Assembly (NCBI RefSeq): GCF_002095435.2
Contig: NZ_MJEJ02000025.1
Location: 1 to 64,000, forward strand
DNA length: 64,000 nt
From: Williamsia sp. 1138
GTDB taxonomy: Bacteria > Actinomycetota > Actinomycetes > Mycobacteriales > Mycobacteriaceae
Direction: 5' to 3'
The stretch's first letter is position 1, and each line of letters starts with the position of its first letter. The notes beneath the pieces were generated by a model, which saw only the letters and a program-made list of their open reading frames with translations, searched no databases and was not told where the DNA came from. The position numbers were made by a program, and so were the translations under genes. This document shows positions 1 through 64,000 of the stretch, one piece after another.

Positions 1-1233
1 TTGAGAGCGGGTTTCCACCGTGTGATCCATCGTGCCTGACCTTTGCCGGTCGGGTCCAGCGAACGGGTCACCAGGTACAAACATTTGAGCGCGGCCTGCT
101 CGCTGGGGAAATGGCCGCGGGCTTTCACGGCCCGCCGGTAGCGCGCGTTGAGCGACTCAATTGCATTGGTAGAGCATATGACTCGACGTATCTCCGTGTC
201 GTAGTCAAGGAAGGGGATGAACTCCTCCCAAGCGTTGTCCCACAGCCGGATGATCGCCGGGTACCGTTTGCCCCAGTGTTCGGCCAGTTCGTCGAAAGCA
301 GCTCTGGCCGCAGGCTCGCTCGGCGCGGTGTAGATCGGTTTGACATCGCGCTTGAGTGCGTCCCAGTGCTGTCGAGCCGAGAGCCGAAAAGTGTTGCGGA
401 TCAGATGCACGACACAGGTTTGGACGGTGGTGGCCGGCCACACATGCTCGACAACCTCCGGCAGGCCCTTGAGACCGTCGCAGACGAGGAAGAACACGTC
501 TCTGGTGCCACGATTGCGGATGTCAGTGAGCACGCTCATCCAGAACTTGGCACCCTCACCGCCCGTGCCGGCCCACAAACCAAGCACGTCGCGGCGCCCG
601 TCCAGGCTCACCCCGATGGCCGCGTAGATCGGCCTGTTCGCGACCTGCCCGTCGCGGATCTTGACCACGATGGCATCGATGAAGATCGCCGCGTAACACC
701 TCATCGAGCGGACGTGCAGACCAATCCTGCATCTCCTCGATCACCTTGTCGGTGATCCGAGAAATCGTCTCCTTCGAGACCGATGCACCGTAGATTTCAG
801 CGAAGTGCGCGCTGATCTCCCCAGTCGTTAACCCTCTGGCGTACAACGATAAAACGATCTCATCAACGCCGTTGAGCCGACGCTGCCGCTTCTTGACGAT
901 CTGCGGTTCGAACGTACCTTCGCGGTCTCGGGGGACTTCGATCGGGACCTGCCCGGTCGACTCGGTCAGCACCGTCTTCGACCGAGTGCCGTTGCGGATA
1001 TTTGTTGATGCCCGATCCGGGTTGGCCTGGTTCTTGTCGTGCCCGAGATGCTCGGTCATCTCCTCGTTCAATGCCGTTTCCAGGACCGTCTTGGTGAACT
1101 GCTTGAGCAGCCCATCCGGGCCCGTCAGCGACAGGCCCTGCTCTTTCGCCAAGCGCACGAGCTCCGCTGCCGCCGCCTCCTCGGCCGACGGTGGTGTCGA
1201 TTTCTTCTTCGTCACATCATCCAGTGTCGTCAT
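1..1233 (-). pseudogene. IS256-family transposase, frameshifted and cut by the window edge
   Basis: This is a mutator/IS256-type DDE transposase read on the minus strand. The intact part starts at MTTLDDVTKKK (ATG at 1231-1233) and runs through the N-terminal region ending in WSARPLDEV. There the frame breaks near 695-696, where one extra T (GTGTTACG instead of GTGTACG) sends the frame into a nonsense tail. Reading past that base restores the family sequence: FIDAIVVKIRDG with the first catalytic Asp, VCDGLKGLPE with the second, and STNAIESLNARYRRAVK with the catalytic Glu. The last codons reach base 1, so the 3' end and left inverted repeat lie outside the window. An in-frame start 8 codons upstream exists but is less likely. 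The break is either real inactivation or a sequencing error. Programmed frameshifting is not usual in this family. Confidence 0.85.
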
Positions 1234-1555
1234 CACGGCACCTTTCTCGCCGGGCATTCACCCAGCGTGTCGGGCCGAAACACCGTTTAAGAAACACTCC
1301 CGGACCACCCGACTGATTCGGCTGCTGGCACTGGTGCTGGTGGTGTTGTCGATCAATGTAAAGCGCAAACCAACTGAGTAGCCTGGGCGCCGATCCAGGA
1401 CATTGCATCGACGCGCGGGGTTGCCTCCGCACGGTGATCGCCAACGTCGGCGCGTTAGTCCGATCGCGGGGTTGATACGTAGTGTGCGTAGGTCTGTCCT
1501 GCGAGTGACATGTGTGGTCTCTGGACATGGGTGACGGTTCGTATCCGGGAGATGG

Positions 1556-2160
1556 CTACCTGCGGTGGGGCCTATGGGCATTGAAGTTTCTTACCGGCTT
1601 GGTAGATGTGCGGGCATGAAGGGATAGTTCGCTGGTTCCGTCGAGGACGCGGAGATGGTGATCTTCTACGACGACGGTCACGATCGTCCCGGCGTGTGCG
1701 GGGCTGACCCGGAGTCGTTGACCGGCGACCATGATCTGGCCGCTTTTGGGTACTCGGCGTTGCACGGTTTGGGGTCATCAGTTCACCGTCGACGCGCAGG
1801 GTGATCCGTGCGCCCGCTGCAGGGACGCCGATGGCCAGTTCGTGTCCGCAGACGATGACGATTCCGTCGCGGTTGGCGGTGCGATCGATCTCGATCGCGC
1901 GGGGGCGGGTGCTGGTGGCCGACGGGTCGACCGCGTCGGTTGCGGGGCTTGTGCGGCCGGGTCTGGTGCCGCGGCGAGTAAGGCGTTCGAGATCGGTGGT
2001 GGTTAGCTTTGAGAGCACGGTCTTCACCACGGCGTCGTCGAGGATGACGTGGACGCTTGTTAGGTCGACCCACATCACGACCGTGCGTCCGCCGTAGTTC
2101 TTGCCGACCCATACTTGTTGCGCGCCAGCAATATTGACAACACCTGATGGGGGGCGAGGG
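1556..2160 (-). pseudogene. Remnant of an IS481-type transposase C-terminal region
   Basis: The minus strand keeps pieces of the repeated beta-type motif that ends many actinobacterial IS481-like transposases. One frame reads VNIAGAQQVWVGKNYGG and later AIEIDRTANRDGIVIVCG, up to LRVDGELM. A second frame picks up at about 1765 with VPKSGQIMVAGQRLRVSP and ends at 1556. The join between the frames is out of phase and seems to lack some 30-40 residues, so an internal deletion is likely. The N-terminal helix-turn-helix and the DDE core are absent. Family assignment is from remembered motif patterns, hence moderate confidence. With the IS256 copy next to it, this marks an insertion hot spot. Confidence 0.5.
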
Positions 2161-2688
2161 TGTCGAACTCCACTGCGGCAGTGGCGCGGTGCAGTAGCGA
2201 AAGTGATCGCCGGCGATCAGCGTCAGGCGCCGACTCTACCGGCAACCAGCATTGTTCGGATGTGAACTAATCCGCCTGCCAAGTCCCCGCCCCGTCGCTG
2301 GATGGATTGAAGGCAAGCCCATCGGTGCGGCGATACCGGCTGCAGGTCAACTCGCTGCAGCACTGCCTATCTCAGGCTCATCTCTGCTGTGTTCAAATTG
2401 CTGCCTCGGAGTGACCGAAGGCCTCTGTGTCGCGTGCCCCGTCAAGTTTACTTAACATTGTGTGATTGTCATTGTACTTGTGGCACACTAGGTTCGCGAT
2501 GGGTCGTCGTAGGGTGGTGGGTACCCGAGGGCCACACTCTTGGCGTTGTTGCGGCGCACCGCCTACCCAGTCGGCGCTGAGCGATCCCTGACTGGAGGGG
2601 GTCACGCCAGCGGGCGCAGGCCGCTCACGATTCGTTGCTTCCGGACCATGAACTCGTCCTCCGAAATCTCCGCCACTACCTGGCTTGG
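2161..2688. other. Intergenic stretch without a convincing gene
   Basis: No reading frame here has a recognisable product or a good ribosome binding site. The only structure noticed is a 14-base perfect palindrome, GATCGCCGGCGATC, at about 2202-2215. The sequence separates transposase debris from the flavodoxin end and is probably decayed accessory DNA. Confidence 0.4.
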
Positions 2689-3150
2689 TCAATCGGTCAG
2701 GCGAAGGTTCTTCGCGAAGTCGCGGGCCGCCTGCAGGTCGTCAGCGTTCGGTCGACCTTTTCGGATACCGCCGAACGCCTTGAACGGCCACCAGGTGTCG
2801 AAGGCGCGGCAGGAGAAGCTGCCGACGGTGTCGTAGCCCTTCTGCTGTAGCGATAACTCGAACCTGCGGGTGTACCGGCGGAAACCTGGTTCAGGCAGCC
2901 CGCTGGTGCTGAACACGAACGCTCGGCCACTCTGCCCACCGGGTACCGACTGGACGAGTTCGCGCAGGTGCGGATGGAAAGCCATATTGTAGATGCCCGA
3001 TCCGAAGCCGACGAGGTCGTGGCCGGCGAGGTCTGTCGGTCTGATCTCCCCGGGTCGAACAATAGCCGCGTTGAGGACGCCGGCCATCTCTTCGGCCACT
3101 CTTCTGGTATTCCCATGGGATACAGAGGCGCACACGAGCAACGACGTCAT
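2689..3150 (-). CDS. Flavodoxin-family protein
   Basis: A 153-residue flavodoxin-like protein, expected to bind FMN and act as a cytosolic electron carrier or quinone-type reductase. The N-terminus LLVCASVSHGNTRRVAEEMA is a flavodoxin phosphate-binding loop (S/T-x-x-G-N-T). GFGSGIYNMAFHPHLREL and FVFSTSGLP match the later flavin-contacting loops. The start at 3150 is preceded by an AGGA-type ribosome binding site. It lies 13 bases after the ECF41 sigma-factor gene on the same strand and is probably its operon partner. ECF41 sigma factors commonly sit beside oxidoreductase-type genes, so this may be the effector of that switch. The redox partner is unknown. Confidence 0.8.
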   Translation of the reverse strand: MTSLLVCASVSHGNTRRVAEEMAGVLNAAIVRPGEIRPTDLAGHDLVGFGSGIYNMAFHPHLRELVQSVPGGQSGRAFVFSTSGLPEPGFRRYTRRFELSLQQKGYDTVGSFSCRAFDTWWPFKAFGGIRKGRPNADDLQAARDFAKNLRLTD

Positions 3151-3163
3151 CTAGTTCCTGCTT

Positions 3164-4039
3164 TCATCGGCGGACACGCATCGGATGCGTGAGGGCGTGG
3201 AGTTTGTCGGGGTTGCGGATCGCGTAGATGCCGCGGACGCGATCGTCGGCGATGTCGAAGAGCGTCGCGTACTCAAACACCTCGTCGATCCAGAACAAGA
3301 CCGCGGGCATCGCGTTGCACCGAACGAACTCGACCCGAAGGCCAAGGCCCGCTGTTCGTGCCACACCGATAGTAAAGCGCGCGACGGCTTCGCTGCCGTA
3401 GATGGGGCGCCGAGCCGCGGTCACCTTGCCGCCGCCATCAGACATCTGCACCACATCTGGTGCGAGGGTGTCCATCAGCTTCTGCAGGTCCCCGTCCCGG
3501 GAGGCACGCAGGAAGCGAGCCACCAGATCGTCGGCCTCGCTGACGTCGGGGTCGAACCGAGGACGCCGATCACGCACACGATCGCGCGCCCTACGCGCCA
3601 TCTGACGCACCGCGGCATCACTTCTTCCGGTCATAGTGGCGATCTCGGCAGACCGGAACCCGAACACCTCACCCAACACGAACACCGCACGCTGGTCCGG
3701 AGTCAGAGATTCGAGAACGACGAGCATGGCCATCGACAACGCCTCGGCCAGTACGGAATCGGCACCAACGTCCGTATGAGTCAGGATCGGTTCCGGCAGC
3801 CAGTTCCCTACGTACGTCTCGCGTCGCCTCTTGGCCGTGCGCAGTCGATTGAGGGCCTGCCTTGTCACGATCTGGGCCAAGTAGCGCCGTGGATGCTCGA
3901 CCGAGGAAAGCTCCACACGAGACCAGCGAATGTAGCTCTCCTGCAGAACATCCTCAGCATCGGTTGCGGAACCGAGGATCTCGTACGCGATCGTGAAGAG
4001 CAGCGAGCGGTACTCCACGAACGCGTCGTCGTGGCTCAC
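3164..4039 (-). CDS. sigJ: ECF41-family RNA polymerase sigma factor (SigJ-like)
   Basis: A 291-residue ECF sigma factor with sigma-2 (residues about 8-72), sigma-4 (about 105-158) and a C-terminal SnoaL-like domain (about 168-291). It carries the three signature motifs of group ECF41: WLPEP at 80-84 in the linker, DGGGK at 201-205 and NPDKL at 276-280. In this group the fused SnoaL domain replaces a separate anti-sigma factor and modulates activity. GTG at 4037-4039 is chosen because it overlaps the stop of the upstream small ORF by four bases (GTGA) and gives the family length. An ORF starting at 4309 is longer, but its first 90 residues are low-complexity and unrelated. The flavodoxin gene follows after 13 bases. 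Confidence 0.9.
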   Translation of the reverse strand: MSHDDAFVEYRSLLFTIAYEILGSATDAEDVLQESYIRWSRVELSSVEHPRRYLAQIVTRQALNRLRTAKRRRETYVGNWLPEPILTHTDVGADSVLAEALSMAMLVVLESLTPDQRAVFVLGEVFGFRSAEIATMTGRSDAAVRQMARRARDRVRDRRPRFDPDVSEADDLVARFLRASRDGDLQKLMDTLAPDVVQMSDGGGKVTAARRPIYGSEAVARFTIGVARTAGLGLRVEFVRCNAMPAVLFWIDEVFEYATLFDIADDRVRGIYAIRNPDKLHALTHPMRVRR

Positions 4040-4242
4040 GGGCTGGCCTCTCGGAGCAACGCTTCGGCACGGTCCGGTGAATCGTCGACCGCAGCCACGT
4101 GCTGTTGCAGGCGGAACAGTTCCACGACGACCGGCGTCGGAACGAAAACCACGGCTCGCGAGCCAGGAAGCGCTGCAGCGCGGGTCCGATAGGCGGCCAT
4201 CGCGCGAAGGTGCCCGACGCCCATGACGACGGCGCGACTCAT
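4036..4242 (-). CDS. Small protein of unknown function coupled to the sigma factor
   Basis: A 68-residue ORF whose product I do not recognise. It begins MSRAVVMGVGHLRAMAAYRTR and is rich in Ala and Arg, with a hydrophobic patch around AVVFVPTPVVVELFRL. The ATG at 4242 has a good ribosome binding site (AAAGGA). Its stop overlaps the GTG of the sigma gene by four bases, which suggests translational coupling and argues that it is really translated. It could be a small regulator of the sigma factor or only a leader peptide. The palindromic sites at 4311-4350 lie just upstream. Confidence 0.5.
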   Translation of the reverse strand: MSRAVVMGVGHLRAMAAYRTRAAALPGSRAVVFVPTPVVVELFRLQQHVAAVDDSPDRAEALLREASP

Positions 4243-4310
4243 ATGCGGTCCTTTCATTTCTCGTTTCGACCACAAGACACCGGGCATAGGACGCCGCGTG
4301 ACTACTCAAC

Positions 4311-4350
4311 GTTGTGAATCACGTCACAACTTGCGAGGCTGCCTCACAAC
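4311..4350. promoter_or_regulatory. Operator-like palindrome upstream of the ECF41 operon
   Basis: A perfect inverted repeat, GTTGTGA-N6-TCACAAC, occupies 4311-4330, and a third TCACAAC copy lies at 4344-4350. The sites are 70-110 bases before the small ORF at 4242, in the expected promoter region of the sigma operon. The binding protein is unknown. No clear ECF41-type promoter could be matched by eye. Confidence 0.4.
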
Positions 4351-4429
4351 GGGCCCTGATGGGAAGCCTCACCGTTGTACCGGTCTCCGTCTCCGTCTCC
4401 GTCTCCGAGAAGCAATACTCCGAGCCGTA

Positions 4430-4463
4430 GGAATCGTGCATCCGACGGAACAATACCTACTCT
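4430..4463 (+). repeat. Left copy of an imperfect 34-bp direct repeat
   Basis: This copy matches 7360-7393 at 28 of 34 positions, including an identical 13-base run, GGAATCGTGCATC. Both copies are preceded by CCGTA. The pair brackets the recombinase cassette and may be its attachment or crossover sites. Confidence 0.55.
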
Positions 4464-4540
4464 CTTTTGGCCGATGTCAAAGTTGCTTCTAGGGGTTCTT
4501 ACTCTGTTACGTATGGCCGGTGGCGTGCGAGTCTGGAGCC

Positions 4541-4762
4541 ATGCAAACCACCCGCACGTATATCAACTCAGCTCACGTAGCGGCGGTAGTGATCGGCGTC
4601 GGTGGCGTCGCGTTCGGTCTGTACTGGGGCATAACTCACGCAGGTGAGCCCGAGATTTTCTCACCAACACTTATCGGGTACGTAGGGGCCGCGCTGGCGC
4701 TCAGCAGCGGTTGGCGATTAGTGGCAAACCGTCGCCGATCCCGCCGCCGGGCACGGCGGTGA
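4541..4762 (+). CDS. Small predicted two-helix membrane protein
   Basis: A 73-residue hypothetical protein. The start ATG at 4541 has GGAG five bases upstream, better placed than the in-frame ATG at 4520. Two hydrophobic stretches (AAVVIGVGGVAFGLYWGI and LIGYVGAALALSSGW) look like membrane helices. The end is a strongly basic tail, RRRSRRRARR, that should stay in the cytoplasm. No family is recognised. It lies between the left 34-bp repeat and the other cassette genes, so it may be cargo of the element. Confidence 0.45.
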   Translation: MQTTRTYINSAHVAAVVIGVGGVAFGLYWGITHAGEPEIFSPTLIGYVGAALALSSGWRLVANRRRSRRRARR

Positions 4763-4884
4763 ACCGCGCGCGTGTGTCCTAACAATTCTGGCGACATCGC
4801 GAGAAGGATATTGAGCGCGTTGATATTCGGTGCGTTCGCACTGTTTGATCGGGATCCGATTGGATCAGACCTCGAGCCAGTGGT

Positions 4885-5265
4885 TTAAGGGGTCGTACGA
4901 GCCGTGTCGACGAGGGCGGCGGCGTCCTTGAGGTTGAGGCCGGGGTGCTGTTGGCGGAGCGCTTTGACTGCGCCGACGCGGCTGGGTTCGCCGGCGACGA
5001 TGCGCTGGGCATCGGCCGCGGCAACCTCAGGTGGGGGTGGTGGAACGACCTGGCCGGTGTGCCGAGGCCGCCATGCCCTGACTGTTGTGTGGGCGAAGCT
5101 GATGACAGCGAGTACCCAGATGAGGAGTTTGACCCAGTTCCAGGTTGACCCATCAGCGACCACTGAATTAATGATCGCTGGACCGATGACCCCGATGAGC
5201 CCCACCAGGACAATGAAACTCAACCAGCGTTCAATCTTGTTGTTTTCGTACCAGCGCTGACCCAT
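4885..5265 (-). CDS. Membrane protein with a ribosomal L7/L12-like C-terminal segment
   Basis: A 126-residue protein beginning MGQRWYENNKIERWLSF. Two membrane helices follow (about residues 14-35 and 45-62), then a proline run and a C-terminal segment, SRVGAVKALRQQHPGLNL, ending KDAAALVDTA. That segment resembles the C-terminal domain of ribosomal protein L7/L12 (a pattern like KxxVIKxVRxxTGLGLKEAKxLVD). Small membrane proteins with this motif occur in actinobacteria, but their role is unknown to me. The start is uncertain because no strong ribosome binding site is seen, and the longer ORF from 5598 is a shadow of the recombinase gene. The gene follows the recombinase on the same strand. Confidence 0.6.
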   Translation of the reverse strand: MGQRWYENNKIERWLSFIVLVGLIGVIGPAIINSVVADGSTWNWVKLLIWVLAVISFAHTTVRAWRPRHTGQVVPPPPPEVAAADAQRIVAGEPSRVGAVKALRQQHPGLNLKDAAALVDTARTTP

Positions 5266-5306
5266 CTGGTGATGGTCGCACACCGGGCGACCAACACATT
5301 CCGGCT

Positions 5307-6853
5307 TTAGGTTGGAATGCTGGGCTTTGCGCTGCGTGCTTGGCCCCGATCCGGCGTTGCGCGCCGAGCAGTCGATACGTACCGCGCGTAAGTGTTTCCC
5401 GCGAGTTCGGAGTGCAGCTGGGTGACTTGAGCGCTGTAGCCGAGCATGTCGGCAAGGATTGGTGGTGGAACTTCGCGAACGAGTTCGCGTAGTGTCCCGT
5501 TCCTTGATCCGCGCAGGTCGATGCCGAGTCTGCGCAGTCGCTGCATACAGGTTTGGGCGTCGATGTGCTGCCCAGCGCGGTATCCGGGGAAGAGCCACGC
5601 CGAGGTGGTCGTGGTGGTCCGCAGGTTTGAGCGACTCTCGAGGAGTTCGTAGATCAGTACTGCGAACGGTGTGGGCACTGGTACCGGTTCGGCTCCGAGC
5701 CGAAGGCGCATGTCGGTCGGCGCGAGGACGAGGTCATCGATGGTGAGTGTGACAATTTGCTGACTGGTTGTGCGTAGAGAAGCAGCAGTAAGCCGGCAAC
5801 GCGGTACTGCAAGGTGTCGATGGGCCCGGTGATCAGGGCGCGGATCCAGGCGATCCTGTCGTCTTGATGCAGTACCGGTGTTGTTGTGGCCTGCCGGTGG
5901 CCGATGACGATGGACTCGTTCAGTTTGCTCTGGCGTGCCCAGATGAAGAACGTGCGGATGTGGTGGCGAGTGGTGGGCCCGGCGGCGAGGTACTCATCGA
6001 CGTCATGCTGATTGCACGTGATCGCAGTCCGGTGGTGCTCGGCGTGGAGCCAGTTGAGGAACTTGGCGGTCTCGGTGATCTCTTGTTTCGCTGAACGGAC
6101 GGGTCCGTTGGTGGCTTTTCCTGCTGCTGCCATGGTGCGGATCCGGCGTAGGTGGTGCCACCGCGTGAACCGCTCGAGGTCGCTGCGTGAGTCTGCGCTG
6201 TCGACGGTGGTCAGTTTCGCATCGATCCACCGCTCGAAGCCAGCCAGGTACTGATCACGGCGGGGGAGCAGGCCGTGCTCGATCAAGATGCTGCGCAGGT
6301 GTTCGGCAGCACGAGTGTGCTCGACGTTATCGAGCGCCTGATGGGTGAAAGCGATAGTGCCGCCCAGTAGGCCAGCTAGGAGTGCATGCACGGCGGGAGA
6401 TCGTTTCCACGTGAGGATGCTCTCGGGCCGATCGACCGCGCACAAGGCCCCGATCAGTGACGCGCATTCGGTGGCACTTGCGCGTGGGCCGGCCAGGTAT
6501 TGCAGATCGTGGCGCAGGGCGCACCTTGCGCACAGACCCCGCCGATACATTTCGCCTTCCTGTGCGCAGCATCTGCAGCGCACGACAGCGTCGTTAACGC
6601 CCGCGCAGGGCAGGCACACGGGGCGATCGTCGCCGGCCTTGCGGCGACCGGGAAGGACGCCCTCGTGCCCGCAGCTCGGGCACTGTCCGTGGGTGCGCAT
6701 CGCGGTGTAATAGCAACTGTTGCATAGCGCTTCGCCCACCCACCGGACTCTGGGTTTGCCCATTGGGCGTTGGCACCGGCCGCAGATGTAGTCGCCGCTG
6801 GCGCGTCGTGGACGTCCACGCCGGGTGGTGCGGGGCGGTCGCGGGTCAGTCAT
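5307..6853 (-). pseudogene. Zinc-ribbon tyrosine recombinase (integrase), frameshifted
   Basis: A site-specific recombinase of an actinobacterial type with an N-terminal zinc-ribbon region. The first 120 residues hold several CxxC pairs (CGRCQRP, CNSCY, CPSCGHEG, CLPC, CRCC, CARC). A core-binding region comes next, then a catalytic part. The frame breaks near 5756-5758, where one A of a short run seems lost: upstream reads LLYAQPVSK, and IVTLTIDDLVLAPTDMRLRL follows in another frame. The C-terminal part keeps GTLREL, ILADMLGYS, a His and YARY, which fit degenerate tyrosine recombinase boxes. The first catalytic Arg is not obvious. The start overlaps the XRE gene by eight bases. It is inactive unless the frameshift is a sequencing error. 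Confidence 0.75.
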
Positions 6854-7181
6854 CGATTCGGGTGACGCGGGCTCGCCGGGGCCGAGCTGAGCGGTTGAGG
6901 TCGAGGACGTTCTCTTCGGCGGAGGCGGTCTTCTTTCGTCGTTGATCGGTGGCAGTCACGGTGACGAGATCTGCAGGCGTACAGGTGAAGATGTCGCAGA
7001 CTGCCGCGATCAGGGTCAACGACACACGTTCGGGTTTTTGGGCCACGAGGCGGTAGACCTGAGAAGCGGACAGATCAATGCCCCGCTCACGCAGGTGCGG
7101 CACTAGATCGGTGCTGTTGTGCATTCCTGCGGCGGCCATGAGTTCACTCAGTCTCCAGGTGTAGTCCACGGTGCGGCGCAT
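6846..7181 (-). CDS. XRE-family DNA-binding regulator
   Basis: A 111-residue protein with a Cro/C1-type helix-turn-helix at about residues 8-75 (IDLSASQVYRLVAQKPERVS, then LIAAVCDIFTCTPADLVTV). A basic tail follows (DQRRKKTASAEE and RSARPRRARV). This fold is typical of small repressors that control phage- or transposon-borne recombinases. It overlaps the recombinase start by eight bases, so the two genes were probably co-transcribed and co-regulated. The target operator is not identified. Confidence 0.75.
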   Translation of the reverse strand: MRRTVDYTWRLSELMAAAGMHNSTDLVPHLRERGIDLSASQVYRLVAQKPERVSLTLIAAVCDIFTCTPADLVTVTATDQRRKKTASAEENVLDLNRSARPRRARVTRIDD

Positions 7182-7182
7182 G

Positions 7183-7389
7183 TCAGAACTCCTCAGACTG
7201 GTGTTGAGCGCCCTGCTGTTCGGTCGGGTCGCCGGTGTTGAGGGCTTGCTTCAGTGTTGAGTCCAGCGCTCGACGCAGGGTTGTGACGCGATAATCACTC
7301 GAGACGCCGCGCTGCTCAGCAGGCTCAAGTGAGGACGACCATCCGCAAGTGATCCGTAGGGAATCGTGCATCAGATGCAATAATGCCAA
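7183..7389 (-). CDS. Possible small ORF or gene remnant before the XRE gene
   Basis: A 68-residue frame ending two bases before the XRE start. Its N-terminus lies inside the right 34-bp repeat. The C-terminal half (TLRRALDSTLKQALNTG) looks like a genuine amphipathic tail and may be what is left of an upstream gene in the cassette. The product is not recognised and the coding status is doubtful. Confidence 0.25.
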   Translation of the reverse strand: MALLHLMHDSLRITCGWSSSLEPAEQRGVSSDYRVTTLRRALDSTLKQALNTGDPTEQQGAQHQSEEF

Positions 7390-7393
7390 CTCT
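7360..7393 (+). repeat. Right copy of the imperfect 34-bp direct repeat
   Basis: Partner of 4430-4463, in the same orientation about 2.9 kb away. The shared 13-base core is GGAATCGTGCATC, and the rest differs at six positions. It sits just outside the XRE/recombinase genes, as expected for an element boundary. Confidence 0.55.
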
Positions 7394-7690
7394 ACTTGAC
7401 ATAATGTTTCTTATCGGCGTTGAAGGAGGAAGACCTCAACCTTGGGGATTTTCGATTTGAGGTGAACATTGCTCCAGAACGCATCTGAACGTGCCGGGAC
7501 TGCCGTCGTCATGAACTGCGCGGCAGTCGGCAGGTCGAGGTATGGAGCTGTCGGTGTGCCACGCCTTGTGGCATTCCCGCGTGGCCGACGCATCATGGCC
7601 GGCTACAGCTGCGCCGGGAACGACCGCTTGGTGAAGCTCGACTCTCGGTGGACTTCAAACACGCAGTGCGGCAAGGTGATTACCCGACGA

Positions 7691-7709
7691 ATCGTCACAT
7701 GTGACGAAA
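7691..7709 (-). repeat. Palindromic site, copy 1 of 2
   Basis: The centre TCGTCACATGTGACGA (7692-7707) is a perfect 16-base palindrome. Read on the minus strand it extends to TTTCGTCACATGTGACGAT, which matches the second copy at 18 of 19 bases. It could be an operator or the end of a small element. Confidence 0.5.
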
Positions 7710-7933
7710 CCACCCAGGGTGACTGACCTGACTTGCCCGGATCGGCGATGGTCGGAATCAATGTGGCCACTCCTACGGAGCGCTGACTGCACGCGCTGAT
7801 TGCAACTCGCTGCCGTTTGCCGGCGGCTCCCCAATCGCGGCGAGTCAATGAACTCCACGTCGACCCGTCAACTGGCACAAAGGTCTACCCACCCCGACTC
7901 CTGGTGGGCGCTTGCGGTCCCGGTGGAAAGCCC

Positions 7934-7952
7934 TTTCGTCACGTGTGACGAT
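7934..7952 (+). repeat. Palindromic site, copy 2 of 2
   Basis: TTTCGTCACGTGTGACGAT on the plus strand, inverted relative to copy 1 and 225 bases from it. It starts 16 bases beyond the stop of the RCC1-repeat gene. No T-run follows on either strand, so a terminator is unlikely. Confidence 0.5.
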
Positions 7953-7967
7953 AAGGTGTGGTGGCGG

Positions 7968-8729
7968 CTAGGTGTCGTCGTTGTTTCCGGCTCCGAGAAC
8001 GTAGCCATCGGCGCGCAGCCCGAGTGTATGTGTAGAGCCCGCAGCGATTGCCACAACATCTCGCCAGGTGTCAACGTCACACTGACCTCGAGCGTTGTTG
8101 CCTGCAGCGCGAACTCGTCCTCCGAACTCGAGGCCCACTGTGTGATAGCTGCGTGCTGAGATGGCAACCATGTTTCGCCACGCACGCATCTCAGCGATTC
8201 CTGCGTCACGATTACCGGTAGCCAAAACCTGGCCCTGACCGGTCACCGCAGCGGTATGCAGATAACCGGCCGCGGCGGCCGTCACGTCCCGCCAGCCGCC
8301 GACTGCGCACTGTCCTCTACTCGTGTTGCCTACCGCTGTCACAGTGCCGTCCGCATGAACGCCGACGGTGTGCCAGTCCCCTGCAGTCACGGAAATGACC
8401 TCTCGCCACCCCTCGACGTCGCAGGCCCCCTCGAGTCGACGCCCGCGTGCGCAAACTGATCCGTCGGCAAAGATAGCGACCGTTCGGCGCCATCCCGCCG
8501 CGATCTGCACAACGCTTGTCCAATCGCCGACCTCGCACTGGCCGTCGGCGTTCCAACCGGCGGCGGTGACGGTACCGTCGGCATGCAGCCCGACAGTGTG
8601 CGCGCGTCCCGTATTGGATGCCGCGTGCACGTTCCCGACTGCTACCGCTTCGATTGAAATCCACTGCCCAAGATGGGTTTCGGGCACATTCAGGCTACCG
8701 GCGGACACGACCGCGCTGTCTGCCCTCAC
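7968..8729 (-). CDS. RCC1-repeat protein, 5' end abnormal
   Basis: A beta-propeller protein of about seven RCC1-like repeats with the pattern W-R-x-V-V-x-I-A-A-G-x-x-H-T-V-G-L-x-A-D-G-x-V-x-A-x-G-x-N. Clear units include GRAHTVGLHADGTVTAAGWN, DWHTVGVHADGTVTAVGNT and STHTLGLRADGYVLGAGNN. The only usable start codon is GTG at 8729, but the open frame continues upstream to a stop at 8799-8801 and encodes GQVIAAGRRHSVGV, a normal first half of a repeat, with no ATG, GTG or TTG. The gene is therefore 5'-truncated, uses a rare start, or carries an upstream frameshift. The cellular role of bacterial RCC1 proteins is mostly unknown. No signal peptide is visible. Confidence 0.7.
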   Translation of the reverse strand: MRADSAVVSAGSLNVPETHLGQWISIEAVAVGNVHAASNTGRAHTVGLHADGTVTAAGWNADGQCEVGDWTSVVQIAAGWRRTVAIFADGSVCARGRRLEGACDVEGWREVISVTAGDWHTVGVHADGTVTAVGNTSRGQCAVGGWRDVTAAAAGYLHTAAVTGQGQVLATGNRDAGIAEMRAWRNMVAISARSYHTVGLEFGGRVRAAGNNARGQCDVDTWRDVVAIAAGSTHTLGLRADGYVLGAGNNDDT

Positions 8730-8900
8730 GCCTACCGAATGCCGCCGCCCGGCGGCGATGACCTGTCCTTGACGATCACGGTAGGGCTTTTCGCGGCGCT
8801 ATGGCGCCGATTTCGATTGCGGGCGATGCGGAAGCGTTCTGTGAATCTCTGAGATCGGGCAGGCACGCCGCGGGTTCGGCTAAAACTCGCATGCACGAAT

Positions 8901-8936
8901 CTTGACAAGTGTCCGGAAAAATCTTGACACTTGCCA
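8901..8936. promoter_or_regulatory. Tandem operator-like sites upstream of the acyl-CoA synthetase gene
   Basis: Two related 14-base elements, CTTGACAAGTGTCC (8901) and CTTGACACTTGCCA (8923), start exactly 22 bases apart. They fit a CTTGACA-NN-YGTCA pattern also found twice, with the same spacing, at 12276 and 12298 next to the TetR gene. They are probable binding sites of that TetR regulator, but TTGACA also resembles a -35 box, so promoter function overlaps. Confidence 0.5.
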
Positions 8937-8986
8937 TAGATTGACGGGAGACTCATTTGCACCACATGACGAAGCGGAGAACAACA

Positions 8987-10522
8987 GTGTCGTTGACCTT
9001 CTATCTCGACAAAGGTGCGTCGCTGGGCGCGGAAGCTCCGTGTCTGACGTTCAACGGAGTATCGCTCACCTACGGGGACGTCGTGACCCTCTCGCATTCG
9101 GTTGCCAAGGCGCTCAAGAGTTCCGGGGTGCGGCCGGGTGACAAGGTTGGCATCCTGTCGGCCAACCACCCGACATCATTTGCGTGCGTCTTCGGCATCT
9201 CGCGCGCGGGCGCAGTCTGGTGCCCGATCAATCCGCGCAATGCTGGCGGTGAGAACGCCGAGTTGCTCGACCTGTTCGATTGCTCCACTTTGATCTACCA
9301 ACCTGCGTTCGACGCGCTGGTCTCCGAGATCGCGCCGCAACTACCGAAGCTGTCGAACCTCGTGAGGCTGGGCGACAGCGATGACAGGGCCATCGGCTTC
9401 GACTCCTGGCTGGCCGAGGCCGAGGCGGGACCGCCAGTCGACAATGACAGTGCCCCTGATGATCTCGTTGCGCTCGTCGGTACCGGCGGTACCACCGGCC
9501 GTCCCAAGGGCGTGATGCTCACCGGCCGCAACCTGGAGACGATGACAGCGATTGTGCTGATGCGCTATCCGTTCGAGGGTCGACCACGGTACCTTGCGCT
9601 CGCGCCGCTCACTCATGCTGCTGGCGTGCTTTGTTTTCCCATTCTCGCGCTGGGCGGCGAGGTCGTCGTGATGGATCATCCCGATGTCGGAGACTTTCTC
9701 GAACTGATCGAGCGGCACCAGATCACACACACCTTTCTGCCGCCTACGTTGATCTACATGACCTTGGATCACGAATCACTCGACTCCACCGATCTATCGT
9801 CGCTGCAGTGCTTTTGGTACGGGGCCGCCCCCATCTCGACCACTCGCCTCACCGAGGCCCTCGAACGTATCGGACCTATGGCCCAGCTGTTCGGACAGTC
9901 CGAGGCGCCGATGATGATCTCCACGCTGTCTCCGGCTGAGCACCGTCGGACAGACGGAACGGTCGACATCGACCGATTGTCGTCGGCAGGCCGACCATCG
10001 CCGTTGGTTACTGTGGCGATTCTCGACGAAGACGGGATGGCGGTCCCCACCGGGGCTCGCGGCGAGGTTTGTGTCCGTGGGTCCCTGGTGATGGCGGGCT
10101 ACTACCGCAACCCAGAGGCGACCGCGGAGGCCTCGACCTACGGCTGGCATCACACGGGCGACATCGGCTATCTCGACGATGACGGGTTCCTCTACATCGT
10201 CGACCGCGCGAAAGACATGATCATCACCGGTGGCTTCAACGTCTACTCCGCAGAGGTCGAACAGGCCCTGATGGCCCACTCTGCGGTTCGGGACTGCGCC
10301 GTCATCGGATTGCCCGACGAGAAGTGGGGCGAGAGGGTTACGGCGATCGTCTCGCTGCGGCCCGGCGTCGAGTTCGACGCCGACGACCTCATCTCGTTTG
10401 TGAAAGCCCGCATCGGCAGCGTCAAGGCTCCCAAGCAGATCGAAGTCTGGACTGACCTGCCCCGCTCGACCGTCGGAAAAATCCTCAAGACCGACATCCG
10501 CTCCACTTTTACCGCGAAATGA
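8987..10522 (+). CDS. Long-chain-type acyl-CoA synthetase (FadD-like)
   Basis: An AMP-forming acyl-CoA synthetase of about 511 residues that activates a carboxylic acid to its CoA thioester via an adenylate. Visible motifs are the P-loop VGTGGTTGRPKGV, the A4/A5 region YGAAP and GQSEAP, the hinge GWHHTGDIGYLDDDGF with DRAKDMIITGGFN, and the catalytic Lys in STVGKILKTDIR near the end. GTG at 8987 is chosen (GGAG seven bases before, giving MSLTFYLDKG). TTG at 8957 with GGGAG is a fair alternative. It is followed after 34 bases by an LLM-type oxidoreductase gene on the same strand, and tandem operator-like sites precede it. The substrate is not predictable. Confidence 0.85.
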   Translation: MSLTFYLDKGASLGAEAPCLTFNGVSLTYGDVVTLSHSVAKALKSSGVRPGDKVGILSANHPTSFACVFGISRAGAVWCPINPRNAGGENAELLDLFDCSTLIYQPAFDALVSEIAPQLPKLSNLVRLGDSDDRAIGFDSWLAEAEAGPPVDNDSAPDDLVALVGTGGTTGRPKGVMLTGRNLETMTAIVLMRYPFEGRPRYLALAPLTHAAGVLCFPILALGGEVVVMDHPDVGDFLELIERHQITHTFLPPTLIYMTLDHESLDSTDLSSLQCFWYGAAPISTTRLTEALERIGPMAQLFGQSEAPMMISTLSPAEHRRTDGTVDIDRLSSAGRPSPLVTVAILDEDGMAVPTGARGEVCVRGSLVMAGYYRNPEATAEASTYGWHHTGDIGYLDDDGFLYIVDRAKDMIITGGFNVYSAEVEQALMAHSAVRDCAVIGLPDEKWGERVTAIVSLRPGVEFDADDLISFVKARIGSVKAPKQIEVWTDLPRSTVGKILKTDIRSTFTAK

Positions 10523-10556
10523 TCGACACCACAACAAAGTAACGAGGTCTACGACG

Positions 10557-11549
10557 ATGGAACTAGCTCTCTACCTTCCCAACTTTCGCGAAAAGGTCAC
10601 GGTCACCGAGCTCGAGGACCTCACCCAGCTGGCCGAGGATCTCGACTTCGAATCAGTGTGGACGCTTGACCGCATCATCGTTCCGGAGTCCTCCGACAGG
10701 GCTGAGATGGAGTTCGCGTTCGGCATGATGCATGAGTTGCCCAAGCAGCTGCCCGTGTCCTCGCGGGGTGAGTTCCTTCAGGGCTTTCCGCTCATCCCCT
10801 GGCTCGCCGCCAAGACCAGCAAGGTCCGCATCGGTATGAGCATCATCGACACGCCGTACCGGTCCCCGGGCGTGCTCGCCGCGGAACTCGCCACCATTGA
10901 TCACCTCAGCAATGGCCGGCTCAATGTGGCCGTGGGCTCAGGATGGATGCCAGAGGAGTTCGCGGCCGCGAGCGCCTCACACATCTTCCCGCGCCGCCAC
11001 CAACACCTGCGCGAGACCATCGAGATCATGCAGGGTATCTGGACCAACGACGTCTTCGAGTACCACGGTGAATTCGCTGACTTCGGGCCCAGCGGTTTCG
11101 GAGCAAAACCCCTCCAGCAACCACATCCGCCTATCTACTTCAGTGGGCTCAAGGACGCGAAACGAGCCGCGAAACGAGTCGCCAAGTACGGCCTGGACGG
11201 ATGGATCGGGATTCAGGACTCGCCGCAAGAGATTGCGGAGTGGCGCAAGGGAATTCAGACTGAGCTCGACGCCCTCGACACCTCTCGCACCATCGATGAC
11301 CTCGACATCGCGAGCATGATCTGGACTGTCATCACCGACGTGGACATGGACCAGACGCCGGCAGGCAAGGCCAGTAATCTGTTGGTCGGATCCGAGGCCC
11401 AGGTCACCGACATGCTCAAGCGCTATCGAGAAGCCGGACTCACCAAGCTGCTTCTGTGGCCGCCGTTCGCCGACGTCCCCACCCCCAAGACGATGGACGA
11501 CATGAAGCGCCTGAAGAACGACATCCTGCCGAAAATCGAGGCGATGTAG
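10557..11549 (+). CDS. LLM-class flavin-dependent oxidoreductase
   Basis: A 330-residue luciferase-like TIM-barrel protein using F420 or FMN. The start MELALYLPNFREK, the core VRIGMSIIDTPYRSPGVLAAE, the strand NVAVGSGWMPEEF and RHQHLRETIEIMQGIW are classic for the family, and the C-terminal EAGLTKLLLWPP closes the barrel. It could act as an F420-dependent dehydrogenase or a monooxygenase; the sequence alone does not decide. It follows the acyl-CoA synthetase in one transcription unit, suggesting joint breakdown of an unusual acid. A short inverted repeat (GCGCAG-GTGT-CTGCGC) lies just after the stop, before the convergent TetR gene. Confidence 0.85.
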   Translation: MELALYLPNFREKVTVTELEDLTQLAEDLDFESVWTLDRIIVPESSDRAEMEFAFGMMHELPKQLPVSSRGEFLQGFPLIPWLAAKTSKVRIGMSIIDTPYRSPGVLAAELATIDHLSNGRLNVAVGSGWMPEEFAAASASHIFPRRHQHLRETIEIMQGIWTNDVFEYHGEFADFGPSGFGAKPLQQPHPPIYFSGLKDAKRAAKRVAKYGLDGWIGIQDSPQEIAEWRKGIQTELDALDTSRTIDDLDIASMIWTVITDVDMDQTPAGKASNLLVGSEAQVTDMLKRYREAGLTKLLLWPPFADVPTPKTMDDMKRLKNDILPKIEAM

Positions 11550-11583
11550 AAGCGGCTACACAAAGCGCAGGTGTCTGCGCAGA

Positions 11584-12210
11584 TCACCGCAAGAACAGCT
11601 CGAAGGCCTCGGCCAGCTGATCTCGAGAAGACGTCAGCTGGTCGTGGTCATCGCTCAACAGGCTCATCAACGCACGCTGGAAGATGCCGTCGATGACGAC
11701 GTAGGCCATGTTCGACGAGACCCGGGGCGTGACACCCGAGAGCTCGTAGAACCGGGTCACCACTCGCCACGTCATCTCCTCACGCCGAGATTCGATCTCG
11801 CGCACGTCTTTTCTGAACGACGACTCGAACAGGGTCTGATTGCGGAGGTCGTACCACAGCCGATGCAGCGCAGAGTCCGCCTCGAGCGTCGCGAAGAACA
11901 TCGCCGCGAACTCGTCTCTCAGTTCTTGCGCCGTCGAGGCCGACGCGACAACCTCGTCGTAACGGGTGACGCACACGTCCTCGTAGATCCGGACTGCTTG
12001 CGCGATCAGGTCGAGCTTGTCGGAGAAGTAGTAATGCAGAACCCCATGCGAGAATGCCGAGTTCTGCGCAATCTCCCGCAAACTGGTGCGGGCGTAACCC
12101 AATTCGGCAAGTGTGAGTAGCGTGGCAGTCGCCAGCTCGATACGGCGCGCCTCGAACTTGTCGGGGCCGCGCAACCCGGCTCGCGGGTTGCTGTCGGCGA
12201 CGGTGGTCAT
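11584..12210 (-). CDS. TetR-family transcriptional regulator
   Basis: A 208-residue TetR-type repressor. The N-terminal HTH (about residues 20-68) reads ATLLTLAELGYARTSLREIA and GVLHYYFSDKLDL, the standard recognition-helix segment. The C-terminal ligand domain is helical and its ligand unknown. It lies between two plus-strand operons and is divergent from the SDR gene. Paired sites in the shared intergenic region recur before the acyl-CoA synthetase gene, so it probably represses itself and both units, responding to an acyl-CoA or related intermediate. Confidence 0.85.
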   Translation of the reverse strand: MTTVADSNPRAGLRGPDKFEARRIELATATLLTLAELGYARTSLREIAQNSAFSHGVLHYYFSDKLDLIAQAVRIYEDVCVTRYDEVVASASTAQELRDEFAAMFFATLEADSALHRLWYDLRNQTLFESSFRKDVREIESRREEMTWRVVTRFYELSGVTPRVSSNMAYVVIDGIFQRALMSLLSDDHDQLTSSRDQLAEAFELFLR

Positions 12211-12274
12211 TCGTACAGTTTACGGCGCGCCCCCACGTGCGTGTCCAGCCGAAATGGTGCTCCCGGGCCCATTT

Positions 12275-12328
12275 CTTTGACAGTTGTCACGTTTACTCTT
12301 GACACCCGTCAAGACTTGTTCGTAATGT
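12275..12328 (+). promoter_or_regulatory. Operator pair and promoter for the SDR operon
   Basis: Two operator-like elements, TTTGACAGTTGTCA (12276) and the perfect palindrome CTTGAC-ACCC-GTCAAG (12298-12313), again start 22 bases apart. The second covers a -35 box, TTGACA at 12299-12304, followed after 18 bases by TAATGT at 12323-12328 as a plausible -10. A repressor bound here would block the promoter. The same region serves the divergent TetR gene. Confidence 0.55.
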
Positions 12329-12414
12329 GACCCACGTCGCATCATATAGGTGACGACATTGTTTGCCCGTGTACGGATTCGCAAAATATTCGCAGGGTCA
12401 AGGGAGACTATTCA

Positions 12415-13218
12415 ATGACGAGCTACGACCTGACAGGACGCACAGCACTGGTCACCGGCGGCGCACAGGGACTGGGCGCCGGGATGGCCGAGGCCATCGC
12501 TGCGGCCGGGGCGGCCGTGGCCGTGGCCGACATCGACGCCGACACGGGTCGGCAGACGGTCGACGCGCTGCGGTCGAAGGGCGCGAAAGCAGAGTTCGTG
12601 CTCCTCGATGTGCGTGATGACGCTGCATGGGAGGCGGCAGTGTCATCCACCATCGATGCATTGGGTGGCCTCGACATCGTTGTGAACAACGCCGGAATCG
12701 AGGTGACCGATCTGCTCATCGACCTCGACCCCTCCGCCGCGTCCAACATGCTCGAGATCAACGTCCTGGGTACCGCCCTGGGAATCAAGCACGCGTTCAG
12801 GGCGATGCGACCCGGTGGCGCGGCAGGATCGGGTGGCGCAGTGATCAACATCGCTTCGGTAGCTGCAACCATCGCCTTTCCCGGGATCGCCCTGTATTCG
12901 GCCTCGAAGTCCGGTATCGATCGACTGACGCGTGTCGCGGCTGCGGAGTCGGGCAAGCTCGGCTACGGGGTGCGTGTCAACTGCATCTACCCGGGGCTCA
13001 CTCCGACTGCAATGGGCAACAAGCTGGCCGTCGAGACCGCCGCCCTGGGTCTGTTCGAATCGCCGGAGGCGGCCGCTGGAGCGGTCGCCGGGCTCACACC
13101 CCTAGGACGACTCGGTCAGGTCGATGACATGGCTGATGCCGTGGTATTCCTCGCCTCCGACGCGTCCAAGTTCATCACCGGCGCCGGCCTCCCGGTCGAC
13201 GGCGGAATGGGGATGTAG
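12415..13218 (+). CDS. SDR-family NAD(P)-dependent oxidoreductase
   Basis: A 267-residue classical short-chain dehydrogenase/reductase. It has the nucleotide-binding TGGAQGLG (about residues 14-21), an acidic residue after beta-2 (VADIDAD) favouring NAD, NNAG near residue 91, catalytic Ser in NIASVAA and the YSASK pair. The C-terminal LASDASKFITGAGLPVDGG is typical. A good ribosome binding site (AAGGGAG) precedes ATG 12415. It is the first gene after the operator pair and is followed by a HAD dehalogenase-like gene 17 bases on. The probable role is oxidation of a hydroxy intermediate in a catabolic pathway. Confidence 0.88.
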   Translation: MTSYDLTGRTALVTGGAQGLGAGMAEAIAAAGAAVAVADIDADTGRQTVDALRSKGAKAEFVLLDVRDDAAWEAAVSSTIDALGGLDIVVNNAGIEVTDLLIDLDPSAASNMLEINVLGTALGIKHAFRAMRPGGAAGSGGAVINIASVAATIAFPGIALYSASKSGIDRLTRVAAAESGKLGYGVRVNCIYPGLTPTAMGNKLAVETAALGLFESPEAAAGAVAGLTPLGRLGQVDDMADAVVFLASDASKFITGAGLPVDGGMGM

Positions 13219-13235
13219 AAGCGCGGAGGGTGTGC

Positions 13236-13922
13236 ATGCTGAAGGTTCTGGCGTTCGACACGTTCGGCACCGTCACGGACTGGCATAGCGGAGTTAGTGC
13301 GGCGCTGTGCGATCAGTTCCCCGGCATCGACGGGTCTGCACTTGCGCGTGACTGGCGACGGACCTACAGCCCTGCGCTCGCCGAAGTGGAGGCCGGGACA
13401 CGGCCGTGGACTCTTCTCGACGACCTGCACCGCGAAGCGTTGGAGCGCCTGCTCCGCGACAGAGGTGTCGTCGATGCGACCGCGCAACAGATCGATGCAG
13501 CTGTGCACGCGTGGCACACCATCCCGGGGTGGCCCGAGGCTGCGGAAAGCCTGCACCGACTCAGGACCCGATACACCGTCTGCGCGCTCAGCAACGGGAA
13601 CGTCGCACTGCTCAGCGAGATGGCCAAGCGCAACAATTTCGGCTGGGATGTCATCGGAGGCGCAGATTTATGGCGGCACTACAAACCGGCACCCGAGGTC
13701 TATCTCGGGCTCGCAGAGCTCATGCAGGTCGAACCCCGCGAGATGATGATGGTCGCCACTCACGCCTCCGATCTCGAGGCGGCGAGGGCCTGCGGGTTGC
13801 GCACCGCGTATGTCGCACGACCTCGCGAGTGGGGACCCGAAGTCAAAGATGAGTCGATCAATCCACTCGATGACCACCACGTGGCAGGGATGGACGAACT
13901 GGCAACGCAACTCGGATGCTGA
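13236..13922 (+). CDS. HAD-family haloacid dehalogenase type II-like hydrolase
   Basis: A 228-residue HAD hydrolase resembling (S)-2-haloacid dehalogenases. Motif I is VLAFDTFGTVTDW with the nucleophile Asp, motif II is ALSNGNVALL, and motif III is the Lys of YKPAPEVYLG. VATHASDLEAARACGLRTAYV supplies the acidic loop. ATG 13236 is preferred for GGAGGG five bases upstream; a GTG two codons earlier is possible. It lies in the SDR operon and ends overlapping a possible start of the next gene. Whether it dehalogenates or dephosphorylates cannot be told. Confidence 0.82.
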   Translation: MLKVLAFDTFGTVTDWHSGVSAALCDQFPGIDGSALARDWRRTYSPALAEVEAGTRPWTLLDDLHREALERLLRDRGVVDATAQQIDAAVHAWHTIPGWPEAAESLHRLRTRYTVCALSNGNVALLSEMAKRNNFGWDVIGGADLWRHYKPAPEVYLGLAELMQVEPREMMMVATHASDLEAARACGLRTAYVARPREWGPEVKDESINPLDDHHVAGMDELATQLGC

Positions 13923-13972
13923 GCGAGCGGGATCGAAATCCGGCTCGTGATGGCGGCAGTAGTATCCATCCC

Positions 13973-14734
13973 GTGAATCCGGCTCACCAGCAAGACAGAT
14001 TCGGGGTTCGTTTCGAGTGGGGGCTCGCGGGGGCGCGGGCAGTGGCGCAGAACTGCGAAGTGGCCGTTGTCGTGGACGTGCTGTCGTTCACCACCACCCT
14101 GAGCGTCGCCCTCGACGCCGGCATCACGGTCTTGCCCTACCGAACACGAGGGACTGAGGCCGCAGCGTTTGCCGCCGAAGTCGATGCAACTCTCGCGGTC
14201 GGGCGATCGAAAGCACGAGGAGACCAGATCAGCCTGTCAGCGCCGACGATTCGCAACCGGTCCGTCCCGCCCGAGCGACTGGTGCTCCCGTCCCCCAACG
14301 GCTCTACGATCAGCTACGAACTCGCAACGTCGGCGCCGACGGTGGTGGGAGCAAGCCTGCGCAACGCCCGCTCTGTCGCGTCGTGGATCTGCGATACATT
14401 CTCCGCCGACACCGGTGTCGCGGTCATCGCTGCGGGCGAACAGTGGCCGGACGGGTCGCTGAGGCCGGCCTTCGAGGACATGTGGGGCGCCGGCGCGGTC
14501 CTCAGCGTGATGGCCACACGCGGTTGGCGAGAACACTTTTCGCCGGAGTCCGTCGCTGCGGCTGCCGCTTGGGCCAGCGTCGAACCGGTCATGACGGGTC
14601 AGCTCCGTGCGTGCGCCAGCGGGCGCGAACTCATCGACGCCGGTTACTCCCAGGATGTCGCGATCGCCGCGGAACTGAACACCAGCATTCATGTCCCCGT
14701 GCTGCGAGGGGATCGATTCGTGTCGGCCGGCTAG
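13973..14734 (+). CDS. ComB-like 2-phosphosulfolactate phosphatase family protein
   Basis: A 2-phosphosulfolactate phosphatase-type protein of about 253 residues. Typical features are RFGVRFEWGLAGARAV, VVVDVLSFTTTLSVALDAG, the loop LVLPSPNGSTIS, and AAGEQWPDGSLRPAFEDMWGAGA. In archaea and some bacteria ComB hydrolyses phosphosulfolactate in coenzyme M synthesis, but actinobacterial homologues probably act on another phosphoester. GTG 13973 is chosen because the family begins near DRFGVRFEWG. An ATG at 13916 overlapping the previous stop would add 19 atypical residues. It overlaps the convergent methyltransferase gene by four bases. Confidence 0.75.
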   Translation: MNPAHQQDRFGVRFEWGLAGARAVAQNCEVAVVVDVLSFTTTLSVALDAGITVLPYRTRGTEAAAFAAEVDATLAVGRSKARGDQISLSAPTIRNRSVPPERLVLPSPNGSTISYELATSAPTVVGASLRNARSVASWICDTFSADTGVAVIAAGEQWPDGSLRPAFEDMWGAGAVLSVMATRGWREHFSPESVAAAAAWASVEPVMTGQLRACASGRELIDAGYSQDVAIAAELNTSIHVPVLRGDRFVSAG

Positions 14735-15339
14735 GTGCGACGAGCTAGTAAGTTGACCATCGGAAATCTATAGCTGCTGTCACGGTAGACAATTCGCCAA
14801 TCTTCAGCGAACCCGTGGACTCCGAGTATTCGGCTGAACTCGTCAGGATGCCATCGCCACGCGGGAGCCACCGCGTGGTCGAACGGAATCGGGGCCCCGG
14901 GCTCGAAGCTTGTTTGGAACGCGATCAGGACGGGCGCGCCCTTGGTCAACCGGGCGGACCAGACTTCGAGAACGTCAGCGACCTGAGCCGGTTGGACATG
15001 AATCAAACTGAACCGGGCGATGATCGCGGCGATGCCGGCGTCCTCGGGCCACATCGTCAAGGTGGCGTCGTCCTCGATGAAGCGCAGTTCAGGGTATTTC
15101 CGCCGCGCATGATCGAGCATTCCGGCGCTGGGGTCGCAGCCGATCGCATCCAGCCCGCGAGCGACTAGATCCGCTGTCACATGACCGAGCCCGCAGCCGA
15201 CGTCTGCCGTCACGCCGTCGCATTCTTTGGCCAGCTCTACGAACGCGGCCACTGCGTGCGCCTCGATGGGAAATTGATAGGTGGTGGGGATGGTGGTGGC
15301 ATACAGATCGGCCATGGCGTCGTAACCGTCTTGCGTCAT
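14731..15339 (-). CDS. SAM-dependent methyltransferase
   Basis: A 202-residue class I methyltransferase. Motif I is ADVGCGLGHVTADLVARG (about residues 43-60), followed by the acidic AIGCDPSAGMLDHARRKYP, motif II/III FIEDDATL, and AIIARFSLIHVQPAQV as the post-motif. The substrate is unknown; the compact size suggests a small-molecule substrate. It stands alone on the minus strand, converging with the ComB-like gene, and the next gene downstream on its strand is the TetR gene about 2.5 kb away. Confidence 0.82.
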   Translation of the reverse strand: MTQDGYDAMADLYATTIPTTYQFPIEAHAVAAFVELAKECDGVTADVGCGLGHVTADLVARGLDAIGCDPSAGMLDHARRKYPELRFIEDDATLTMWPEDAGIAAIIARFSLIHVQPAQVADVLEVWSARLTKGAPVLIAFQTSFEPGAPIPFDHAVAPAWRWHPDEFSRILGVHGFAEDWRIVYRDSSYRFPMVNLLARRT

Positions 15340-15361
15340 CGGCTCGGAGAAGTTTCGTCAG

Positions 15362-16072
15362 CTACCCCTCAGCCTGTTCATCGAGATGTGCCAGCACCGC
15401 GCGCGCGGCTTCGAGTTCGCTGGTCAGCTCGTCGATTCTTTTCTGCGTCGCCGCCCGTGCTGACTCGATCACCGCGTCGACAGCCGTGATCGCGGTGTCG
15501 TCGCCGAGCGTGTGCATTGCTCGCGCCACCCGGTCGGAGGTCACCTCGGCGGGCTTTCCCTGACGCTTGTTACCGTGCGACACCGCCACCGACCACGTGC
15601 TCTCGCCCAATGATGTGATGGTGACACTGACTGCAGCAGTAGTAGTCGGAGTCTTGGTGCGTCGCGGCGCTTTCGGAGTCGTGACCTTCGCTTCAACCGG
15701 TGCCGGCAGCACGGGTTCCGGTGACGGTTTCGTCGGCGTCAGAACCGTACTCGGGGGCCTCGTCGTGGTTGATGCGGCGGTCGCCTTTACCGGGCGCTGA
15801 CGCGCGGGTGCTGCGGGAGTTGCGGGCGTCCTGGTCTTCTGGAGTTCGTCGGCCTCGAACGGCAGCTGATCGTCGACACCCTTCGGGCTCACCATCACAG
15901 TCGACCCATCGATGGACACCACACGTGCCGACGCTCCGGCGGGGAGGTCGAGTGACGGCATCGGGTCACGGAGGTAGACGGTGACCCGCTTGCCCGCGGC
16001 GAGTGCCGTGGACATCGATTCCAATTCATCGGTCGTCAATCCGGTCCTTTTGCGCGAGTTCACGCTGACCAT
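15362..16072 (-). CDS. Uncharacterised actinobacterial protein (possibly DUF6319)
   Basis: A protein of about 236 residues with three parts. The N-terminal segment (TVYLRDPMPSLDLPAGASAR and STVMVSPKGVDDQLPFEADE) looks like a small beta domain. A long Pro/Thr/Ala-rich linker follows. The C-terminal half has VSVTITSLGESTWSVAVSHG, then a helical coiled-coil tail (KRIDELTSELEAARAVLAHL). Assignment to DUF6319 is from memory and tentative. ATG 16072 is preferred over the longer frame from 16132. A perfect palindrome at 16074-16091 lies directly before this start. Function unknown. Confidence 0.65.
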   Translation of the reverse strand: MVSVNSRKRTGLTTDELESMSTALAAGKRVTVYLRDPMPSLDLPAGASARVVSIDGSTVMVSPKGVDDQLPFEADELQKTRTPATPAAPARQRPVKATAASTTTRPPSTVLTPTKPSPEPVLPAPVEAKVTTPKAPRRTKTPTTTAAVSVTITSLGESTWSVAVSHGNKRQGKPAEVTSDRVARAMHTLGDDTAITAVDAVIESARAATQKRIDELTSELEAARAVLAHLDEQAEG

Positions 16073-16073
16073 G

Positions 16074-16091
16074 TTCGCACATGCGTGCGAA
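16074..16091. promoter_or_regulatory. Palindrome at the start of the DUF6319-like gene
   Basis: TTCGCAC-ATGC-GTGCGAA, a perfect inverted repeat with seven-base arms, ends two bases before the proposed ATG. It may be an operator or an RNA hairpin controlling translation. If the gene started at 16132 instead, it would lie inside coding sequence. Confidence 0.35.
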
Positions 16092-16248
16092 TGCGTCGGG
16101 TTGGCGTGCGCCTCGTGTCGCCTACCAGTCAATCTGGTGACCGCAGTCCGTGCCTGCGTACCCGATCGTTGTGGCGGATTCGGCGCATCGGCATTGGCAT
16201 CTCGTCGAGGTTGTTGCCGAGTCGTCGATCTTTCGGCAGGGTGGAGCC

Positions 16249-16713
16249 ATGAGCGACAACACGAAAGTCACTGTGGAACGCACCATCGAGGCGCCCGTCG
16301 ACGCGGTTTTCGACGTCCTCTCCAACCCTGAACGCCACTTGGAACTGGACGGCTCCGGGTTCATCCGGAGCGTGGACCACGCGGACCGAATCCAGAAAGT
16401 CGGCGAGGTGTTCACCATGAACATGGAGGGCGACCACGTGGGCGGCGAATACAAGACCGACAACCACGTGACCGGGTACGCCAAGGACAAGCTTCTGGCG
16501 TGGCAGACCGCGCCCGCGGGCACCGAGCCTCCCGGGTGGGAATGGTTGTGGGAGTTGGAGTCCCAGGGACCGAACGAAACCCTGGTTCGCCACACCTACG
16601 ACTGGTCAAAGGTCACGGACAAGAAACTGCTCGAACAGTTGAAGTTCCCGCTCGTCACAGAGGCCCAGCTGACCGACACTCTCGGCAAGCTTGCTGCCGC
16701 CTCCACTTCCTGA
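16249..16713 (+). CDS. SRPBCC-family (polyketide cyclase/START-like) protein
   Basis: A 154-residue helix-grip protein. It begins TKVTVERTIEAPVDAVFDVL, the usual first strand and helix of SRPBCC proteins, and continues with KVGEVFTMNMEGDHVGGEY, NHVTGYAKDKLLAWQTAP, LVRHTYDWSKV and a C-terminal amphipathic helix TDTLGKLAAAS. Members bind hydrophobic ligands in a central cavity. ATG 16249 (MSDNTKV) has GGAG close upstream, and the longer frame from 16150 is rejected. No linked pathway is evident. A hairpin terminator follows. Confidence 0.82.
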   Translation: MSDNTKVTVERTIEAPVDAVFDVLSNPERHLELDGSGFIRSVDHADRIQKVGEVFTMNMEGDHVGGEYKTDNHVTGYAKDKLLAWQTAPAGTEPPGWEWLWELESQGPNETLVRHTYDWSKVTDKKLLEQLKFPLVTEAQLTDTLGKLAAASTS

Positions 16714-16728
16714 TTCACATGCACCGAC

Positions 16729-16773
16729 CTCGGTCGCCGTCGCAGCAAGTCTGCGCCGGCGACCGAGTCGTTT
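16729..16773 (+). terminator. Probable rho-independent-like terminator
   Basis: An 11-base perfect stem, CTCGGTCGCCG (16729-16739) with CGGCGACCGAG (16757-16767), a 17-base loop and then TCGTTTG. It lies 16 bases after the SRPBCC stop. The T-run is short, as is common in GC-rich actinobacteria. Confidence 0.55.
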
Positions 16774-16820
16774 GTGGAAGATTTCGACCGCAGTAGGAGG
16801 GCCGGTTGGGGTCGGCGATC

Positions 16821-17243
16821 TCAGCTGTTCCAGGGACCGACGCCGCCGACCTTGTCGATTCGGATGCGGGTGATGTATCCGGGTGGCGCGTTCTCGGGTG
16901 GAAATCCCGAACCGGAAGGTGCAAGCGTCGCAACGAGGTCGGCGAGCAGTTCCGGCGCACCGCCCTCAAGGACGTCAGCGGTGCCATCGATGGCGAGGTA
17001 GGGCGTCATCAACGCATCGGAATCGGATCCCAGAATGGTCACTGCGACACGAGGGTCGCGGCGAACGTTACGGACCTTCTTGTACACCCCGAGATGAGCG
17101 GTCAGCAGCTCGTCGCCCTCCGGCGTCGTACGTAGCGCAACCCACACAACCGACACGTGTGGACTGCCATCCGGATTGAGCGTGACCAGGGTTGCGTCCG
17201 CGCCGGGACCGATGAGCGCGCGGGCGGAGTCGTCTAGTTTCAT
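16821..17243 (-). CDS. PPOX-class F420-dependent oxidoreductase
   Basis: A 140-residue split-barrel protein of the pyridoxamine-5'-phosphate-oxidase-like group, close in pattern to mycobacterial F420-binding proteins of the Rv1155 type. Motifs are ATLVTLNPDGSPHVSVVWV, HLGVYKKVRNVRRDPRVAVT and the C-terminal ITRIRIDKVGGVGPW. Such enzymes use F420H2 or flavin to reduce small molecules. The start ATG 17243 gives the usual length. It is convergent with the SRPBCC gene and divergent from the propeller gene. Confidence 0.82.
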   Translation of the reverse strand: MKLDDSARALIGPGADATLVTLNPDGSPHVSVVWVALRTTPEGDELLTAHLGVYKKVRNVRRDPRVAVTILGSDSDALMTPYLAIDGTADVLEGGAPELLADLVATLAPSGSGFPPENAPPGYITRIRIDKVGGVGPWNS

Positions 17244-17307
17244 GACTGCTCACAACGCGGCCCGGCAATCACGCATTCCCGCGTGAATGGTCTGCAACGA
17301 TCAGTCG

Positions 17308-18207
17308 ATGCGCGTCTCAAGCAGCCGAACGTTCGCCGCCCTGGCCACGGTCTTCGTCATGACGACCGGATGCTCGGAGAACACCGCGGACAGGGCGGGG
17401 CCAGTGCTCGCCGCCTTCGACGATGGAGGGGGTCAGGTGTTCGTGATGAACGTCGACGGCACCGGTCTGCGTCAGGTCACGCCGACCCTGGGCGACGACA
17501 CGACGGACTCGCGCTACGCGAACTTCGCCGCCCTGTCACCAGACGGTACTCGGTTGGCGTACACGCGGGGCGGAAAATTCATCGAGGTCGCCGACCTCCC
17601 ATCCGGCGCAACCACCACAGTTCACGACGGCGGGTATCAGCCCGCCTTCTCGCCGGACGGGTCGTCGATCGCCTTCGTCAGTTCAGGCTCGGGCAACATC
17701 AAGATCATGAATGCCGACGGTTCCGATGTGCGCGTCGTTGCTCGCGAGGAGTCCGCATCGCAAGTGGCGTTCTCGCCTGACGGTTCCCGAGTGATCTTCA
17801 ACGTGGCCGGATACCTCGTCGAGGTGTCTGTCACCGGCGGAGAATCGAGAGTCGTTCTGCGGGACCAATTCTGGAACGCGGACCCAGCATTCTCACCTGA
17901 CGGTTCCAGACTGCTGTTCTCGAGCAACCGCGGAGGTGACAACGGCTCGGAGATCTATTCGATGCCTGTTGCGGGCGGCGAGATCACCCCGCTCACCGAA
18001 ACTTATGCAGTGGGTCCCGAGTTCACAGCTGACGGTTCACGGATCCTGTACACCAGGGCGACGACGGAGGCCGGCCAGTTGGTGACCGATGTGGCCACCT
18101 CGACCCATGCCGAGCTCGCATCGATGAATCCCGATGGTTCGGATCAGAAGCGATTGACGCCTCGGTCAATCGCGGCTCAGGGTGTCAGCGTCGCTGGTGG
18201 GAAATAG
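17308..18207 (+). CDS. Exported TolB-like beta-propeller (possible lipoprotein)
   Basis: A secreted protein of about 299 residues. MRVSSSRTFAALATVFVMTT is a signal peptide followed by GC, a weak lipobox. The mature part has repeated WD40/TolB-like blades with the hallmark FSPDGS or LSPDGT (for example AALSPDGTRLAY, PAFSPDGSSIAF, VAFSPDGSRVIF, PAFSPDGSRLLF) and MNADGSD-type turns. These probably form a six-blade propeller outside the membrane that binds a partner protein or envelope ligand. ATG 17308 is chosen because it starts the signal peptide; an ATG seven codons upstream is possible. A membrane-protein gene follows on the same strand. Confidence 0.8.
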   Translation: MRVSSSRTFAALATVFVMTTGCSENTADRAGPVLAAFDDGGGQVFVMNVDGTGLRQVTPTLGDDTTDSRYANFAALSPDGTRLAYTRGGKFIEVADLPSGATTTVHDGGYQPAFSPDGSSIAFVSSGSGNIKIMNADGSDVRVVAREESASQVAFSPDGSRVIFNVAGYLVEVSVTGGESRVVLRDQFWNADPAFSPDGSRLLFSSNRGGDNGSEIYSMPVAGGEITPLTETYAVGPEFTADGSRILYTRATTEAGQLVTDVATSTHAELASMNPDGSDQKRLTPRSIAAQGVSVAGGK

Positions 18208-18235
18208 TCTGGGTCGACATCGATACCATTCAGCC

Positions 18236-19102
18236 GTGCGCGCCTTCGACACCTTCGTGACGATCTCGCTGTTTGTCCTGCTCATCTCTGCGGTGTTGTT
18301 CTCGGTGTACCTGGGTGGGATGTCGACCATGCTGAGCGACTCGGGTGCACCCGGTATCGCGGTCGGTGGAGTGTTCCTTGCCATCTTCGGGATACCGGTC
18401 ACTGCAGTGACCGTGTACGTAGCCGCCGTTCTGTTGGCATGGCAGGCCGATGGCCTCACGTTCTACTACCCCATCGTCGCGTTCGGGGTGATGGTTGTCG
18501 CCGCAGCGCTCGTGATGGTCGTCAGCGTGGGACTCATCGCGATGGGTCAGTGGATACACGAAAGAAACGCGTCGACGGCGCCGGCGGAGGCTTCGACAGC
18601 CACCGCGCGCGAGCCGAAAGTCCTGACCTACGACAGGACGCACTACTTCCAGGAGAAGAACCGCGACGCGGAACTCGGCGTCGAAAGACACACCGGGCGG
18701 CGCTATCTCGCGGTCACGATGCCGCAACGAGGCCAGGAGTTCCGGGAGTACTTCGGCCTCGACAAACAGACCTATGAAGCATTTGTCGCCGAACCCCAAG
18801 ACGCGATCTTCCTGGCCGACAGGTGCCGCAACGGTACGTACGTGACCGACAGGATGCCGTGGGCGGGATCACCTGTGCCCAAGCCTGTCCACGCCGGTCA
18901 GACCGGGTTGGCCCGAAAGCGGGCGATCCTGCTCACCGATGTTCCCACCGACGTTGCAGGTCTCGCCGCGGACCTTCCGCCCGGAATCCCCTACGTCGTC
19001 ATCGTCGATGATGGGGTCGATCCGGCGGGCAACGTCGGCGTTCATGCACACTCGGGCGCTCCGCGAATCCTCATCGCAGCTCATCAGCTCGGGCTCGGGT
19101 GA
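18236..19102 (+). CDS. Membrane protein with a C-terminal soluble domain, unknown function
   Basis: About 288 residues. Three hydrophobic helices lie in the first 110 residues (TFVTISLFVLLISAVLFSV, VGGVFLAIFGIPVTAVTVYV, IVAFGVMVVAAALVMVVSV). A soluble region then contains HYFQEKNRDAELGVERHTG, EYFGLDKQTYEAFVAEP and a final VDDGVDPAGNVGVHAHSG. No domain is recognised. GTG 18236 is preferred since the ATG at 18182 would overlap the upstream gene by 26 bases and add an unlikely polar leader. It probably shares a transcript with the exported propeller gene. Confidence 0.65.
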   Translation: MRAFDTFVTISLFVLLISAVLFSVYLGGMSTMLSDSGAPGIAVGGVFLAIFGIPVTAVTVYVAAVLLAWQADGLTFYYPIVAFGVMVVAAALVMVVSVGLIAMGQWIHERNASTAPAEASTATAREPKVLTYDRTHYFQEKNRDAELGVERHTGRRYLAVTMPQRGQEFREYFGLDKQTYEAFVAEPQDAIFLADRCRNGTYVTDRMPWAGSPVPKPVHAGQTGLARKRAILLTDVPTDVAGLAADLPPGIPYVVIVDDGVDPAGNVGVHAHSGAPRILIAAHQLGLG

Positions 19103-19134
19103 GCGAGGCGCCGGAAACACTCGTTTGACAGGCG

Positions 19135-20496
19135 TCAAACCCGAGAGTCGGGCCGCTTCGCAGACTCCAAGATCACATCGACCGCCCGCGCTGCGCTTTG
19201 GCAGGCGCCTTCCATCGTCGTGGTCCAGTCGGTGCGGGTCCAATCGCCTGCCAACGCGAGCCCTCGGACCGAGGTGCGCTGATCCGGACGAATCCCCGCA
19301 GTTCCCGGGCGTTGAGCAAAAGTGGATTTCGGCATCCGAACGACGTGACTGTGGACCACTGCGGCATCGGCCGCGCCAGGATAATACCTGCGCAGCATGT
19401 CCATCTGGATGTCAGTGATCTCGGAGTTGGATTTCTTGGTCCGTTCGTACGACGCCGACACCGTGGTGGAGTACAGATGGTTCCGAGATGCGTCGCGACC
19501 GTGCATTCGCTGACGATCCCAGACCTGCTCGAGTACCCCTTCGCCACCGAGGAGAACCTCTCCCCAGTCGGCCATTCCGATAGAGCGATCCAGGTACAGG
19601 TTGACGCTCACGATGGGGACCGGTGTCAGATGGTCGACGGCTTCGTAGATGCTCTCGTGTTCGGGGACCTGGTCGAGCAGTCCTCGCACGCTCCAGACCG
19701 GCACTGCGCAGATGACCGCGTCGGCCGACACCTGTTCGCCGTCGGCGAGCGTCACGCCGACCACGACGCCTTCGACCACGTCGACTGCAGCGACGACTGC
19801 CCGGTGACGCACCTCTACACCCGCGTCCGCGAAGACCTTCTGTGCGCCGTCGATGAAGAGGGTGTCGAGGTCGACGGTCGGATACCCGATCGAGATCGGC
19901 GTCCTGGTCTCGCGCGCCCGCCGCATACCGGTGACCAAAAGGTCCGCAGGTACTTTCGCCGATGAGATGTCGGGTTTGTCACCGGTCAGCCCGATCACGA
20001 TCCCGTCCCACAGCGCGTCGCGTGCGGACTGCGGCATGCGGATACGCCGGAACCACTCGTCTGCAGTGATGTCATCGAGCCAAGCGGGTTGACGGAGAGC
20101 CTGGCGGATCAGCGTGACCTGTGCTCGTGCTGTTCGAAGTCGGTCGAGGCCGGTGACGCCGGGTAGGTCACCGAACGCCGCCCTCAGACCCGCCATTCCG
20201 CCAAACGCCGACACGCGGGTATCTCCACCCGGCAGCCGAACCATCATGTGCCCGGGGAACTCGACATGCTCTCGGGTGCCGACGCTGTCCAGGTAGCGCA
20301 TCAGGTGCTGGTACCCGCTCGCGAACACATGCTGGCCGTTGTCCGGGACATCATCGACTGCGGGGACCGGCATGGCGATGGTCCGGCCGCCCAACGACCC
20401 CCGCCGTTCCAGCAGCGTCACCTGATGGCCGGCTTCCGTCAGCCACACCGCCGACGCCAGTCCGGCCAGTCCCCCGCCTACGACTACGCAATGCAT
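19135..20496 (-). CDS. hpnE: Hydroxysqualene dehydroxylase/phytoene desaturase-like FAD oxidase
   Basis: A 453-residue FAD-dependent amine-oxidase/desaturase-type protein, best matching HpnE (hydroxysqualene to squalene). It has the N-terminal dinucleotide fold VVVGGGLAGLASAVWLTEAG and LLERRGSLGGRT, the HVFASGYQHLMRYL segment, and a C-terminal FAD contact LALAGDWTRTDWTTTMEGAC with QSAARAV. It overlaps the DUF3995 gene by 13 bases and lies downstream of a photolyase gene on the same strand. No squalene or phytoene synthase is adjacent, so hopanoid versus carotenoid function is open. Confidence 0.75.
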   Translation of the reverse strand: MHCVVVGGGLAGLASAVWLTEAGHQVTLLERRGSLGGRTIAMPVPAVDDVPDNGQHVFASGYQHLMRYLDSVGTREHVEFPGHMMVRLPGGDTRVSAFGGMAGLRAAFGDLPGVTGLDRLRTARAQVTLIRQALRQPAWLDDITADEWFRRIRMPQSARDALWDGIVIGLTGDKPDISSAKVPADLLVTGMRRARETRTPISIGYPTVDLDTLFIDGAQKVFADAGVEVRHRAVVAAVDVVEGVVVGVTLADGEQVSADAVICAVPVWSVRGLLDQVPEHESIYEAVDHLTPVPIVSVNLYLDRSIGMADWGEVLLGGEGVLEQVWDRQRMHGRDASRNHLYSTTVSASYERTKKSNSEITDIQMDMLRRYYPGAADAAVVHSHVVRMPKSTFAQRPGTAGIRPDQRTSVRGLALAGDWTRTDWTTTMEGACQSAARAVDVILESAKRPDSRV

Positions 20497-21011
20497 GCCG
20501 CCACAGTAACGGTCAGCGCTGACCGAAGTGGCGGTTCGCTGCTCGGAGCGGGGTCGGGAATCGGTGAGATCTCCGGGTCATTCTTGAGATCTCGCTTGCG
20601 GCTGCCGCTCACCCACAGCCCGGTCAGCAAAGCACCACCCCATACCAGGAACAGGGGGTCCCATACGGCGGCGTGACCGATCATCGTTGCGCTGTCATAC
20701 CCCCCGCTGGGCTTGATCAGCCCCGCCAGAACAGCCCAGGCCGACAACGTGGACAGCCCGCCCCAGCCGACCAGGAGCACACCACCGACCCAGCCGCATG
20801 AGCGAACAGCGCGGTAGGAATGGCCCTGCCACCTCTCGTTGAAGGCCGGGGTCACCGCGGCGAGTGCTTTGAGAACAGCGAGCAGACCAAGCCCGATCCC
20901 CGAACCAATCGGATGCTCGTCGGCCAATTCGACGGCCCATCTGCCAACCGACTCGAGTTGCCACCGCCCACCGATCGCCCTGAGTAGAACCCTGATCTGG
21001 TGACGCCGCAT
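20484..21011 (-). CDS. DUF3995-like integral membrane protein
   Basis: A 175-residue membrane protein with about four hydrophobic helices (GIGLGLLAVLKALAAV, WVGGVLLVGWGGLSTLSAW, AVWDPLFLVWGGALLTGLWV and a C-terminal VTVAACIA). The pattern resembles DUF3995 proteins. The N-terminal MRRHQIRVLLRAIGG is basic and cytoplasmic. Its 3' end overlaps the start of the HpnE-like gene by 13 bases, indicating coupled translation, and the photolyase gene precedes it by 54 bases. Function unknown. Confidence 0.65.
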   Translation of the reverse strand: MRRHQIRVLLRAIGGRWQLESVGRWAVELADEHPIGSGIGLGLLAVLKALAAVTPAFNERWQGHSYRAVRSCGWVGGVLLVGWGGLSTLSAWAVLAGLIKPSGGYDSATMIGHAAVWDPLFLVWGGALLTGLWVSGSRKRDLKNDPEISPIPDPAPSSEPPLRSALTVTVAACIA

Positions 21012-21065
21012 GAGAATCAGTCGGCGAAGCTGTGGTCATTCTCGCCGTCGAGACGAAGAGCACGA

Positions 21066-22550
21066 TCAGAACTGGTCGCGAGCACGCTCCTGTTCGATCA
21101 CCGCGTCGAGGTCACTGAGCCTGTTCATGTTGGACACCTGACGGCGAGTCCGAACGTTGTCTCCCAACAGCTTCTGGTGTTGATGGGTGAAGTACCAGTA
21201 TCCGGCGGTGAACGGGCAGGCATCGTCTCCGAGACGCTTCTTGGGATCGAATTCGCAGTCGCTGCAGTGATCGGACATCTTGTTGATGTAAGCGCCGCCA
21301 GATGTGTAGGGTTTGGTCGCCATCAACCCGCCGTCTGCGTGCTGGCTCATCCCGACGACGTTCACCGGCATCACCCATTCGTAACCGTCGACGAAGTTGG
21401 CGGTGAACCAGGCCGTGAGCTCGGCTGGATCGTAACCGCGTTGCAGCGCATGGCTTCCCAGGACCATCAGGCGCGGGATGTGGTGAACCCAGCCTCGGTC
21501 CCGAACACCGGACAGTGCGTCGGAAAGACAACGAGCGGTGACCGCTTCCGCGTCCAGATGTCGAAACCAGTCCGGGAGAGGTGCGGTCGCGTCGAGTTCG
21601 TTGTTGGCGGTGTAATCGGCGCCGAAATGCCAATAGAGGTGCCAGATGAACTCGCGCCAGCCGAGGATCTGCCGGATGAAACCTTCGGCACTGGCCAGAG
21701 GTACCTCGCCCTCTCTCGCTACTCGCTCCGCCGCGTGGACAACATCGAGGGGGTCGAGGAGGGAGAGGTTCAACGGGACGGACAAAAGTGAATGCGACAT
21801 CGTCCAGTCGTCGCCCATGATCGCGTCCTCATACGGACCGAACGTCTCGAGGCGGTGGTCGATGAAAGTCCGCAGCGCCGCCTGCGCCTCATCCGCTGTC
21901 ACCGCGAACAACCGCGGGCCATCGACACCCGTCCAGGAGACGTTCAGTGCGTCGAGGTCTGCCCGCACCTCGTCATCGATGGCGTCCTCGGTCGGCCACC
22001 ACGGCTCGTCGACCCCGAGCGTGCGTCGCTTGGGCGGTGGCTTCCGGTTGTCGTGGTCGAAGTTCCAGGTACCACCGGCGGGCTGGTCACCGTCCATGAG
22101 CACGTCAAAGCGTGTTCGTTGCTCCCGGTAGAACGTCTCCATGCGAAACGATCTGTGTCCAGAGGCCCACTGCTCGAAGTCCTCGCGTGGCAGAGCAAAC
22201 GACGGATTCGGCAGGACCTCGCTGACCAACCCTTCGCTCGCGAGGCGGTGAACGAACTCATGTGCCGCCCGCGAGGTCGGCTCGTGAACGGCGACCGGAC
22301 CCGGCAATTCGGCGAGCACGTCCCGGTAGCCGACGCCCCGGATGTACCGGGCGCGGTCACCGAGCTCATCCGCCAGGTGACGCATGCCGGACAGGAGAAG
22401 GTGAGCCTTCTGTCGATGGCCGGCTCGGCGGTGAAGGGCGGCAGAGGACTCGATGAGAACAACATCGCGCTCGGCGTTCTCAGGGGAGGAATGGATGTGC
22501 GGACCGAGCTGATCAGCAAAGAGCCACAACGGCGCTGGACTACGAGACAC
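21066..22550 (-). CDS. Iron-sulfur bacterial photolyase/cryptochrome (PhrB-type)
   Basis: A 494-residue member of the FeS-BCP class, formerly called deoxyribodipyrimidine photolyase-related proteins. These repair (6-4) photoproducts with light or act as photoreceptors and bind FAD, a lumazine-type antenna and a [4Fe-4S] cluster. The start is LWLFADQLGPH. The cluster cysteines are C341, C429, C432 and C445, whose spacing (88, 3, 13) equals that of Agrobacterium PhrB as I recall it. GWREFIWHLYWHFG and HHIPRLMVLGSHALQ form the FAD region. The GTG start at 22550 lacks a strong ribosome binding site. A DUF3995 gene and an HpnE-like gene follow. Confidence 0.88.
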   Translation of the reverse strand: MSRSPAPLWLFADQLGPHIHSSPENAERDVVLIESSAALHRRAGHRQKAHLLLSGMRHLADELGDRARYIRGVGYRDVLAELPGPVAVHEPTSRAAHEFVHRLASEGLVSEVLPNPSFALPREDFEQWASGHRSFRMETFYREQRTRFDVLMDGDQPAGGTWNFDHDNRKPPPKRRTLGVDEPWWPTEDAIDDEVRADLDALNVSWTGVDGPRLFAVTADEAQAALRTFIDHRLETFGPYEDAIMGDDWTMSHSLLSVPLNLSLLDPLDVVHAAERVAREGEVPLASAEGFIRQILGWREFIWHLYWHFGADYTANNELDATAPLPDWFRHLDAEAVTARCLSDALSGVRDRGWVHHIPRLMVLGSHALQRGYDPAELTAWFTANFVDGYEWVMPVNVVGMSQHADGGLMATKPYTSGGAYINKMSDHCSDCEFDPKKRLGDDACPFTAGYWYFTHQHQKLLGDNVRTRRQVSNMNRLSDLDAVIEQERARDQF

Positions 22551-22634
22551 CGTTTCAGGCTACGCACGTCGTCGATGATTCTCAGGGCTCTCGGCAGGGG
22601 AATACAACTGCGTCCCTCTGGGTATCCCAGCCAT

Positions 22635-23087
22635 GTGTCCGAGTCTCAGGAGGCCCATGGCCTCGAATCCGCTGCTCTCGATGAACGACGTCCCGACGGT
22701 GTCTCCGATGACACCGTTGCCGCGGTCGGGAAGCTGTCCGAAGCGCTGGAATCTCTCGAGCGTGCCCGTGGGCACCTCTACTCCTTCCATCAGATGATGG
22801 GCCACACCGATCTACTCCTCGGGGATGCCGTCGACCAGCTGCGGGAGGCCGGTCACGGCGAGGTCGCAGACGAACTGGACAAGGAACTGGTCGGCCGAAA
22901 CGTGATCGAGGGGCGTTGGACCTTCCAGATCGTGGAGGACTTCGACGACAACTACTGGTCGGCCTTCCGCGAGCACGAGCGACGGACTCGGGACAAGCTC
23001 CAGGGTGGCGTTCGGCACGTGTTCGAGGCCGAGATGAAGGAACGAAGGCGGACCGGCGGCCGACGCCACCACGAAAGCAAGCCGTGA
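22635..23087 (+). CDS. Conserved actinobacterial protein of unknown function
   Basis: About 150 residues, highly charged and mostly helical: AAVGKLSEALESLERARGHL, YSFHQMMGHTDLLLGDAVDQ, ELVGRNVIEGRWTFQIVEDF, YWSAFREHERRTRDKLQGG, FEAEMKERRRTGGRRHHE. I recall similar short proteins in mycobacteria and relatives, without a function. GTG 22635 is the nearest plausible start; the open frame runs 800 bases further upstream, but that part is antisense to the photolyase gene. It is divergent from the photolyase gene. No motif suggests an enzyme. Confidence 0.6.
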   Translation: MSESQEAHGLESAALDERRPDGVSDDTVAAVGKLSEALESLERARGHLYSFHQMMGHTDLLLGDAVDQLREAGHGEVADELDKELVGRNVIEGRWTFQIVEDFDDNYWSAFREHERRTRDKLQGGVRHVFEAEMKERRRTGGRRHHESKP

Positions 23088-23365
23088 CGATATAGCCGGC
23101 ACCCAGTGATCGGCTCGGATGCATGACCCGACCGCCGAGCTGTCTCGACCTGTACGTCTTGACACCTGCTCAGAACGCGGGTTTCGTTGTAGGTGCTGAG
23201 AACACAGCCGGCCCGGGACCGGTGGTGCCGCCCCTGGGTCGTGCCGCCGGGGAGTGAATGCCGCCCGGAACAGTGTTTTGGTTCGTCCGCATCTACGGCA
23301 AAACGGTCGAACGTCGCTCACGCATCCGGTCCGGTGACTCGGGTCGATGCCAATCGGAGTTGACG

Positions 23366-24598
23366 GTGGCCATCACCGACATCGCGCAGTTCGCCCATCT
23401 GACGGACGTCGACGTCAAAGCGCTTGGCGACGAACTGGACTCGATACGATCAGATGTCGAGGGCGATCGCGGAGTCCTCGACGCCAGATACATCAGACGC
23501 ACGATCGCGTTACAACGCGGCCTCGAGGTCTGCGCTCGCGCCACCCTCCTGGGTTCTCGCCGCCGCCCGCTGTGGTTGTTGGGAACCGGCTTCCTGTCCG
23601 CGTCGAAAGTCATCGAGAACATGGAACTCGCCCACAACATCTCGCACGGGCAATGGGATTGGATGAACGACCCGGAGATCCACAGCAACACGTGGGAATG
23701 GGATCAGGTGGGGCCATCGTCGCAATGGAAACGAGCCCACAACTACACCCACCACATCTACACGAACATCGTCGGCATGGATGACGACATCGGTTTCGGA
23801 ATCCTACGGATGACGCGCGACGTGCCTTGGCGGCCTGCGAATCTGATCCAGCCCTTCGCGAACATCATCCTCGCGGTGACATTCGAATGGGGCATCGCGC
23901 GGCATGACCTGGACGCGCAGAAGAAGTTGGACGGGGTCGGACCGCACCAGCGCGGTTCGCAGGCCAGCGCAGTCTTCTACCGAAAGATCGGGAGGCAACT
24001 GGGAAAAGACTTCGTGCTCTTCCCTGCCCTCGCCGGGCGGTCGTGGAGGACCACCGTAACCGCCAATGCCACTGCGAACCTGATCCGGAACCTCTGGGCA
24101 TACCTGGTGATCTTCTGTGGCCACTTTCCCGACGGGGCAGAAAAGTTCACCGTCAAGCAGTACGAGACAGAGACAAAGCCGGAGTGGTACCTGCGACAGA
24201 TGCTCGGCAGCGCCAACTTTCGGGCCGGACCATTGATGGCCTTCATGAGCGGAAACCTGTGCTATCAGATCGAGCACCACTTGTTCCCCGATCTACCGAG
24301 CAATCGCTATGTCGAGATCGCGCAACGGGTGGAGGCGTTGTGCGACAAGTACGACCTCCCGTATACGACGGGATCCCTGGGCCGGCAGTACTGGTTGGCG
24401 TTGCGGACGATACACAAGCTCGCACTCCCCGACCGCTTTCTGGACCGCACGTCGGACGACGCGCCGGAAACGAGCTCCGAACGCCGTTTCTCGTTCACCG
24501 GTCCACACCTGACGACCGCCGCCGGTGAAGGTCGTCGACACGGGCTGAGGTCTGCCCTCAGAGACACCCGTCAAGCCCGAGTCCCCGAAAAGGGGTAG
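23366..24598 (+). CDS. Membrane-bound acyl-CoA (delta-9) fatty acid desaturase, DesA3 paralogue
   Basis: A 410-residue di-iron desaturase. The histidine boxes are HNISH (90-94), HNYTHH (125-130) and QIEHH (301-305), with NFRAGPLMAFMSGN before the last. GTG 23366 is chosen from GGAG upstream and from alignment with the second desaturase here (34946-36184), which begins MAITDIDLYAHLTD against AITDIAQFAHLTD. The two share most of their sequence, including DARYIRR and NFIRN/NLIRN-type segments. This copy has no adjacent reductase gene and presumably borrows electrons from the 36197-37312 product or another reductase. It converges with malQ. Confidence 0.9.
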   Translation: MAITDIAQFAHLTDVDVKALGDELDSIRSDVEGDRGVLDARYIRRTIALQRGLEVCARATLLGSRRRPLWLLGTGFLSASKVIENMELAHNISHGQWDWMNDPEIHSNTWEWDQVGPSSQWKRAHNYTHHIYTNIVGMDDDIGFGILRMTRDVPWRPANLIQPFANIILAVTFEWGIARHDLDAQKKLDGVGPHQRGSQASAVFYRKIGRQLGKDFVLFPALAGRSWRTTVTANATANLIRNLWAYLVIFCGHFPDGAEKFTVKQYETETKPEWYLRQMLGSANFRAGPLMAFMSGNLCYQIEHHLFPDLPSNRYVEIAQRVEALCDKYDLPYTTGSLGRQYWLALRTIHKLALPDRFLDRTSDDAPETSSERRFSFTGPHLTTAAGEGRRHGLRSALRDTRQARVPEKG

Positions 24599-24627
24599 CC
24601 GAGCCCAGATGAACGCGTCCTGCGCCG

Positions 24628-26838
24628 TCACAACTGACCGGGCTGCGTCTCCGGTCGATCGCCACGCGAACTAGGCCGGAGCGCCTGCACCAACCTCGTG
24701 AATCGGGCGTTGTCGATGAGATCTTCGACGCCGACCACGTTTCCTGCTCCGTCGGCCAGTGGGATCGACCAGTTCGAGTACTGGGTTTCGTCTGTCCCCG
24801 GTTGATTCTGGATCCGCCGCTCCCCGACCGCATCGGCCAGGGCCACCGACAACAAGATGGACGGACTGCGCGCGATGAGCGCATGCAGTGCGTCCACGGT
24901 CTGCTCCTCGTCGGCGTCTGCTGCGAGCAGCCCGCGGTCACGTGCCAGTTGCAGGATCGCCTCACGGTCGCGAGCGTCGTCCTCGCGTTCGATGGCCTCG
25001 TCCTGCTCGAGCAAGCCGAGCTCGGCTCGTAGTCGGATGTGTTCCCCGGCCAGGTAACCGGCGGTCGGCGGCAAGTCGTGGGTGTTGACCGAAGTCAAGC
25101 ACAGTGTCCGGTACTCTTCCGGCGGAATAGGCGCGAACTCGCCATGCTCGAACCACAGGATCGACGTCCCCAGGACCCCACGTGCGCTGAGGTAGTCCTG
25201 AACGATCGGTTCGAAGACACCGAGATCCTCGCCGATGACCACGGCGCCGGCACGTTGCGCCTCCAGCACCAGGATGCCGATCAGCGCTTCGTGATCGAAG
25301 GTGACGTAGGTACCGGCGGCCGCCGATTCGCCCTCCGGAATCCACCACAGCCGAAAAAAACCCAGGATGTGATCGATGCGCAGTCCCCCTGCGCGACGCA
25401 GGACCGTACGGAGCATGTCGCGGAACGGGATATATCCCTGCTCCGCCAAACGCCAAGGATGCCAGGGTGGTTGGTTCCACACCTGTCCCTGTTGATTGAA
25501 CGCGTCGGGAGGAGCGCCAACCGATACTCCGGTCGTCAGCGCGTCACCGAGCACCCACGCGTCAGCACCGCCCTGCTGCACCCCGACCGCGAGGTCGTGA
25601 ATGATCCCGATGCTCATACCCGCGTCGGACGCAGCCTGCTGCGCGGATGCCAGCTGCTCATCACAGATCCACTGCAACCAGCTGTAGAAGGCGATCCGAT
25701 CGGCCAGCTTGATCCTCGATTCGGCGACCCCACTGGGATCGCGCAGAGACTTACGCCATTTCGGGCTTGCTGCGCCGTACTTCTCGATCAGAGCACACCA
25801 GGTCGCGAAGTTCAGCAGGCCCTCGCCCTCAGCATTGAGGTATCGATCCAGGCTGCCGCGGCGGTGCGGACTCAGCGGAACGCGGAAAATGGTCTCGAGA
25901 ACCTGAAGCTTCGCGCGATACACCGAGTTTCGGCGGATCCGGTTGGGGTCGGCGTTGCTCTTCGCGTACTTGGCTGCATAGTCGTGCATCTGCCGATGTG
26001 CTGTCTCCGGCAACAACGCCGCCTCGGGGATGTCCTCGACCCGGATGTAGAGCGGATTGACGAACCGTCTGGTCGTCGGTAGATACGGAGACCGCTCCAG
26101 CGGTGGTTGCGGCTGTGCAGCATGAAGCGGATTCACCAGGACGAAGTCCGCGCCGTGCACCGACCCCGCGATGTGAGCGATATCAGACAGATCGGCCAGA
26201 TCCCCGATCCCCCAAGAACGGCGGGAGCGAATCGAGTACAGCTGAGCAGCCAGTCCCCAGCGTTGATCGGCGGCGAACCTGTCGGCGGTGGTCAGTCGTT
26301 TCGGTGTCACGACGAGGGAGCACACCGCAGGCGTTCCCTCGTCTGGTTCGGCATGGACCGAGTGCCATCCCGGTTCCAGCGATGCCGGCACGGCGAAGGT
26401 CGCCCGCCCGATCAACCCGCCGTCGATCTCGCGTGGCTCCGTCCAAAGGTCCACCTGGTCGACTTCGACGCGGGCACCGTGCTCTGTGGTCACCCACACC
26501 CGGACCTGCGTTCCATGGGGAAGGTGGACCGGAATGTGGCTGTCGGACCCCTCGGTGACGACAAGAACCGGCGGTAGCGTCCTGCGCCATGGTTTTTCGT
26601 CGATCTCGTGAAGCGACTGCGCTATGGCGTCGGGAGTGTCGCAGCGGACACCCAGCGCTCCGAGGATGTGTTGCAAGCTGCTCTCGGACACCTGCTTGCG
26701 CTGCTTGTCCCAGCCCTCGTATGAGGTGGCGACGCCACATCGGTCGGCAAGGATTTTCAATTGCTCGGCGTAGCCCACCTCTGCGATGCTGCCAGGTTTG
26801 CCGCTGACCTGCTCGCCCCGCCCACTACTTGCCGTCAC
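24628..26838 (-). CDS. malQ: 4-alpha-glucanotransferase (amylomaltase)
   Basis: A 736-residue GH77 enzyme moving alpha-1,4-glucan segments between maltodextrins. The actinobacterial-type N-terminal extension (about 200 residues, ending with TTADRFAADQRWGLAAQLYS) precedes the barrel. The nucleophile Asp is in GGLRIDHILGFFRLWWIPEG, the acid/base Glu in VVIGEDLGVF, and the third Asp in TSVNTHDLPPTAGYL. GTG 26836-26838 overlaps the stop of the molybdenum-subunit gene by four bases, so it is probably translated from the same mRNA despite no evident metabolic link. Confidence 0.92.
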   Translation of the reverse strand: MTASSGRGEQVSGKPGSIAEVGYAEQLKILADRCGVATSYEGWDKQRKQVSESSLQHILGALGVRCDTPDAIAQSLHEIDEKPWRRTLPPVLVVTEGSDSHIPVHLPHGTQVRVWVTTEHGARVEVDQVDLWTEPREIDGGLIGRATFAVPASLEPGWHSVHAEPDEGTPAVCSLVVTPKRLTTADRFAADQRWGLAAQLYSIRSRRSWGIGDLADLSDIAHIAGSVHGADFVLVNPLHAAQPQPPLERSPYLPTTRRFVNPLYIRVEDIPEAALLPETAHRQMHDYAAKYAKSNADPNRIRRNSVYRAKLQVLETIFRVPLSPHRRGSLDRYLNAEGEGLLNFATWCALIEKYGAASPKWRKSLRDPSGVAESRIKLADRIAFYSWLQWICDEQLASAQQAASDAGMSIGIIHDLAVGVQQGGADAWVLGDALTTGVSVGAPPDAFNQQGQVWNQPPWHPWRLAEQGYIPFRDMLRTVLRRAGGLRIDHILGFFRLWWIPEGESAAAGTYVTFDHEALIGILVLEAQRAGAVVIGEDLGVFEPIVQDYLSARGVLGTSILWFEHGEFAPIPPEEYRTLCLTSVNTHDLPPTAGYLAGEHIRLRAELGLLEQDEAIEREDDARDREAILQLARDRGLLAADADEEQTVDALHALIARSPSILLSVALADAVGERRIQNQPGTDETQYSNWSIPLADGAGNVVGVEDLIDNARFTRLVQALRPSSRGDRPETQPGQL

Positions 26839-28949
26839 TCGCGGAGCGCAGGATCGATCAGGGATTGCAGCTTGTCGGGCCGCACCGGCAGATCTCTGAC
26901 CCTCACCCCGCAGGCGTGGAACACAGCGTTGACGATCGCGGCCGAGGAACCCACGTTCCCTATTTCGCCGATTCCCTTGCTGCCCATCGGGTTGAGTTCG
27001 TCGTCTTCTTCATCGATCCAGATCGCGTCGATGTGTCTGACGTCGGCATGGGCCGGCACGTGATAGTCGGCCATGTTCTCGTTCGTGAAGCCGCCGTAAT
27101 CGTGGTCGGGTACCCCCTCTTCGAGCAGCGCCATCCCGAGGCCGAAAGTCATGCCTCCGATGAGCTGTGAGCGCGCCAGTCGTGGATTGAGCACCCGTCC
27201 CACTGCGAACACCCCCAGCATCTGCTCGACGGCCACCTCACCGGTGTCGACGTCCACGCTCACCCGCGCAAACTGGGCGCCGAAGGCTTCGCGGGGCTTC
27301 TGCGTCCGTGCCGCGACGTCGTCGGTGGTGTCGGCAGTCACCTCGATGGCCGTGGTCGGTGCGCCGACCTGCCTGAGTTGGTAGCGCAGATCGCGGCACG
27401 CCTTGTCCACGGCGAAGCCCCACGACGACGTGCCGGACGAACCGCCTGCACCGGGTGCCTTCGGCAGAGAACTGTCGCCGAGGTGTAAGCGAACCGCAGA
27501 GTACGGCGCGTCCAGGGCGTCGGCAGCAATCTGTGCGAGCACGGTTCGTGCGCCTGTGCCGATGTCCGACGCCGCGACGGAGACATCGAAGGTTCCATCA
27601 CTGTTGGCTCGGGCCCGGGCAGTGCTGGGCGAGGTGAGTGCCGGGTATGAGGCGAGAGCGACCCCGGTACCCCACAGCTTTCGTCCCACAAGTGTGGCTG
27701 CAGGCGCAGGATTGCGCTGTTCCCAGCCGAACTTGTCCGCCCCGGCCCGGAGGGCTCGGACGACGTTCCGTGAACTGAACGGGGTTCCCGTTGCCGGGTC
27801 CGCCTCGGGCTCGTTCACGATACGGAGTTCGATCGGGTCCATGCCGAGTTCGTAAGAGAGTTCGTCGATGGCGCACTCGAGCGCGTGTATGCCCGGCGCC
27901 TCCCCGGGGGCACGCATCCATCGTGGCGTCGAAACATCAAGGGCAGCAACACGATGTGTGGTTCTGCTGTGATCGGATCGGTAGATGTGTCGAGTACCCT
28001 CGGCGGTTTGCTCGACGAACTCGACGATCTTCGACGTCTGCTGCATCGTGTCGTGGCACACGACCGACAACCGCCCCTGTGGATCGGCGCCCAGAGCCAG
28101 ACGCGAATACGTCGGGGTTCGGTACCCGACGAAGGTGAACGTCGCCGACCGAGGGAGGACGACACGGACCGTACTCTTGAGGTGCCTGGCCGCCATGACG
28201 GCCAGAACCACATTCGGGCGAGTACTGCCCTTACCGCCGAAACCGCCGCCGACGTGCTCGGCGATCACCCGGATGCGCTCTGGCTCGAGACCGAACAATG
28301 TCGAGAGGTCCGCCTGCACCCCCGATGGCGCCTGGGTGGAGTCCCATACCGTCACCTCGGTACCTTCGTCGCCGTGCATCCAACGGGCGACGGATGCGTG
28401 CGGCTCCATGGGGTTGTTGTGCATGGCGGGCGTGGAGTACCACTCGTCGACGACGTGAGCCGCGTCGGACAGCGCCTGCTCGGGATCGCCCCGGCGGGCG
28501 TCGGTCGGGAAACCGGCGTTGACCTCCTCCGGTGCGTAGTGATCCGGATGGTCCCTCTGCAGTATGTTGTCGAAATCAGAGGAGCTCTCGTAGGTGATGT
28601 CCAGGGAGTCGGCGGCCGCCTGCGCGGTCTCCGCGGACGTCGCGATGACCGCCGCGACGATCTGTCCTCGGTAGTGCACCTCATCGGACTGCATGATCAA
28701 CAGTTCGGCGTCGTCGATCTGGTCCAGAGCGGGTGCGTTCTGATGCCACAGCACCGCGAGGACACCTGGCTGCGACAGTGCCGACTCGACGTCCACCGCA
28801 ATGACCCGGCCGCGATTGACCTGCGATCCGACGTGGCGACAGTGGACGACGCCCTCACCGTCGGGCCGCTGATCAGCGGTGTAACGAGCCGTTCCCCTCA
28901 CCTTGTCGTTGCCCTCGACGCGGCGGTGCGGCACTCCGAGCGCGGTCAT
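26835..28949 (-). CDS. Aldehyde oxidoreductase molybdenum-binding subunit (PaoC/YagR-like)
   Basis: A 704-residue xanthine-oxidase-family large subunit that binds the molybdopterin cofactor and oxidises aldehydes or N-heterocycles. Features are DKVRGTARYTADQ at the N-terminus, GGGFGGKGSTRPN, the EAPGIHALECAIDELSYELG region, RAPGEAPG, and the C-terminal GSKGIGEIGNVGSSAA holding the catalytic Glu (about residue 662). It overlaps the FAD-subunit gene and malQ by four bases each. The gene order Fe-S, FAD, Mo matches the periplasmic PaoABC type, but no Tat signal is visible on the Fe-S subunit. Substrate unknown. Confidence 0.9.
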   Translation of the reverse strand: MTALGVPHRRVEGNDKVRGTARYTADQRPDGEGVVHCRHVGSQVNRGRVIAVDVESALSQPGVLAVLWHQNAPALDQIDDAELLIMQSDEVHYRGQIVAAVIATSAETAQAAADSLDITYESSSDFDNILQRDHPDHYAPEEVNAGFPTDARRGDPEQALSDAAHVVDEWYSTPAMHNNPMEPHASVARWMHGDEGTEVTVWDSTQAPSGVQADLSTLFGLEPERIRVIAEHVGGGFGGKGSTRPNVVLAVMAARHLKSTVRVVLPRSATFTFVGYRTPTYSRLALGADPQGRLSVVCHDTMQQTSKIVEFVEQTAEGTRHIYRSDHSRTTHRVAALDVSTPRWMRAPGEAPGIHALECAIDELSYELGMDPIELRIVNEPEADPATGTPFSSRNVVRALRAGADKFGWEQRNPAPAATLVGRKLWGTGVALASYPALTSPSTARARANSDGTFDVSVAASDIGTGARTVLAQIAADALDAPYSAVRLHLGDSSLPKAPGAGGSSGTSSWGFAVDKACRDLRYQLRQVGAPTTAIEVTADTTDDVAARTQKPREAFGAQFARVSVDVDTGEVAVEQMLGVFAVGRVLNPRLARSQLIGGMTFGLGMALLEEGVPDHDYGGFTNENMADYHVPAHADVRHIDAIWIDEEDDELNPMGSKGIGEIGNVGSSAAIVNAVFHACGVRVRDLPVRPDKLQSLIDPALRE

Positions 28950-29944
28950 CGCTGCGCCACCTGCCCCTCTGCGAGCTGGACCAGCGTCTGGGTCACCAGC
29001 GATCGGACCAACGGAATCTTGAACTGGTTGTCTGAGAGTGCCTGCGCTGCTTCGAGTTCGAGGTCGATGGCGGCAGCGAATTCCGGGCGGGTGGCTGCTC
29101 GGCCGATCAACTGCTGCTCGGCCGCACGCGCGCGCCAGGGCTTGTGGGCGACACCGCCGAGCGCGATCCGAGCTGCTGAGACCATGCCGTCCCGGACCTC
29201 GAGGACGGCAGCCACCGACACGAGAGCGAAAGCGAACGATGCTCGGTCGCGGACCTTCCGGTAAGTCGAGGTTCGGGCGGCCTGGAGAGCGGGAATGGCC
29301 AACGAGACGACGACATCGTCACGTTCCAGTGTGGTGTCGAGTTCAGGGTGGTCCCCTGGGAGTCGGTAGAGCGAATCGAAGGGGACGAAGCGCCTGCCTG
29401 CCGGTCCGAGGATCTCGAGTTTCGGCTCCAATACGGCCAGCGCCACGGCCATGTCCGACGGATGGGTGGCGACACACTGCGTGGAAGCACCCAGGATCGC
29501 CATGTCTCTGTTGACTCCCCCGACCGCAGAACATCCCGAACCGGGCTCGCGTTTGTTGCATGCCTTGGCGGTGTCCATGAAGTACGGGCACCGGGTGCGC
29601 TGAAACAGGTTTCCACCGGTCGTCGCCATGTTCCGCAACTGCCCCGAGGCACCGGCGAGTAGCGCCTGAGACAGCACCGGATAGAGCGTCCGTACGACCG
29701 GATGGGCAGCGAGATCGCTGTTCCGGACGTTGGCACCGATCTCCAGGTCGCCGGACTCGATCAGTTCGATCTGATCGAGTGGCAGAGCACCGATGTCGAT
29801 GAGCGTCTCGGGGTTGCACACGCCGAGCTTCATCAGGTCGACGAGGTTGGTGCCGCCGGCCAGGAGTTTCGCGTCCGGGTCTGCGCCGAGGCGCTCGACG
29901 GCAGTGTCCACACTGTCGGGCGCGAGGTAGTCAAATGTTCTCAT
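28946..29944 (-). CDS. Aldehyde oxidoreductase FAD-binding subunit (PaoB/YagS-like)
   Basis: A 332-residue medium subunit carrying FAD between the Fe-S and Mo subunits. The FAD loop is LLAGGTNLVDLMK near residue 35, and GNVRNSDLAAH-type and ATTGGNLFQRTRCPY segments follow. Cysteines in RCPYFMDTAKACNKREPGSG and the next CSAVGG fit the extra [4Fe-4S] cluster described for E. coli PaoB. The C-terminal CO-dehydrogenase flavoprotein domain is present. It overlaps both neighbouring subunit genes by four bases, so the three are made stoichiometrically. Confidence 0.9.
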   Translation of the reverse strand: MRTFDYLAPDSVDTAVERLGADPDAKLLAGGTNLVDLMKLGVCNPETLIDIGALPLDQIELIESGDLEIGANVRNSDLAAHPVVRTLYPVLSQALLAGASGQLRNMATTGGNLFQRTRCPYFMDTAKACNKREPGSGCSAVGGVNRDMAILGASTQCVATHPSDMAVALAVLEPKLEILGPAGRRFVPFDSLYRLPGDHPELDTTLERDDVVVSLAIPALQAARTSTYRKVRDRASFAFALVSVAAVLEVRDGMVSAARIALGGVAHKPWRARAAEQQLIGRAATRPEFAAAIDLELEAAQALSDNQFKIPLVRSLVTQTLVQLAEGQVAQR

Positions 29945-30522
29945 GACGATTCCCCATCCGCCGCGGTCTCATCTGCGGCGCTTCGGACCGCGGCCAAAAT
30001 GTTCACGTATGCACCGCAGCGACAAATGTTGCCGCTCAGACGTTCTCGTATCTCGTCGTCGTCGAGAACGATGTCGTGCGGGTCGACCACATCCTCGGTT
30101 GCTGCGCTCGGCCACCCATGTTTGGCCTCATCGAGCATGCCGACGGCCGAGCAGATCTGGCCCGGGGTGCAGAATCCGCACTGGAATCCATCGTGTTCGA
30201 TGAACGCCTGCTGCAGCGTCGCGCCGGTAGGGACCTGGTCGATTCCCTCGATCGTCGTGATCCGGTGGTTCTGAGCGGACACCGCGAGCATGAGGCAGCT
30301 CACCACTCGGCGGTCGTCGACCAGAACGGTGCAGGCGCCGCATTGCCCGCGGTCACACCCCTTCTTGGATCCGGTCAACCCGATGTGATCTCTGAGGGCG
30401 TCCAAAAGCGTTGTCCGGGGATCACATTCGATGTCGTGTTGCTCACCGTTGACCTGTAGTCCGATCGTTTGGACCGGACCGGAGCGCACGGCGACAGAAC
30501 GTGATGAGGGCTGGTCATCCAT
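29941..30522 (-). CDS. Aldehyde oxidoreductase [2Fe-2S] subunit (PaoA/YagT-like)
   Basis: A 193-residue iron-sulfur subunit with two [2Fe-2S] clusters. The plant-type ferredoxin domain has KKGCDRGQCGACTVLVDD plus a later C in VVSCLML. The helical domain has FQCGFCTPGQICSA and SGNICRCGAYVNIL. It passes electrons from the Mo site to FAD and an acceptor. It is the first gene of the minus-strand unit that also includes the FAD and Mo subunits and malQ. The N-terminal 15 residues contain no obvious twin-arginine signal, suggesting a cytosolic enzyme. Confidence 0.9.
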   Translation of the reverse strand: MDDQPSSRSVAVRSGPVQTIGLQVNGEQHDIECDPRTTLLDALRDHIGLTGSKKGCDRGQCGACTVLVDDRRVVSCLMLAVSAQNHRITTIEGIDQVPTGATLQQAFIEHDGFQCGFCTPGQICSAVGMLDEAKHGWPSAATEDVVDPHDIVLDDDEIRERLSGNICRCGAYVNILAAVRSAADETAADGESS

Positions 30523-30563
30523 TGCCCGGGGTTACCCCGTCGGCAGGCGCGGCAAACCAGAGA

Positions 30564-30953
30564 TCAGTCAGGTGCCCGTCCATCGCGGCGAAGCGGGTGG
30601 TCCCCCGGAACCTCTACGAGAATGATCTCGGTGCCATCGGGGTCCGCCACGTGCATCTCGATGAGCCCCCAAGGTTCGGTTTTCGCATCTCGGGTGATCG
30701 AGACGCCTGCTGCGCGGAGCTCACGTCCGGTGGCCGCGATGTCGCGTACCTGCAACCACAGGACGCTCGTACTCGGTGGTGCGCCTGTCGCGTCGATATG
30801 AGCGGCCACCTCGATCAGCGTGGACCCGGCGAAGAAGACGATTCCACCCGGGTACTCACGGGCGACGGCCAATCCGAGTTGATCGCGATAGAACCGGGTC
30901 GTCGCCCGCGGGTCTGATGGGCGGAGAATGATTCGGCCGCTGAGAACCTCCAT
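30564..30953 (-). CDS. VOC-family (glyoxalase-like) protein
   Basis: A 129-residue vicinal-oxygen-chelate protein with two beta-alpha-beta-beta-beta modules. RIILRPSDPRATTRFYRDQL and GLAVAREYPGGIVFFAG form the first; VLWLQVRDIAATGRELRAAG and WGLIEMHVADPDGTEIILVE form the second. The final Glu of that last segment is the usual metal ligand. Members include glyoxalases, dioxygenases and resistance proteins, and the specific activity cannot be told. It stands 41 bases upstream of the aldehyde oxidoreductase genes on the same strand and may be in their transcript. Confidence 0.8.
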   Translation of the reverse strand: MEVLSGRIILRPSDPRATTRFYRDQLGLAVAREYPGGIVFFAGSTLIEVAAHIDATGAPPSTSVLWLQVRDIAATGRELRAAGVSITRDAKTEPWGLIEMHVADPDGTEIILVEVPGDHPLRRDGRAPD

Positions 30954-31209
30954 GGGTCTTGTCTACCCGACGTATCGGCCCGAAACGGACATACCGCGCC
31001 GGTGTCGCCGTGCGTATCTCCACCGCAGAGAGAATCTTGGCATCCGCGCCGAGGCTTTCGGTGGGGTGATCACCAGAACGCAGCGGGGGCATCCGTACCT
31101 GATCGTGCATCAACCTGCCCCCGGTCCTGGTAAGCATGAAGGTGGAGTGCTGATGCAAACCGCCGTCCGCGCTCCGCGATGTCACCCCCTGTAGGTGAGG
31201 AGATCGACC

Positions 31210-31404
31210 ATGGGACAACCTATTCCGGCGCCAGATCGTCCGGAGCCACCGGGAACCGAGCCCACCATCCCGCCCGTGCCCGAGCCGGAACCCGTTCCGA
31301 CGCCCAATCCGGAGCCCACCACCCCGCCAAGTCCCGAACATCCCGCGCCCGATCCGGCTTTTCCCGGGCCTCCCGAGCCCGATCCCGGACCGACGATCAT
31401 CTGA
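31210..31404 (+). CDS. Small proline-rich protein
   Basis: A 64-residue peptide that is about 44 percent proline, with PEP, PTP and DPxP repeats and many Glu/Asp. There is no signal peptide or membrane helix. It begins MGQPIPAPDRPEPPGTEP. The ATG at 31210 has a strong ribosome binding site (GTGAGGAG eight bases before), which is the main reason to call it. It ends three bases from the end of the convergent PAP2-kinase gene. Extended acidic proline-rich peptides may be flexible linkers or envelope spacers, but function is unknown. Confidence 0.5.
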   Translation: MGQPIPAPDRPEPPGTEPTIPPVPEPEPVPTPNPEPTTPPSPEHPAPDPAFPGPPEPDPGPTII

Positions 31405-31407
31405 GTC

Positions 31408-32796
31408 CTAGCGGTAGACCGTCAGCCGCTGCTCATCGAGCTCGAGAATCACACTCTCGACAGGCCCGGTGACCTCGCCGTCGTGCGCAGTGAGCAGGGG
31501 GCCGGACGCGCTGGTGATCTCCAGCCGAGCATCTTGCACCGACCCGAGGACCCTGGATCGCTCGACCGTTCCGAACAGGGACGCAACGATCGCCGTGGTG
31601 CGACCGAGTTTGCGGTCTGCACGTAGGTACTGGAGGTCGAGCAGACCGTCGGCCAGGTCAGAACGTCGCGCCGGGCTCAGTCCGCGAGGTCGATAGACGC
31701 CGTTGCCGACGAACACGGCCCAGACCGAATGATGTTGGCCGTTGATGACGAGTTCGATGGGCTTGCGTCCCTTCACAGCCCGATAGAGCGCGAAGGCTGC
31801 CGCGGGCCACTTTCCGATGCGATGCTCGAGGCGGTCGCGCAGCCGGACCATCTCTGGATAACCGCCGAGGCCTGCGGTGTTGAGGAATACGCGGCCATCG
31901 ATCCGCCCGACGTCGACAGTTCCGGCGGTTCCCATCGTCACTGCGCGCGCGGTATCGGCGTAGGTCTCCAGGTCGAGCGATCGGGCGAAGTGGTTGAGGG
32001 TACCGGCCGGGAACACGGCCAACGGGAGTCCCCGTTCGAGCGCCAGCTGCGCGACCGTCGCGGCGGTGCCATCACCACCCGCTACGCCCAACGCACGAAT
32101 TCCGTCGGGAACCTGGTCTTCGAGCGGAGTGTCTACGTCCCACTGAACGATCGTCGCTGCAGGAAGGGCGGCCGCGACCTCAGCCGGGGCGTCGGCTGCC
32201 GACCCCGATCGAGCGTTGACGACAACGGCCAGACCCTCGCCGGCCGGCAACGCCGGCGCCGACCCGGGGGCGGTGTCGGCCGCGCGGAGCGGAGTGGCCG
32301 GCCACAGGAAGTGGCCCGCAAGCGCCACTCCGGCACCGATCGCCGCCCCGGCGATCACATCTGTTCGGTAATGCACACCGACATGAACCCGGGAGTAGCC
32401 GACTGCTGCGGCGAGTGGCGCGAGGACGATCGCGGTGCGCGGCCGCTCCAGCGCCGCCCCGACGGCAAATGCCGCAGCCGAGGCGCTGTGTCCACTGGGA
32501 AATGACGATGTCCAGGGCATCCTCGGCAGCTGTCGATGCGGATGCAGCAGATCTGCAGGAGGACGACTGCGGCCGACCAGCGGTTTGATCACCGTGTTGG
32601 ACAGCAGGCTTGCGCCGGCCAGCGATCCCAGGCCGCGCACGGCCGCCCGGCGATGCCGTTTACCCACCAAAGCCAAGACGCCCGCGACCGCAAACCACAA
32701 TTTGCCGTGGTTGGCCGACAGCGTCAGATTTCGCATCAACGGATCGGACCAACCTCGGCCACCTGGAACAGGACGCGGTATCTCGGGAGACTGCAC
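31408..32796 (-). CDS. Fusion of PAP2 phosphatase and diacylglycerol kinase-like domain
   Basis: A 462-residue bifunctional protein. The N-terminal part (about 1-165) is a membrane PAP2 phosphatase with the signature KPLVGRSRP, PSGHSAS and SRVHVGVHYRTDV. The C-terminal part (about 185-462) is a diacylglycerol/sphingosine-type lipid kinase with VVVNARSGSA, the nucleotide loop GVAGGDGTAATVAQLALERG and FPAGTLNHFARSL. Such fusions occur in mycolata and probably recycle lipid phosphates (phosphatidic acid, undecaprenyl phosphate) at the membrane, but direction and substrate are unproven. Confidence 0.87.
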   Translation of the reverse strand: MQSPEIPRPVPGGRGWSDPLMRNLTLSANHGKLWFAVAGVLALVGKRHRRAAVRGLGSLAGASLLSNTVIKPLVGRSRPPADLLHPHRQLPRMPWTSSFPSGHSASAAAFAVGAALERPRTAIVLAPLAAAVGYSRVHVGVHYRTDVIAGAAIGAGVALAGHFLWPATPLRAADTAPGSAPALPAGEGLAVVVNARSGSAADAPAEVAAALPAATIVQWDVDTPLEDQVPDGIRALGVAGGDGTAATVAQLALERGLPLAVFPAGTLNHFARSLDLETYADTARAVTMGTAGTVDVGRIDGRVFLNTAGLGGYPEMVRLRDRLEHRIGKWPAAAFALYRAVKGRKPIELVINGQHHSVWAVFVGNGVYRPRGLSPARRSDLADGLLDLQYLRADRKLGRTTAIVASLFGTVERSRVLGSVQDARLEITSASGPLLTAHDGEVTGPVESVILELDEQRLTVYR

Positions 32797-32847
32797 CCTA
32801 CGAAGTCTAGGGTCTCCCTGTCGGGGCGCACCGCCGCCGGGCTCGCG

Positions 32848-33336
32848 TCAGGCCGGCTGATGAATGATGCAGGTGGTGGTCCCGTGGGCGATCAACTTGT
32901 CTCGTTCGTCCCGGATCTCGCCCTCGGCGGTCGCGGTCCGACGTCCCACGTGGATCGTCTTGCCACGACCGATGATTCGACGTCCATCCGTGGGAACGGA
33001 CCGAATGTAATTGACCTTGAGTTCCAGTGTTCCGTAGCCGACACCAGGACCGAGGGTCGTATGCACCGCGCACCCCATCACCGAGTCGAGCAGAGTTGCG
33101 CAGATGCCGCCGTGTAGCGACCCGATCGGATTGGTCATGTCGGGCCTGGCATTCAGGCTGAATCTGACGTGACCCTCCTCCAGCGACTCGACTTCCATAC
33201 CCACCAACTGCGCGATGTTGGGGGGCCTCTCCGGCAGGCCGGTCATGTACCGCAACACTTCCAACCCCGTCATCTCGCCGATCGAGATCTGATGCGAGGC
33301 ACCTGCTGCGGCCTGCTCGGTCGATTGCCCGGTCAT
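32848..33336 (-). CDS. PaaI-family hotdog thioesterase
   Basis: A 162-residue hotdog-fold acyl-CoA thioesterase. The core is MTNPIGSLHGGICATLLDSV, with the catalytic-type HGG segment and Asp, followed by GYGTLELKVNYIRSVP and RTATAEGEIRDERDKLIAHG. ATG 33336 is chosen for its AGGAGGGGAG ribosome binding site; the longer frame from 33471 crosses operator sites. It is divergent from a TetR gene with two palindromic boxes between them, so it is almost certainly that repressor's target. The probable role is hydrolysis of an aromatic or medium-chain acyl-CoA in detoxification. Confidence 0.85.
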   Translation of the reverse strand: MTGQSTEQAAAGASHQISIGEMTGLEVLRYMTGLPERPPNIAQLVGMEVESLEEGHVRFSLNARPDMTNPIGSLHGGICATLLDSVMGCAVHTTLGPGVGYGTLELKVNYIRSVPTDGRRIIGRGKTIHVGRRTATAEGEIRDERDKLIAHGTTTCIIHQPA

Positions 33337-33360
33337 CGGACTCCCCTCCTGGTAGCGTAA

Positions 33361-33415
33361 TAGACCAAGTGGTCCATGCTGTGAGCGTAACACCGACGAT
33401 GGACCAACTGGTCTA
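33361..33415. promoter_or_regulatory. Two TetR operator boxes between thioesterase and regulator genes
   Basis: TAGACCA-AG-TGGTCCA (33361-33376) and TGGACCA-AC-TGGTCTA (33400-33415) are near-perfect palindromes of the same 16-base design, 39 bases apart. They resemble the boxes described for LmrA/YxaF-type TetR proteins. Both lie between the thioesterase ATG and the regulator's proposed GTG. Confidence 0.65.
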
Positions 33416-33437
33416 TCAGGATCGAGGAGAGGCCGGG

Positions 33438-34037
33438 GTGGCTGACACACCGATACAGGAGTTCGACGCATCGGCAGGACCGCGCGAACGGCTCATCGCC
33501 ACAGCGATAGATCTGGTCCGGCGGCGCGGGGTCTTCGCCACGAGCGTCGCCGATCTCCTAGGTCACAGCGGCGCGGCCAGGAACTCCATTTACCAACACT
33601 TCCCGAAAGGGAAGTCGGGATTGATCGCCACGGCCACCGGAGAATCCGGGGAGCAGATGACTGCGTTCATCGGGCACCTCACCACCACCCGGTCGGTACA
33701 TGAAGCCGTCGACGCCCTGGTGAAGTGGTGGAAGCGTGAACTCGAAGACAGCGACTACGCTCTCGGGTGCCCGGTGGCGGCCGCCGCCATGGCCGCGCCG
33801 GACGAACCAGAGGTCGCGGCCACTGCCAACGTGGCGTTCGACGCCTGGCGACGCCTGGTCGCCGACGCTGCGCTTCGTGGTGGGCTGTCGACCGACGACG
33901 CGAAGAGCTTTGCTCTGTTCGTGGTGAACGCGATCGAAGGCGCGATCATCCAGTGTCGGAGCCAACGGAGCGTCGAGTCGCTCGATGTGGCCGCTGCGCA
34001 GCTCAAGGTCCTCTACGGGGCGCTACGACAGCACTGA
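33438..34037 (+). CDS. TetR-family regulator (LmrA/YxaF-like)
   Basis: A 199-residue repressor. The HTH (about residues 15-65) contains ATAIDLVRRRGVFATSVADL and SGAARNSIYQHFPKGKSGLI, whose SIYxHFPxGKxxL stretch is characteristic of the LmrA/YxaF branch. The C-terminal domain has EAVDALVKWWKRELEDSDYA and LGCPVAAAAM. GTG 33438 (GAGGAG upstream) is preferred since earlier ATGs would place operator box 2 inside the gene. It is divergent from the PaaI thioesterase gene and should repress it and itself. The inducer is probably a planar aromatic compound, by analogy only. Confidence 0.85.
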   Translation: MADTPIQEFDASAGPRERLIATAIDLVRRRGVFATSVADLLGHSGAARNSIYQHFPKGKSGLIATATGESGEQMTAFIGHLTTTRSVHEAVDALVKWWKRELEDSDYALGCPVAAAAMAAPDEPEVAATANVAFDAWRRLVADAALRGGLSTDDAKSFALFVVNAIEGAIIQCRSQRSVESLDVAAAQLKVLYGALRQH

Positions 34038-34038
34038 G

Positions 34039-34887
34039 TCACAGCGGGCGTGTCGGTGGGTCGAGGTCGTCGTCGTAGCGTGGCAGGACCGCATAGACCA
34101 CCAGGTCCTTGGGCGTACCTTTTGCCCTGAACCGCCTGCGTCGCTTGATGTACTTGGTCTCGTCCGTTGCCGCGAGGGTCGCCTCGGTCACCAGGACCTC
34201 CCCTGCGGACGCCGCGTCGGCGACTCTGGCGGCGATGTTCACGTCGACCCCGAGATAGTCATCGCCGACGTGCCGCGGCTCCCCCGTGTGCAGCCCTGCG
34301 CGCAGCGCCGGGCGATAGCCGTCGATCGTGATCGCCGACACCGCCACACCTGCCTCGTGCGCGGCCTCGATGGCGACCGCGCCGTCCCGGAAAACCGCCA
34401 TCAGCCCGTCACCCAGGTGCTTGGTCACCGAGCCACCACGTCTGTTGATGATCTCGGTGCTCGACTCGTTGACCTGACGAAGGAGTTCGAGCACCGCGTC
34501 GTCCCCGGCTCCCAGTGCCCAGGTGGAAAACCCGACGAGATCGGTGAACAGTATGGTCACCGGTCCGCCGACTTCGGGAACGTCAGTGCGCCGCCGCGTC
34601 ACCAGCGCTTGCCATGACTCGACGGCGGCCAGCGCGAGTTCCCGCACAGCACTGGGCCTTTCGCCCCGGGCCTGTGCGATCAACCCCGCTATGCGTTCGG
34701 AGTGCCGCAACCGCTCGGGGTCGATGTCGGGGCGCGCGCCCGGCGCTACCCTGCGGGCCGCTCGCGCGGCACGAACCAGCCCTTCGCTGCCGTCTGCGCG
34801 CATCAGGAAATGCCCGACCCGGCCTGCGCCTCGACGGACCTGCTCTGATCCTCTGGCGATATCGCCGTCGTCGCTCGACTTGCTCAT
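34039..34887 (-). CDS. Class III adenylate/guanylate cyclase
   Basis: A 282-residue protein. A helical, Arg/Ala-rich N-terminal region (about 1-105) precedes a cyclase homology domain (about 106-275). Metal-binding Asp residues are in ILFTDLVGFSTW and HLGDGLMAVF. The transition-state pair is in DVNIAARVADAA (Asn, Arg), and AGLHTGEPRHVGDDYLGVDV is the following strand-loop. It should make cAMP (or cGMP); the N-terminal part may be a sensor or an inhibitor but matches no domain I know. It has no membrane helix. It converges with the TetR gene, leaving a one-base gap. Confidence 0.87.
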   Translation of the reverse strand: MSKSSDDGDIARGSEQVRRGAGRVGHFLMRADGSEGLVRAARAARRVAPGARPDIDPERLRHSERIAGLIAQARGERPSAVRELALAAVESWQALVTRRRTDVPEVGGPVTILFTDLVGFSTWALGAGDDAVLELLRQVNESSTEIINRRGGSVTKHLGDGLMAVFRDGAVAIEAAHEAGVAVSAITIDGYRPALRAGLHTGEPRHVGDDYLGVDVNIAARVADAASAGEVLVTEATLAATDETKYIKRRRRFRAKGTPKDLVVYAVLPRYDDDLDPPTRPL

Positions 34888-34945
34888 CGGAGAAAGTCTA
34901 TGCGGACCGGCTGCGCCAGATCGACGAGATCCACGCGTGATGAAC

Positions 34946-36184
34946 TCAGGCCGCCGTCACCTTCGAATCGCGGAGCTCTTTGAGTGCCGTGCGCAGACCG
35001 CGCCGACTACCGGACTCCGGATCCGTACCGAAACTCGACTGCACACCATCTCGAATGTTGAACCGTAGTTCGGATGCCGTCTCAGGTGCGTCGTCGCTGC
35101 TCGCCGAGAGAAGTGCGTTCGGCAAAGCCAATTTCGCGATCGTCCGGAAGGTCAACATGTACTGATGCCAGATCGTGCCGGTGGTGTACGGGAGGTCGTA
35201 CTTCTCGCACAGCTCACGGACGCGGACGCCGATCTCTTCGTACCGGTTGCTCGGCAGATCCGGGAACAGGTGGTGTTCGATCTGATGACTGAGGTTGCCC
35301 GACATGAAGCGCATCAGCTTGCCCGCGCGGAAGTTTGCCGAACCCAGCATCTGCCGCAGGTACCAGCGAGCCTGATCTTCGGTCTCGTACTCTTCCTTGG
35401 TGAACTTCTCGGCCCCGTCCGGAAAGTGACCGCAGAAGATGACCGCATAGGTCCAGTAGTTGCGGATGAAGTTCGCCGTCACGTTGGCCGTCAACGTGTG
35501 CTTCCAGTTGGGGCCGCTCAACGCGGGGAAGATCAGGTAGTCCTTGGCGGCCTGCTTGCCCACCTTGCGGCCGATGATGCGGAGGTCTTTGGCGACCTCG
35601 CCCAAACTCTTCTCACCTTTTCGGACCTTTTCGGTCTCGACGTGATGGAGTGCGACGCCGTACTCGAAGAACGTGCCCAGGGTGAGGTTGTAGATCGGAT
35701 TGCCGAGGTTCCACCACTCCCACGGCTGGTCCCTCGTCACGCGGAGAATGCCGTAGCCCACGTCGTCGTCCATCCCGACGATGTTCGTGTACTTGTGATG
35801 GATGAAGTTGTGCGAGTGCTTCCACTGGCTGCTCGGGCAGGTGGTGTCCCACTCCCATGACGACGAGTGGATCTCGGGGTCGTTCATCCAATCCCACTGA
35901 CCGTGCATGACGTTGTGCCCGAGTTCCATGTTCTCGATGATCTTCGCCAGACCGAGCATCACCGTTCCGGCGACCCACGCGGGCTTCTTGTGGCTGGCGA
36001 ACAGCACGGCACGACCACCCGCAGCCAGACTTCGCTGGATCGTGATCGCGCGGCGAATGTAGCGGGCATCCTGCTCGCCCCGCGATTCTTCGATATCCCG
36101 CCGGATGGCGTCGAACTCTTTGCCGAGCGCTTCGACGTCGGCGTCGGTCAGGTGTGCGTACAGGTCGATATCAGTGATCGCCAC
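34946..36184 (-). CDS. desA3: Stearoyl-CoA delta-9 desaturase (DesA3-type)
   Basis: A 412-residue membrane di-iron desaturase converting stearoyl-CoA to oleoyl-CoA in mycobacteria. The histidine boxes are in MELGHNVMHGQWDWMND, HNFIHHKYTN and NLSHQIEHHLFPDLPSNR. The N-terminus MAITDIDLYAHLTDADVEAL matches its paralogue at 23366-24598. It lies 12 bases after the ferredoxin-reductase gene on the same strand, the arrangement of M. tuberculosis Rv3230c-desA3. A good AGGAGG-like site (TAGGAGGAACACAT) precedes the start. It supplies oleate for membrane and storage lipids. Confidence 0.92.
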   Translation of the reverse strand: MAITDIDLYAHLTDADVEALGKEFDAIRRDIEESRGEQDARYIRRAITIQRSLAAGGRAVLFASHKKPAWVAGTVMLGLAKIIENMELGHNVMHGQWDWMNDPEIHSSSWEWDTTCPSSQWKHSHNFIHHKYTNIVGMDDDVGYGILRVTRDQPWEWWNLGNPIYNLTLGTFFEYGVALHHVETEKVRKGEKSLGEVAKDLRIIGRKVGKQAAKDYLIFPALSGPNWKHTLTANVTANFIRNYWTYAVIFCGHFPDGAEKFTKEEYETEDQARWYLRQMLGSANFRAGKLMRFMSGNLSHQIEHHLFPDLPSNRYEEIGVRVRELCEKYDLPYTTGTIWHQYMLTFRTIAKLALPNALLSASSDDAPETASELRFNIRDGVQSSFGTDPESGSRRGLRTALKELRDSKVTAA

Positions 36185-36196
36185 TATGTGTTCCTC

Positions 36197-37312
36197 CTAG
36201 AGGTCGAGTGTGCATTCGCCAGACACGGTGCTGATGCACGTCTGGATTCGATCTCCTTCTCGGCGCTCGTCTCCCGAACGCAGGTCTCGAACGTAGCCCG
36301 CGGACAGCGGTACGACGCACGATTGACAAATGCCCATCCGGCAGCCGAACGGCATCTGGATGCCCAAGTCTTCCCCGGCTTCCAAGAGCGTTGTCGCACC
36401 GTCGATTTCTGCTGACTTACCGGTCTTGCTGAACGTGACGGTGCCACCTTCGCCGCCCTTGTCGGTGCGTGCGATCGCGAACCGTTCGATGTGCAGGCTG
36501 TCGTTCAGTCCGGCTTTTTCCCAGACCTGTTCGGCGACATCGAGCATCTCGACCGGGCCGCAGGCCCAGCACTCGCGTTCCTTCCAGTCCGGGACGACCG
36601 ACCCCAGGTCGTGGAGGTCGATCTTGCCGTCTTCCCGGGTGAACTGCATCTCCAGCTGGTATGAAGGCGACTCCTGCTGCAGCGCAACGAGTTCGTCGTG
36701 AAAAATGACAGATTCGCGGTTCGGCGCGGAGTGCAGGTGCACCACGTCCGGCATGTCGCCGCGAGAGCGCAGACCACGCAACATCGCCATGACGGGCGTG
36801 ACACCGGAACCGGCGGTAACGAACAACACCTTCTTCGGCGGCGGACTGGGCAGCGAGAAGTCGCCCTTGGGTGCCGCGAGACGGATGACAGTTCCCGGTA
36901 GTACACCGTCTACGAGGTGACTGGACAGGAAGCCGTCGGGATTCGCCTTCACGGTCACCGAGATGACTTTGTCGTCGCCGGCAATAGACGTCAGTGAGTA
37001 CGACCGCCAGTGCCATCGGCCCTCGACCTGCAAGCCGATCCCGACGTACTGGCCGGGACGATAGCGATGGCTGAAGCCCCAGCCGGTCTCGATGTCTACT
37101 GTGGCCGTGTCGTCGGTTTCCTTGCGAACAGCCACGATGCGTCCGCGTAGCTCGCGAGCGGACCACAGCGGGTTGAGCAGGTGCAGATAGTCGTCGGGCA
37201 GCAACGGGGTCGTAGCCCGTGCCACCAGCCCCCTGAGCACATTGATCTGAGGTTTGGTCGCCTCCACGCCGGCGGCGGGGCGCTTACTCCACTTCAGCAG
37301 GTCCACAAACAC
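36197..37312 (-). CDS. Ferredoxin reductase partner of the desaturase (Rv3230c-type)
   Basis: A 371-residue NAD(P)H-dependent oxidoreductase with three domains: an FAD-binding barrel (GQYVGIGLQVEGRWHWRSYS), an NAD-binding domain (LFVTAGSGVTPVMAMLRGLR and CWACGPVEMLD) and a C-terminal [2Fe-2S] ferredoxin domain (FGCRMGICQSCVVPL with a final C in RIQTCIS). In M. tuberculosis the homologue donates electrons to DesA3. Here too it precedes the desaturase by 12 bases. A palindromic GTGTACA-CA-TGTACAC lies 69 bases before its start and is a likely operator. Confidence 0.92.
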   Translation of the reverse strand: MFVDLLKWSKRPAAGVEATKPQINVLRGLVARATTPLLPDDYLHLLNPLWSARELRGRIVAVRKETDDTATVDIETGWGFSHRYRPGQYVGIGLQVEGRWHWRSYSLTSIAGDDKVISVTVKANPDGFLSSHLVDGVLPGTVIRLAAPKGDFSLPSPPPKKVLFVTAGSGVTPVMAMLRGLRSRGDMPDVVHLHSAPNRESVIFHDELVALQQESPSYQLEMQFTREDGKIDLHDLGSVVPDWKERECWACGPVEMLDVAEQVWEKAGLNDSLHIERFAIARTDKGGEGGTVTFSKTGKSAEIDGATTLLEAGEDLGIQMPFGCRMGICQSCVVPLSAGYVRDLRSGDERREGDRIQTCISTVSGECTLDL

Positions 37313-37380
37313 TCCGCTCCTTGTTCACCGCTGCGATGACGCCCAGAGGGGCGCCACCGCGGCCGTGCATGTGGATTCGA

Positions 37381-37396
37381 GTGTACACATGTACAC
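37381..37396. promoter_or_regulatory. Operator-like palindrome upstream of the reductase-desaturase operon
   Basis: GTGTACACATGTACAC has seven-base inverted arms (GTGTACA/TGTACAC) around two bases. It lies in the only promoter-sized gap before the operon. TetR-type repressors control acyl-CoA desaturase genes in mycobacteria, but whether they use this box is not known to me. Confidence 0.5.
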
Positions 37397-37440
37397 CGCA
37401 GCGTCAGTGGAGTTCGCCGGGTGCGATCGTGGCGGACGAA

Positions 37441-38556
37441 CTACTTCGCGGGGAGCGAATCCTTCTCGGACGAAGCACTGCCGGCTGCGGCGGCTTCCCT
37501 GCGGTTGGCCACGATGCTCGAGAGTGCGGCCGCACCGATGAACGCGACACCGACGAGGCCGGTGATGATCTCGTTGATGTGCCACTTGATCGAGAAGAAC
37601 AGGATGGCCGCGAGAGCGCCGATGGCCCAGTGCGCGCCGTGCTCGAGATACCGGTATTCGTTGAGCGTCCCCGCCCGCACCAGGTAGACCGTGATGGACC
37701 GGACGAACATGGCGCCGATGAAACCGAGACCCAGGGCGATGATGATCGGGTCCGCCGTGATCGCGAAGGCTCCGATTACACCGTCGAACGAGAACGACGC
37801 GTCGAGGACCTCGAGGTAGAGGAAGAGGAAGAACCCGGCCTTACCGGTAGCTTTCGCCAGGGTGGACGGGCCGCCCGACTTGACCGCTTCCTCGTGCTCC
37901 GCGGTGAGTTCTTCGGTGTGGAAGAGCTGCCCGAGGCCGTTCACGGTGATGTAGGTGATGATGCCGAGTACACCGGCGACCATGACGGTCGAGATGTGGT
38001 CGTCGTCGGCGAGGAACTCGGCGATCAGTACCAGGCTTCCGCCGGCGATGACAACAGCGAGCTGATCGAGCTTGCCGATGACGGCAAGTGGCTTCTCCAG
38101 CCACGTCAACCACTTGATCTCGTTGTCTTCGAGGATGAAGTTGAGGAAGAGCATGAACAGGAACATGCCGCCGAAGGCCGCGATCTGCGGGTGCGCAGCA
38201 GTCAAGATCTCTTCGTAGGACTGCTGACCCGAGCCCTCTTCGGGGACGTTCATCGCGAGGTCGAAGGCCTCGACCGGATTCAGTCCGGCCGTGACCCAGA
38301 CGATGAGCAGCGGGAACAGCAGGCGCATGCCGAAGACGGCGATGAGAATGCCGATGGTGAGGAAGATCTTCTGCCAGAACTCACTCATCTTCTCCAGCAC
38401 GGTCGCGTTGATGACCGCATTGTCGAAGGAGAGGGACACCTCGAGGATTCCGAGGATTGCGCACAGAGCAAGCGCAGTCCACCCGCCATACAGGTACGCA
38501 ACGCCCAGCGAGACGATCGTGACAGCGATCGAAATGCCGAATACGCGGATGACCAC
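37441..38556 (-). CDS. TerC/DUF475-family integral membrane protein
   Basis: A 371-residue polytopic protein with about nine hydrophobic helices. The TerC-like repeats carry acidic intramembrane motifs, LEVSLSFDNAVINATVL near the N-terminus and LEVLDASFSFDGVIGAFAIT in the second half. These E-x-x-x-SxDN/D residues are thought to bind metal ions. It lies on the minus strand 106 bases after terD. In Ter systems this type of protein is the membrane anchor that may handle metal ions together with TerD. GTG start with AAGGAG ribosome binding site. Confidence 0.88.
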   Translation of the reverse strand: MVIRVFGISIAVTIVSLGVAYLYGGWTALALCAILGILEVSLSFDNAVINATVLEKMSEFWQKIFLTIGILIAVFGMRLLFPLLIVWVTAGLNPVEAFDLAMNVPEEGSGQQSYEEILTAAHPQIAAFGGMFLFMLFLNFILEDNEIKWLTWLEKPLAVIGKLDQLAVVIAGGSLVLIAEFLADDDHISTVMVAGVLGIITYITVNGLGQLFHTEELTAEHEEAVKSGGPSTLAKATGKAGFFLFLYLEVLDASFSFDGVIGAFAITADPIIIALGLGFIGAMFVRSITVYLVRAGTLNEYRYLEHGAHWAIGALAAILFFSIKWHINEIITGLVGVAFIGAAALSSIVANRREAAAAGSASSEKDSLPAK

Positions 38557-38583
38557 TCGTGCTCCTTAGTTTTGCCGGTGACA

Positions 38584-38621
38584 GCACTATCGCGGAACCG
38601 GGAATGGTTCCGCGATAGTGC
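38584..38621. other. Perfect 16-bp stem-loop between terD and the TerC-like gene
   Basis: GCACTATCGCGGAACC (38584-38599) pairs perfectly with 38606-38621 around a six-base loop. It begins about 40 bases after the terD stop and 28 bases before the TerC-like start. No T-run follows in the direction of transcription, so it may be an mRNA-stabilising or partial-termination hairpin rather than a full terminator. Confidence 0.7.
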
Positions 38622-38662
38622 GCAAGTGTACTTCTATGTAGTTGCCGTTCGTCGCCGGAAGG

Positions 38663-39238
38663 CTAGACGTTCACGCCGAAGTCACGAGCGATGCCTGCGA
38701 GACCCGAGGCGTAACCCTGACCGATTGCGCGGAACTTCCACTCGGCGCCGTTGCGGTACAACTCGCCGAAGACCATTGCGGTCTCGGTGGAAGCATCTTC
38801 CGACAGGTCGTAGCGAGCGAGTTCGGTTCCGTTCGAACGGTCGGTGACCCGGATGTAGGCGTTGCGGACCTGACCGAACGATTGCGAACGCGCATCCGCG
38901 TCGTAGATCGACACGGGGAAGACGACCGACTCGATGTTCGGCGGCACTGCGGCCAGGTCGACGTTGATGACCTCGTCGTCACCTTCGCCTTCGCCGGTGG
39001 TGTTGTCACCGGTGTGCTCGATGGAGCCGTCCGGAGACCGCAGGTTGTTGAAGAAGATGAAGTGCTGGTCGGAGACGACCTTCTTGTCGGCTCCGGCGCC
39101 GATCGCGCTCGCGTCCAGGTCGAAATCGGTGCCCGTGGTGGAACGCACGTCCCAGCCGAGACCGACCGCCACTGCGGTCAGGTTCGGAGCCTCCTTGGTC
39201 AACGAAACGTTTCCGCCCTTGCTCAAGCTGACGCCCAT
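38663..39238 (-). CDS. terD: TerD-family calcium-binding stress protein
   Basis: A canonical single-domain TerD of 191 residues. MGVSLSKGGNVSLTKEAPNL and VAVGLGWDVR open the domain, DFDLDASAI is the first Ca-binding segment, and the second, DGSIEHTGDNTTGEGEGDDE (70-89), holds the two calcium sites. EWKFRAIGQGYASGLAGIAR closes it. TerD proteins are cytosolic and respond to tellurite, oxidative and envelope stress, possibly with TerC at the membrane. It is divergent from the biosynthetic ter operon, sharing a 234-base promoter region. Confidence 0.93.
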   Translation of the reverse strand: MGVSLSKGGNVSLTKEAPNLTAVAVGLGWDVRSTTGTDFDLDASAIGAGADKKVVSDQHFIFFNNLRSPDGSIEHTGDNTTGEGEGDDEVINVDLAAVPPNIESVVFPVSIYDADARSQSFGQVRNAYIRVTDRSNGTELARYDLSEDASTETAMVFGELYRNGAEWKFRAIGQGYASGLAGIARDFGVNV

Positions 39239-39413
39239 GTCAGTACCCTTCCTGAGTTTGTCTTCGTGAGTAGATGAGGCCCAGAGGTCCGAGCAAACTT
39301 CTGCTCAGAACCAGTCCTTGGAAGTAACCGTACGTGAAAGTGGACATCGACGGGGGCGACAAAGCCGAACGCTGAACCGATTGAATGACTCCTGTTTCGT
39401 CGGCCGCAGTACG

Positions 39414-39445
39414 ACCGGCTCCCTTTGTCCACCGGCGGAGCCGGT
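39414..39445 (+). other. Hairpin in the leader of the ter biosynthetic operon
   Basis: ACCGGCTCC (39414-39422) pairs with GGAGCCGGT (39437-39445), a nine-base stem with a 14-base loop, 28 bases before the operon's first start. It could be an RNA leader structure. The rest of the divergent 39239-39472 region shows no clear promoter by eye. Confidence 0.35.
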
Positions 39446-39472
39446 CCCCGTCATCCCAGTAGGATGCGCGGT

Positions 39473-40684
39473 GTGGCCAGGGGCTGGTTTCGACGAGATG
39501 ACCGTAGCGCCGGTGGCGGATCCACTGGCGCCGTCGAACGTGCTCGAAACGACATGGTCACTGCGTTTCTCCAGCTCGATCAGCGCCTGTCGATCATCAG
39601 TAATTCTGTCGCGGCTGCCGAGGTGCTGGGCACAGGTGGCGAGTTGGTGCGCGCCTTCGTCCCCATCCGAGACTCCTGCTACGAGACGATCAACCACTAC
39701 CTGACCCTGAGCGGAACCGACAGGCCGCCGGCACCCCTGGCCGACTATCAGCGCACGATGTCCATGATCACCGATTCGATCCGCGCGCTCGACCAATTCT
39801 ACGAACGCCACTCGACCCAGCTCGAGCACGCCAGGGTCTCGTATGCAGCAGTACCTGATGAAGCGGCTCGCGTGCGTTCCGATTCTGATCGCCTCGCTGA
39901 TCGGCTTGCTTCGCTACCTGCCGATCAACTGGCGTACACCTCCGTGAAAACTGCTGTTCAACAACATGATCAATGTCTCACCGAACTCGAGTCCGCCCAG
40001 CTGGCTGTCTCCCAGGGAGGTGGCGACCGGGCGGACCTCCGGGCCAAGACCGCAGCGCTCGGCGAGGCCGTCAAGAAGCTGGAACAGGCCATCGCTGCAG
40101 CTCCGGGCAAGGCCGAGGACGCGCGCGCGGCGCTTGCGTCGGTCCGAACCCGCTTGTCGGCGGTCCAGAACAGGAGCGCCAGGATGCCTGAGGCGTACTC
40201 CGCGCTGCTCCGCGAATTCAGCGCCCAGTGCTCTCGCGACCTCGTCGGTCATGAACGCCGCAGTGCACAGGATCTCGAACTCGCCTCCAGCGAGATCGAC
40301 TCGGCCGCAAGCGCACTGAGATCAGATCCCGAAGCTGCGCTCGCGGCCGTCACCCGGGCTCGAGCACACCTGTCGGAGGCCGAGGAATTGGTGGACGGGG
40401 TCACTGATCGTTTGAATGAACTTCGGGTTGTTCAGCAGGATCCGCCTGCAGCTGCCGGTAGGGTTCGGTTCCAGATCCGGGACGCTCAATTGCTCGCCGT
40501 CAACCTCGGTGTGGTCAAACAATGGGGATCGGTTCTGGATGCACAGGTTTTGAGAGTCGACCGGGCCGTGGCAGCCCTGACCGGTCGGCATCCTGATTAT
40601 TGGGGGTATCTGGTGGACCTGCGCGCCATCTCCGACTTCGTGTCCGGAGTAGTGAGCAAGATGAAGGACGAGGCCAGACGGTGA
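39473..40684 (+). CDS. Coiled-coil protein of the Ter operon, unknown function
   Basis: About 403 residues, almost wholly helical with long heptad-like stretches (LDQFYERHSTQLEHARVSYA, LREFSAQCSRDLVGHERRSA, AVTRARAHLSEAEELVDGV). A conserved-looking C-terminal segment includes VRFQIRDAQLLAVNLGVVKQ and HPDYWGYLVDLRAISDFV. GTG 39473 is chosen for the upstream GTAGGATG; an ATG at 39464 is nearly equivalent. No enzyme motif is seen. It is the first gene of a six-gene chain with overlapping starts and stops, so it may scaffold the Ter complex. Confidence 0.75.
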   Translation: MARGWFRRDDRSAGGGSTGAVERARNDMVTAFLQLDQRLSIISNSVAAAEVLGTGGELVRAFVPIRDSCYETINHYLTLSGTDRPPAPLADYQRTMSMITDSIRALDQFYERHSTQLEHARVSYAAVPDEAARVRSDSDRLADRLASLPADQLAYTSVKTAVQQHDQCLTELESAQLAVSQGGGDRADLRAKTAALGEAVKKLEQAIAAAPGKAEDARAALASVRTRLSAVQNRSARMPEAYSALLREFSAQCSRDLVGHERRSAQDLELASSEIDSAASALRSDPEAALAAVTRARAHLSEAEELVDGVTDRLNELRVVQQDPPAAAGRVRFQIRDAQLLAVNLGVVKQWGSVLDAQVLRVDRAVAALTGRHPDYWGYLVDLRAISDFVSGVVSKMKDEARR

Positions 40685-41886
40685 CGACAGACTCGAACGC
40701 CGCCGGTAGCGCAAGGACGAAGCAACTGCAGCACTTCACCGCCCTCGACGACGCAGACCGCGAACGACTGTTCTTTCGCGTTCCCGAACCGATCGGGATG
40801 GACGCACCTCCGGAACTGCTCAGTGTCGCCCTGGGCGCAACGCTGTACATTCCTGCGAGCCGAGAACGACTCGCCGAACTGATCCTGCGACAGCGCCGGA
40901 GCGGTTCGACGTCGATGGTCATCGACCTCGAAGACGCAATCGCCGACGGGGACGTCGACGCGGCCATCACCAACCTCACCAACGCACTCGACGAACTTGC
41001 GGCCGGTCGCAAGGCGGCGCCACTGCTGTTCGTCCGGGTGCGGCGCCCTGCGCAGATAGATGAATTGCTCGGACGGCTCGGCGGCGGCGTCGACAACCTT
41101 GCCGGGTTCGTCCTCCCGAAGTTCACCGGGGTGGACGGTGACGACTACCTGAACCGGATCCACGCCGCACAGGCACAGGTCGGCCGGGTGCTGTACGCGA
41201 TGCCGATCATCGAGTCGACGTCCGTTCTCCATCTCGAAACCCGCACCGCTGCGCTGGAGTCGATCAGGCAGGTGCTCGACAAACATCGGAGCAAGATCCT
41301 GGCCGTCCGGATCGGGGGCACCGACATGTGTGGTGCGCTCGGTATCCGGCGCGATCCCGACCTGACCATCTATGACGTCCACCCGGTCGCCGAGGTCATC
41401 AGTGCCATCGTCAATGTGCTCGGTAGGGCCGACGGCACCGGCTACACGATCACGGGGCCGGTGTGGGAGTACTACAACACCCACGACCGGATGTTCCGGC
41501 CATTGCTGCGCCACACGCCTTTCGAGGAGATCGATGCGGTCCGCTTCCGGACGCATCTGGTCAGTCGTGATCTCGATGGCCTGCTACGCGAGTTGGTTCT
41601 CGACCGTGCGAACGGCCTGCAGGGCAAGACCGTCATCCACCCATCGCACGTGAACGTCGTGCACGCGATGAGCGCAGTGCCACACGAAGAGTACGACGAT
41701 GCTGTTGCGGTGCTGGGGGTCGACGACACGGGCGGTGTGCTGGCTTCGGCCTACCGGAACAAGATGAACGAGCGCCGCCCACATCGGAACTGGGCGATCA
41801 AGACACTCATCCGGTCCCAGGCATTCGGAGTGCTGCAACCCGACATCGGTGTGGTCGATCTGCTGACGGCCGTGGTGGTTCGATGA
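40681..41886 (+). CDS. HpcH/HpaI (citrate lyase beta-like) aldolase of the Ter operon
   Basis: A 401-residue TIM-barrel C-C lyase. SMVIDLEDAIADGDVDAAI holds the Mg-binding acid, LFVRVRRP the substrate Arg, VLPKFTG the next strand, and YAMPIIESTSVLHLETRTAA the catalytic Glu region. RIGGTDMCGALGIRRD and GKTVIHPSHVNVVHAM are family signatures. GTG 40681 overlaps the previous stop by four bases. CitE-like proteins are a fixed part of the Ter metabolite module, where they are predicted to split or join a small acid. The substrate is unknown. Confidence 0.88.
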   Translation: MTTDSNAAGSARTKQLQHFTALDDADRERLFFRVPEPIGMDAPPELLSVALGATLYIPASRERLAELILRQRRSGSTSMVIDLEDAIADGDVDAAITNLTNALDELAAGRKAAPLLFVRVRRPAQIDELLGRLGGGVDNLAGFVLPKFTGVDGDDYLNRIHAAQAQVGRVLYAMPIIESTSVLHLETRTAALESIRQVLDKHRSKILAVRIGGTDMCGALGIRRDPDLTIYDVHPVAEVISAIVNVLGRADGTGYTITGPVWEYYNTHDRMFRPLLRHTPFEEIDAVRFRTHLVSRDLDGLLRELVLDRANGLQGKTVIHPSHVNVVHAMSAVPHEEYDDAVAVLGVDDTGGVLASAYRNKMNERRPHRNWAIKTLIRSQAFGVLQPDIGVVDLLTAVVVR

Positions 41887-43175
41887 TCGCCGGCAACCGC
41901 GCGGCTCCGGGTACCGAGGCGTATGCACGCGAACACTTCGGGCTCGATGCCGAGCACGTGTCCGGTGTCAACGGCTGGCGTGTCGAAGACCTGGTTCGCC
42001 CGGGTCTTCGGCGCAACCCGAAACGGGCTCACCTCTGGGTGTCCACGGTGCTCGGTAAGCACATACCTGTTCCGCCCGCTGTGATCTTCGCAGCCGCAGC
42101 CGATCTCGGCGTACTGGCGACTGCCGCCCTGGGCGTACATGGGCTCGGCGATTGTCTGGTCTTCGGGTTCGCCGAGACCGCCACAGGCCTGGGACATGCT
42201 GTCGCGCACCAGATGGATGCCGGACACTACCTGCAGTCGACCCGGCGCGGGAACTCCGCGGCTCCGGTGGTCGCTCGTTTCGAAGAGGGTCACTCGCACG
42301 CCACCGATCACCTGATCGTGCCCACGGACCCGGATCACCTGTACACCGATCTGCCCGTGGTGCTCGTCGACGACGAGATCTCCACGGGCGCGACGGCCCT
42401 GGACGCGATCTCATCGATGCAGCGCATACACCACCGATCGCTGTACATGGTGGCATCGCTGGTCGACATGCGTACCGACGAAGACATCACGCGGTGTCGT
42501 CGGCGCGCGGAAGAACTCGGCACCGAGGTCGAGTTCGTCAGTCTGGCCCGCGGTAGAAGCCAGATTCCAGCAGGCCTGCCCGCAAGGGTTGTCGGGTTGC
42601 CGGCTGCAACACCTCCCCCGACTCCCCTGCGCCCAGGATCGGTGCAGCGACTGGAGGTACCGTGGCCGGCATCGATTCCCGACGGTGGTCGCCACGGTTT
42701 TCGGCGGGCCGATTGGCCACAGTTCGACGAGGCCGTGTCCGAGGTGGCCGGGGTCGTGGCAGGGCACTTGGATCCGACCAGGTCGATCGTCGTGGTCGGA
42801 CACGAGGAACTGATGTATCTGCCTCAAAGGGTGGCCGGGAGTCTAGCCGAGTTCGTCGAAGCCCCGATCCTGAGTCAAACCACCACTCGATCGCCCGCAC
42901 ACGTGATCGACCACCCGAACTATCCGCTGCGACGCGGGTACCACTTCATTGCGCCCGAACCAGATGAGGCACGAGATCGATACCTGTACAACGCAACTCA
43001 TGACGATCCCGGAGCGAGATTGGTGATGATCATCGATTCGCCCGCCGATACCGAAGCGCTGACGGCAACGGATGGACTGCTCGACACCCTCAGCGGCGCC
43101 GGGATCGATGTCTTGCTGGTGGTCGTGCCGGGGACCGATTACCTCGCCCTCCGTGCAGCGAGGGAGACGCCATGA
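41883..43175 (+). CDS. Phosphoribosyltransferase with TRSP domain
   Basis: A 430-residue protein. The first part (about 30-230) is a type I PRTase with the PRPP loop VVLVDDEISTGAT at 159-171 and EGHSHATDHLIVP before it. The C-terminal part (about 275-430) is a TRSP domain named for short motifs of that kind, here VGHEELMYLPQRVAGSL and SQTTTRSPAHVIDHPNYPL. These enzymes are predicted to attach or release ribose phosphate on a nucleoside-like compound. ATG 41883 overlaps the previous stop (ATGA). Genes on both sides belong to the same module. Confidence 0.87.
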   Translation: MIAGNRAAPGTEAYAREHFGLDAEHVSGVNGWRVEDLVRPGLRRNPKRAHLWVSTVLGKHIPVPPAVIFAAAADLGVLATAALGVHGLGDCLVFGFAETATGLGHAVAHQMDAGHYLQSTRRGNSAAPVVARFEEGHSHATDHLIVPTDPDHLYTDLPVVLVDDEISTGATALDAISSMQRIHHRSLYMVASLVDMRTDEDITRCRRRAEELGTEVEFVSLARGRSQIPAGLPARVVGLPAATPPPTPLRPGSVQRLEVPWPASIPDGGRHGFRRADWPQFDEAVSEVAGVVAGHLDPTRSIVVVGHEELMYLPQRVAGSLAEFVEAPILSQTTTRSPAHVIDHPNYPLRRGYHFIAPEPDEARDRYLYNATHDDPGARLVMIIDSPADTEALTATDGLLDTLSGAGIDVLLVVVPGTDYLALRAARETP

Positions 43176-44308
43176 GTTCCGGTCGCGACATCAGGGTGTC
43201 CCCGCGTCCACTCACCGGACCCGACTTCGGCAGCTATGGCCCCGACGAGGTGAAGTGGCTCCTCAAGGACCTCTCCTCGGTGGCGCTCGAAGGTGACGTG
43301 GCTGCGCGGGAGCGACGAATTCAGGCGGGCCTCGCCCACTACGCGGAGTCGCTGCCCGTCGAGTTCCAGCCCGATGCCGCCTACCAGGAGTTGTTCGGGC
43401 GAGTGTTGGCAAACAGTGCGCATCGCCTGGCTGTCGCAGTGGGTGCGGTGACAGAACTCGTTCTCGCAGAACGCGGTACCGACGTGGTGCTGGCGTCTCT
43501 GGCCAGGGCGGGAACACCGGTCGGTGTGTTGATGCGTCGCTGGGCCCAGCACCACCACGGTCTGGACCTCCCCCACTATGCGGTGTCGATCGTCCGCGAC
43601 CGGGGGATCGATGCGAACGCCATGAAATACCTTGCTGCCCATCATGATCCGGAGAAAGTCGTGTTCGTCGACGGATGGACCGGGAAGGGTGCGATCACCA
43701 GAGAACTCGCCGAAGCCCTCACTGCTTTGTCGGTCGACGGTGGCCCGGTGTTCAACCCGGATCTGGCGGTGCTCGCGGATCCGGGCGCGTGCGTGCGCAC
43801 CTTCGGTACCCGAGACGACTTCCTCATCGCGTCGGCATGCCTGAACTCGACGGTGTCCGGTCTGATCTCGAGAACGGTGCTGAATGCGGACTTCATAGGT
43901 CCTGACGACTTCCACGGCGCCAAGTTCTACGCGGAACTGTCCGGGCAGGACATGTCGGCCGTTCTGCTGGACGCCGTGACCGCCGAATTCGACTCGGCAA
44001 CAGGGGAAGCGTCAACCCGTCGAGACGAGATCCGCCGTTCGGACCGCACGCCGACCTGGTCCGGATGGCGATCGGTCGAGGAGGTCCGCCTCAGTCACGG
44101 CATCTCTTCGGTCAACTTCGTGAAGCCAGGGGTCGGCGAGACCACCCGTGTGCTGTTGCGCAGGGTTCCCTGGATGATCCTGGTCCGGACCGCCGATGAT
44201 CCCGAGCACGAGCACATCCGGGCGCTCGCCACTGCCCGAGGCGTACCCGTCGAGGTCGTCCCCGACCTCGCCTACAGCTGTATGGGTTTGGTGAAAGAGG
44301 TCTCGTGA
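43172..44308 (+). CDS. StiP-family protein with PELOTA-like C-terminal domain
   Basis: A 378-residue protein of the StiP type, once annotated as cysteine protease but containing a PRTase-like core: TDVVLASLARAGTPVGVLMR, HYAVSIVRDRGIDANAMKYL and KVVFVDGWTGKGAITRELAE. The C-terminal region, ILVRTADDPEHEHIRALATA followed by GVPVEVVPDLAYSCMGLV, resembles a PELOTA/L7Ae RNA-binding fold. The combination suggests nucleotide or RNA-linked chemistry. The start overlaps the preceding stop by four bases. Calling it a protease is not supported by anything visible here. Confidence 0.85.
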   Translation: MSSGRDIRVSPRPLTGPDFGSYGPDEVKWLLKDLSSVALEGDVAARERRIQAGLAHYAESLPVEFQPDAAYQELFGRVLANSAHRLAVAVGAVTELVLAERGTDVVLASLARAGTPVGVLMRRWAQHHHGLDLPHYAVSIVRDRGIDANAMKYLAAHHDPEKVVFVDGWTGKGAITRELAEALTALSVDGGPVFNPDLAVLADPGACVRTFGTRDDFLIASACLNSTVSGLISRTVLNADFIGPDDFHGAKFYAELSGQDMSAVLLDAVTAEFDSATGEASTRRDEIRRSDRTPTWSGWRSVEEVRLSHGISSVNFVKPGVGETTRVLLRRVPWMILVRTADDPEHEHIRALATARGVPVEVVPDLAYSCMGLVKEVS

Positions 44309-45294
44309 ACACACTCGACACCGCGGCGACACCGTCGCCGGGGCGTGCACTCGCCACCATCGATCTCGACCGCACCTTGATCTACTCGGCTGCCGCCATC
44401 GCCGAGGGTGCTGCGGACCCCGCCGCCGCGGCTGCGCTGTCAGCCGCCGCGCGCTGTGTGGAGATCTATCAAGGACGACCGCAATCGTTCATGTCGCCGG
44501 CGGCGATGGCCATGCTGACCGAATTGGCCGCGAGGGCCGAGGTGGTACCGACGACCACCCGCACCATCGAGCAGTACCGCCGGATCACGCTGCCGATCGG
44601 TACCCCGCGCTTCGCGATCACCAGCAACGGGGGCAACATCCTGGTGAACGGTGTTCGCGACGAAGCCTGGTCCCGGCAGGTCTCGGACCTGCTCGGCACG
44701 CTGGGCGCCGGGGTCGATGCGGTGTACGAGCGGCTCGGTGCCGACGCCGCCGGGGCGCCGTGGCTCCGCACGATGCGGATCGCCGACGGACTCTTCTGCT
44801 ACGTCGTTGTCGAATTGGAACTGCTTCCCCCGCAGGTGGTTCCGGCGTGGGCGAGCTGGGCCGCGGAACGTGGCTGGAACGTCTCCCGCCAGGGCCGGAA
44901 GATCTACGTGATGCCGGATCCGGTGACCAAGCAATTGGCGGTCGACGAGGTGCGCACACGGCTGCCCCACGTACCGTCGTCCAGTTACGCTGCGGGCGAC
45001 GGTGTCCTCGACCAGCCGATGCTGGTCGGCGCCGACGCCGCCATCCGCCCGCGCCACGGCGAACTGGAAGAACTCGGGTGGCGCCACTCGAACGTGGCGG
45101 TGACCGACGAGCGCGGCCTCGCGGCATCCGAGGAGATGCTGACATGGTTGTTGAGGCGGGCAGGCACAATGGTGAACGTCGACGAACCGGACAAATCGGC
45201 CTTCGACCGACAGGTCGCCGGTGTCGTCGGCGCAGACAAAGCACAGCGGAGCTCGATCATCGACAATTCCACACCCAACGAAGGGCTCAGGTGA
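44305..45294 (+). CDS. HAD-family phosphatase of the Ter operon
   Basis: A 329-residue HAD hydrolase. Motif I is ATIDLDRTLIYS (Asp nucleophile and acid), motif II is VVPTTTRTIEQY, and the motif III/IV region is the Lys of VTKQLAVDEV with SSSYAAGDGVLDQPML. The middle part forms a large cap, as in sucrose-phosphatase-like HADs, implying a small sugar or nucleotide phosphate substrate. GTG 44305 overlaps the StiP gene (GTGA), and its own stop shares one base with the next ATG. It would remove phosphate from the product of the PRTases. Confidence 0.87.
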   Translation: MNTLDTAATPSPGRALATIDLDRTLIYSAAAIAEGAADPAAAAALSAAARCVEIYQGRPQSFMSPAAMAMLTELAARAEVVPTTTRTIEQYRRITLPIGTPRFAITSNGGNILVNGVRDEAWSRQVSDLLGTLGAGVDAVYERLGADAAGAPWLRTMRIADGLFCYVVVELELLPPQVVPAWASWAAERGWNVSRQGRKIYVMPDPVTKQLAVDEVRTRLPHVPSSSYAAGDGVLDQPMLVGADAAIRPRHGELEELGWRHSNVAVTDERGLAASEEMLTWLLRRAGTMVNVDEPDKSAFDRQVAGVVGADKAQRSSIIDNSTPNEGLR

Positions 45295-46679
45295 TGACAA
45301 CAACTCTGGTCAAAGGGCAAAACGGTCCGCTGAACGCGGCGACGGTCGAGATCACCGTCGACCTCGCCACCGCGGGCGATCTGTCCGCGTTGCTGGTGAC
45401 CGACAACGGCAAAGTCCGGACCGACGCCGATTTCGTCTTCTTCAACCAGCCCAACGGGCCCGGGGTGTCGCTGCAAGCCGGCGCCGGGATCGGAACCCTG
45501 GCCATCTCGCTGGGAGCCGTCCCTGCCGACATCAGCCAGGTGCGAGCCGTGATCACGCTCGACAACGGCACCTTCGGCGCGGTGGCACCGCCGGTTGCCA
45601 GGGTCAGCGGCGGCGGACAACCGCTGTACGAATACCGGATCGATGGCCTGTCGAGTGAGTCGATCGTGATCGCACTCGAGGTGTACCGCCGAGGCGGCGA
45701 CTGGAAGGTCCGCGCAGTCGGGCAGGGTTACGCAGGCGGTTTCGCAGCACTGGTGACCGACCACGGCGTCTCGGTCGACGACGCACCCGCCCCCGCAGCC
45801 CCACCGCCGCCACCGGTGCGGAACAGCCCTCCGCCGAGCTACTCCCGGCAACCCTCCGCGCCCCCCGCGCAGCAGGCACCGCCTCAGAACCACCCGCCAC
45901 AGCAGCCTCAGCAGAACTACCCACCCCAACAGCCGGCTGCACCGAACTACCCGCCGCAGCAACCGCCACCTGCGGCGTACCCGCCCCCGCAACAGCCCGC
46001 TCCCAACCAGCAGCCGGCCTACAACCAGCAGCCCGGTTACGCCGCTCCGGCACCCAGCAGTCCACCCGAGGTCAGTCTCACCAAGAACCGACCCGTCAGT
46101 CTGTCGAAGGGGCAGCGTGTCTCGCTGAAAAAGGACGGTGGGGTCGCTCTCACCAACATTCAGATGGGGCTCGGGTGGGACCCCGTCGTCGTCAAGAAGA
46201 TGTTCGGGAGCCGCGGCGCCGACATCGACCTCGACGCGTCGGCCGTCATGTATGCCGACACCCAGCTCGCCGATGTCGCCTACTACGGGCAACTCACGTC
46301 CAAAGACGGCTCGATCCGGCACCTCGGCGACAACCTGACCGGCGAGGGCGAAGGCGACGACGAGGTGGTCACGGTCGACCTCACCCGCGTCCCGATGCAC
46401 GTCAACGCGATCATCTTCATCGTCACCTCCTATCAGGGCCAGACGTTCGAGCAGTTGCAGAACGCGTTCTGCCGACTGGTCGACCAGACCACGAATGTCG
46501 AGCTCGCCCGGTACACCCTCGCGGGCGGTATGGCCTACACCGGCGTCGTCATGGCAAAGGTGTTCCGAGAGGACGGCACCTGGAAGCTGCAGGCGATCGG
46601 TGAGGGCATCACTGCGAAGCATCCCGGAGAAGCCGTCCCGCAGCTGCAACGGTTCCTGTCGAACGACTTCATGAAGTAG
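45294..46679 (+). CDS. Two-domain TerD protein with Pro/Gln-rich linker
   Basis: A 461-residue protein. Residues 1-162 are a degenerate TerD-like domain (LVKGQNGPLNAATVEITVDL; WKVRAVGQGYAGGFAALVTD) lacking the acidic calcium loop. Residues 163-259 are a flexible linker rich in Pro and Gln with NYPPQQP-type repeats. Residues 260-461 are a complete TerD domain with DIDLDASAVMY and the calcium loop DGSIRHLGDNLTGEGEGDDE (338-357). ATG 45294 shares its A with the HAD stop. The linker would let the two domains reach different partners, for example the coiled-coil protein and the membrane TerC. Confidence 0.88.
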   Translation: MTTTLVKGQNGPLNAATVEITVDLATAGDLSALLVTDNGKVRTDADFVFFNQPNGPGVSLQAGAGIGTLAISLGAVPADISQVRAVITLDNGTFGAVAPPVARVSGGGQPLYEYRIDGLSSESIVIALEVYRRGGDWKVRAVGQGYAGGFAALVTDHGVSVDDAPAPAAPPPPPVRNSPPPSYSRQPSAPPAQQAPPQNHPPQQPQQNYPPQQPAAPNYPPQQPPPAAYPPPQQPAPNQQPAYNQQPGYAAPAPSSPPEVSLTKNRPVSLSKGQRVSLKKDGGVALTNIQMGLGWDPVVVKKMFGSRGADIDLDASAVMYADTQLADVAYYGQLTSKDGSIRHLGDNLTGEGEGDDEVVTVDLTRVPMHVNAIIFIVTSYQGQTFEQLQNAFCRLVDQTTNVELARYTLAGGMAYTGVVMAKVFREDGTWKLQAIGEGITAKHPGEAVPQLQRFLSNDFMK

Positions 46680-46701
46680 TCCCGATGACTACATTCGCGT
46701 C

Positions 46702-48339
46702 ATGAGCGAGTTGGTTCGCGGCCAGAACGTACCGCTGGAGGCATCGACTGTGGTGTTCTCTGTGGCCGGTGGCACGAGTGAGCTGGATCTGGTCGGGTTG
46801 GTGGTCGGTCCGGATCTGCGGACGAGGCACTCTGATGGCGTCGTCTTCTACAACCAGCCACAGACGGCCGGGGTTCGACTCGAGGGCCACCACATAGAGG
46901 TGGATCTGGGGACGTTGCCGCCTGACGCGATCGTGTTGTGTGCGGTGAGCGGTGATGCCGAGGCGCGCCTGGCGTCGGGCCTCACGGCCGAACTCGACGC
47001 TGTGCCGGACGAGTCCCGGTACTCGTTTCCGCTACACCCGCTTCACGGCGAGACGGCGCTGTTGTGCTTCGAGTTGTATCAGCGGTCGGGACGATGGCGA
47101 GTGCGCGCTCTCGGGCAGGGATATCAGGGCGGGCTCGCGGCGCTGCTGACCGCACACGGCGTCGAGGTCGACGATGCGCCGGACGTATCGCCTCGGGCAC
47201 CCGCAGACCCCGTACCTGTTGCGCCACAGACTGGCGACGGTCATCTGCCGCCTGCGCTGGTCACGCTCGGATCCGACTACGGCGCCGCCGTCGCGCGTGC
47301 CCACGTCGTGTTCGAGGATGCGGCCAGGTCGGCCGCCGGTTACGTCCAGGCGGAGGGTTTCGCGATGGACCGGCTCGACAGAGAACTCGGTGACCTGCTG
47401 GCCGATCCCGCACAACGCAACTCCCCGGCCGCCGACCGCGCGCGGGCCGCCGCGCAACAGCGGTGCGACGACCTCGTGACCTCAGCGAGAAGCCGCTTCG
47501 ACGCGGACTCCGCCGTGTTGATGGCCGAGTTGGCTGCCCTGGATCCGCAGTTGCCGGCGGCGATGGCATCGTGGGCGTCACCCGCCTGGAACCGCGCGAA
47601 CTCTCCGTCTGTTGGTGGTCTGCGCATCGGGGAGTTGTTCGCCCCCGAACGCGGCGATCTGCGGCTTCCGTTCTGTGTGCCGACACCTATCGCTCGACCG
47701 CTCTGGGTGCTCGACGCGGGCGACCCGGTACTGCCCGTGGTGACTTCTCTGGTGTTACGACTGGTGGTCGCCGCCCGAGTGCCGTTTCCCGGAATGCGGA
47801 ACAGCTCGACCGGTGGACAAGTGCTCATCGACGTCTTCGATCTGACGGGTTCCTTGGCACCCATGACGGAGATGCTGATGCCGATGCTCACCGCACCCGC
47901 GGTCACGGCGCCGGAGTCCGTCGCCGACCGGCTGTCGGTGCTGGAGTCATCAATCGATCTCACGCAGATGGCGCTGCAGGCCCGCGAGGTCGATGACATC
48001 GACACCCGCGTGGTGGTCATAGCGGACCTGCCATTCGGGTGGGACGTCGCGGCGCTGGCGAGGCTGGTGCGGATAGCAGACCGTGGAAGCGAACTGGGCT
48101 GGGCGTTCGTGTTCGCCGGGTCCCTCGACGACAGCGACAACGATCCCCTGGTGAGCACGATCGCGGATCGAACGATGATGATCCCTGTGACCGACGAGGC
48201 CCGGGCCCACGACCCGTGGGTCGGACTGCCGTGGTCGGTGGCGGCCGAGCGCATCGATCCGACCGGCACGCAGGCCAGGCAGATCGTTGCCACTCTGAGC
48301 AGTGACCAGCCGCGTTCAGGTGCCAACCCGAACGCCTGA
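46702..48339 (+). CDS. TerD-like domain fused to an FtsK/HerA-like domain without obvious Walker A
   Basis: A 545-residue protein. Residues 1-160 match the degenerate N-terminal domain of the preceding gene (LVRGQNVPLEASTVVFSVAG; WRVRALGQGYQGGLAALLTA; VEVDDAPD), so the pair arose by duplication. A helical middle (about 190-295) follows. The last 250 residues resemble the N-terminal ATPase-like part of FtsK-type proteins in Ter operons (PLWVLDAGDPVLPVVTSLVL, GGQVLIDVFDLTGSLAP, DTRVVVIADLPFGWDVAALA). No GxxGxGKS loop is present, so it is probably not an active ATPase. The family call is by pattern and moderate. It ends the operon. Confidence 0.75.
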   Translation: MSELVRGQNVPLEASTVVFSVAGGTSELDLVGLVVGPDLRTRHSDGVVFYNQPQTAGVRLEGHHIEVDLGTLPPDAIVLCAVSGDAEARLASGLTAELDAVPDESRYSFPLHPLHGETALLCFELYQRSGRWRVRALGQGYQGGLAALLTAHGVEVDDAPDVSPRAPADPVPVAPQTGDGHLPPALVTLGSDYGAAVARAHVVFEDAARSAAGYVQAEGFAMDRLDRELGDLLADPAQRNSPAADRARAAAQQRCDDLVTSARSRFDADSAVLMAELAALDPQLPAAMASWASPAWNRANSPSVGGLRIGELFAPERGDLRLPFCVPTPIARPLWVLDAGDPVLPVVTSLVLRLVVAARVPFPGMRNSSTGGQVLIDVFDLTGSLAPMTEMLMPMLTAPAVTAPESVADRLSVLESSIDLTQMALQAREVDDIDTRVVVIADLPFGWDVAALARLVRIADRGSELGWAFVFAGSLDDSDNDPLVSTIADRTMMIPVTDEARAHDPWVGLPWSVAAERIDPTGTQARQIVATLSSDQPRSGANPNA

Positions 48340-48343
48340 CGTC

Positions 48344-48691
48344 CTACCGCCAGCGTTCTGCCTCCCTGGCGAGGGCGACGAGTTCGGCACCCAGGCTTGC
48401 CAATTCGTTCTTGTCCGCGTTCTCGTCGACTGCCGTGGCAATGTCTTCTGCAGCACATCTGAGGCGAAACAGCCGTTCGATCAGGTCGTCGGCCTCTCCG
48501 GCGCTCAGCACCACGGAATCCGCGGGGATGGACGATCCGGCAACCAGGCTCCGCTGTTCGTACGCCCGTTGACGGCATGACTGCTTGCAGTACTTGCGGC
48601 GGCGTCCGATCTCGGACTCCACGATCTCGCGGCCGCACCACGCACACGAGTTACGCGCCCGATTGCGACGAGGGGCGGCCTCCTGCTCCAT
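48344..48691 (-). CDS. Small zinc-finger protein (Rv2049c-like)
   Basis: A 115-residue protein. The N-terminal third has a putative zinc site: SCAWCGREIVE (CxxC) and KYCKQSCRQRAYEQR (CxxxC). The C-terminal half is a helical bundle (EADDLIERLFRLRCAAEDIA; LASLGAELVALAREAERW). ATG 48691 is chosen since the longer frame from 48769 has no supporting ribosome binding site and runs into the promoter region. It is divergent from rbpA, as the counterpart Rv2049c is from Rv2050. The treble-clef-like finger suggests nucleic-acid binding. Function unknown. Confidence 0.75.
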   Translation of the reverse strand: MEQEAAPRRNRARNSCAWCGREIVESEIGRRRKYCKQSCRQRAYEQRSLVAGSSIPADSVVLSAGEADDLIERLFRLRCAAEDIATAVDENADKNELASLGAELVALAREAERWR

Positions 48692-48868
48692 ATCCGATGA
48701 CGGTACTCGGCGGCAGCGCGCATCGGTGACAACCGGGCCGAACACCGGTCTCACTTCGCCCGTCGGCACCCTGATTCACAGAAAGTCGGCGCCGGTGCCG
48801 CCGCCCGCGGCCGTCAGTCTCCAGACGCGCGTAAGATGGATAGGTAATCCAACGAGAGGATAGAAGTT

Positions 48869-49213
48869 ATGGCAGATCGAGTTCTACGCGGCAGCCGCCT
48901 CGGAGCGGTGAGCTACGAGACCGATCGCGATCATGACCTCGCACCGCGCCGCATCGTGCAGTACCGCACCGACAATGGTGAGATCTTCGACGTCCCGTTT
49001 GCCGACGACGCCGAGATCCCGTCCACGTGGCCCTGCAAGAACGGTATGGAAGGCACGATTCTCGAGGGCGCGGAGCCCGAGGAGAAGAAGGTCAAGCCAC
49101 CGCGGACGCACTGGGACATGCTGCTCGAACGGCGTAGCGAAGATGAGCTCGAGGTGTTGCTGACCGAGCGCCTCGACCTGCTCAAAGCACGTCGCCGCGG
49201 TACCTCCAGCTAG
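48869..49213 (+). CDS. rbpA: RNA polymerase-binding protein RbpA
   Basis: A 114-residue actinobacterial transcription factor that binds the group 1/2 sigma subunits and the beta subunit and stabilises the open complex. MADRVLRGSRLGAVSYETDR is the N-terminal tail that follows RNA exit-channel contacts. YRTDNGEIFDVPFADDAEIP and TWPCKNGMEGTIL are the core domain, KKVKPPRTHWDMLLERRSED is the basic linker with the sigma-interacting helix, and the tail ELEVLLTERLDLLKARR completes it. A possible -10 (TAAGAT at 48832) precedes the gene. It is essential in M. tuberculosis. Confidence 0.96.
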   Translation: MADRVLRGSRLGAVSYETDRDHDLAPRRIVQYRTDNGEIFDVPFADDAEIPSTWPCKNGMEGTILEGAEPEEKKVKPPRTHWDMLLERRSEDELEVLLTERLDLLKARRRGTSS

Positions 49214-49253
49214 GTCTCGACGACCCGTCGAGGGTCGACGTACAGGCGACACG

Positions 49254-49285
49254 CGCCGTAGCACCAGAAGGTGCTACGGCGTTTT
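49254..49285 (+). terminator. Strong intrinsic terminator of rbpA
   Basis: A 12-base perfect stem (CGCCGTAGCACC with GGTGCTACGGCG), a four-base loop AGAA, then TTTTGTTG. The right arm contains the stop codon of the convergent pirin gene (49274-49276). A second hairpin, CGACCC-GTCGA-GGGTCG, lies at 49221-49237. Confidence 0.85.
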
Positions 49286-50032
49286 GTTGTGTCTTGCGAA
49301 CCCGCGCTGCATCTCCCAGACCAGCAGTTCAGACTGCGTCGCGGCAGTGATGCGATGCCCGCCGGTCGCCGTCATGCGGACCGCGTCACCTTCACCCAGG
49401 TCGCCGCTGCCTTCGAGCGAAACCCTTCCCCTGGCCACGTAGATGTGGCCGTAGGGGGCGTCCGGAATCGTCACGGACTGGCCGGGCCGCAGGCGGGCGA
49501 CATGGAGCGCGGCATGACTGTTCCCGATACCGATTGCAGCAGTGTTCCGGTCCCTCGTCATACCGGAGGCGACCGTCACCAACGAACCGTCGCGTAGCTC
49601 CGTCGCCACGTCGAGTTCCTCGTAACTCGACCGGCCGCCGGCGGTGTCGGGGGGAAGCCACATCTGCACGACGCGGAGCGGCGTACCGTCACGGCGCAGG
49701 GCGCCGTTCTTCTCCGAGTGCATGATCCGACTACCGGCGCTCATCCGTTGCGCGAGTCCCGGGTAGATCAACCCCGAGTGCCCCAGCGAGTCCTGGTGGA
49801 CCAGGGTTCCCTCGAGCACCCACGTGACTATCTCGACGCTGTGATGCTGGTGGGTGTCAAAGCCCTCGCCCGCGTCGACGATGTCGTCGTTGTGGACCAT
49901 CAACATTCCGTGTGCGCCCGCCGCAAGATCAAAGTTCCCGGTGGCGAGGAACGACTGGCGTGACTCGAGCCACCCGCTGCGCCAATGTTCTCGGTCGGCT
50001 GCCCGAACGACGGTGACGTCTGCCTGCATCAT
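49274..50032 (-). CDS. Pirin-family cupin protein
   Basis: A bicupin protein of about 252 residues. The N-terminal metal site is FDTHQHHSVEIVTWVLEGTL with a later H in VHQDSLGHSG, matching the His-His-His-Glu iron site of pirins. RIMHSEKNGALRRDGTPLRV and VVQMWLPPD are family hallmarks. The second cupin (ALHVARLRPGQSVTIPDAPY) lacks metal ligands. Some members are quercetinases or redox-dependent regulators. ATG 50032 or 50029 is taken as start; the frame from 50119 overlaps ppm1. It ends inside the rbpA terminator and is the last gene of the fxsA-ppm1 unit. Confidence 0.85.
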   Translation of the reverse strand: MMQADVTVVRAADREHWRSGWLESRQSFLATGNFDLAAGAHGMLMVHNDDIVDAGEGFDTHQHHSVEIVTWVLEGTLVHQDSLGHSGLIYPGLAQRMSAGSRIMHSEKNGALRRDGTPLRVVQMWLPPDTAGGRSSYEELDVATELRDGSLVTVASGMTRDRNTAAIGIGNSHAALHVARLRPGQSVTIPDAPYGHIYVARGRVSLEGSGDLGEGDAVRMTATGGHRITAATQSELLVWEMQRGFARHNKTP

Positions 50033-50042
50033 CGACGAGATT

Positions 50043-50843
50043 TCAGGCGCGCTTCGCCTTTCTGAACTTGCCGAGGCGGTGGGCCAACCCCCAGCGTGGG
50101 ACCTTGAATGCGGCCTCACGGACGATACTGCCGCTCATCTTCGATTCCCCGAGTTCGCGCTCGGTGAAGGTGATGGGCACCTCGGCCACGTCGAACCCGG
50201 CTTGGATCACCCGCCAGCCGAGGTCGACCTGAAAACAGTATCCGTGCGATTCGATGGCGCTGAGGTCAAGAGTCTCGAGCACCTCACGACGGTAGGCCCG
50301 GAAGCCTCCCGTGATGTCCTTGACCGACACCCCGAGAGCAAGCCGGGAGTAGACGTTGCCACCTCTGGAGAGGATCTCCCGGCGGCGAGGCCAGTTCACC
50401 ACCGTGCCCCCGGGTACATACCGGGAACCGATCACGAGGTCGGCGCCCTCGTTGAGGCGGTCGAGCAGACGATGCAACTCCTCGGGTGCGTGGCTGCCGT
50501 CGGCATCCATCTCCACGAGCACGGCGTAGTCACGCGCCAGACCCCACTTGAAACCTTCGATGTATGCAGCTCCGAGGCCGTTCTTGACGGTCCGATGCAT
50601 CACATGGATGCGGCCGGCACCATCGGTCTCGGCCAGTTGATCGGCGAGTTCACCGGTGCCGTCCGGGCTGCTGTCGTCGACGACGAGAATGTGAACGGCG
50701 GGCTGCGCCGCGTGTACCCGCTTGACGATCAGCGGCAGGTTCTCGATTTCGTTGAACGTCGGGATGATCACCAGAGTGCCGGCCCCGTCCGCCCCCACCA
50801 CGGCTCGCGTACCACGCGAGTTGTCCTCAGGCCCCGTCACCAT
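50043..50843 (-). CDS. ppm1: Polyprenol monophosphomannose synthase
   Basis: A 266-residue GT2 glycosyltransferase that moves mannose from GDP-mannose to polyprenyl phosphate, supplying donor for lipomannan, LAM and protein O-mannosylation. [57 protein letters not shown] (DxD-type metal site) and [12 protein letters not shown] are visible, and [15 protein letters not shown] is the acceptor loop. In M. tuberculosis this domain is fused to Lnt as one protein. Here the genes are separate and overlap by 17 bases. It carries no membrane helix, so it presumably relies on Lnt for localisation. Confidence 0.94.
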
Positions 50844-52464
50844 GCTCCTCCTTTGACCATCCCCTGAACCTAACGCCTGGCGCCAACAGGTACAAAAAAG
50901 CGCAGATTCCCAAGAGTACGGCCAATCTCTCCGGCCACGGACCGATTGTGGTGGCGATCGTCTGCTCGGTGTTCAGCGGGATCGTGTTCACCAGAGCTGC
51001 GGGCTCGAAGAACCCGCTCCGCGACATGCTGTGACCGTCAGGGGCGATGATCGAGCTGACGCCGCTCGTCGCCGAGACCACCACGGCGCGGCCGTGCTCT
51101 ACGGCGCGGAGCTGGGACATGGCAAGTTGCTGGTACGTCATCTGGGTCCGGCCGAAAGTGGCGTTGTTGGTCGGGACCGACAAGAACTCGGCACCCGACT
51201 GAACCGCTCCGCGGGCAGAGCGGTCGAACGCGATCTCCCAGCACGTCGACACGCCGACCGTCACCTGCCGGCCGTTCGCGATGTCGACGTCGACCACACC
51301 GGGACCGGTGCCCGCCTTGAAGTTCCCAGCCTGTTCCGCATAGGAGGAGAAGTGCGTGAAGAAGCCTCGCCACGGCAGGTATTCACCGAACGGCTGAATG
51401 ATGTGCTTGTCGTATCGACCGCGGATCTGCTGTCCGTCTGCTGCCAGCCGCCCGTCCCAGACGAGCACGGTGTTGGTCGGTCGTCCGTCGGGGTTGCGCA
51501 CCAGTGTGCCCACCATGATCGGGGCATTGATGGCGATGGACGCCGCAGTGATCTCAGCTGCAGCATCGGAGTTCGCGGTCGGATCGATGTCGGAGGCGTT
51601 CTCCGGCCACAAGACGATGTCGGGCTGGGGCGAGTCTCCTGCCTTGACGGCTTCGGCGAGCCGCATCGTCTCTCGCACGTGGTTGTCGAGTACGGCACGG
51701 CGCTGTGAGTTGAAGTCGAGCCCGAGCCTGGGCACATTGCCCTGGATCGCGGCAACCGTGATGGTGTCGTCCGAGGTGTTGCGGCCGTCGACCGAGGGCC
51801 AGAGCGCTGCGGCGACCACTGGTGCCAGCAGCACCAGCGCGGTCGCCGGGATCACCGCCCGCCAACGGCGCGGGTCACGGACGAGCGCACCTGCGAGCGC
51901 CGCGAGCGCAGCGCCGGTCAGCGCGACCCCGAACGACACCAGTGGCGCTCCACCGATGGAGGCCAGCGAGAGCATCGGGCCGCCGATCTGTCCGAACGCC
52001 ACCCTTCCCCACGGGAAACCACCGAAAGGAAACGATGACCGTGCCCATTCGACTGCGACCCAGGTGATCGCAAACCACAGCGGCCCCAGAGGCAAGGTGG
52101 TCGTCCGCACCGCCAGGATCCCGAACAGCCCGGTGTACAGAGACAGCACGATGGCCAGCGCGACCCACGGCAGCGGTCCGACGTAGACGCCGATCCACGG
52201 GAGCAACGGCAGAAAGAAGGCCAACCCGTAGACGAAGCCATACCAGAAACCTTCACGGAAGCGGACCACGCCGCCGAGCGAGCCGGCGAGAAAAGCCAGG
52301 GACACGATGCCCAGGAACCACAGGTTTCGAGGTGGGAACGCAGCCCACATCAGCAGGCCGCCCGCAACACTGCCTGCGGTGCGGAAGAGGAACTGACGGG
52401 ACCTGAAGAATCCGACGCTGCTGCGGGATCCGGGGCTGTCCGCCTCGGTGGTCACGGCCGTCAC
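50827..52464 (-). CDS. lnt: Apolipoprotein N-acyltransferase
   Basis: About 545 residues. Seven or eight N-terminal membrane helices are followed by a nitrilase-type catalytic domain. The catalytic triad is Glu in [11 protein letters not shown], Lys in [17 protein letters not shown] and Cys in [13 protein letters not shown]; a final membrane helix is [17 protein letters not shown]. It N-acylates the diacylglyceryl-cysteine of lipoproteins. GTG 52464 overlaps the amidohydrolase stop by four bases (GTGA) and is preferred to the upstream frame. Overlap with ppm1 by 17 bases mirrors the Lnt-Ppm1 fusion in mycobacteria. Confidence 0.93.
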
Positions 52465-54071
52465 AGACCTGCCCGATCGTAGATCGGGGTACCGGCTCGC
52501 ACTGTCCGGACACACTCGGGTAAGCGGGTGCCCGGTCGCAGGTCCGGCAATGCGGGGACGCGAGAGCGCGGGTCGGTGGACCAGCGCGCCACGGCCGGGT
52601 CAGCCGACCCCGCGACCACGAGCTCGTCGACCTCCCACACCGCGTAGTCGGCGGGAGCACCGGGGACCAGCGTCCCGGCGACGCCGTCCCGCTCTCCCCC
52701 TGCGCGCCAGGCTCCGCGCGTGGCTGCCGCGAAGGCCGCACGCACCGAGATCGCACTCGTCGGGTTGTTGTGATGTGCCGCTGCGGCAATCGCCTCCCAC
52801 GGCCGTATCGAGGTCACCGGGGCGTCCGAGCTGAAGGCCAATCCGACCCCGGCCCTCGCGAGCTGCGCGAAATCGTTCAGCGAGCGTCCCCGCGGCAGCC
52901 CGAGTCGCTGTTCGTAGAGCTGCCCGGGTCCACCCCAGAGCGCGTCGAACAATGGCTGCATGCTCGCGATGACGCCGCACGACGCCAGAATGGCTGCCTG
53001 TTCGGCCGTGATCATCTCTGCGTGTTCGATCCGGTGACCCATGCGCGCGAGTGCGGGCGCGCCGAGTTCGGCAGCCACGGTGCTGAAACCCTCGACCAGA
53101 AGATCGGTGGCACCATCTCCGATGACGTGGAAGCCGCACTGGATACCGGCCTCGGTGCACGCCCGGATGTGCCGGGTGACGGTGTGGCCGTCGAGATAAC
53201 AGACCCCGCTCGTATCGGCGTCGGTGTAGGGCTCGCGCAGCAACGCAGTGTGAGAGCCGATCGCTCCATCGATGAACAGATCCCCGCCGAGTGCATGAGC
53301 GCGGGTCGCAGCGAGCAGCGAGGTCGCCTGCTCTGCGTCGGCGACCGGCGCGCCCCAATATCGCCGGATCTGCACCGCATGGTCGAGATCGGCAAGCGAG
53401 AGGAAGTCGTCGAGCCCGCTGATGTCGGGTCCACCGTTTTCGTGGACGGCGACGATGCCATGCGCGGCGGCGTCGTCGAGGGCGGCATGCTGGGCCCGGT
53501 AGCGGCCGGTCTGGGACAGCAGCAGGCGGGCGGCGCCGCGTACGCGGTGATGTGCGTCGGCCGTCAGAGGACCTTGCTCGTCATACCCCTGCGCGCCGAT
53601 CAGACCGTCTGCCCGTGAACGCAGAGCTGTCGAGGCAACTGCGCTGTGTTCGTCGATCCGAGCCAGATAGACCGGCCGGTAGCCGACCACCGCGTCGATC
53701 TCCGCAGTGGTCGGGCAAGTCAGGTCGGGCCAGTTCGACTCATCCCAGCCCAGACCCCAGATGAGGTCGGTGTCCGTGTTCTCGACGACGTACCGGCGGA
53801 TCTGCTCGAGGCAGTCTTCGCGACTGACCGCTTCGCTCAGATCGAGACCACGGATCGCGAGACCGGTCGATGTGAGGTGCACATGCGAGTCGACAAACGC
53901 CGGCGCGACCAGTGCACCGCCGAGGTCGACGATCTGGGCTTTGGGATGAAGTGTGCGGCCGACCTGGTCGGATCCGACCCAGACCACCACACCGTTCTCG
54001 ATCGCGATGGCGGTTGCATCGGGGGCCGCCGGCGAGTAAATGTGCCCGCCGATCAGCAGTTGACTGTCCAC
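52461..54071 (-). CDS. Amidohydrolase (YtcJ-like)
   Basis: A 536-residue member of the amidohydrolase_3 branch. Metal-site elements are APAFVDSHVHLTSTG near residue 62, GIVAVHENGG, FHVIGDGATDLLVEGF, GHRIEHAEMI and FSSDAPVTSIRPW. The C-terminal beta-sandwich ends GTPIYDRAG. Enzymes of this group hydrolyse amides, carbamates or imides; the substrate is unknown. It is translationally coupled to lnt (four-base overlap) and lies downstream of fxsA. It has no apparent role in lipoprotein processing. Confidence 0.88.
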   Translation of the reverse strand: MDSQLLIGGHIYSPAAPDATAIAIENGVVVWVGSDQVGRTLHPKAQIVDLGGALVAPAFVDSHVHLTSTGLAIRGLDLSEAVSREDCLEQIRRYVVENTDTDLIWGLGWDESNWPDLTCPTTAEIDAVVGYRPVYLARIDEHSAVASTALRSRADGLIGAQGYDEQGPLTADAHHRVRGAARLLLSQTGRYRAQHAALDDAAAHGIVAVHENGGPDISGLDDFLSLADLDHAVQIRRYWGAPVADAEQATSLLAATRAHALGGDLFIDGAIGSHTALLREPYTDADTSGVCYLDGHTVTRHIRACTEAGIQCGFHVIGDGATDLLVEGFSTVAAELGAPALARMGHRIEHAEMITAEQAAILASCGVIASMQPLFDALWGGPGQLYEQRLGLPRGRSLNDFAQLARAGVGLAFSSDAPVTSIRPWEAIAAAAHHNNPTSAISVRAAFAAATRGAWRAGGERDGVAGTLVPGAPADYAVWEVDELVVAGSADPAVARWSTDPRSRVPALPDLRPGTRLPECVRTVRAGTPIYDRAGL

Positions 54072-54132
54072 GACGGTCCAGTCTGCCTGTCAGTCGTCGA
54101 CTCGGTGTGGCCAGGGCCGCGAACCGCCGGCG

Positions 54133-54657
54133 TCAGAGCTCGGTCTGCGGCTTGCGCAGCTGCGGACGGGTGGGGTCGTATCCGGTCGGGCCGTACTCTG
54201 TGGTGTCGACAACCTGCCCCTCGACGACGGTGACGCCTGCCATTCCCCGGCCGTACCGCGTGTACGTCTCCATCGCCCCGACCACCTTGCGCGTGCCGAG
54301 CGCGATGACAACGGGGCGCAAGAGCAAACGAATCGGCTTGAGCAGCAACAGGATTCCGACCGCAGTGCTGACCAGGCCGGGAACGATCATAGCGATGGTC
54401 GCTGCGGCGAGCAGTACCGTGTCGGCGACGGGCGCAGCGGACTCTGCGGGTCCCGCCGGCTGACCGCCTGCGGCCTTCTCACCCGCGTCGCGCAGGTTTC
54501 GAAACACCTTGGCGCCCTGTCGGCGCAAGAGCCAGAACCCGCCGATCACCGTTGCCAGGCCGAGCAGCAGGGTCCAGCCGAAGCCGATGGCGTAGCAGAG
54601 CCCCACGAAGGCGGCGATTTCGATTGCCACGTAGAGGAGGAAGAGCGCGAACTTCAT
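54133..54657 (-). CDS. fxsA: FxsA-family membrane protein
   Basis: A 174-residue protein with helices KFALFLLYVAIEIAAFVGL and YAIGFGWTLLLGLATVIGGF, then TVLLAAATIAMIVPGLVSTA and a further helix after GILLLLKPIRLLLRPVVIAL. The order FxsA, amidohydrolase, Lnt, Ppm1 partly matches Rv2053c-Rv2051c. In E. coli FxsA overproduction relieves exclusion of phage T7 by F plasmid, but its physiological role is unclear. The cytoplasmic tail (GRGMAGVTVVEGQVVDTTEY) is longer than in E. coli. Confidence 0.85.
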   Translation of the reverse strand: MKFALFLLYVAIEIAAFVGLCYAIGFGWTLLLGLATVIGGFWLLRRQGAKVFRNLRDAGEKAAGGQPAGPAESAAPVADTVLLAAATIAMIVPGLVSTAVGILLLLKPIRLLLRPVVIALGTRKVVGAMETYTRYGRGMAGVTVVEGQVVDTTEYGPTGYDPTRPQLRKPQTEL

Positions 54658-54795
54658 GAGAAACCATCCCGACTATCGGCTGTGCGTACACACGGTCAAC
54701 GCACGGAACGTCCGATTTTCTCCCACTCCCCGAAAATGGTGGGTTCGGGCGAGCGTTTGTCCAGGTCACGCTCACCCGAAGCCACCAACATCGGG

Positions 54796-58407
<3,612 letters not shown>

Positions 58408-58424
58408 GGGGTGGAACCTCCTTG

Positions 58425-58600
58425 CCGGGGATTCGCGCCCGGCGGGTAGTGCAGCGATGGAGCGACAGGGGTCTGACTCCGGGTCTCCCCGACACAGTGG
58501 CGCGACCGCGCCGGAATCGCACCGGCTTCCCTATCGCAGGTCTGGGATCAGACTATCGTCCCCGATGATGGGGCCCTGTGGCGAACCCCACCTGGGCTTT
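58425..58600 (-). promoter_or_regulatory. Cobalamin riboswitch upstream of cobN
   Basis: The minus-strand leader contains the conserved core read as GGGAAGCCGGTGCGATTCCG then GCGCGGTCGCGCCACTGTG (about 58493-58531) and a B12-box-like GGAGTCAGACCCCTGTCG (58463-58480), in the right order and spacing for the cobalamin element. The cobN ribosome binding site follows within 70 bases, consistent with translational control. Exact ends are approximate. Confidence 0.88.
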
Positions 58601-58662
58601 CGTTCGCCGTGAGGACACACCATCGCAGGATGAAGGGTCGCGCACGCAGTACCGTTGAACCC

Positions 58663-59787
58663 ATGAGCCGACCCGCCGACCGCTGCCCCGGGGTGTTTTC
58701 TGCACACCCCGCCGCGGATGGTCATCTCGCGCGGATCCGGCTACCCGGCGGACTCATCACCTCGTCTCAACTGCAGGCGCTGGTCGGGGTCGCCGACGAC
58801 TTCGGCGATGCGCATCTGGAACTCACGTCCCGCGGTAATCTGCAGCTCAGGGGTATTTCGGACCTGGACGGTGCCGCAGAGCGGATCGTCGACGCCGGCC
58901 TGATACCGACCCCGAGTCACGAGCGGGTGCGCAATCTGCAACTGTCGGCGCTGACCGGACGCCGCGGCGGACTTCTCGACGCGCGGCAGATCCTCGACGA
59001 CCTGGACGTCGGCCTTCGGGCCGATCCCGGGCTCGCTCACCTGCCTGCCCGTTTCCTGTTCGGCATCGACGATGGCCGCGGTGACATCGTCGGCGAAGCA
59101 CCCGACGCCGGGTTGCTGGCCATCGACGGGGGCACCCTGGAAGTCGTGGTCGGTGGGGTTCGGACCGGCCGGACAACCACTGTCGACCAGGCAGCGCAGA
59201 CGCTGTTGGCCGTGGCACATGCGTTCCTCGCGGACCGCACGGACGAATGGCGGGTCGAGGACCTGGCCGGGCATCCTGCGATCGATGAGTTTCTCGATTC
59301 GCTCGCCACCGCGCCACCGCATCGATTGCCTTTGCCGCCCACGGAACCTCTGGTCGGTTGGCTGGACCAGGACGACGGACTGGTCGCCCTCGGTGCCGTC
59401 GTGGCACACGGCCGCATGTCGTCGCGCATCGCCGAGTTCCTCGCTGCGATCGAACGGGACATCTACTTCACCCCACGTAAGGAGATCGTCGTCGTCGACC
59501 TCTCGGAGGGGATGGCCGACACCGTTCTACGGGTGCTCGCCCCCATGGGCCTCATCTTCGATGCGAGCTCACCATGGACCCGGGTCAGCGCATGCGCCGG
59601 CTCTCCCGGGTGCGACAAGTCTCGCGCTGACGTGCGCGGGGATCTGGAATTGTTGCTGAGCACACCCGACGTCGAGCTCACCGCACGCGAGCACTGGGTC
59701 GGCTGCGAACGTGGATGTGGTTCACCTCACGGACATCACACCCGCGTCGAGGCCACCGACGACGGGTACGTACGTCAGCAGATCTGA
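58663..59787 (+). CDS. cobG: Precorrin-3B synthase
   Basis: A 374-residue CobG, an oxygen-dependent enzyme related to sulfite/nitrite reductases, which hydroxylates precorrin-3A and forms the gamma-lactone. The ferredoxin-like half (DAHLELTSRGNLQLRGISDL) and C-terminal SACAGSPGCDKSRADV, CERGCGSPHGHH with four cysteines bind the [4Fe-4S] cluster. ATG 58663 (MSRPADRCPG) is preferred over 58609, which extends toward the riboswitch. It starts the plus-strand cobG-cobH-cobIJ chain, divergent from cobN. Its presence shows the aerobic route. Confidence 0.92.
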   Translation: MSRPADRCPGVFSAHPAADGHLARIRLPGGLITSSQLQALVGVADDFGDAHLELTSRGNLQLRGISDLDGAAERIVDAGLIPTPSHERVRNLQLSALTGRRGGLLDARQILDDLDVGLRADPGLAHLPARFLFGIDDGRGDIVGEAPDAGLLAIDGGTLEVVVGGVRTGRTTTVDQAAQTLLAVAHAFLADRTDEWRVEDLAGHPAIDEFLDSLATAPPHRLPLPPTEPLVGWLDQDDGLVALGAVVAHGRMSSRIAEFLAAIERDIYFTPRKEIVVVDLSEGMADTVLRVLAPMGLIFDASSPWTRVSACAGSPGCDKSRADVRGDLELLLSTPDVELTAREHWVGCERGCGSPHGHHTRVEATDDGYVRQQI

Positions 59788-59811
59788 GCGACCTCTATCG
59801 TGGCAAACACC

Positions 59812-60435
59812 ATGTACTCCTATATACGAGACGGCGCCGAGATCTACCGCCAGTCCTTCGCCACGATCCGCTCCGAGGCAGACCTCGGCGGTTTCGACGA
59901 TGACCTGTCGCGCGTTGTCGTCCGGATGATCCATGCTTGCGGTCAGGTCGACCTCACCGCCGATGTCCGTGCCAGCGACGGTGTGGTGACTGCCGCTCGA
60001 AGCGCCCTCGAGGCCGGCGCCCCGATTCTCTGCGACGCCAACATGGTGGCCTCCGGGGTCACCCGGAAACGGCTGCCTGCCGACAACGACGTCCTGTGCA
60101 TGCTCCGAGATCCTCGGACTCCCGAACTCGCGGCTGAATTGGATACCACGAGAACAGCTGCCGCCATAGAGCTTTGGCGCCCAGTTCTCGAGGGGGCAGT
60201 GGTCGCCATAGGCAATGCACCCACCGCGCTGTTCGCTCTACTCGAGCTCATCGACGCCGGCGGGCCACGTCCGGCGGCGGTCATCGGCGCACCAGTGGGT
60301 TTCATCGGAGCGGCCGAATCATGCCAGGCCCTCGCCGATCGCACCGACCTCGAATACCTCACCGTGCTGGGCAGGCGCGGGGGCTCGGCCATCACCGCGG
60401 CAGCCATCAACGCGCTCGCTTCGACAGCGGAATAG
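59812..60435 (+). CDS. cobH: Precorrin-8X methylmutase
   Basis: A CobH of about 207 residues that moves the C-11 methyl to C-12 to give hydrogenobyrinic acid. It begins YSYIRDGAEIYRQSFATIRS and includes RVVVRMIHACGQVDLTADVR with the catalytic His, GAPILCDANMVASGVTRKRL and AVIGAPVGFIGAAESCQAL. ATG 59812 gives the usual family start; GTG 59800 in frame would add four residues. It follows cobG by 24 bases and precedes cobIJ by seven. Confidence 0.94.
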   Translation: MYSYIRDGAEIYRQSFATIRSEADLGGFDDDLSRVVVRMIHACGQVDLTADVRASDGVVTAARSALEAGAPILCDANMVASGVTRKRLPADNDVLCMLRDPRTPELAAELDTTRTAAAIELWRPVLEGAVVAIGNAPTALFALLELIDAGGPRPAAVIGAPVGFIGAAESCQALADRTDLEYLTVLGRRGGSAITAAAINALASTAE

Positions 60436-60442
60436 AGAGACC

Positions 60443-61948
60443 ATGACCGGCAAACTATGGGGAGTGGGCCTGGGCCCCGGGGACAGCGAACTCGTGACCG
60501 TCAAGGCCGCCAGGGTGATCGGTGAGGTCGATGTCGTCGCGTATCACTCCGCCAGGCACGGCAGATCCATCGCCCGATCCGTCGCGGCGCCATATCTGCG
60601 CAACGGTCAGATCGAAGAGAAGTTGATGTATCCGGTCACCACGGAAAGCACCGATCACCCCGGCGGCTATCGAGGAGCACTCGCAGATTTCTACACCTCT
60701 GCGGCACAGACTCTGGCACAGCATCTTTCGGCAGGACGGAGCGTCGCGCTACTCGCCGAAGGCGATCCGCTCTTCTACAGCTCGTACATGCACATGCACA
60801 AACGCCTGGTCGCCGATTTCGACACCGAGATCATCCCCGGGGTGACATCTGTGAGTGCGTCGTCGGCCGCCACCGGGCTTCCCCTGGTCGAGGCGGACGA
60901 AACGCTCACGGTGCTACCCGGCACCCTTCCCAAGGATGAACTGGTCCGCCGACTGCGCGACAGCGACGCCGTGGCCATCATGAAGCTCGGCCGGACCTTC
61001 CCCGATGTTGTTGCTGCGCTGGAAGAGTCGGGTCGCCTCGAGCAGGCCTGGTACGTCGAGCGGGCTTCGACGCTGACGCAACGGGTGGTCCCCGTCGTCG
61101 ACGTGGAACCCTCGACGGTTCCCTATTTCTCGATGATCGTCATACCGGGCGAGCTGAACAATCCACTGATCGCCGAACCGAGTCGCGGCACCGGCCAGGT
61201 CGTGGTGGTCGGCCTCGGGCCGGGCGCCGATCGATGGACAACCCCTGAGGTGCGTGCCGAACTGGCCCAGGCCACAGACTTGGTCGGCTACAAGACCTAC
61301 CTCAACCGGATCACTCCGCGCGCCGGTCAGCGACTGCACGCCAGCGACAACAAGGTCGAGTCCGAACGAGCCTGCATGGCGCTCGATCTCGCCAAAGGCG
61401 GCGCGCGCGTCGTCGTGGTGTCGTCGGGGGATCCCGGTGTCTTCGCAATGGCGGCAGCCGTCATCGAAGAGGCCGCTGACGAACAATGGCGTGAGGTGCC
61501 CGTCCGCGTGGTGCCCGGAGTGACGGCTGCCAACGCCGTCGCGAGTCTGGCCGGCGCTCCCCTCGGCCATGATTACGCGGTGATCTCCCTGTCGGATCGC
61601 CTCAAGAGCTGGGACGTCGTGGCCGACCGGGTCCGGGCCGCACTGCGCGCCGACCTCGTGCTGGCCATCTACAACCCGGGGTCGGCCAGCCGCACCTGGC
61701 AGGTTGCCGAGTTGAAAGAGATCCTGCTGCAACAGATTGCGAGCACAACCCCGGTGATTCTCGGCCGCGATGTCGGCGGACCCGAACAGTCTCTCGTGAT
61801 CACCACGGTGGCCGATCTCGATCCGGCAACGGTCGACATGCGGACGCTGCTGATCATCGGGTCAACCACCACCACCGTCGTCGACCGCTCAGATGGTCAG
61901 GCAGTGTTCACGAATCGTCGCTACTCGGCAAGCCCCGCCACCCAGTGA
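60443..61948 (+). CDS. cobIJ: Bifunctional precorrin-2 C20- and precorrin-3B C17-methyltransferase
   Basis: A 501-residue fusion of two class III SAM methyltransferases. CobI (about 1-240): GKLWGVGLGPGDSELVTVKA, LLAEGDPLFYSSYMHMHKR and VIPGELNNPLIAEP at its end. CobJ (about 247-501): QVVVVGLGPGADRWTTPEVR, RVVVVSSGDPGVFAMAAAVI, RVVPGVTAANAVASLAGAPL and LVLAIYNPGSASRTWQVAEL. The same fusion exists in mycobacteria. ATG 60443 follows the cobH stop closely. Its 3' end overlaps cobK (convergent) by 28 bases. Confidence 0.94.
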   Translation: MTGKLWGVGLGPGDSELVTVKAARVIGEVDVVAYHSARHGRSIARSVAAPYLRNGQIEEKLMYPVTTESTDHPGGYRGALADFYTSAAQTLAQHLSAGRSVALLAEGDPLFYSSYMHMHKRLVADFDTEIIPGVTSVSASSAATGLPLVEADETLTVLPGTLPKDELVRRLRDSDAVAIMKLGRTFPDVVAALEESGRLEQAWYVERASTLTQRVVPVVDVEPSTVPYFSMIVIPGELNNPLIAEPSRGTGQVVVVGLGPGADRWTTPEVRAELAQATDLVGYKTYLNRITPRAGQRLHASDNKVESERACMALDLAKGGARVVVVSSGDPGVFAMAAAVIEEAADEQWREVPVRVVPGVTAANAVASLAGAPLGHDYAVISLSDRLKSWDVVADRVRAALRADLVLAIYNPGSASRTWQVAELKEILLQQIASTTPVILGRDVGGPEQSLVITTVADLDPATVDMRTLLIIGSTTTTVVDRSDGQAVFTNRRYSASPATQ

Positions 61949-62679
61949 GCGGCTTCGGCCGCGGTGTGAACGCGGGGTCCGCCGGGAGTGGAAGGCCTAC
62001 GCACCATGATCACCGGGAGTGACAACTGCCGCGCCGCATCGAGTTTGGCGCTCACCAACTGGCCGCCGCTGTTCTTCGTCACGATGACGTCGATACCGTG
62101 TTCGCGCATCAGGGCGAGTTCACCTTCGAGTCTGTAAGGTCCTCGACTTCGGATCACGGTGCTGTGTCGGGGGCCCTCCCGCTCGGGCGGGTCCACGAGT
62201 CGGATCAGGAACCACGCATCGTCGATGGCCTTGAAGACGTCGACGTCCTGACGGCCCGTGGTCAGGAAGACCCGCAGGTCGTCCCGCACGGCCGCCATCT
62301 CGGAGACCGCCCGCGCGGCGCCGAGCATGTCGTCGACCTCGATCCAGGCGTCGCCGGGCCGAGCCTGCCATTCCGCTCTGCGCAACGTCAGCAGCGGTAG
62401 TTCGAGGGCCTCTGCTGCCTGCGCGGCGTTCGCCGAGATCACTCGGGCGAACGGATGGGTGGCGTCGACGATGGCGGTGCACTCGTTCGTTCGAAGCCAC
62501 GAGACGAGGCCGTCGACTCCGCCGAAACCACCGACCCGCACCTCCCCCACCGGCAACGCGGGATTCTTCACCCGGCCCGCCAGCGACGAGACAGCGTCGA
62601 CGCCCGCAGCGTCCAGGAGGGTTGCGAGAGACCTGGCCTCTGCCGTACCTCCGAGGATCAGAACCCGACGGCCGTTCAC
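61921..62679 (-). CDS. cobK: Precorrin-6A reductase
   Basis: A 252-residue NADPH-dependent reductase making precorrin-6B. GRRVLILGGTAEARSLATLL is the nucleotide-binding start, AIVDATHPFARVISANAAQA the substrate region, and DVIVTKNSGGQLVSAKLDAA with LPVIMVRRP the C-terminal part. It overlaps cobM upstream by four bases on the same strand and cobIJ convergently by 28 bases, so read-through antisense RNA is possible at its 3' end. Confidence 0.93.
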   Translation of the reverse strand: MNGRRVLILGGTAEARSLATLLDAAGVDAVSSLAGRVKNPALPVGEVRVGGFGGVDGLVSWLRTNECTAIVDATHPFARVISANAAQAAEALELPLLTLRRAEWQARPGDAWIEVDDMLGAARAVSEMAAVRDDLRVFLTTGRQDVDVFKAIDDAWFLIRLVDPPEREGPRHSTVIRSRGPYRLEGELALMREHGIDVIVTKNSGGQLVSAKLDAARQLSLPVIMVRRPSTPGGPRVHTAAEAAHWVAGLAE

Positions 62680-63443
62680 GGGTGCCGGGAGTCGTCGCGG
62701 AGTTTGGTCATCCGAGCGGTCGAGTACAGGTAGCTGTCGGGAAACTGGTCCGCAGCCAGCACCTCGCCGACGAAGATCACCGCTGTGCGCACAATTCTGT
62801 TCGACTCCAGGCGTTCCGGCAGCTCTTCCAGCCGACAGCGCACGACCTGTTCATTCTCGCGGCTGGCGAAGGCGACCACCGCGACAGGACACTGCGCGCC
62901 GTAGTGAGGTGTGAGCGCCTCGACGATCTGCGCACTCTGATGGGCGGCCAGGTGGAGAGCCATCGTGACCCCGGAGCGCGCGAGCTCGTCGAGTTGTTCA
63001 CCGTCGGGCATATCCGTCGACAAGGTGGACACCCGCGTGATCAGTAGGGACTGCCCCACCCCTGGGACCGTCAACTCCTGCTTGAGTGCCGCGGCCGCTG
63101 CCGTGAATGCTGGTACACCAGGGACGATCTCGTAGTCGATGCCAAGCTTCCGGAGGTGCCGGATCTGCTCCGCAACAGCCGAATACAACGCGGGATCACC
63201 AGAGTGGAGCCGGGCGACATCATGCCCCGCCCGATGCGCTTCATCGATATGGTCGATGATCGTCGTCAACGGCATCTTCGCGGTGTTGATGAGGTTCGCA
63301 CCGGTTGGGCAGTGCTCGAGCATCTCCTCCGGCACCAGCGATCCGGCGTAGAGGCAGGTGTCGCACCGCGACAGGACGCCGGCACCGCGCAGCGTGATGA
63401 GGTCTGCTGCACCCGGACCGGCACCTATGAAGTAGACGGTCAT
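62676..63443 (-). CDS. cobM: Precorrin-4 C11-methyltransferase
   Basis: A 255-residue class III SAM methyltransferase. TVYFIGAGPGAADLITLRGA, CLYAGSLVPEEMLEHCPTGA, ARLHSGDPALYSAVAEQIRH and YEIVPGVPAFTAAAAALKQE are diagnostic of CobM. ATG 63443 overlaps the cobL stop by four bases; the longer frame from 63653 is antisense-free but only reads through cobL in another phase. It forms the cobL-cobM-cobK chain with coupled translation. Confidence 0.94.
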   Translation of the reverse strand: MTVYFIGAGPGAADLITLRGAGVLSRCDTCLYAGSLVPEEMLEHCPTGANLINTAKMPLTTIIDHIDEAHRAGHDVARLHSGDPALYSAVAEQIRHLRKLGIDYEIVPGVPAFTAAAAALKQELTVPGVGQSLLITRVSTLSTDMPDGEQLDELARSGVTMALHLAAHQSAQIVEALTPHYGAQCPVAVVAFASRENEQVVRCRLEELPERLESNRIVRTAVIFVGEVLAADQFPDSYLYSTARMTKLRDDSRHP

Positions 63444-64000
63444 GGTGTTCCCACCGGCTTGTCGGCTATCCACTGCGTGACCGGAAGAGTCGGCCGCCAG
63501 GCGGTCATCGACCCGAGCGGTTCGGCGTGATCGACCTGAAAACGACGAAGCGTGCCACCGACCGCGGAGTGCCAGGTGACCAGCAGCGCCTCGGATTCGA
63601 TGGTCACAGCGTTGACGACGATGCGCCCACCCTCGAGCAGCGCGTCCCAGCAACCCTCCAAGATTCCCGCTGTGGTCACGCCGCCACCGATGAAAATCGC
63701 ATCGGGGTCGGGCGCGTGTACGAAGTGCTCCGGAGCGGACTCGAGTATCGTCAGCCCTTGCGCTACCCCGAATTCTGAGGCGTTGTGCCCGATCCGATCA
63801 CGGCGAGCGCCGTCGGACTCGAATGCTATTGCGCTGCAGGAGGGATCAGTGCGCAACCACTCGATCGCGACGCTTCCCGCGCCTGCGCCGACATCCCACA
63901 ACAGTTGACGCGCGGCGGGACGCAGCGCCGTGACCGTCAAGGCTCGAATTGCCTGCTTCGTCATCTGCCCGTCATTGCTGAAATCGGTGTCGGGAAGACC
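63440..64000 (-). CDS. cobL: Precorrin-6Y C5,15-methyltransferase (decarboxylating), partial
   Basis: The C-terminal part of CobL: the CbiT-like domain that decarboxylates and methylates C-15. LWDVGAGAGSVAIEWLRTDP is SAM motif I; FIGGGVTTAGILEGCWDALL and GGRIVVNAVTIESEALLVTW follow. The frame stays open to base 64000, and the residues upstream of the internal Met (LPDTDFSNDGQMTKQAIRAL) are typical of the junction to the N-terminal CbiE-like domain, which lies outside the window. The gene is therefore 5'-truncated by the window, not by a mutation. Confidence 0.93.
   Translation of the reverse strand, partial: GLPDTDFSNDGQMTKQAIRALTVTALRPAARQLLWDVGAGAGSVAIEWLRTDPSCSAIAFESDGARRDRIGHNASEFGVAQGLTILESAPEHFVHAPDPDAIFIGGGVTTAGILEGCWDALLEGGRIVVNAVTIESEALLVTWHSAVGGTLRRFQVDHAEPLGSMTAWRPTLPVTQWIADKPVGTP

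Follow-up and report, generated by a model that had tools for sequence, protein, structure and literature searches.

A Ter island of Williamsia sp. 1138 with a co-inherited biosynthetic module and a helical partner protein

A nine-gene island within a predicted class of Ter systems

The Ter island at positions 37441-48339 of the Williamsia sp. 1138 window (the whole 64,000-nt stretch of DNA that was analysed) contains nine genes, and its biosynthetic module is inherited as a unit. According to the accessible parts of three later papers (PMC7824862, PMC8115787, PMC7159879), a Ter-dependent stress system that includes a biosynthetic module was predicted by Anantharaman, Iyer and Aravind in 2012 (Mol Biosyst 8:3142); the island is thus not an undescribed system, and its ranking in the original prediction as the best candidate for one is not supported. 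Within this already predicted system, the first operon gene here encodes a little-studied helical partner, CC. What we add to that system is the inheritance as a unit, the CC partner, a relabelling of StiP, and an ATP-grasp enzyme that was searched for and not found.

All nine genes were found where the original prediction had placed them, and its count of overlaps was exact: four of 4 bases (40681-40684, 41883-41886, 43172-43175, and 44305-44308) and one of 1 base (position 45294). The minus strand carries a TerC-type membrane protein of the DUF475 branch (371 aa, 37441..38556; Pfam DUF475 E 7e-130, TerC E 3.8e-15), which also exceeds the NCBIfam PRK14013.1-3 cut-off, and a TerD divergent from the biosynthetic operon (191 aa, 38663..39238; Pfam TerD E 1e-84), a full-length match to the solved TerDs 3ibz (E 8e-99) and 2kxt (E 1.5e-77). 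On the plus strand the operon begins with the helical-bundle protein CC ("coiled-coil"; 403 aa, 39473..40684), whose start, set by orthologue alignment, is most likely the GTG at 39473. It is followed by a C-C bond lyase with an HpcH/CitE-like TIM barrel (401 aa, 40681..41886; PF15617 E 2.2e-118), a phosphoribosyltransferase (PRTase) composed of PRTase_2 and TRSP domains (430 aa, 41883..43175; PF15609 E 2.1e-57, PF12500 E 1.8e-30), StiP joined to a PELOTA RNA-binding domain (378 aa, 43172..44308; PF11202 E 3e-103, PF15608 E 6e-34), and a HAD-IIB phosphatase (329 aa, 44305..45294). The PRTase_2, TRSP, StiP, and PELOTA domains all score above the Pfam gathering scores; the HAD protein does not reach the curated cut-offs of Pfam or NCBIfam and is assigned to the HAD phosphatases by its motif residues and a match to the trehalose phosphatase 6cj0 (E 2e-11). 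Two plus-strand TerD proteins follow, a tandem TerD-TerD protein with two TerD stretches and a proline-rich linker (461 aa, 45294..46679) and a TerD with a long C-terminal region (545 aa, 46702..48339; TerD E 4e-14). This region recurs in 23/122 loci and may resemble an FtsK-type ATPase that lacks Walker A; no FtsK-type hit was given by Pfam in the protein. Rfam gave no match within 37300-48800. Where genes in the close flanks scanned have a Pfam hit, they are of metabolic or housekeeping-like types; ~17 kb beyond the island there is another TerD gene, which also gives a weak nuclease-like match.

PRTase_2-TRSP, StiP-PELOTA, C-C bond lyase, and HAD are all present, next to proteins of the TerD and TerC families, which places the island among the Ter modules. 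It shares TerC, TerD, PRTase, HAD, lyase, StiP, and PELOTA in one neighbourhood with the system predicted in 2012 and differs from it, as judged through parts of the citing papers, in the CC gene at the head of the operon, the DUF475-type TerC, the TerD with a long C-terminal region, and the absence of a detected ATP-grasp. The ter locus of the Pseudomonas putida plasmid p12969-DIM (L180) is likewise similar in its PRTase_2-TRSP, StiP-PELOTA, C-C lyase, HAD, TerD, and TerC; its order, however, is ATP-grasp, trypsin/TerD, PRT, "trehalose phosphatase", StiP, lyase, HAD, and then TerD/TerB/TerC, and no CC match was found in the 25-kb stretch. In the Williamsia genome a search for ATP-grasp (PF15632, ATPgrasp_Ter) with one Pseudomonas protein as the query and no positive control gave no match, and none was detected at E 1e-3 in loci L058-L177; one was found in L196, which is actinobacterial and has no CC match. 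The jumbo phage ME3 stretch, which the part of PMC7824862 available to us describes as a relatively complete Ter system, also has no ATP-grasp match, and for this reason we treat the enzyme as non-defining. Ter genes are widespread, with StiP matches in 2567 plasmid records and in 74/151 family genomes.

Co-inheritance and gene order

The original prediction named independent scattering of the genes in related genomes as the outcome that would count against it. This was examined, and the genes are co-inherited and contiguous. TerD and PRTase_2 exceed the cut-off in all 74 of the StiP-bearing genomes among the 151 family genomes searched, with a patchy distribution of the module within genera; the co-occurrence P values, which ignore relatedness, are 1.5e-37 in the family and 1.8e-31 in the class. 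The order Lyase>PRT>StiP>HAD is intact and contiguous in 114/122 loci, which argues that the arrangement in the island is not due to chance. These loci contain 120 distinct StiP frames (L117 = L086, L157 = L092), and the 80 named ones among them, being the best 80 of 569, lean to close relatives. With the starts of the relatives' genes set by rule, a start codon that creates an overlap of 4 bases is present at 20/49 CC/Lyase, 62/115 Lyase/PRT, 35/122 PRT/StiP, and 57/119 StiP/HAD junctions. PRT and StiP form one reading frame, measured from stop to stop, in a further 84/122 loci. The contiguous core together with these fusions is as expected if the enzymes serve the same chemistry. In one locus with the four-enzyme core (L195), neither TerD nor TerC was detected over 19 kb.

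CC, a helical partner of the StiP module

CC is a real partner of the StiP module: strong matches occur in 69/74 module genomes and 0/77 other family genomes, and CC lies within 12.5 kb of StiP in 40/40 class-level genomes. It is absent from 5/74 family module genomes and 28/68 in the class draw and is therefore not required everywhere; in two family genomes (G015 and G042) a different contig carries an additional, partial CC match. The gene directly precedes the lyase in 48/122 loci and adjoins a TerD gene in four others (L191-L194), three of which have TerC next, so that its position links both halves of the module.

The CC model is all helix (AF2 pLDDT 94.8) and has no match among PDB folds at E 0.001. 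The window protein is below the cut-offs in Pfam and NCBIfam, where no curated family was found, and PHROGs gave nothing at E 0.001. A search of viral contigs with the window protein alone found no close relative, and the CC profile retrieved generic helical proteins from PDB sequences, the best being a chemoreceptor (E 5.7e-4). EzrA is also all-helical and has a weak sequence match in 7/17 CC members (best E 2.3e-6), but the sole EzrA structure among the 50 Foldseek matches listed has E 3.3, and with 21 bits for the window protein against a Pfam cut-off of 39.6 this identity was rejected. TelA was rejected as well, as none appears among the matches listed (25 of 53 families). A loose regular expression, run with no control, gave the CC N-terminal motif in 95/105.

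The StiP model resembles a phosphoribosyltransferase

The PRTase_2 profile matches the PRPP-loop region of PyrR (E 1.9e-5; HGPRT only 0.017), and D164, E165, T168, G169, and T171 are invariant in 12 sequences; PRTase_2 is thus like the type I PRTases in the PRPP-loop region, with TRSP as an extra domain. For TRSP, hhalign gave a colinear alignment over 76 columns at a probability of 2.4, and we make no claim that it is a further PRTase domain. Across an alignment with 117 homologous stretches, 95% or more of the rows keep E84, D85, and many other residues of the lyase, and in an alignment with 120 such stretches the same holds for D20, D22, T24, T85, G231, D232, and D236 of the HAD protein.

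StiP carries the database name "Cysteine protease StiP". A conserved catalytic Cys and His, as such a protease requires, were not found, and judging from the alignments the name appears to be wrong. No Cys is invariant among 16 or among 33 sequences. C207, C223, and C370 reach at least 90% conservation in the 33-sequence alignment, which consists mostly of close actinobacterial sequences, and are lost in two members of the 16-sequence alignment (L094/L095); in the Pseudomonas StiP, C223 is missing and the C207 cysteine is displaced. H56, H135, and H248 are invariant in the 33-sequence alignment, and the 16-sequence alignment has no invariant His.

A PRTase fold is found for the StiP part in the predicted model only (AF2 pLDDT 89.4; Foldseek PyrR prob 1.00). 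PyrR or HGPRT-type PRTases account for 23 of the 50 Foldseek matches listed (prob 0.89-1.00, TMt 0.35-0.54, rmsd 4.4-13). The remaining 27 are matches to PLP enzymes, IscS among them (prob up to 0.94), which also hold the four best E-values among the matches listed; we discounted them because of a TM of ~0.2 and an rmsd of ~19-21. Type I PRTases are marked by a canonical PRPP-loop motif with an acidic pair. This motif was not found in StiP, whose loop reads DGWTGKGAI as against DDEISTGAT, with FVDGWT invariant in the 16-sequence and FVDGWTGKG in the 33-sequence alignment. On the predicted model the StiP part resembles a PRTase and is not an evident protease; it is like PyrR and HGPRT in fold and unlike them in its added PELOTA domain and its loop, and since the loop has no acidic pair we call it "PRTase-like", its PRTase status being unproven. 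Altered in this way, the loop may not bind PRPP. Profile comparison gave no similarity to PRTase_2 (hhalign probability 1.7) and no signal with TRSP, and the StiP sequence found no relative in the PDB; PF00156 was touched by 2/16 members (best E 0.062). With the profile comparisons silent, the case for a PRTase-like StiP is made by its fold model, the loop motifs, and these two touches. Moving StiP from the proteases to the PRTase-like enzymes changes the assay to be chosen.

The altered loop and the PELOTA domain, which follows StiP in 16/16 members of the 16-sequence alignment, could also point to RNA. StiP-PELOTA would then carry out base exchange or ribosyl repair or modification, its substrate being made or regenerated by the other enzymes, and the output would be modified or repaired RNA, not a free signal. 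The StiP profile found only ribosomal-protein-type matches in the PDB (E 0.16 or worse), its PELOTA part weakly resembling eL8/L7Ae (E 0.16-0.18). We consider an RNA-directed function unlikely, as HAD and lyase enzymes are more typical of small-molecule pathways and the co-inheritance of TerD would be left unexplained.

A proposed nucleoside-like product at the membrane

In the part of PMC7824862 available to us, Ter modules are taken to produce a nucleoside derivative that TerB/TerD sense; the literature searched, seen in part, gives the predicted compound no name. The original prediction, that the operon makes a signal or modified nucleotide sensed or handled by the TerD proteins at the membrane, fits the domains, this prediction for the class, and the co-inheritance; its claim to novelty was not supported. 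We regard as evenly balanced the proposal that the enzymes of this actinobacterial module make a nucleoside-like product acting with TerD/TerC at the membrane. Its computed basis is the gene set, the co-inheritance, the conserved active-site residues, and the ATP-grasp not found, to which are added the modelled PRTase-like fold of StiP and helical fold of CC. Most likely the CitE-like lyase would prepare or trim a base-like acceptor, which PRTase_2-TRSP would join to PRPP. Acting as a second enzyme of PRTase fold, whose PRPP loop is altered, StiP-PELOTA may transfer another ribosyl group or base; RNA could be the template or the substrate of this step, and the HAD phosphatase would strip phosphate to leave the nucleoside-like product. 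The TerD proteins may bind the product and, with TerC/DUF475 and CC, form a membrane-linked complex that would alter ion or metal flux or the envelope state under stress. From the computed and modelled features we infer the reaction order, the product, ligand binding by TerD, the membrane assembly, and the role in stress. One finding counts against the proposal: according to the available part of PMC8115787, Klebsiella terZ-F alone, without the biosynthetic cluster, sufficed for tellurite resistance in E. coli; tellurite resistance therefore does not need the module enzymes.

More tentative, and in our view rather improbable, is a distinct actinobacterial version of the Ter system in which CC, probably membrane-anchored through its aromatic-basic N-terminus, replaces the ATP-grasp branch and couples the enzymes to the TerD-TerC complex; in this version the RNA-binding domain would position StiP, a PRTase-fold enzyme of non-canonical type, which would make a ribosylated product.

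The TerC-type protein and TerD could instead serve metal or metalloid homeostasis, with TerC/DUF475 exporting or loading metal (Mn in Bacillus), the TerDs buffering Ca or other metals, and the enzymes making a chelator or detoxifying a metabolite. In the accessible part of PMC12096827, TerC proteins of B. subtilis metalate Mn-requiring membrane and secreted enzymes, and a TerD gene of S. coelicolor is tied to calcium homeostasis in a source also seen in part. This function has a low probability: it needs neither PRTase nor PELOTA, and B. subtilis, with the TerC proteins of the part of PMC12096827 cited, has TerD without StiP by our control matches.

The plasmid records with StiP raise the question of an anti-phage or plasmid-exclusion module with the metabolite as an alarm signal. 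Conflict roles are proposed in the accessible part of PMC7824862, jumbo phage ME3 has StiP with PRTase, HAD, TerC-like, and TerD-like genes, and the distant TerD gene with the nuclease-like match would fit. Such a function is nevertheless very unlikely, as no specific PADLOC family was found in the eight proteins scanned (TerC left out), CC giving coiled-coil-type matches only and the other seven none, and as the close flanks are of the metabolic or housekeeping type described above. For the nucleoside-like product, CC and the natural PRT-StiP fusions offer a compact gene set in harmless soil actinobacteria for a direct product search.

The divergent promoter region

Between the divergent TerD gene and CC lies a 26-bp element (39324..39349, plus strand) conserved across the loci of the same genus: it is 26/26 identical in the window and the six other such loci compared, while the flanking DNA differs, and the best match in the loci of other genera searched is 19/26. 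The element is probably regulatory, as its conservation implies. A genome-wide Ter regulon box was rejected, since the last 25 bases have a single genome site at up to 3 mismatches. A sigma-70 scan found no site. A -10-like hexamer, TAGGAT (39460..39465, plus strand), lies within AGTAGGATGCG, which is kept in the loci of the same genus; its position 7 nt before the GTG start of CC suggests a leaderless transcript.

Gene content of the island

The original prediction described a compact stretch of nine genes joined in part by five overlaps (37441-48339), and both the island and the overlaps were borne out by gene positions and Pfam domains. The window is part of contig C42 of a 6.08-Mb genome, in which StiP and PRTase_2 are each single copy. 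The flanking genes that have a Pfam match are unremarkable; one side holds adenylate cyclase, fatty-acid desaturase and ferredoxin-type reductase, the other pirin and apolipoprotein N-acyltransferase. No tRNA was found in the window and no Rfam family in 37300-48800. We concluded that the island is the known, predicted Ter system in its actinobacterial form; this form has one poorly described conserved component, a helical coiled-coil protein (CC), and one enzyme, StiP, that is probably misnamed. Immediately past the island lies a small minus-strand gene (48344-48769) with only a weak DUF7576 match; 12 of 122 loci, own-genus and Williamsia loci included, have it in this place.

The biosynthetic genes are inherited together

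Co-occurrence of StiP, PRTase_2, TerD, lyase and CC was counted in a single draw of 151 family genomes. Of these, 74 have StiP; PRTase_2 is above cut-off in 75 (the 74 StiP genomes plus G043, a fragmented genome), and by set comparison TerD occurs in 77 (the 74 plus G012, G014 and G043). The lyase family is broad (141/151), and its full-strength matches (about E 1e-60 or better) fall in the 74 StiP genomes, G043 and G014. The module is patchy within genera, being present in 3/9, 4/9, 1/6 and 4/9 genomes of g10, g9, g21 and g30, respectively, and TerD presence tracks module presence in these genera. Lyase, PRTase_2-TRSP (PRT), StiP and HAD genes are contiguous and in this order in 114 of 122 loci, the 80 named loci behind such counts being the best 80 of 569 and hence leaning to close relatives. 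Four of the eight exceptions (L136, L146, L172 and L173) are stretches that begin inside the module, two are distant loci (L094 and L095) without a lyase or HAD match, and two are viral contigs, L178 with a different order and L179 without a lyase or HAD match. A single reading frame spans PRT and StiP in 84/122 loci; the StiP frame of L086 from the family draw is identical to that of L117 from an uncultured Williamsia. The biosynthetic module is thus a co-inherited unit. At locus L195 (G520 C1:1213000-1232000) the four-enzyme core is present and TerD and TerC were not detected in the 19-kb stretch, so the four enzymes can occur where the membrane half is not close by.

The helical protein is a component of the module

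No curated family was found for CC, the window protein scoring under the Pfam and NCBIfam cut-offs; PHROGs gave no match at E 0.001 and PADLOC coiled-coil-type matches only. In the family draw the CC profile strongly matches 69 of the 74 StiP genomes (all except G017, G025, G060, G110 and G134) and none of the other 77. In a class draw (n=296) CC was found in 40 genomes, all with StiP, at a distance of 2.8-12.5 kb; StiP is above cut-off in 68 genomes of this draw, and 28 of these lack CC, 26 of them belonging to one family. The 12 CC genomes of a phylum draw (n=296) all lie within the 14 with StiP above cut-off. Across the 122 loci, 48 have CC immediately before the lyase and 57 have it at another place nearby; in the remaining 17, some of them short, it was not found. 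In four further loci, L191-L194, CC is the neighbour of a TerD gene, and in three of these TerC comes next. We concluded that CC is a genuine component of the module. Four further profile matches (E 3.5e-4 to 9.6e-4) resemble background from coiled coils, and G015 and G042 carry a second, partial match on a separate contig.

The AlphaFold2 model of CC is all-helical and confident (pLDDT 94.8, pTM 0.79), with no PDB match at E 0.001. Model confidence is low for residues 1-15, a region where orthologues frequently carry an aromatic-basic patch (GWFRR, RRWFGG) that is a possible membrane anchor. A CC homologue (38% identity over 93%) is encoded on a small Mycobacteroides plasmid (NZ_CP063323.1, 23,599 bp), suggesting that in mycobacteria the whole module or some of it is mobile.

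Upstream, a 26-bp element (39324-39349) detected by sequence comparison between the divergent TerD and CC genes shows no difference between the window and the six other loci of the own genus that were compared; no second copy within 3 mismatches was found in the own genome. From the motif TAGGAT at 39460, CC may be transcribed without a leader.

StiP resembles a phosphoribosyltransferase

Annotation pipelines name StiP a cysteine protease. No cysteine is invariant in an alignment of 16 StiP sequences or in one of 33, mostly close actinobacterial, sequences; three that are at least 90% conserved in the latter are absent from the distant L094 and L095, and the SACLNST cysteine is missing in the Pseudomonas homologue. 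The motifs invariant among the 16 sequences are RAG.P.G and FVDGWT, which we take to occupy the positions that the pyrophosphate and PRPP loops have in PRTases. The 50 Foldseek matches listed for the StiP model (pLDDT 89.4, pTM 0.90) include no protease, and 23 of them are PyrR/HGPRT (prob 0.89-1.00, TMt 0.35-0.54; among them PyrR 1ufr, prob 1.00, TMt 0.51, and 4p83_C, TMt 0.54). PLP enzymes make up the remaining 27, with the four lowest E-values among them and prob reaching 0.94; as they align at a TM of about 0.2 and an rmsd of about 19-21, we discounted them. The predicted structure thus indicates that StiP is PRTase-like. This reading has precedents: the record of phage ME3 labels its homologue 'phosphoribosyl transferase', and an older Pfam name is PRTase_1. 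The PRPP loop of StiP is non-canonical, and PRTase activity is therefore uncertain.

PRTase_2 keeps its PRPP loop (D164, E165, T168, G169 and T171 invariant) and its profile matches PyrR at 1.9e-5. HAD residues D20, D22, T24, T85, G231, D232 and D236 and lyase residues E84 and D85 are conserved in at least 95% of aligned rows.

Comparison with other Ter systems

In the model of PMC7824862, the product of PRTases and HAD is a nucleotide derivative that TerB/TerD may sense, with a TerC response at the membrane. The Pseudomonas plasmid version differs in having an ATP-grasp gene, a family that Pfam assigns to the Ter pathway, and in lacking a CC match; L196 likewise has the ATP-grasp gene and lacks a CC match. 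ATP-grasp was not found in actinobacterial loci L058-L177, nor in the own genome in a search run without a positive control. Phage ME3 and viral contig L178 also carry versions of the module. L178 (IMGVR_UViG_2660238583_000003), listed as viral, has ATP-grasp, PRT, HAD, StiP, lyase and TerD genes ordered as on a Pseudomonas plasmid, and could itself be a plasmid or other mobile element.

Further TerD genes are scattered outside the module in the own genome: a double TerD, a plain TerD, TerD fused to AIM24 (C21; L012:6276-7712), TerD fused to vWA of the TerF type (C29; L013:6607-7890), and, just past the window end on the minus strand, TerD with a long region (C42:65443-67467; L009:5444-7468). 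This region matches VRR-NUC weakly (E 0.043, under the cut-off) and looks like a restriction-type nuclease domain.
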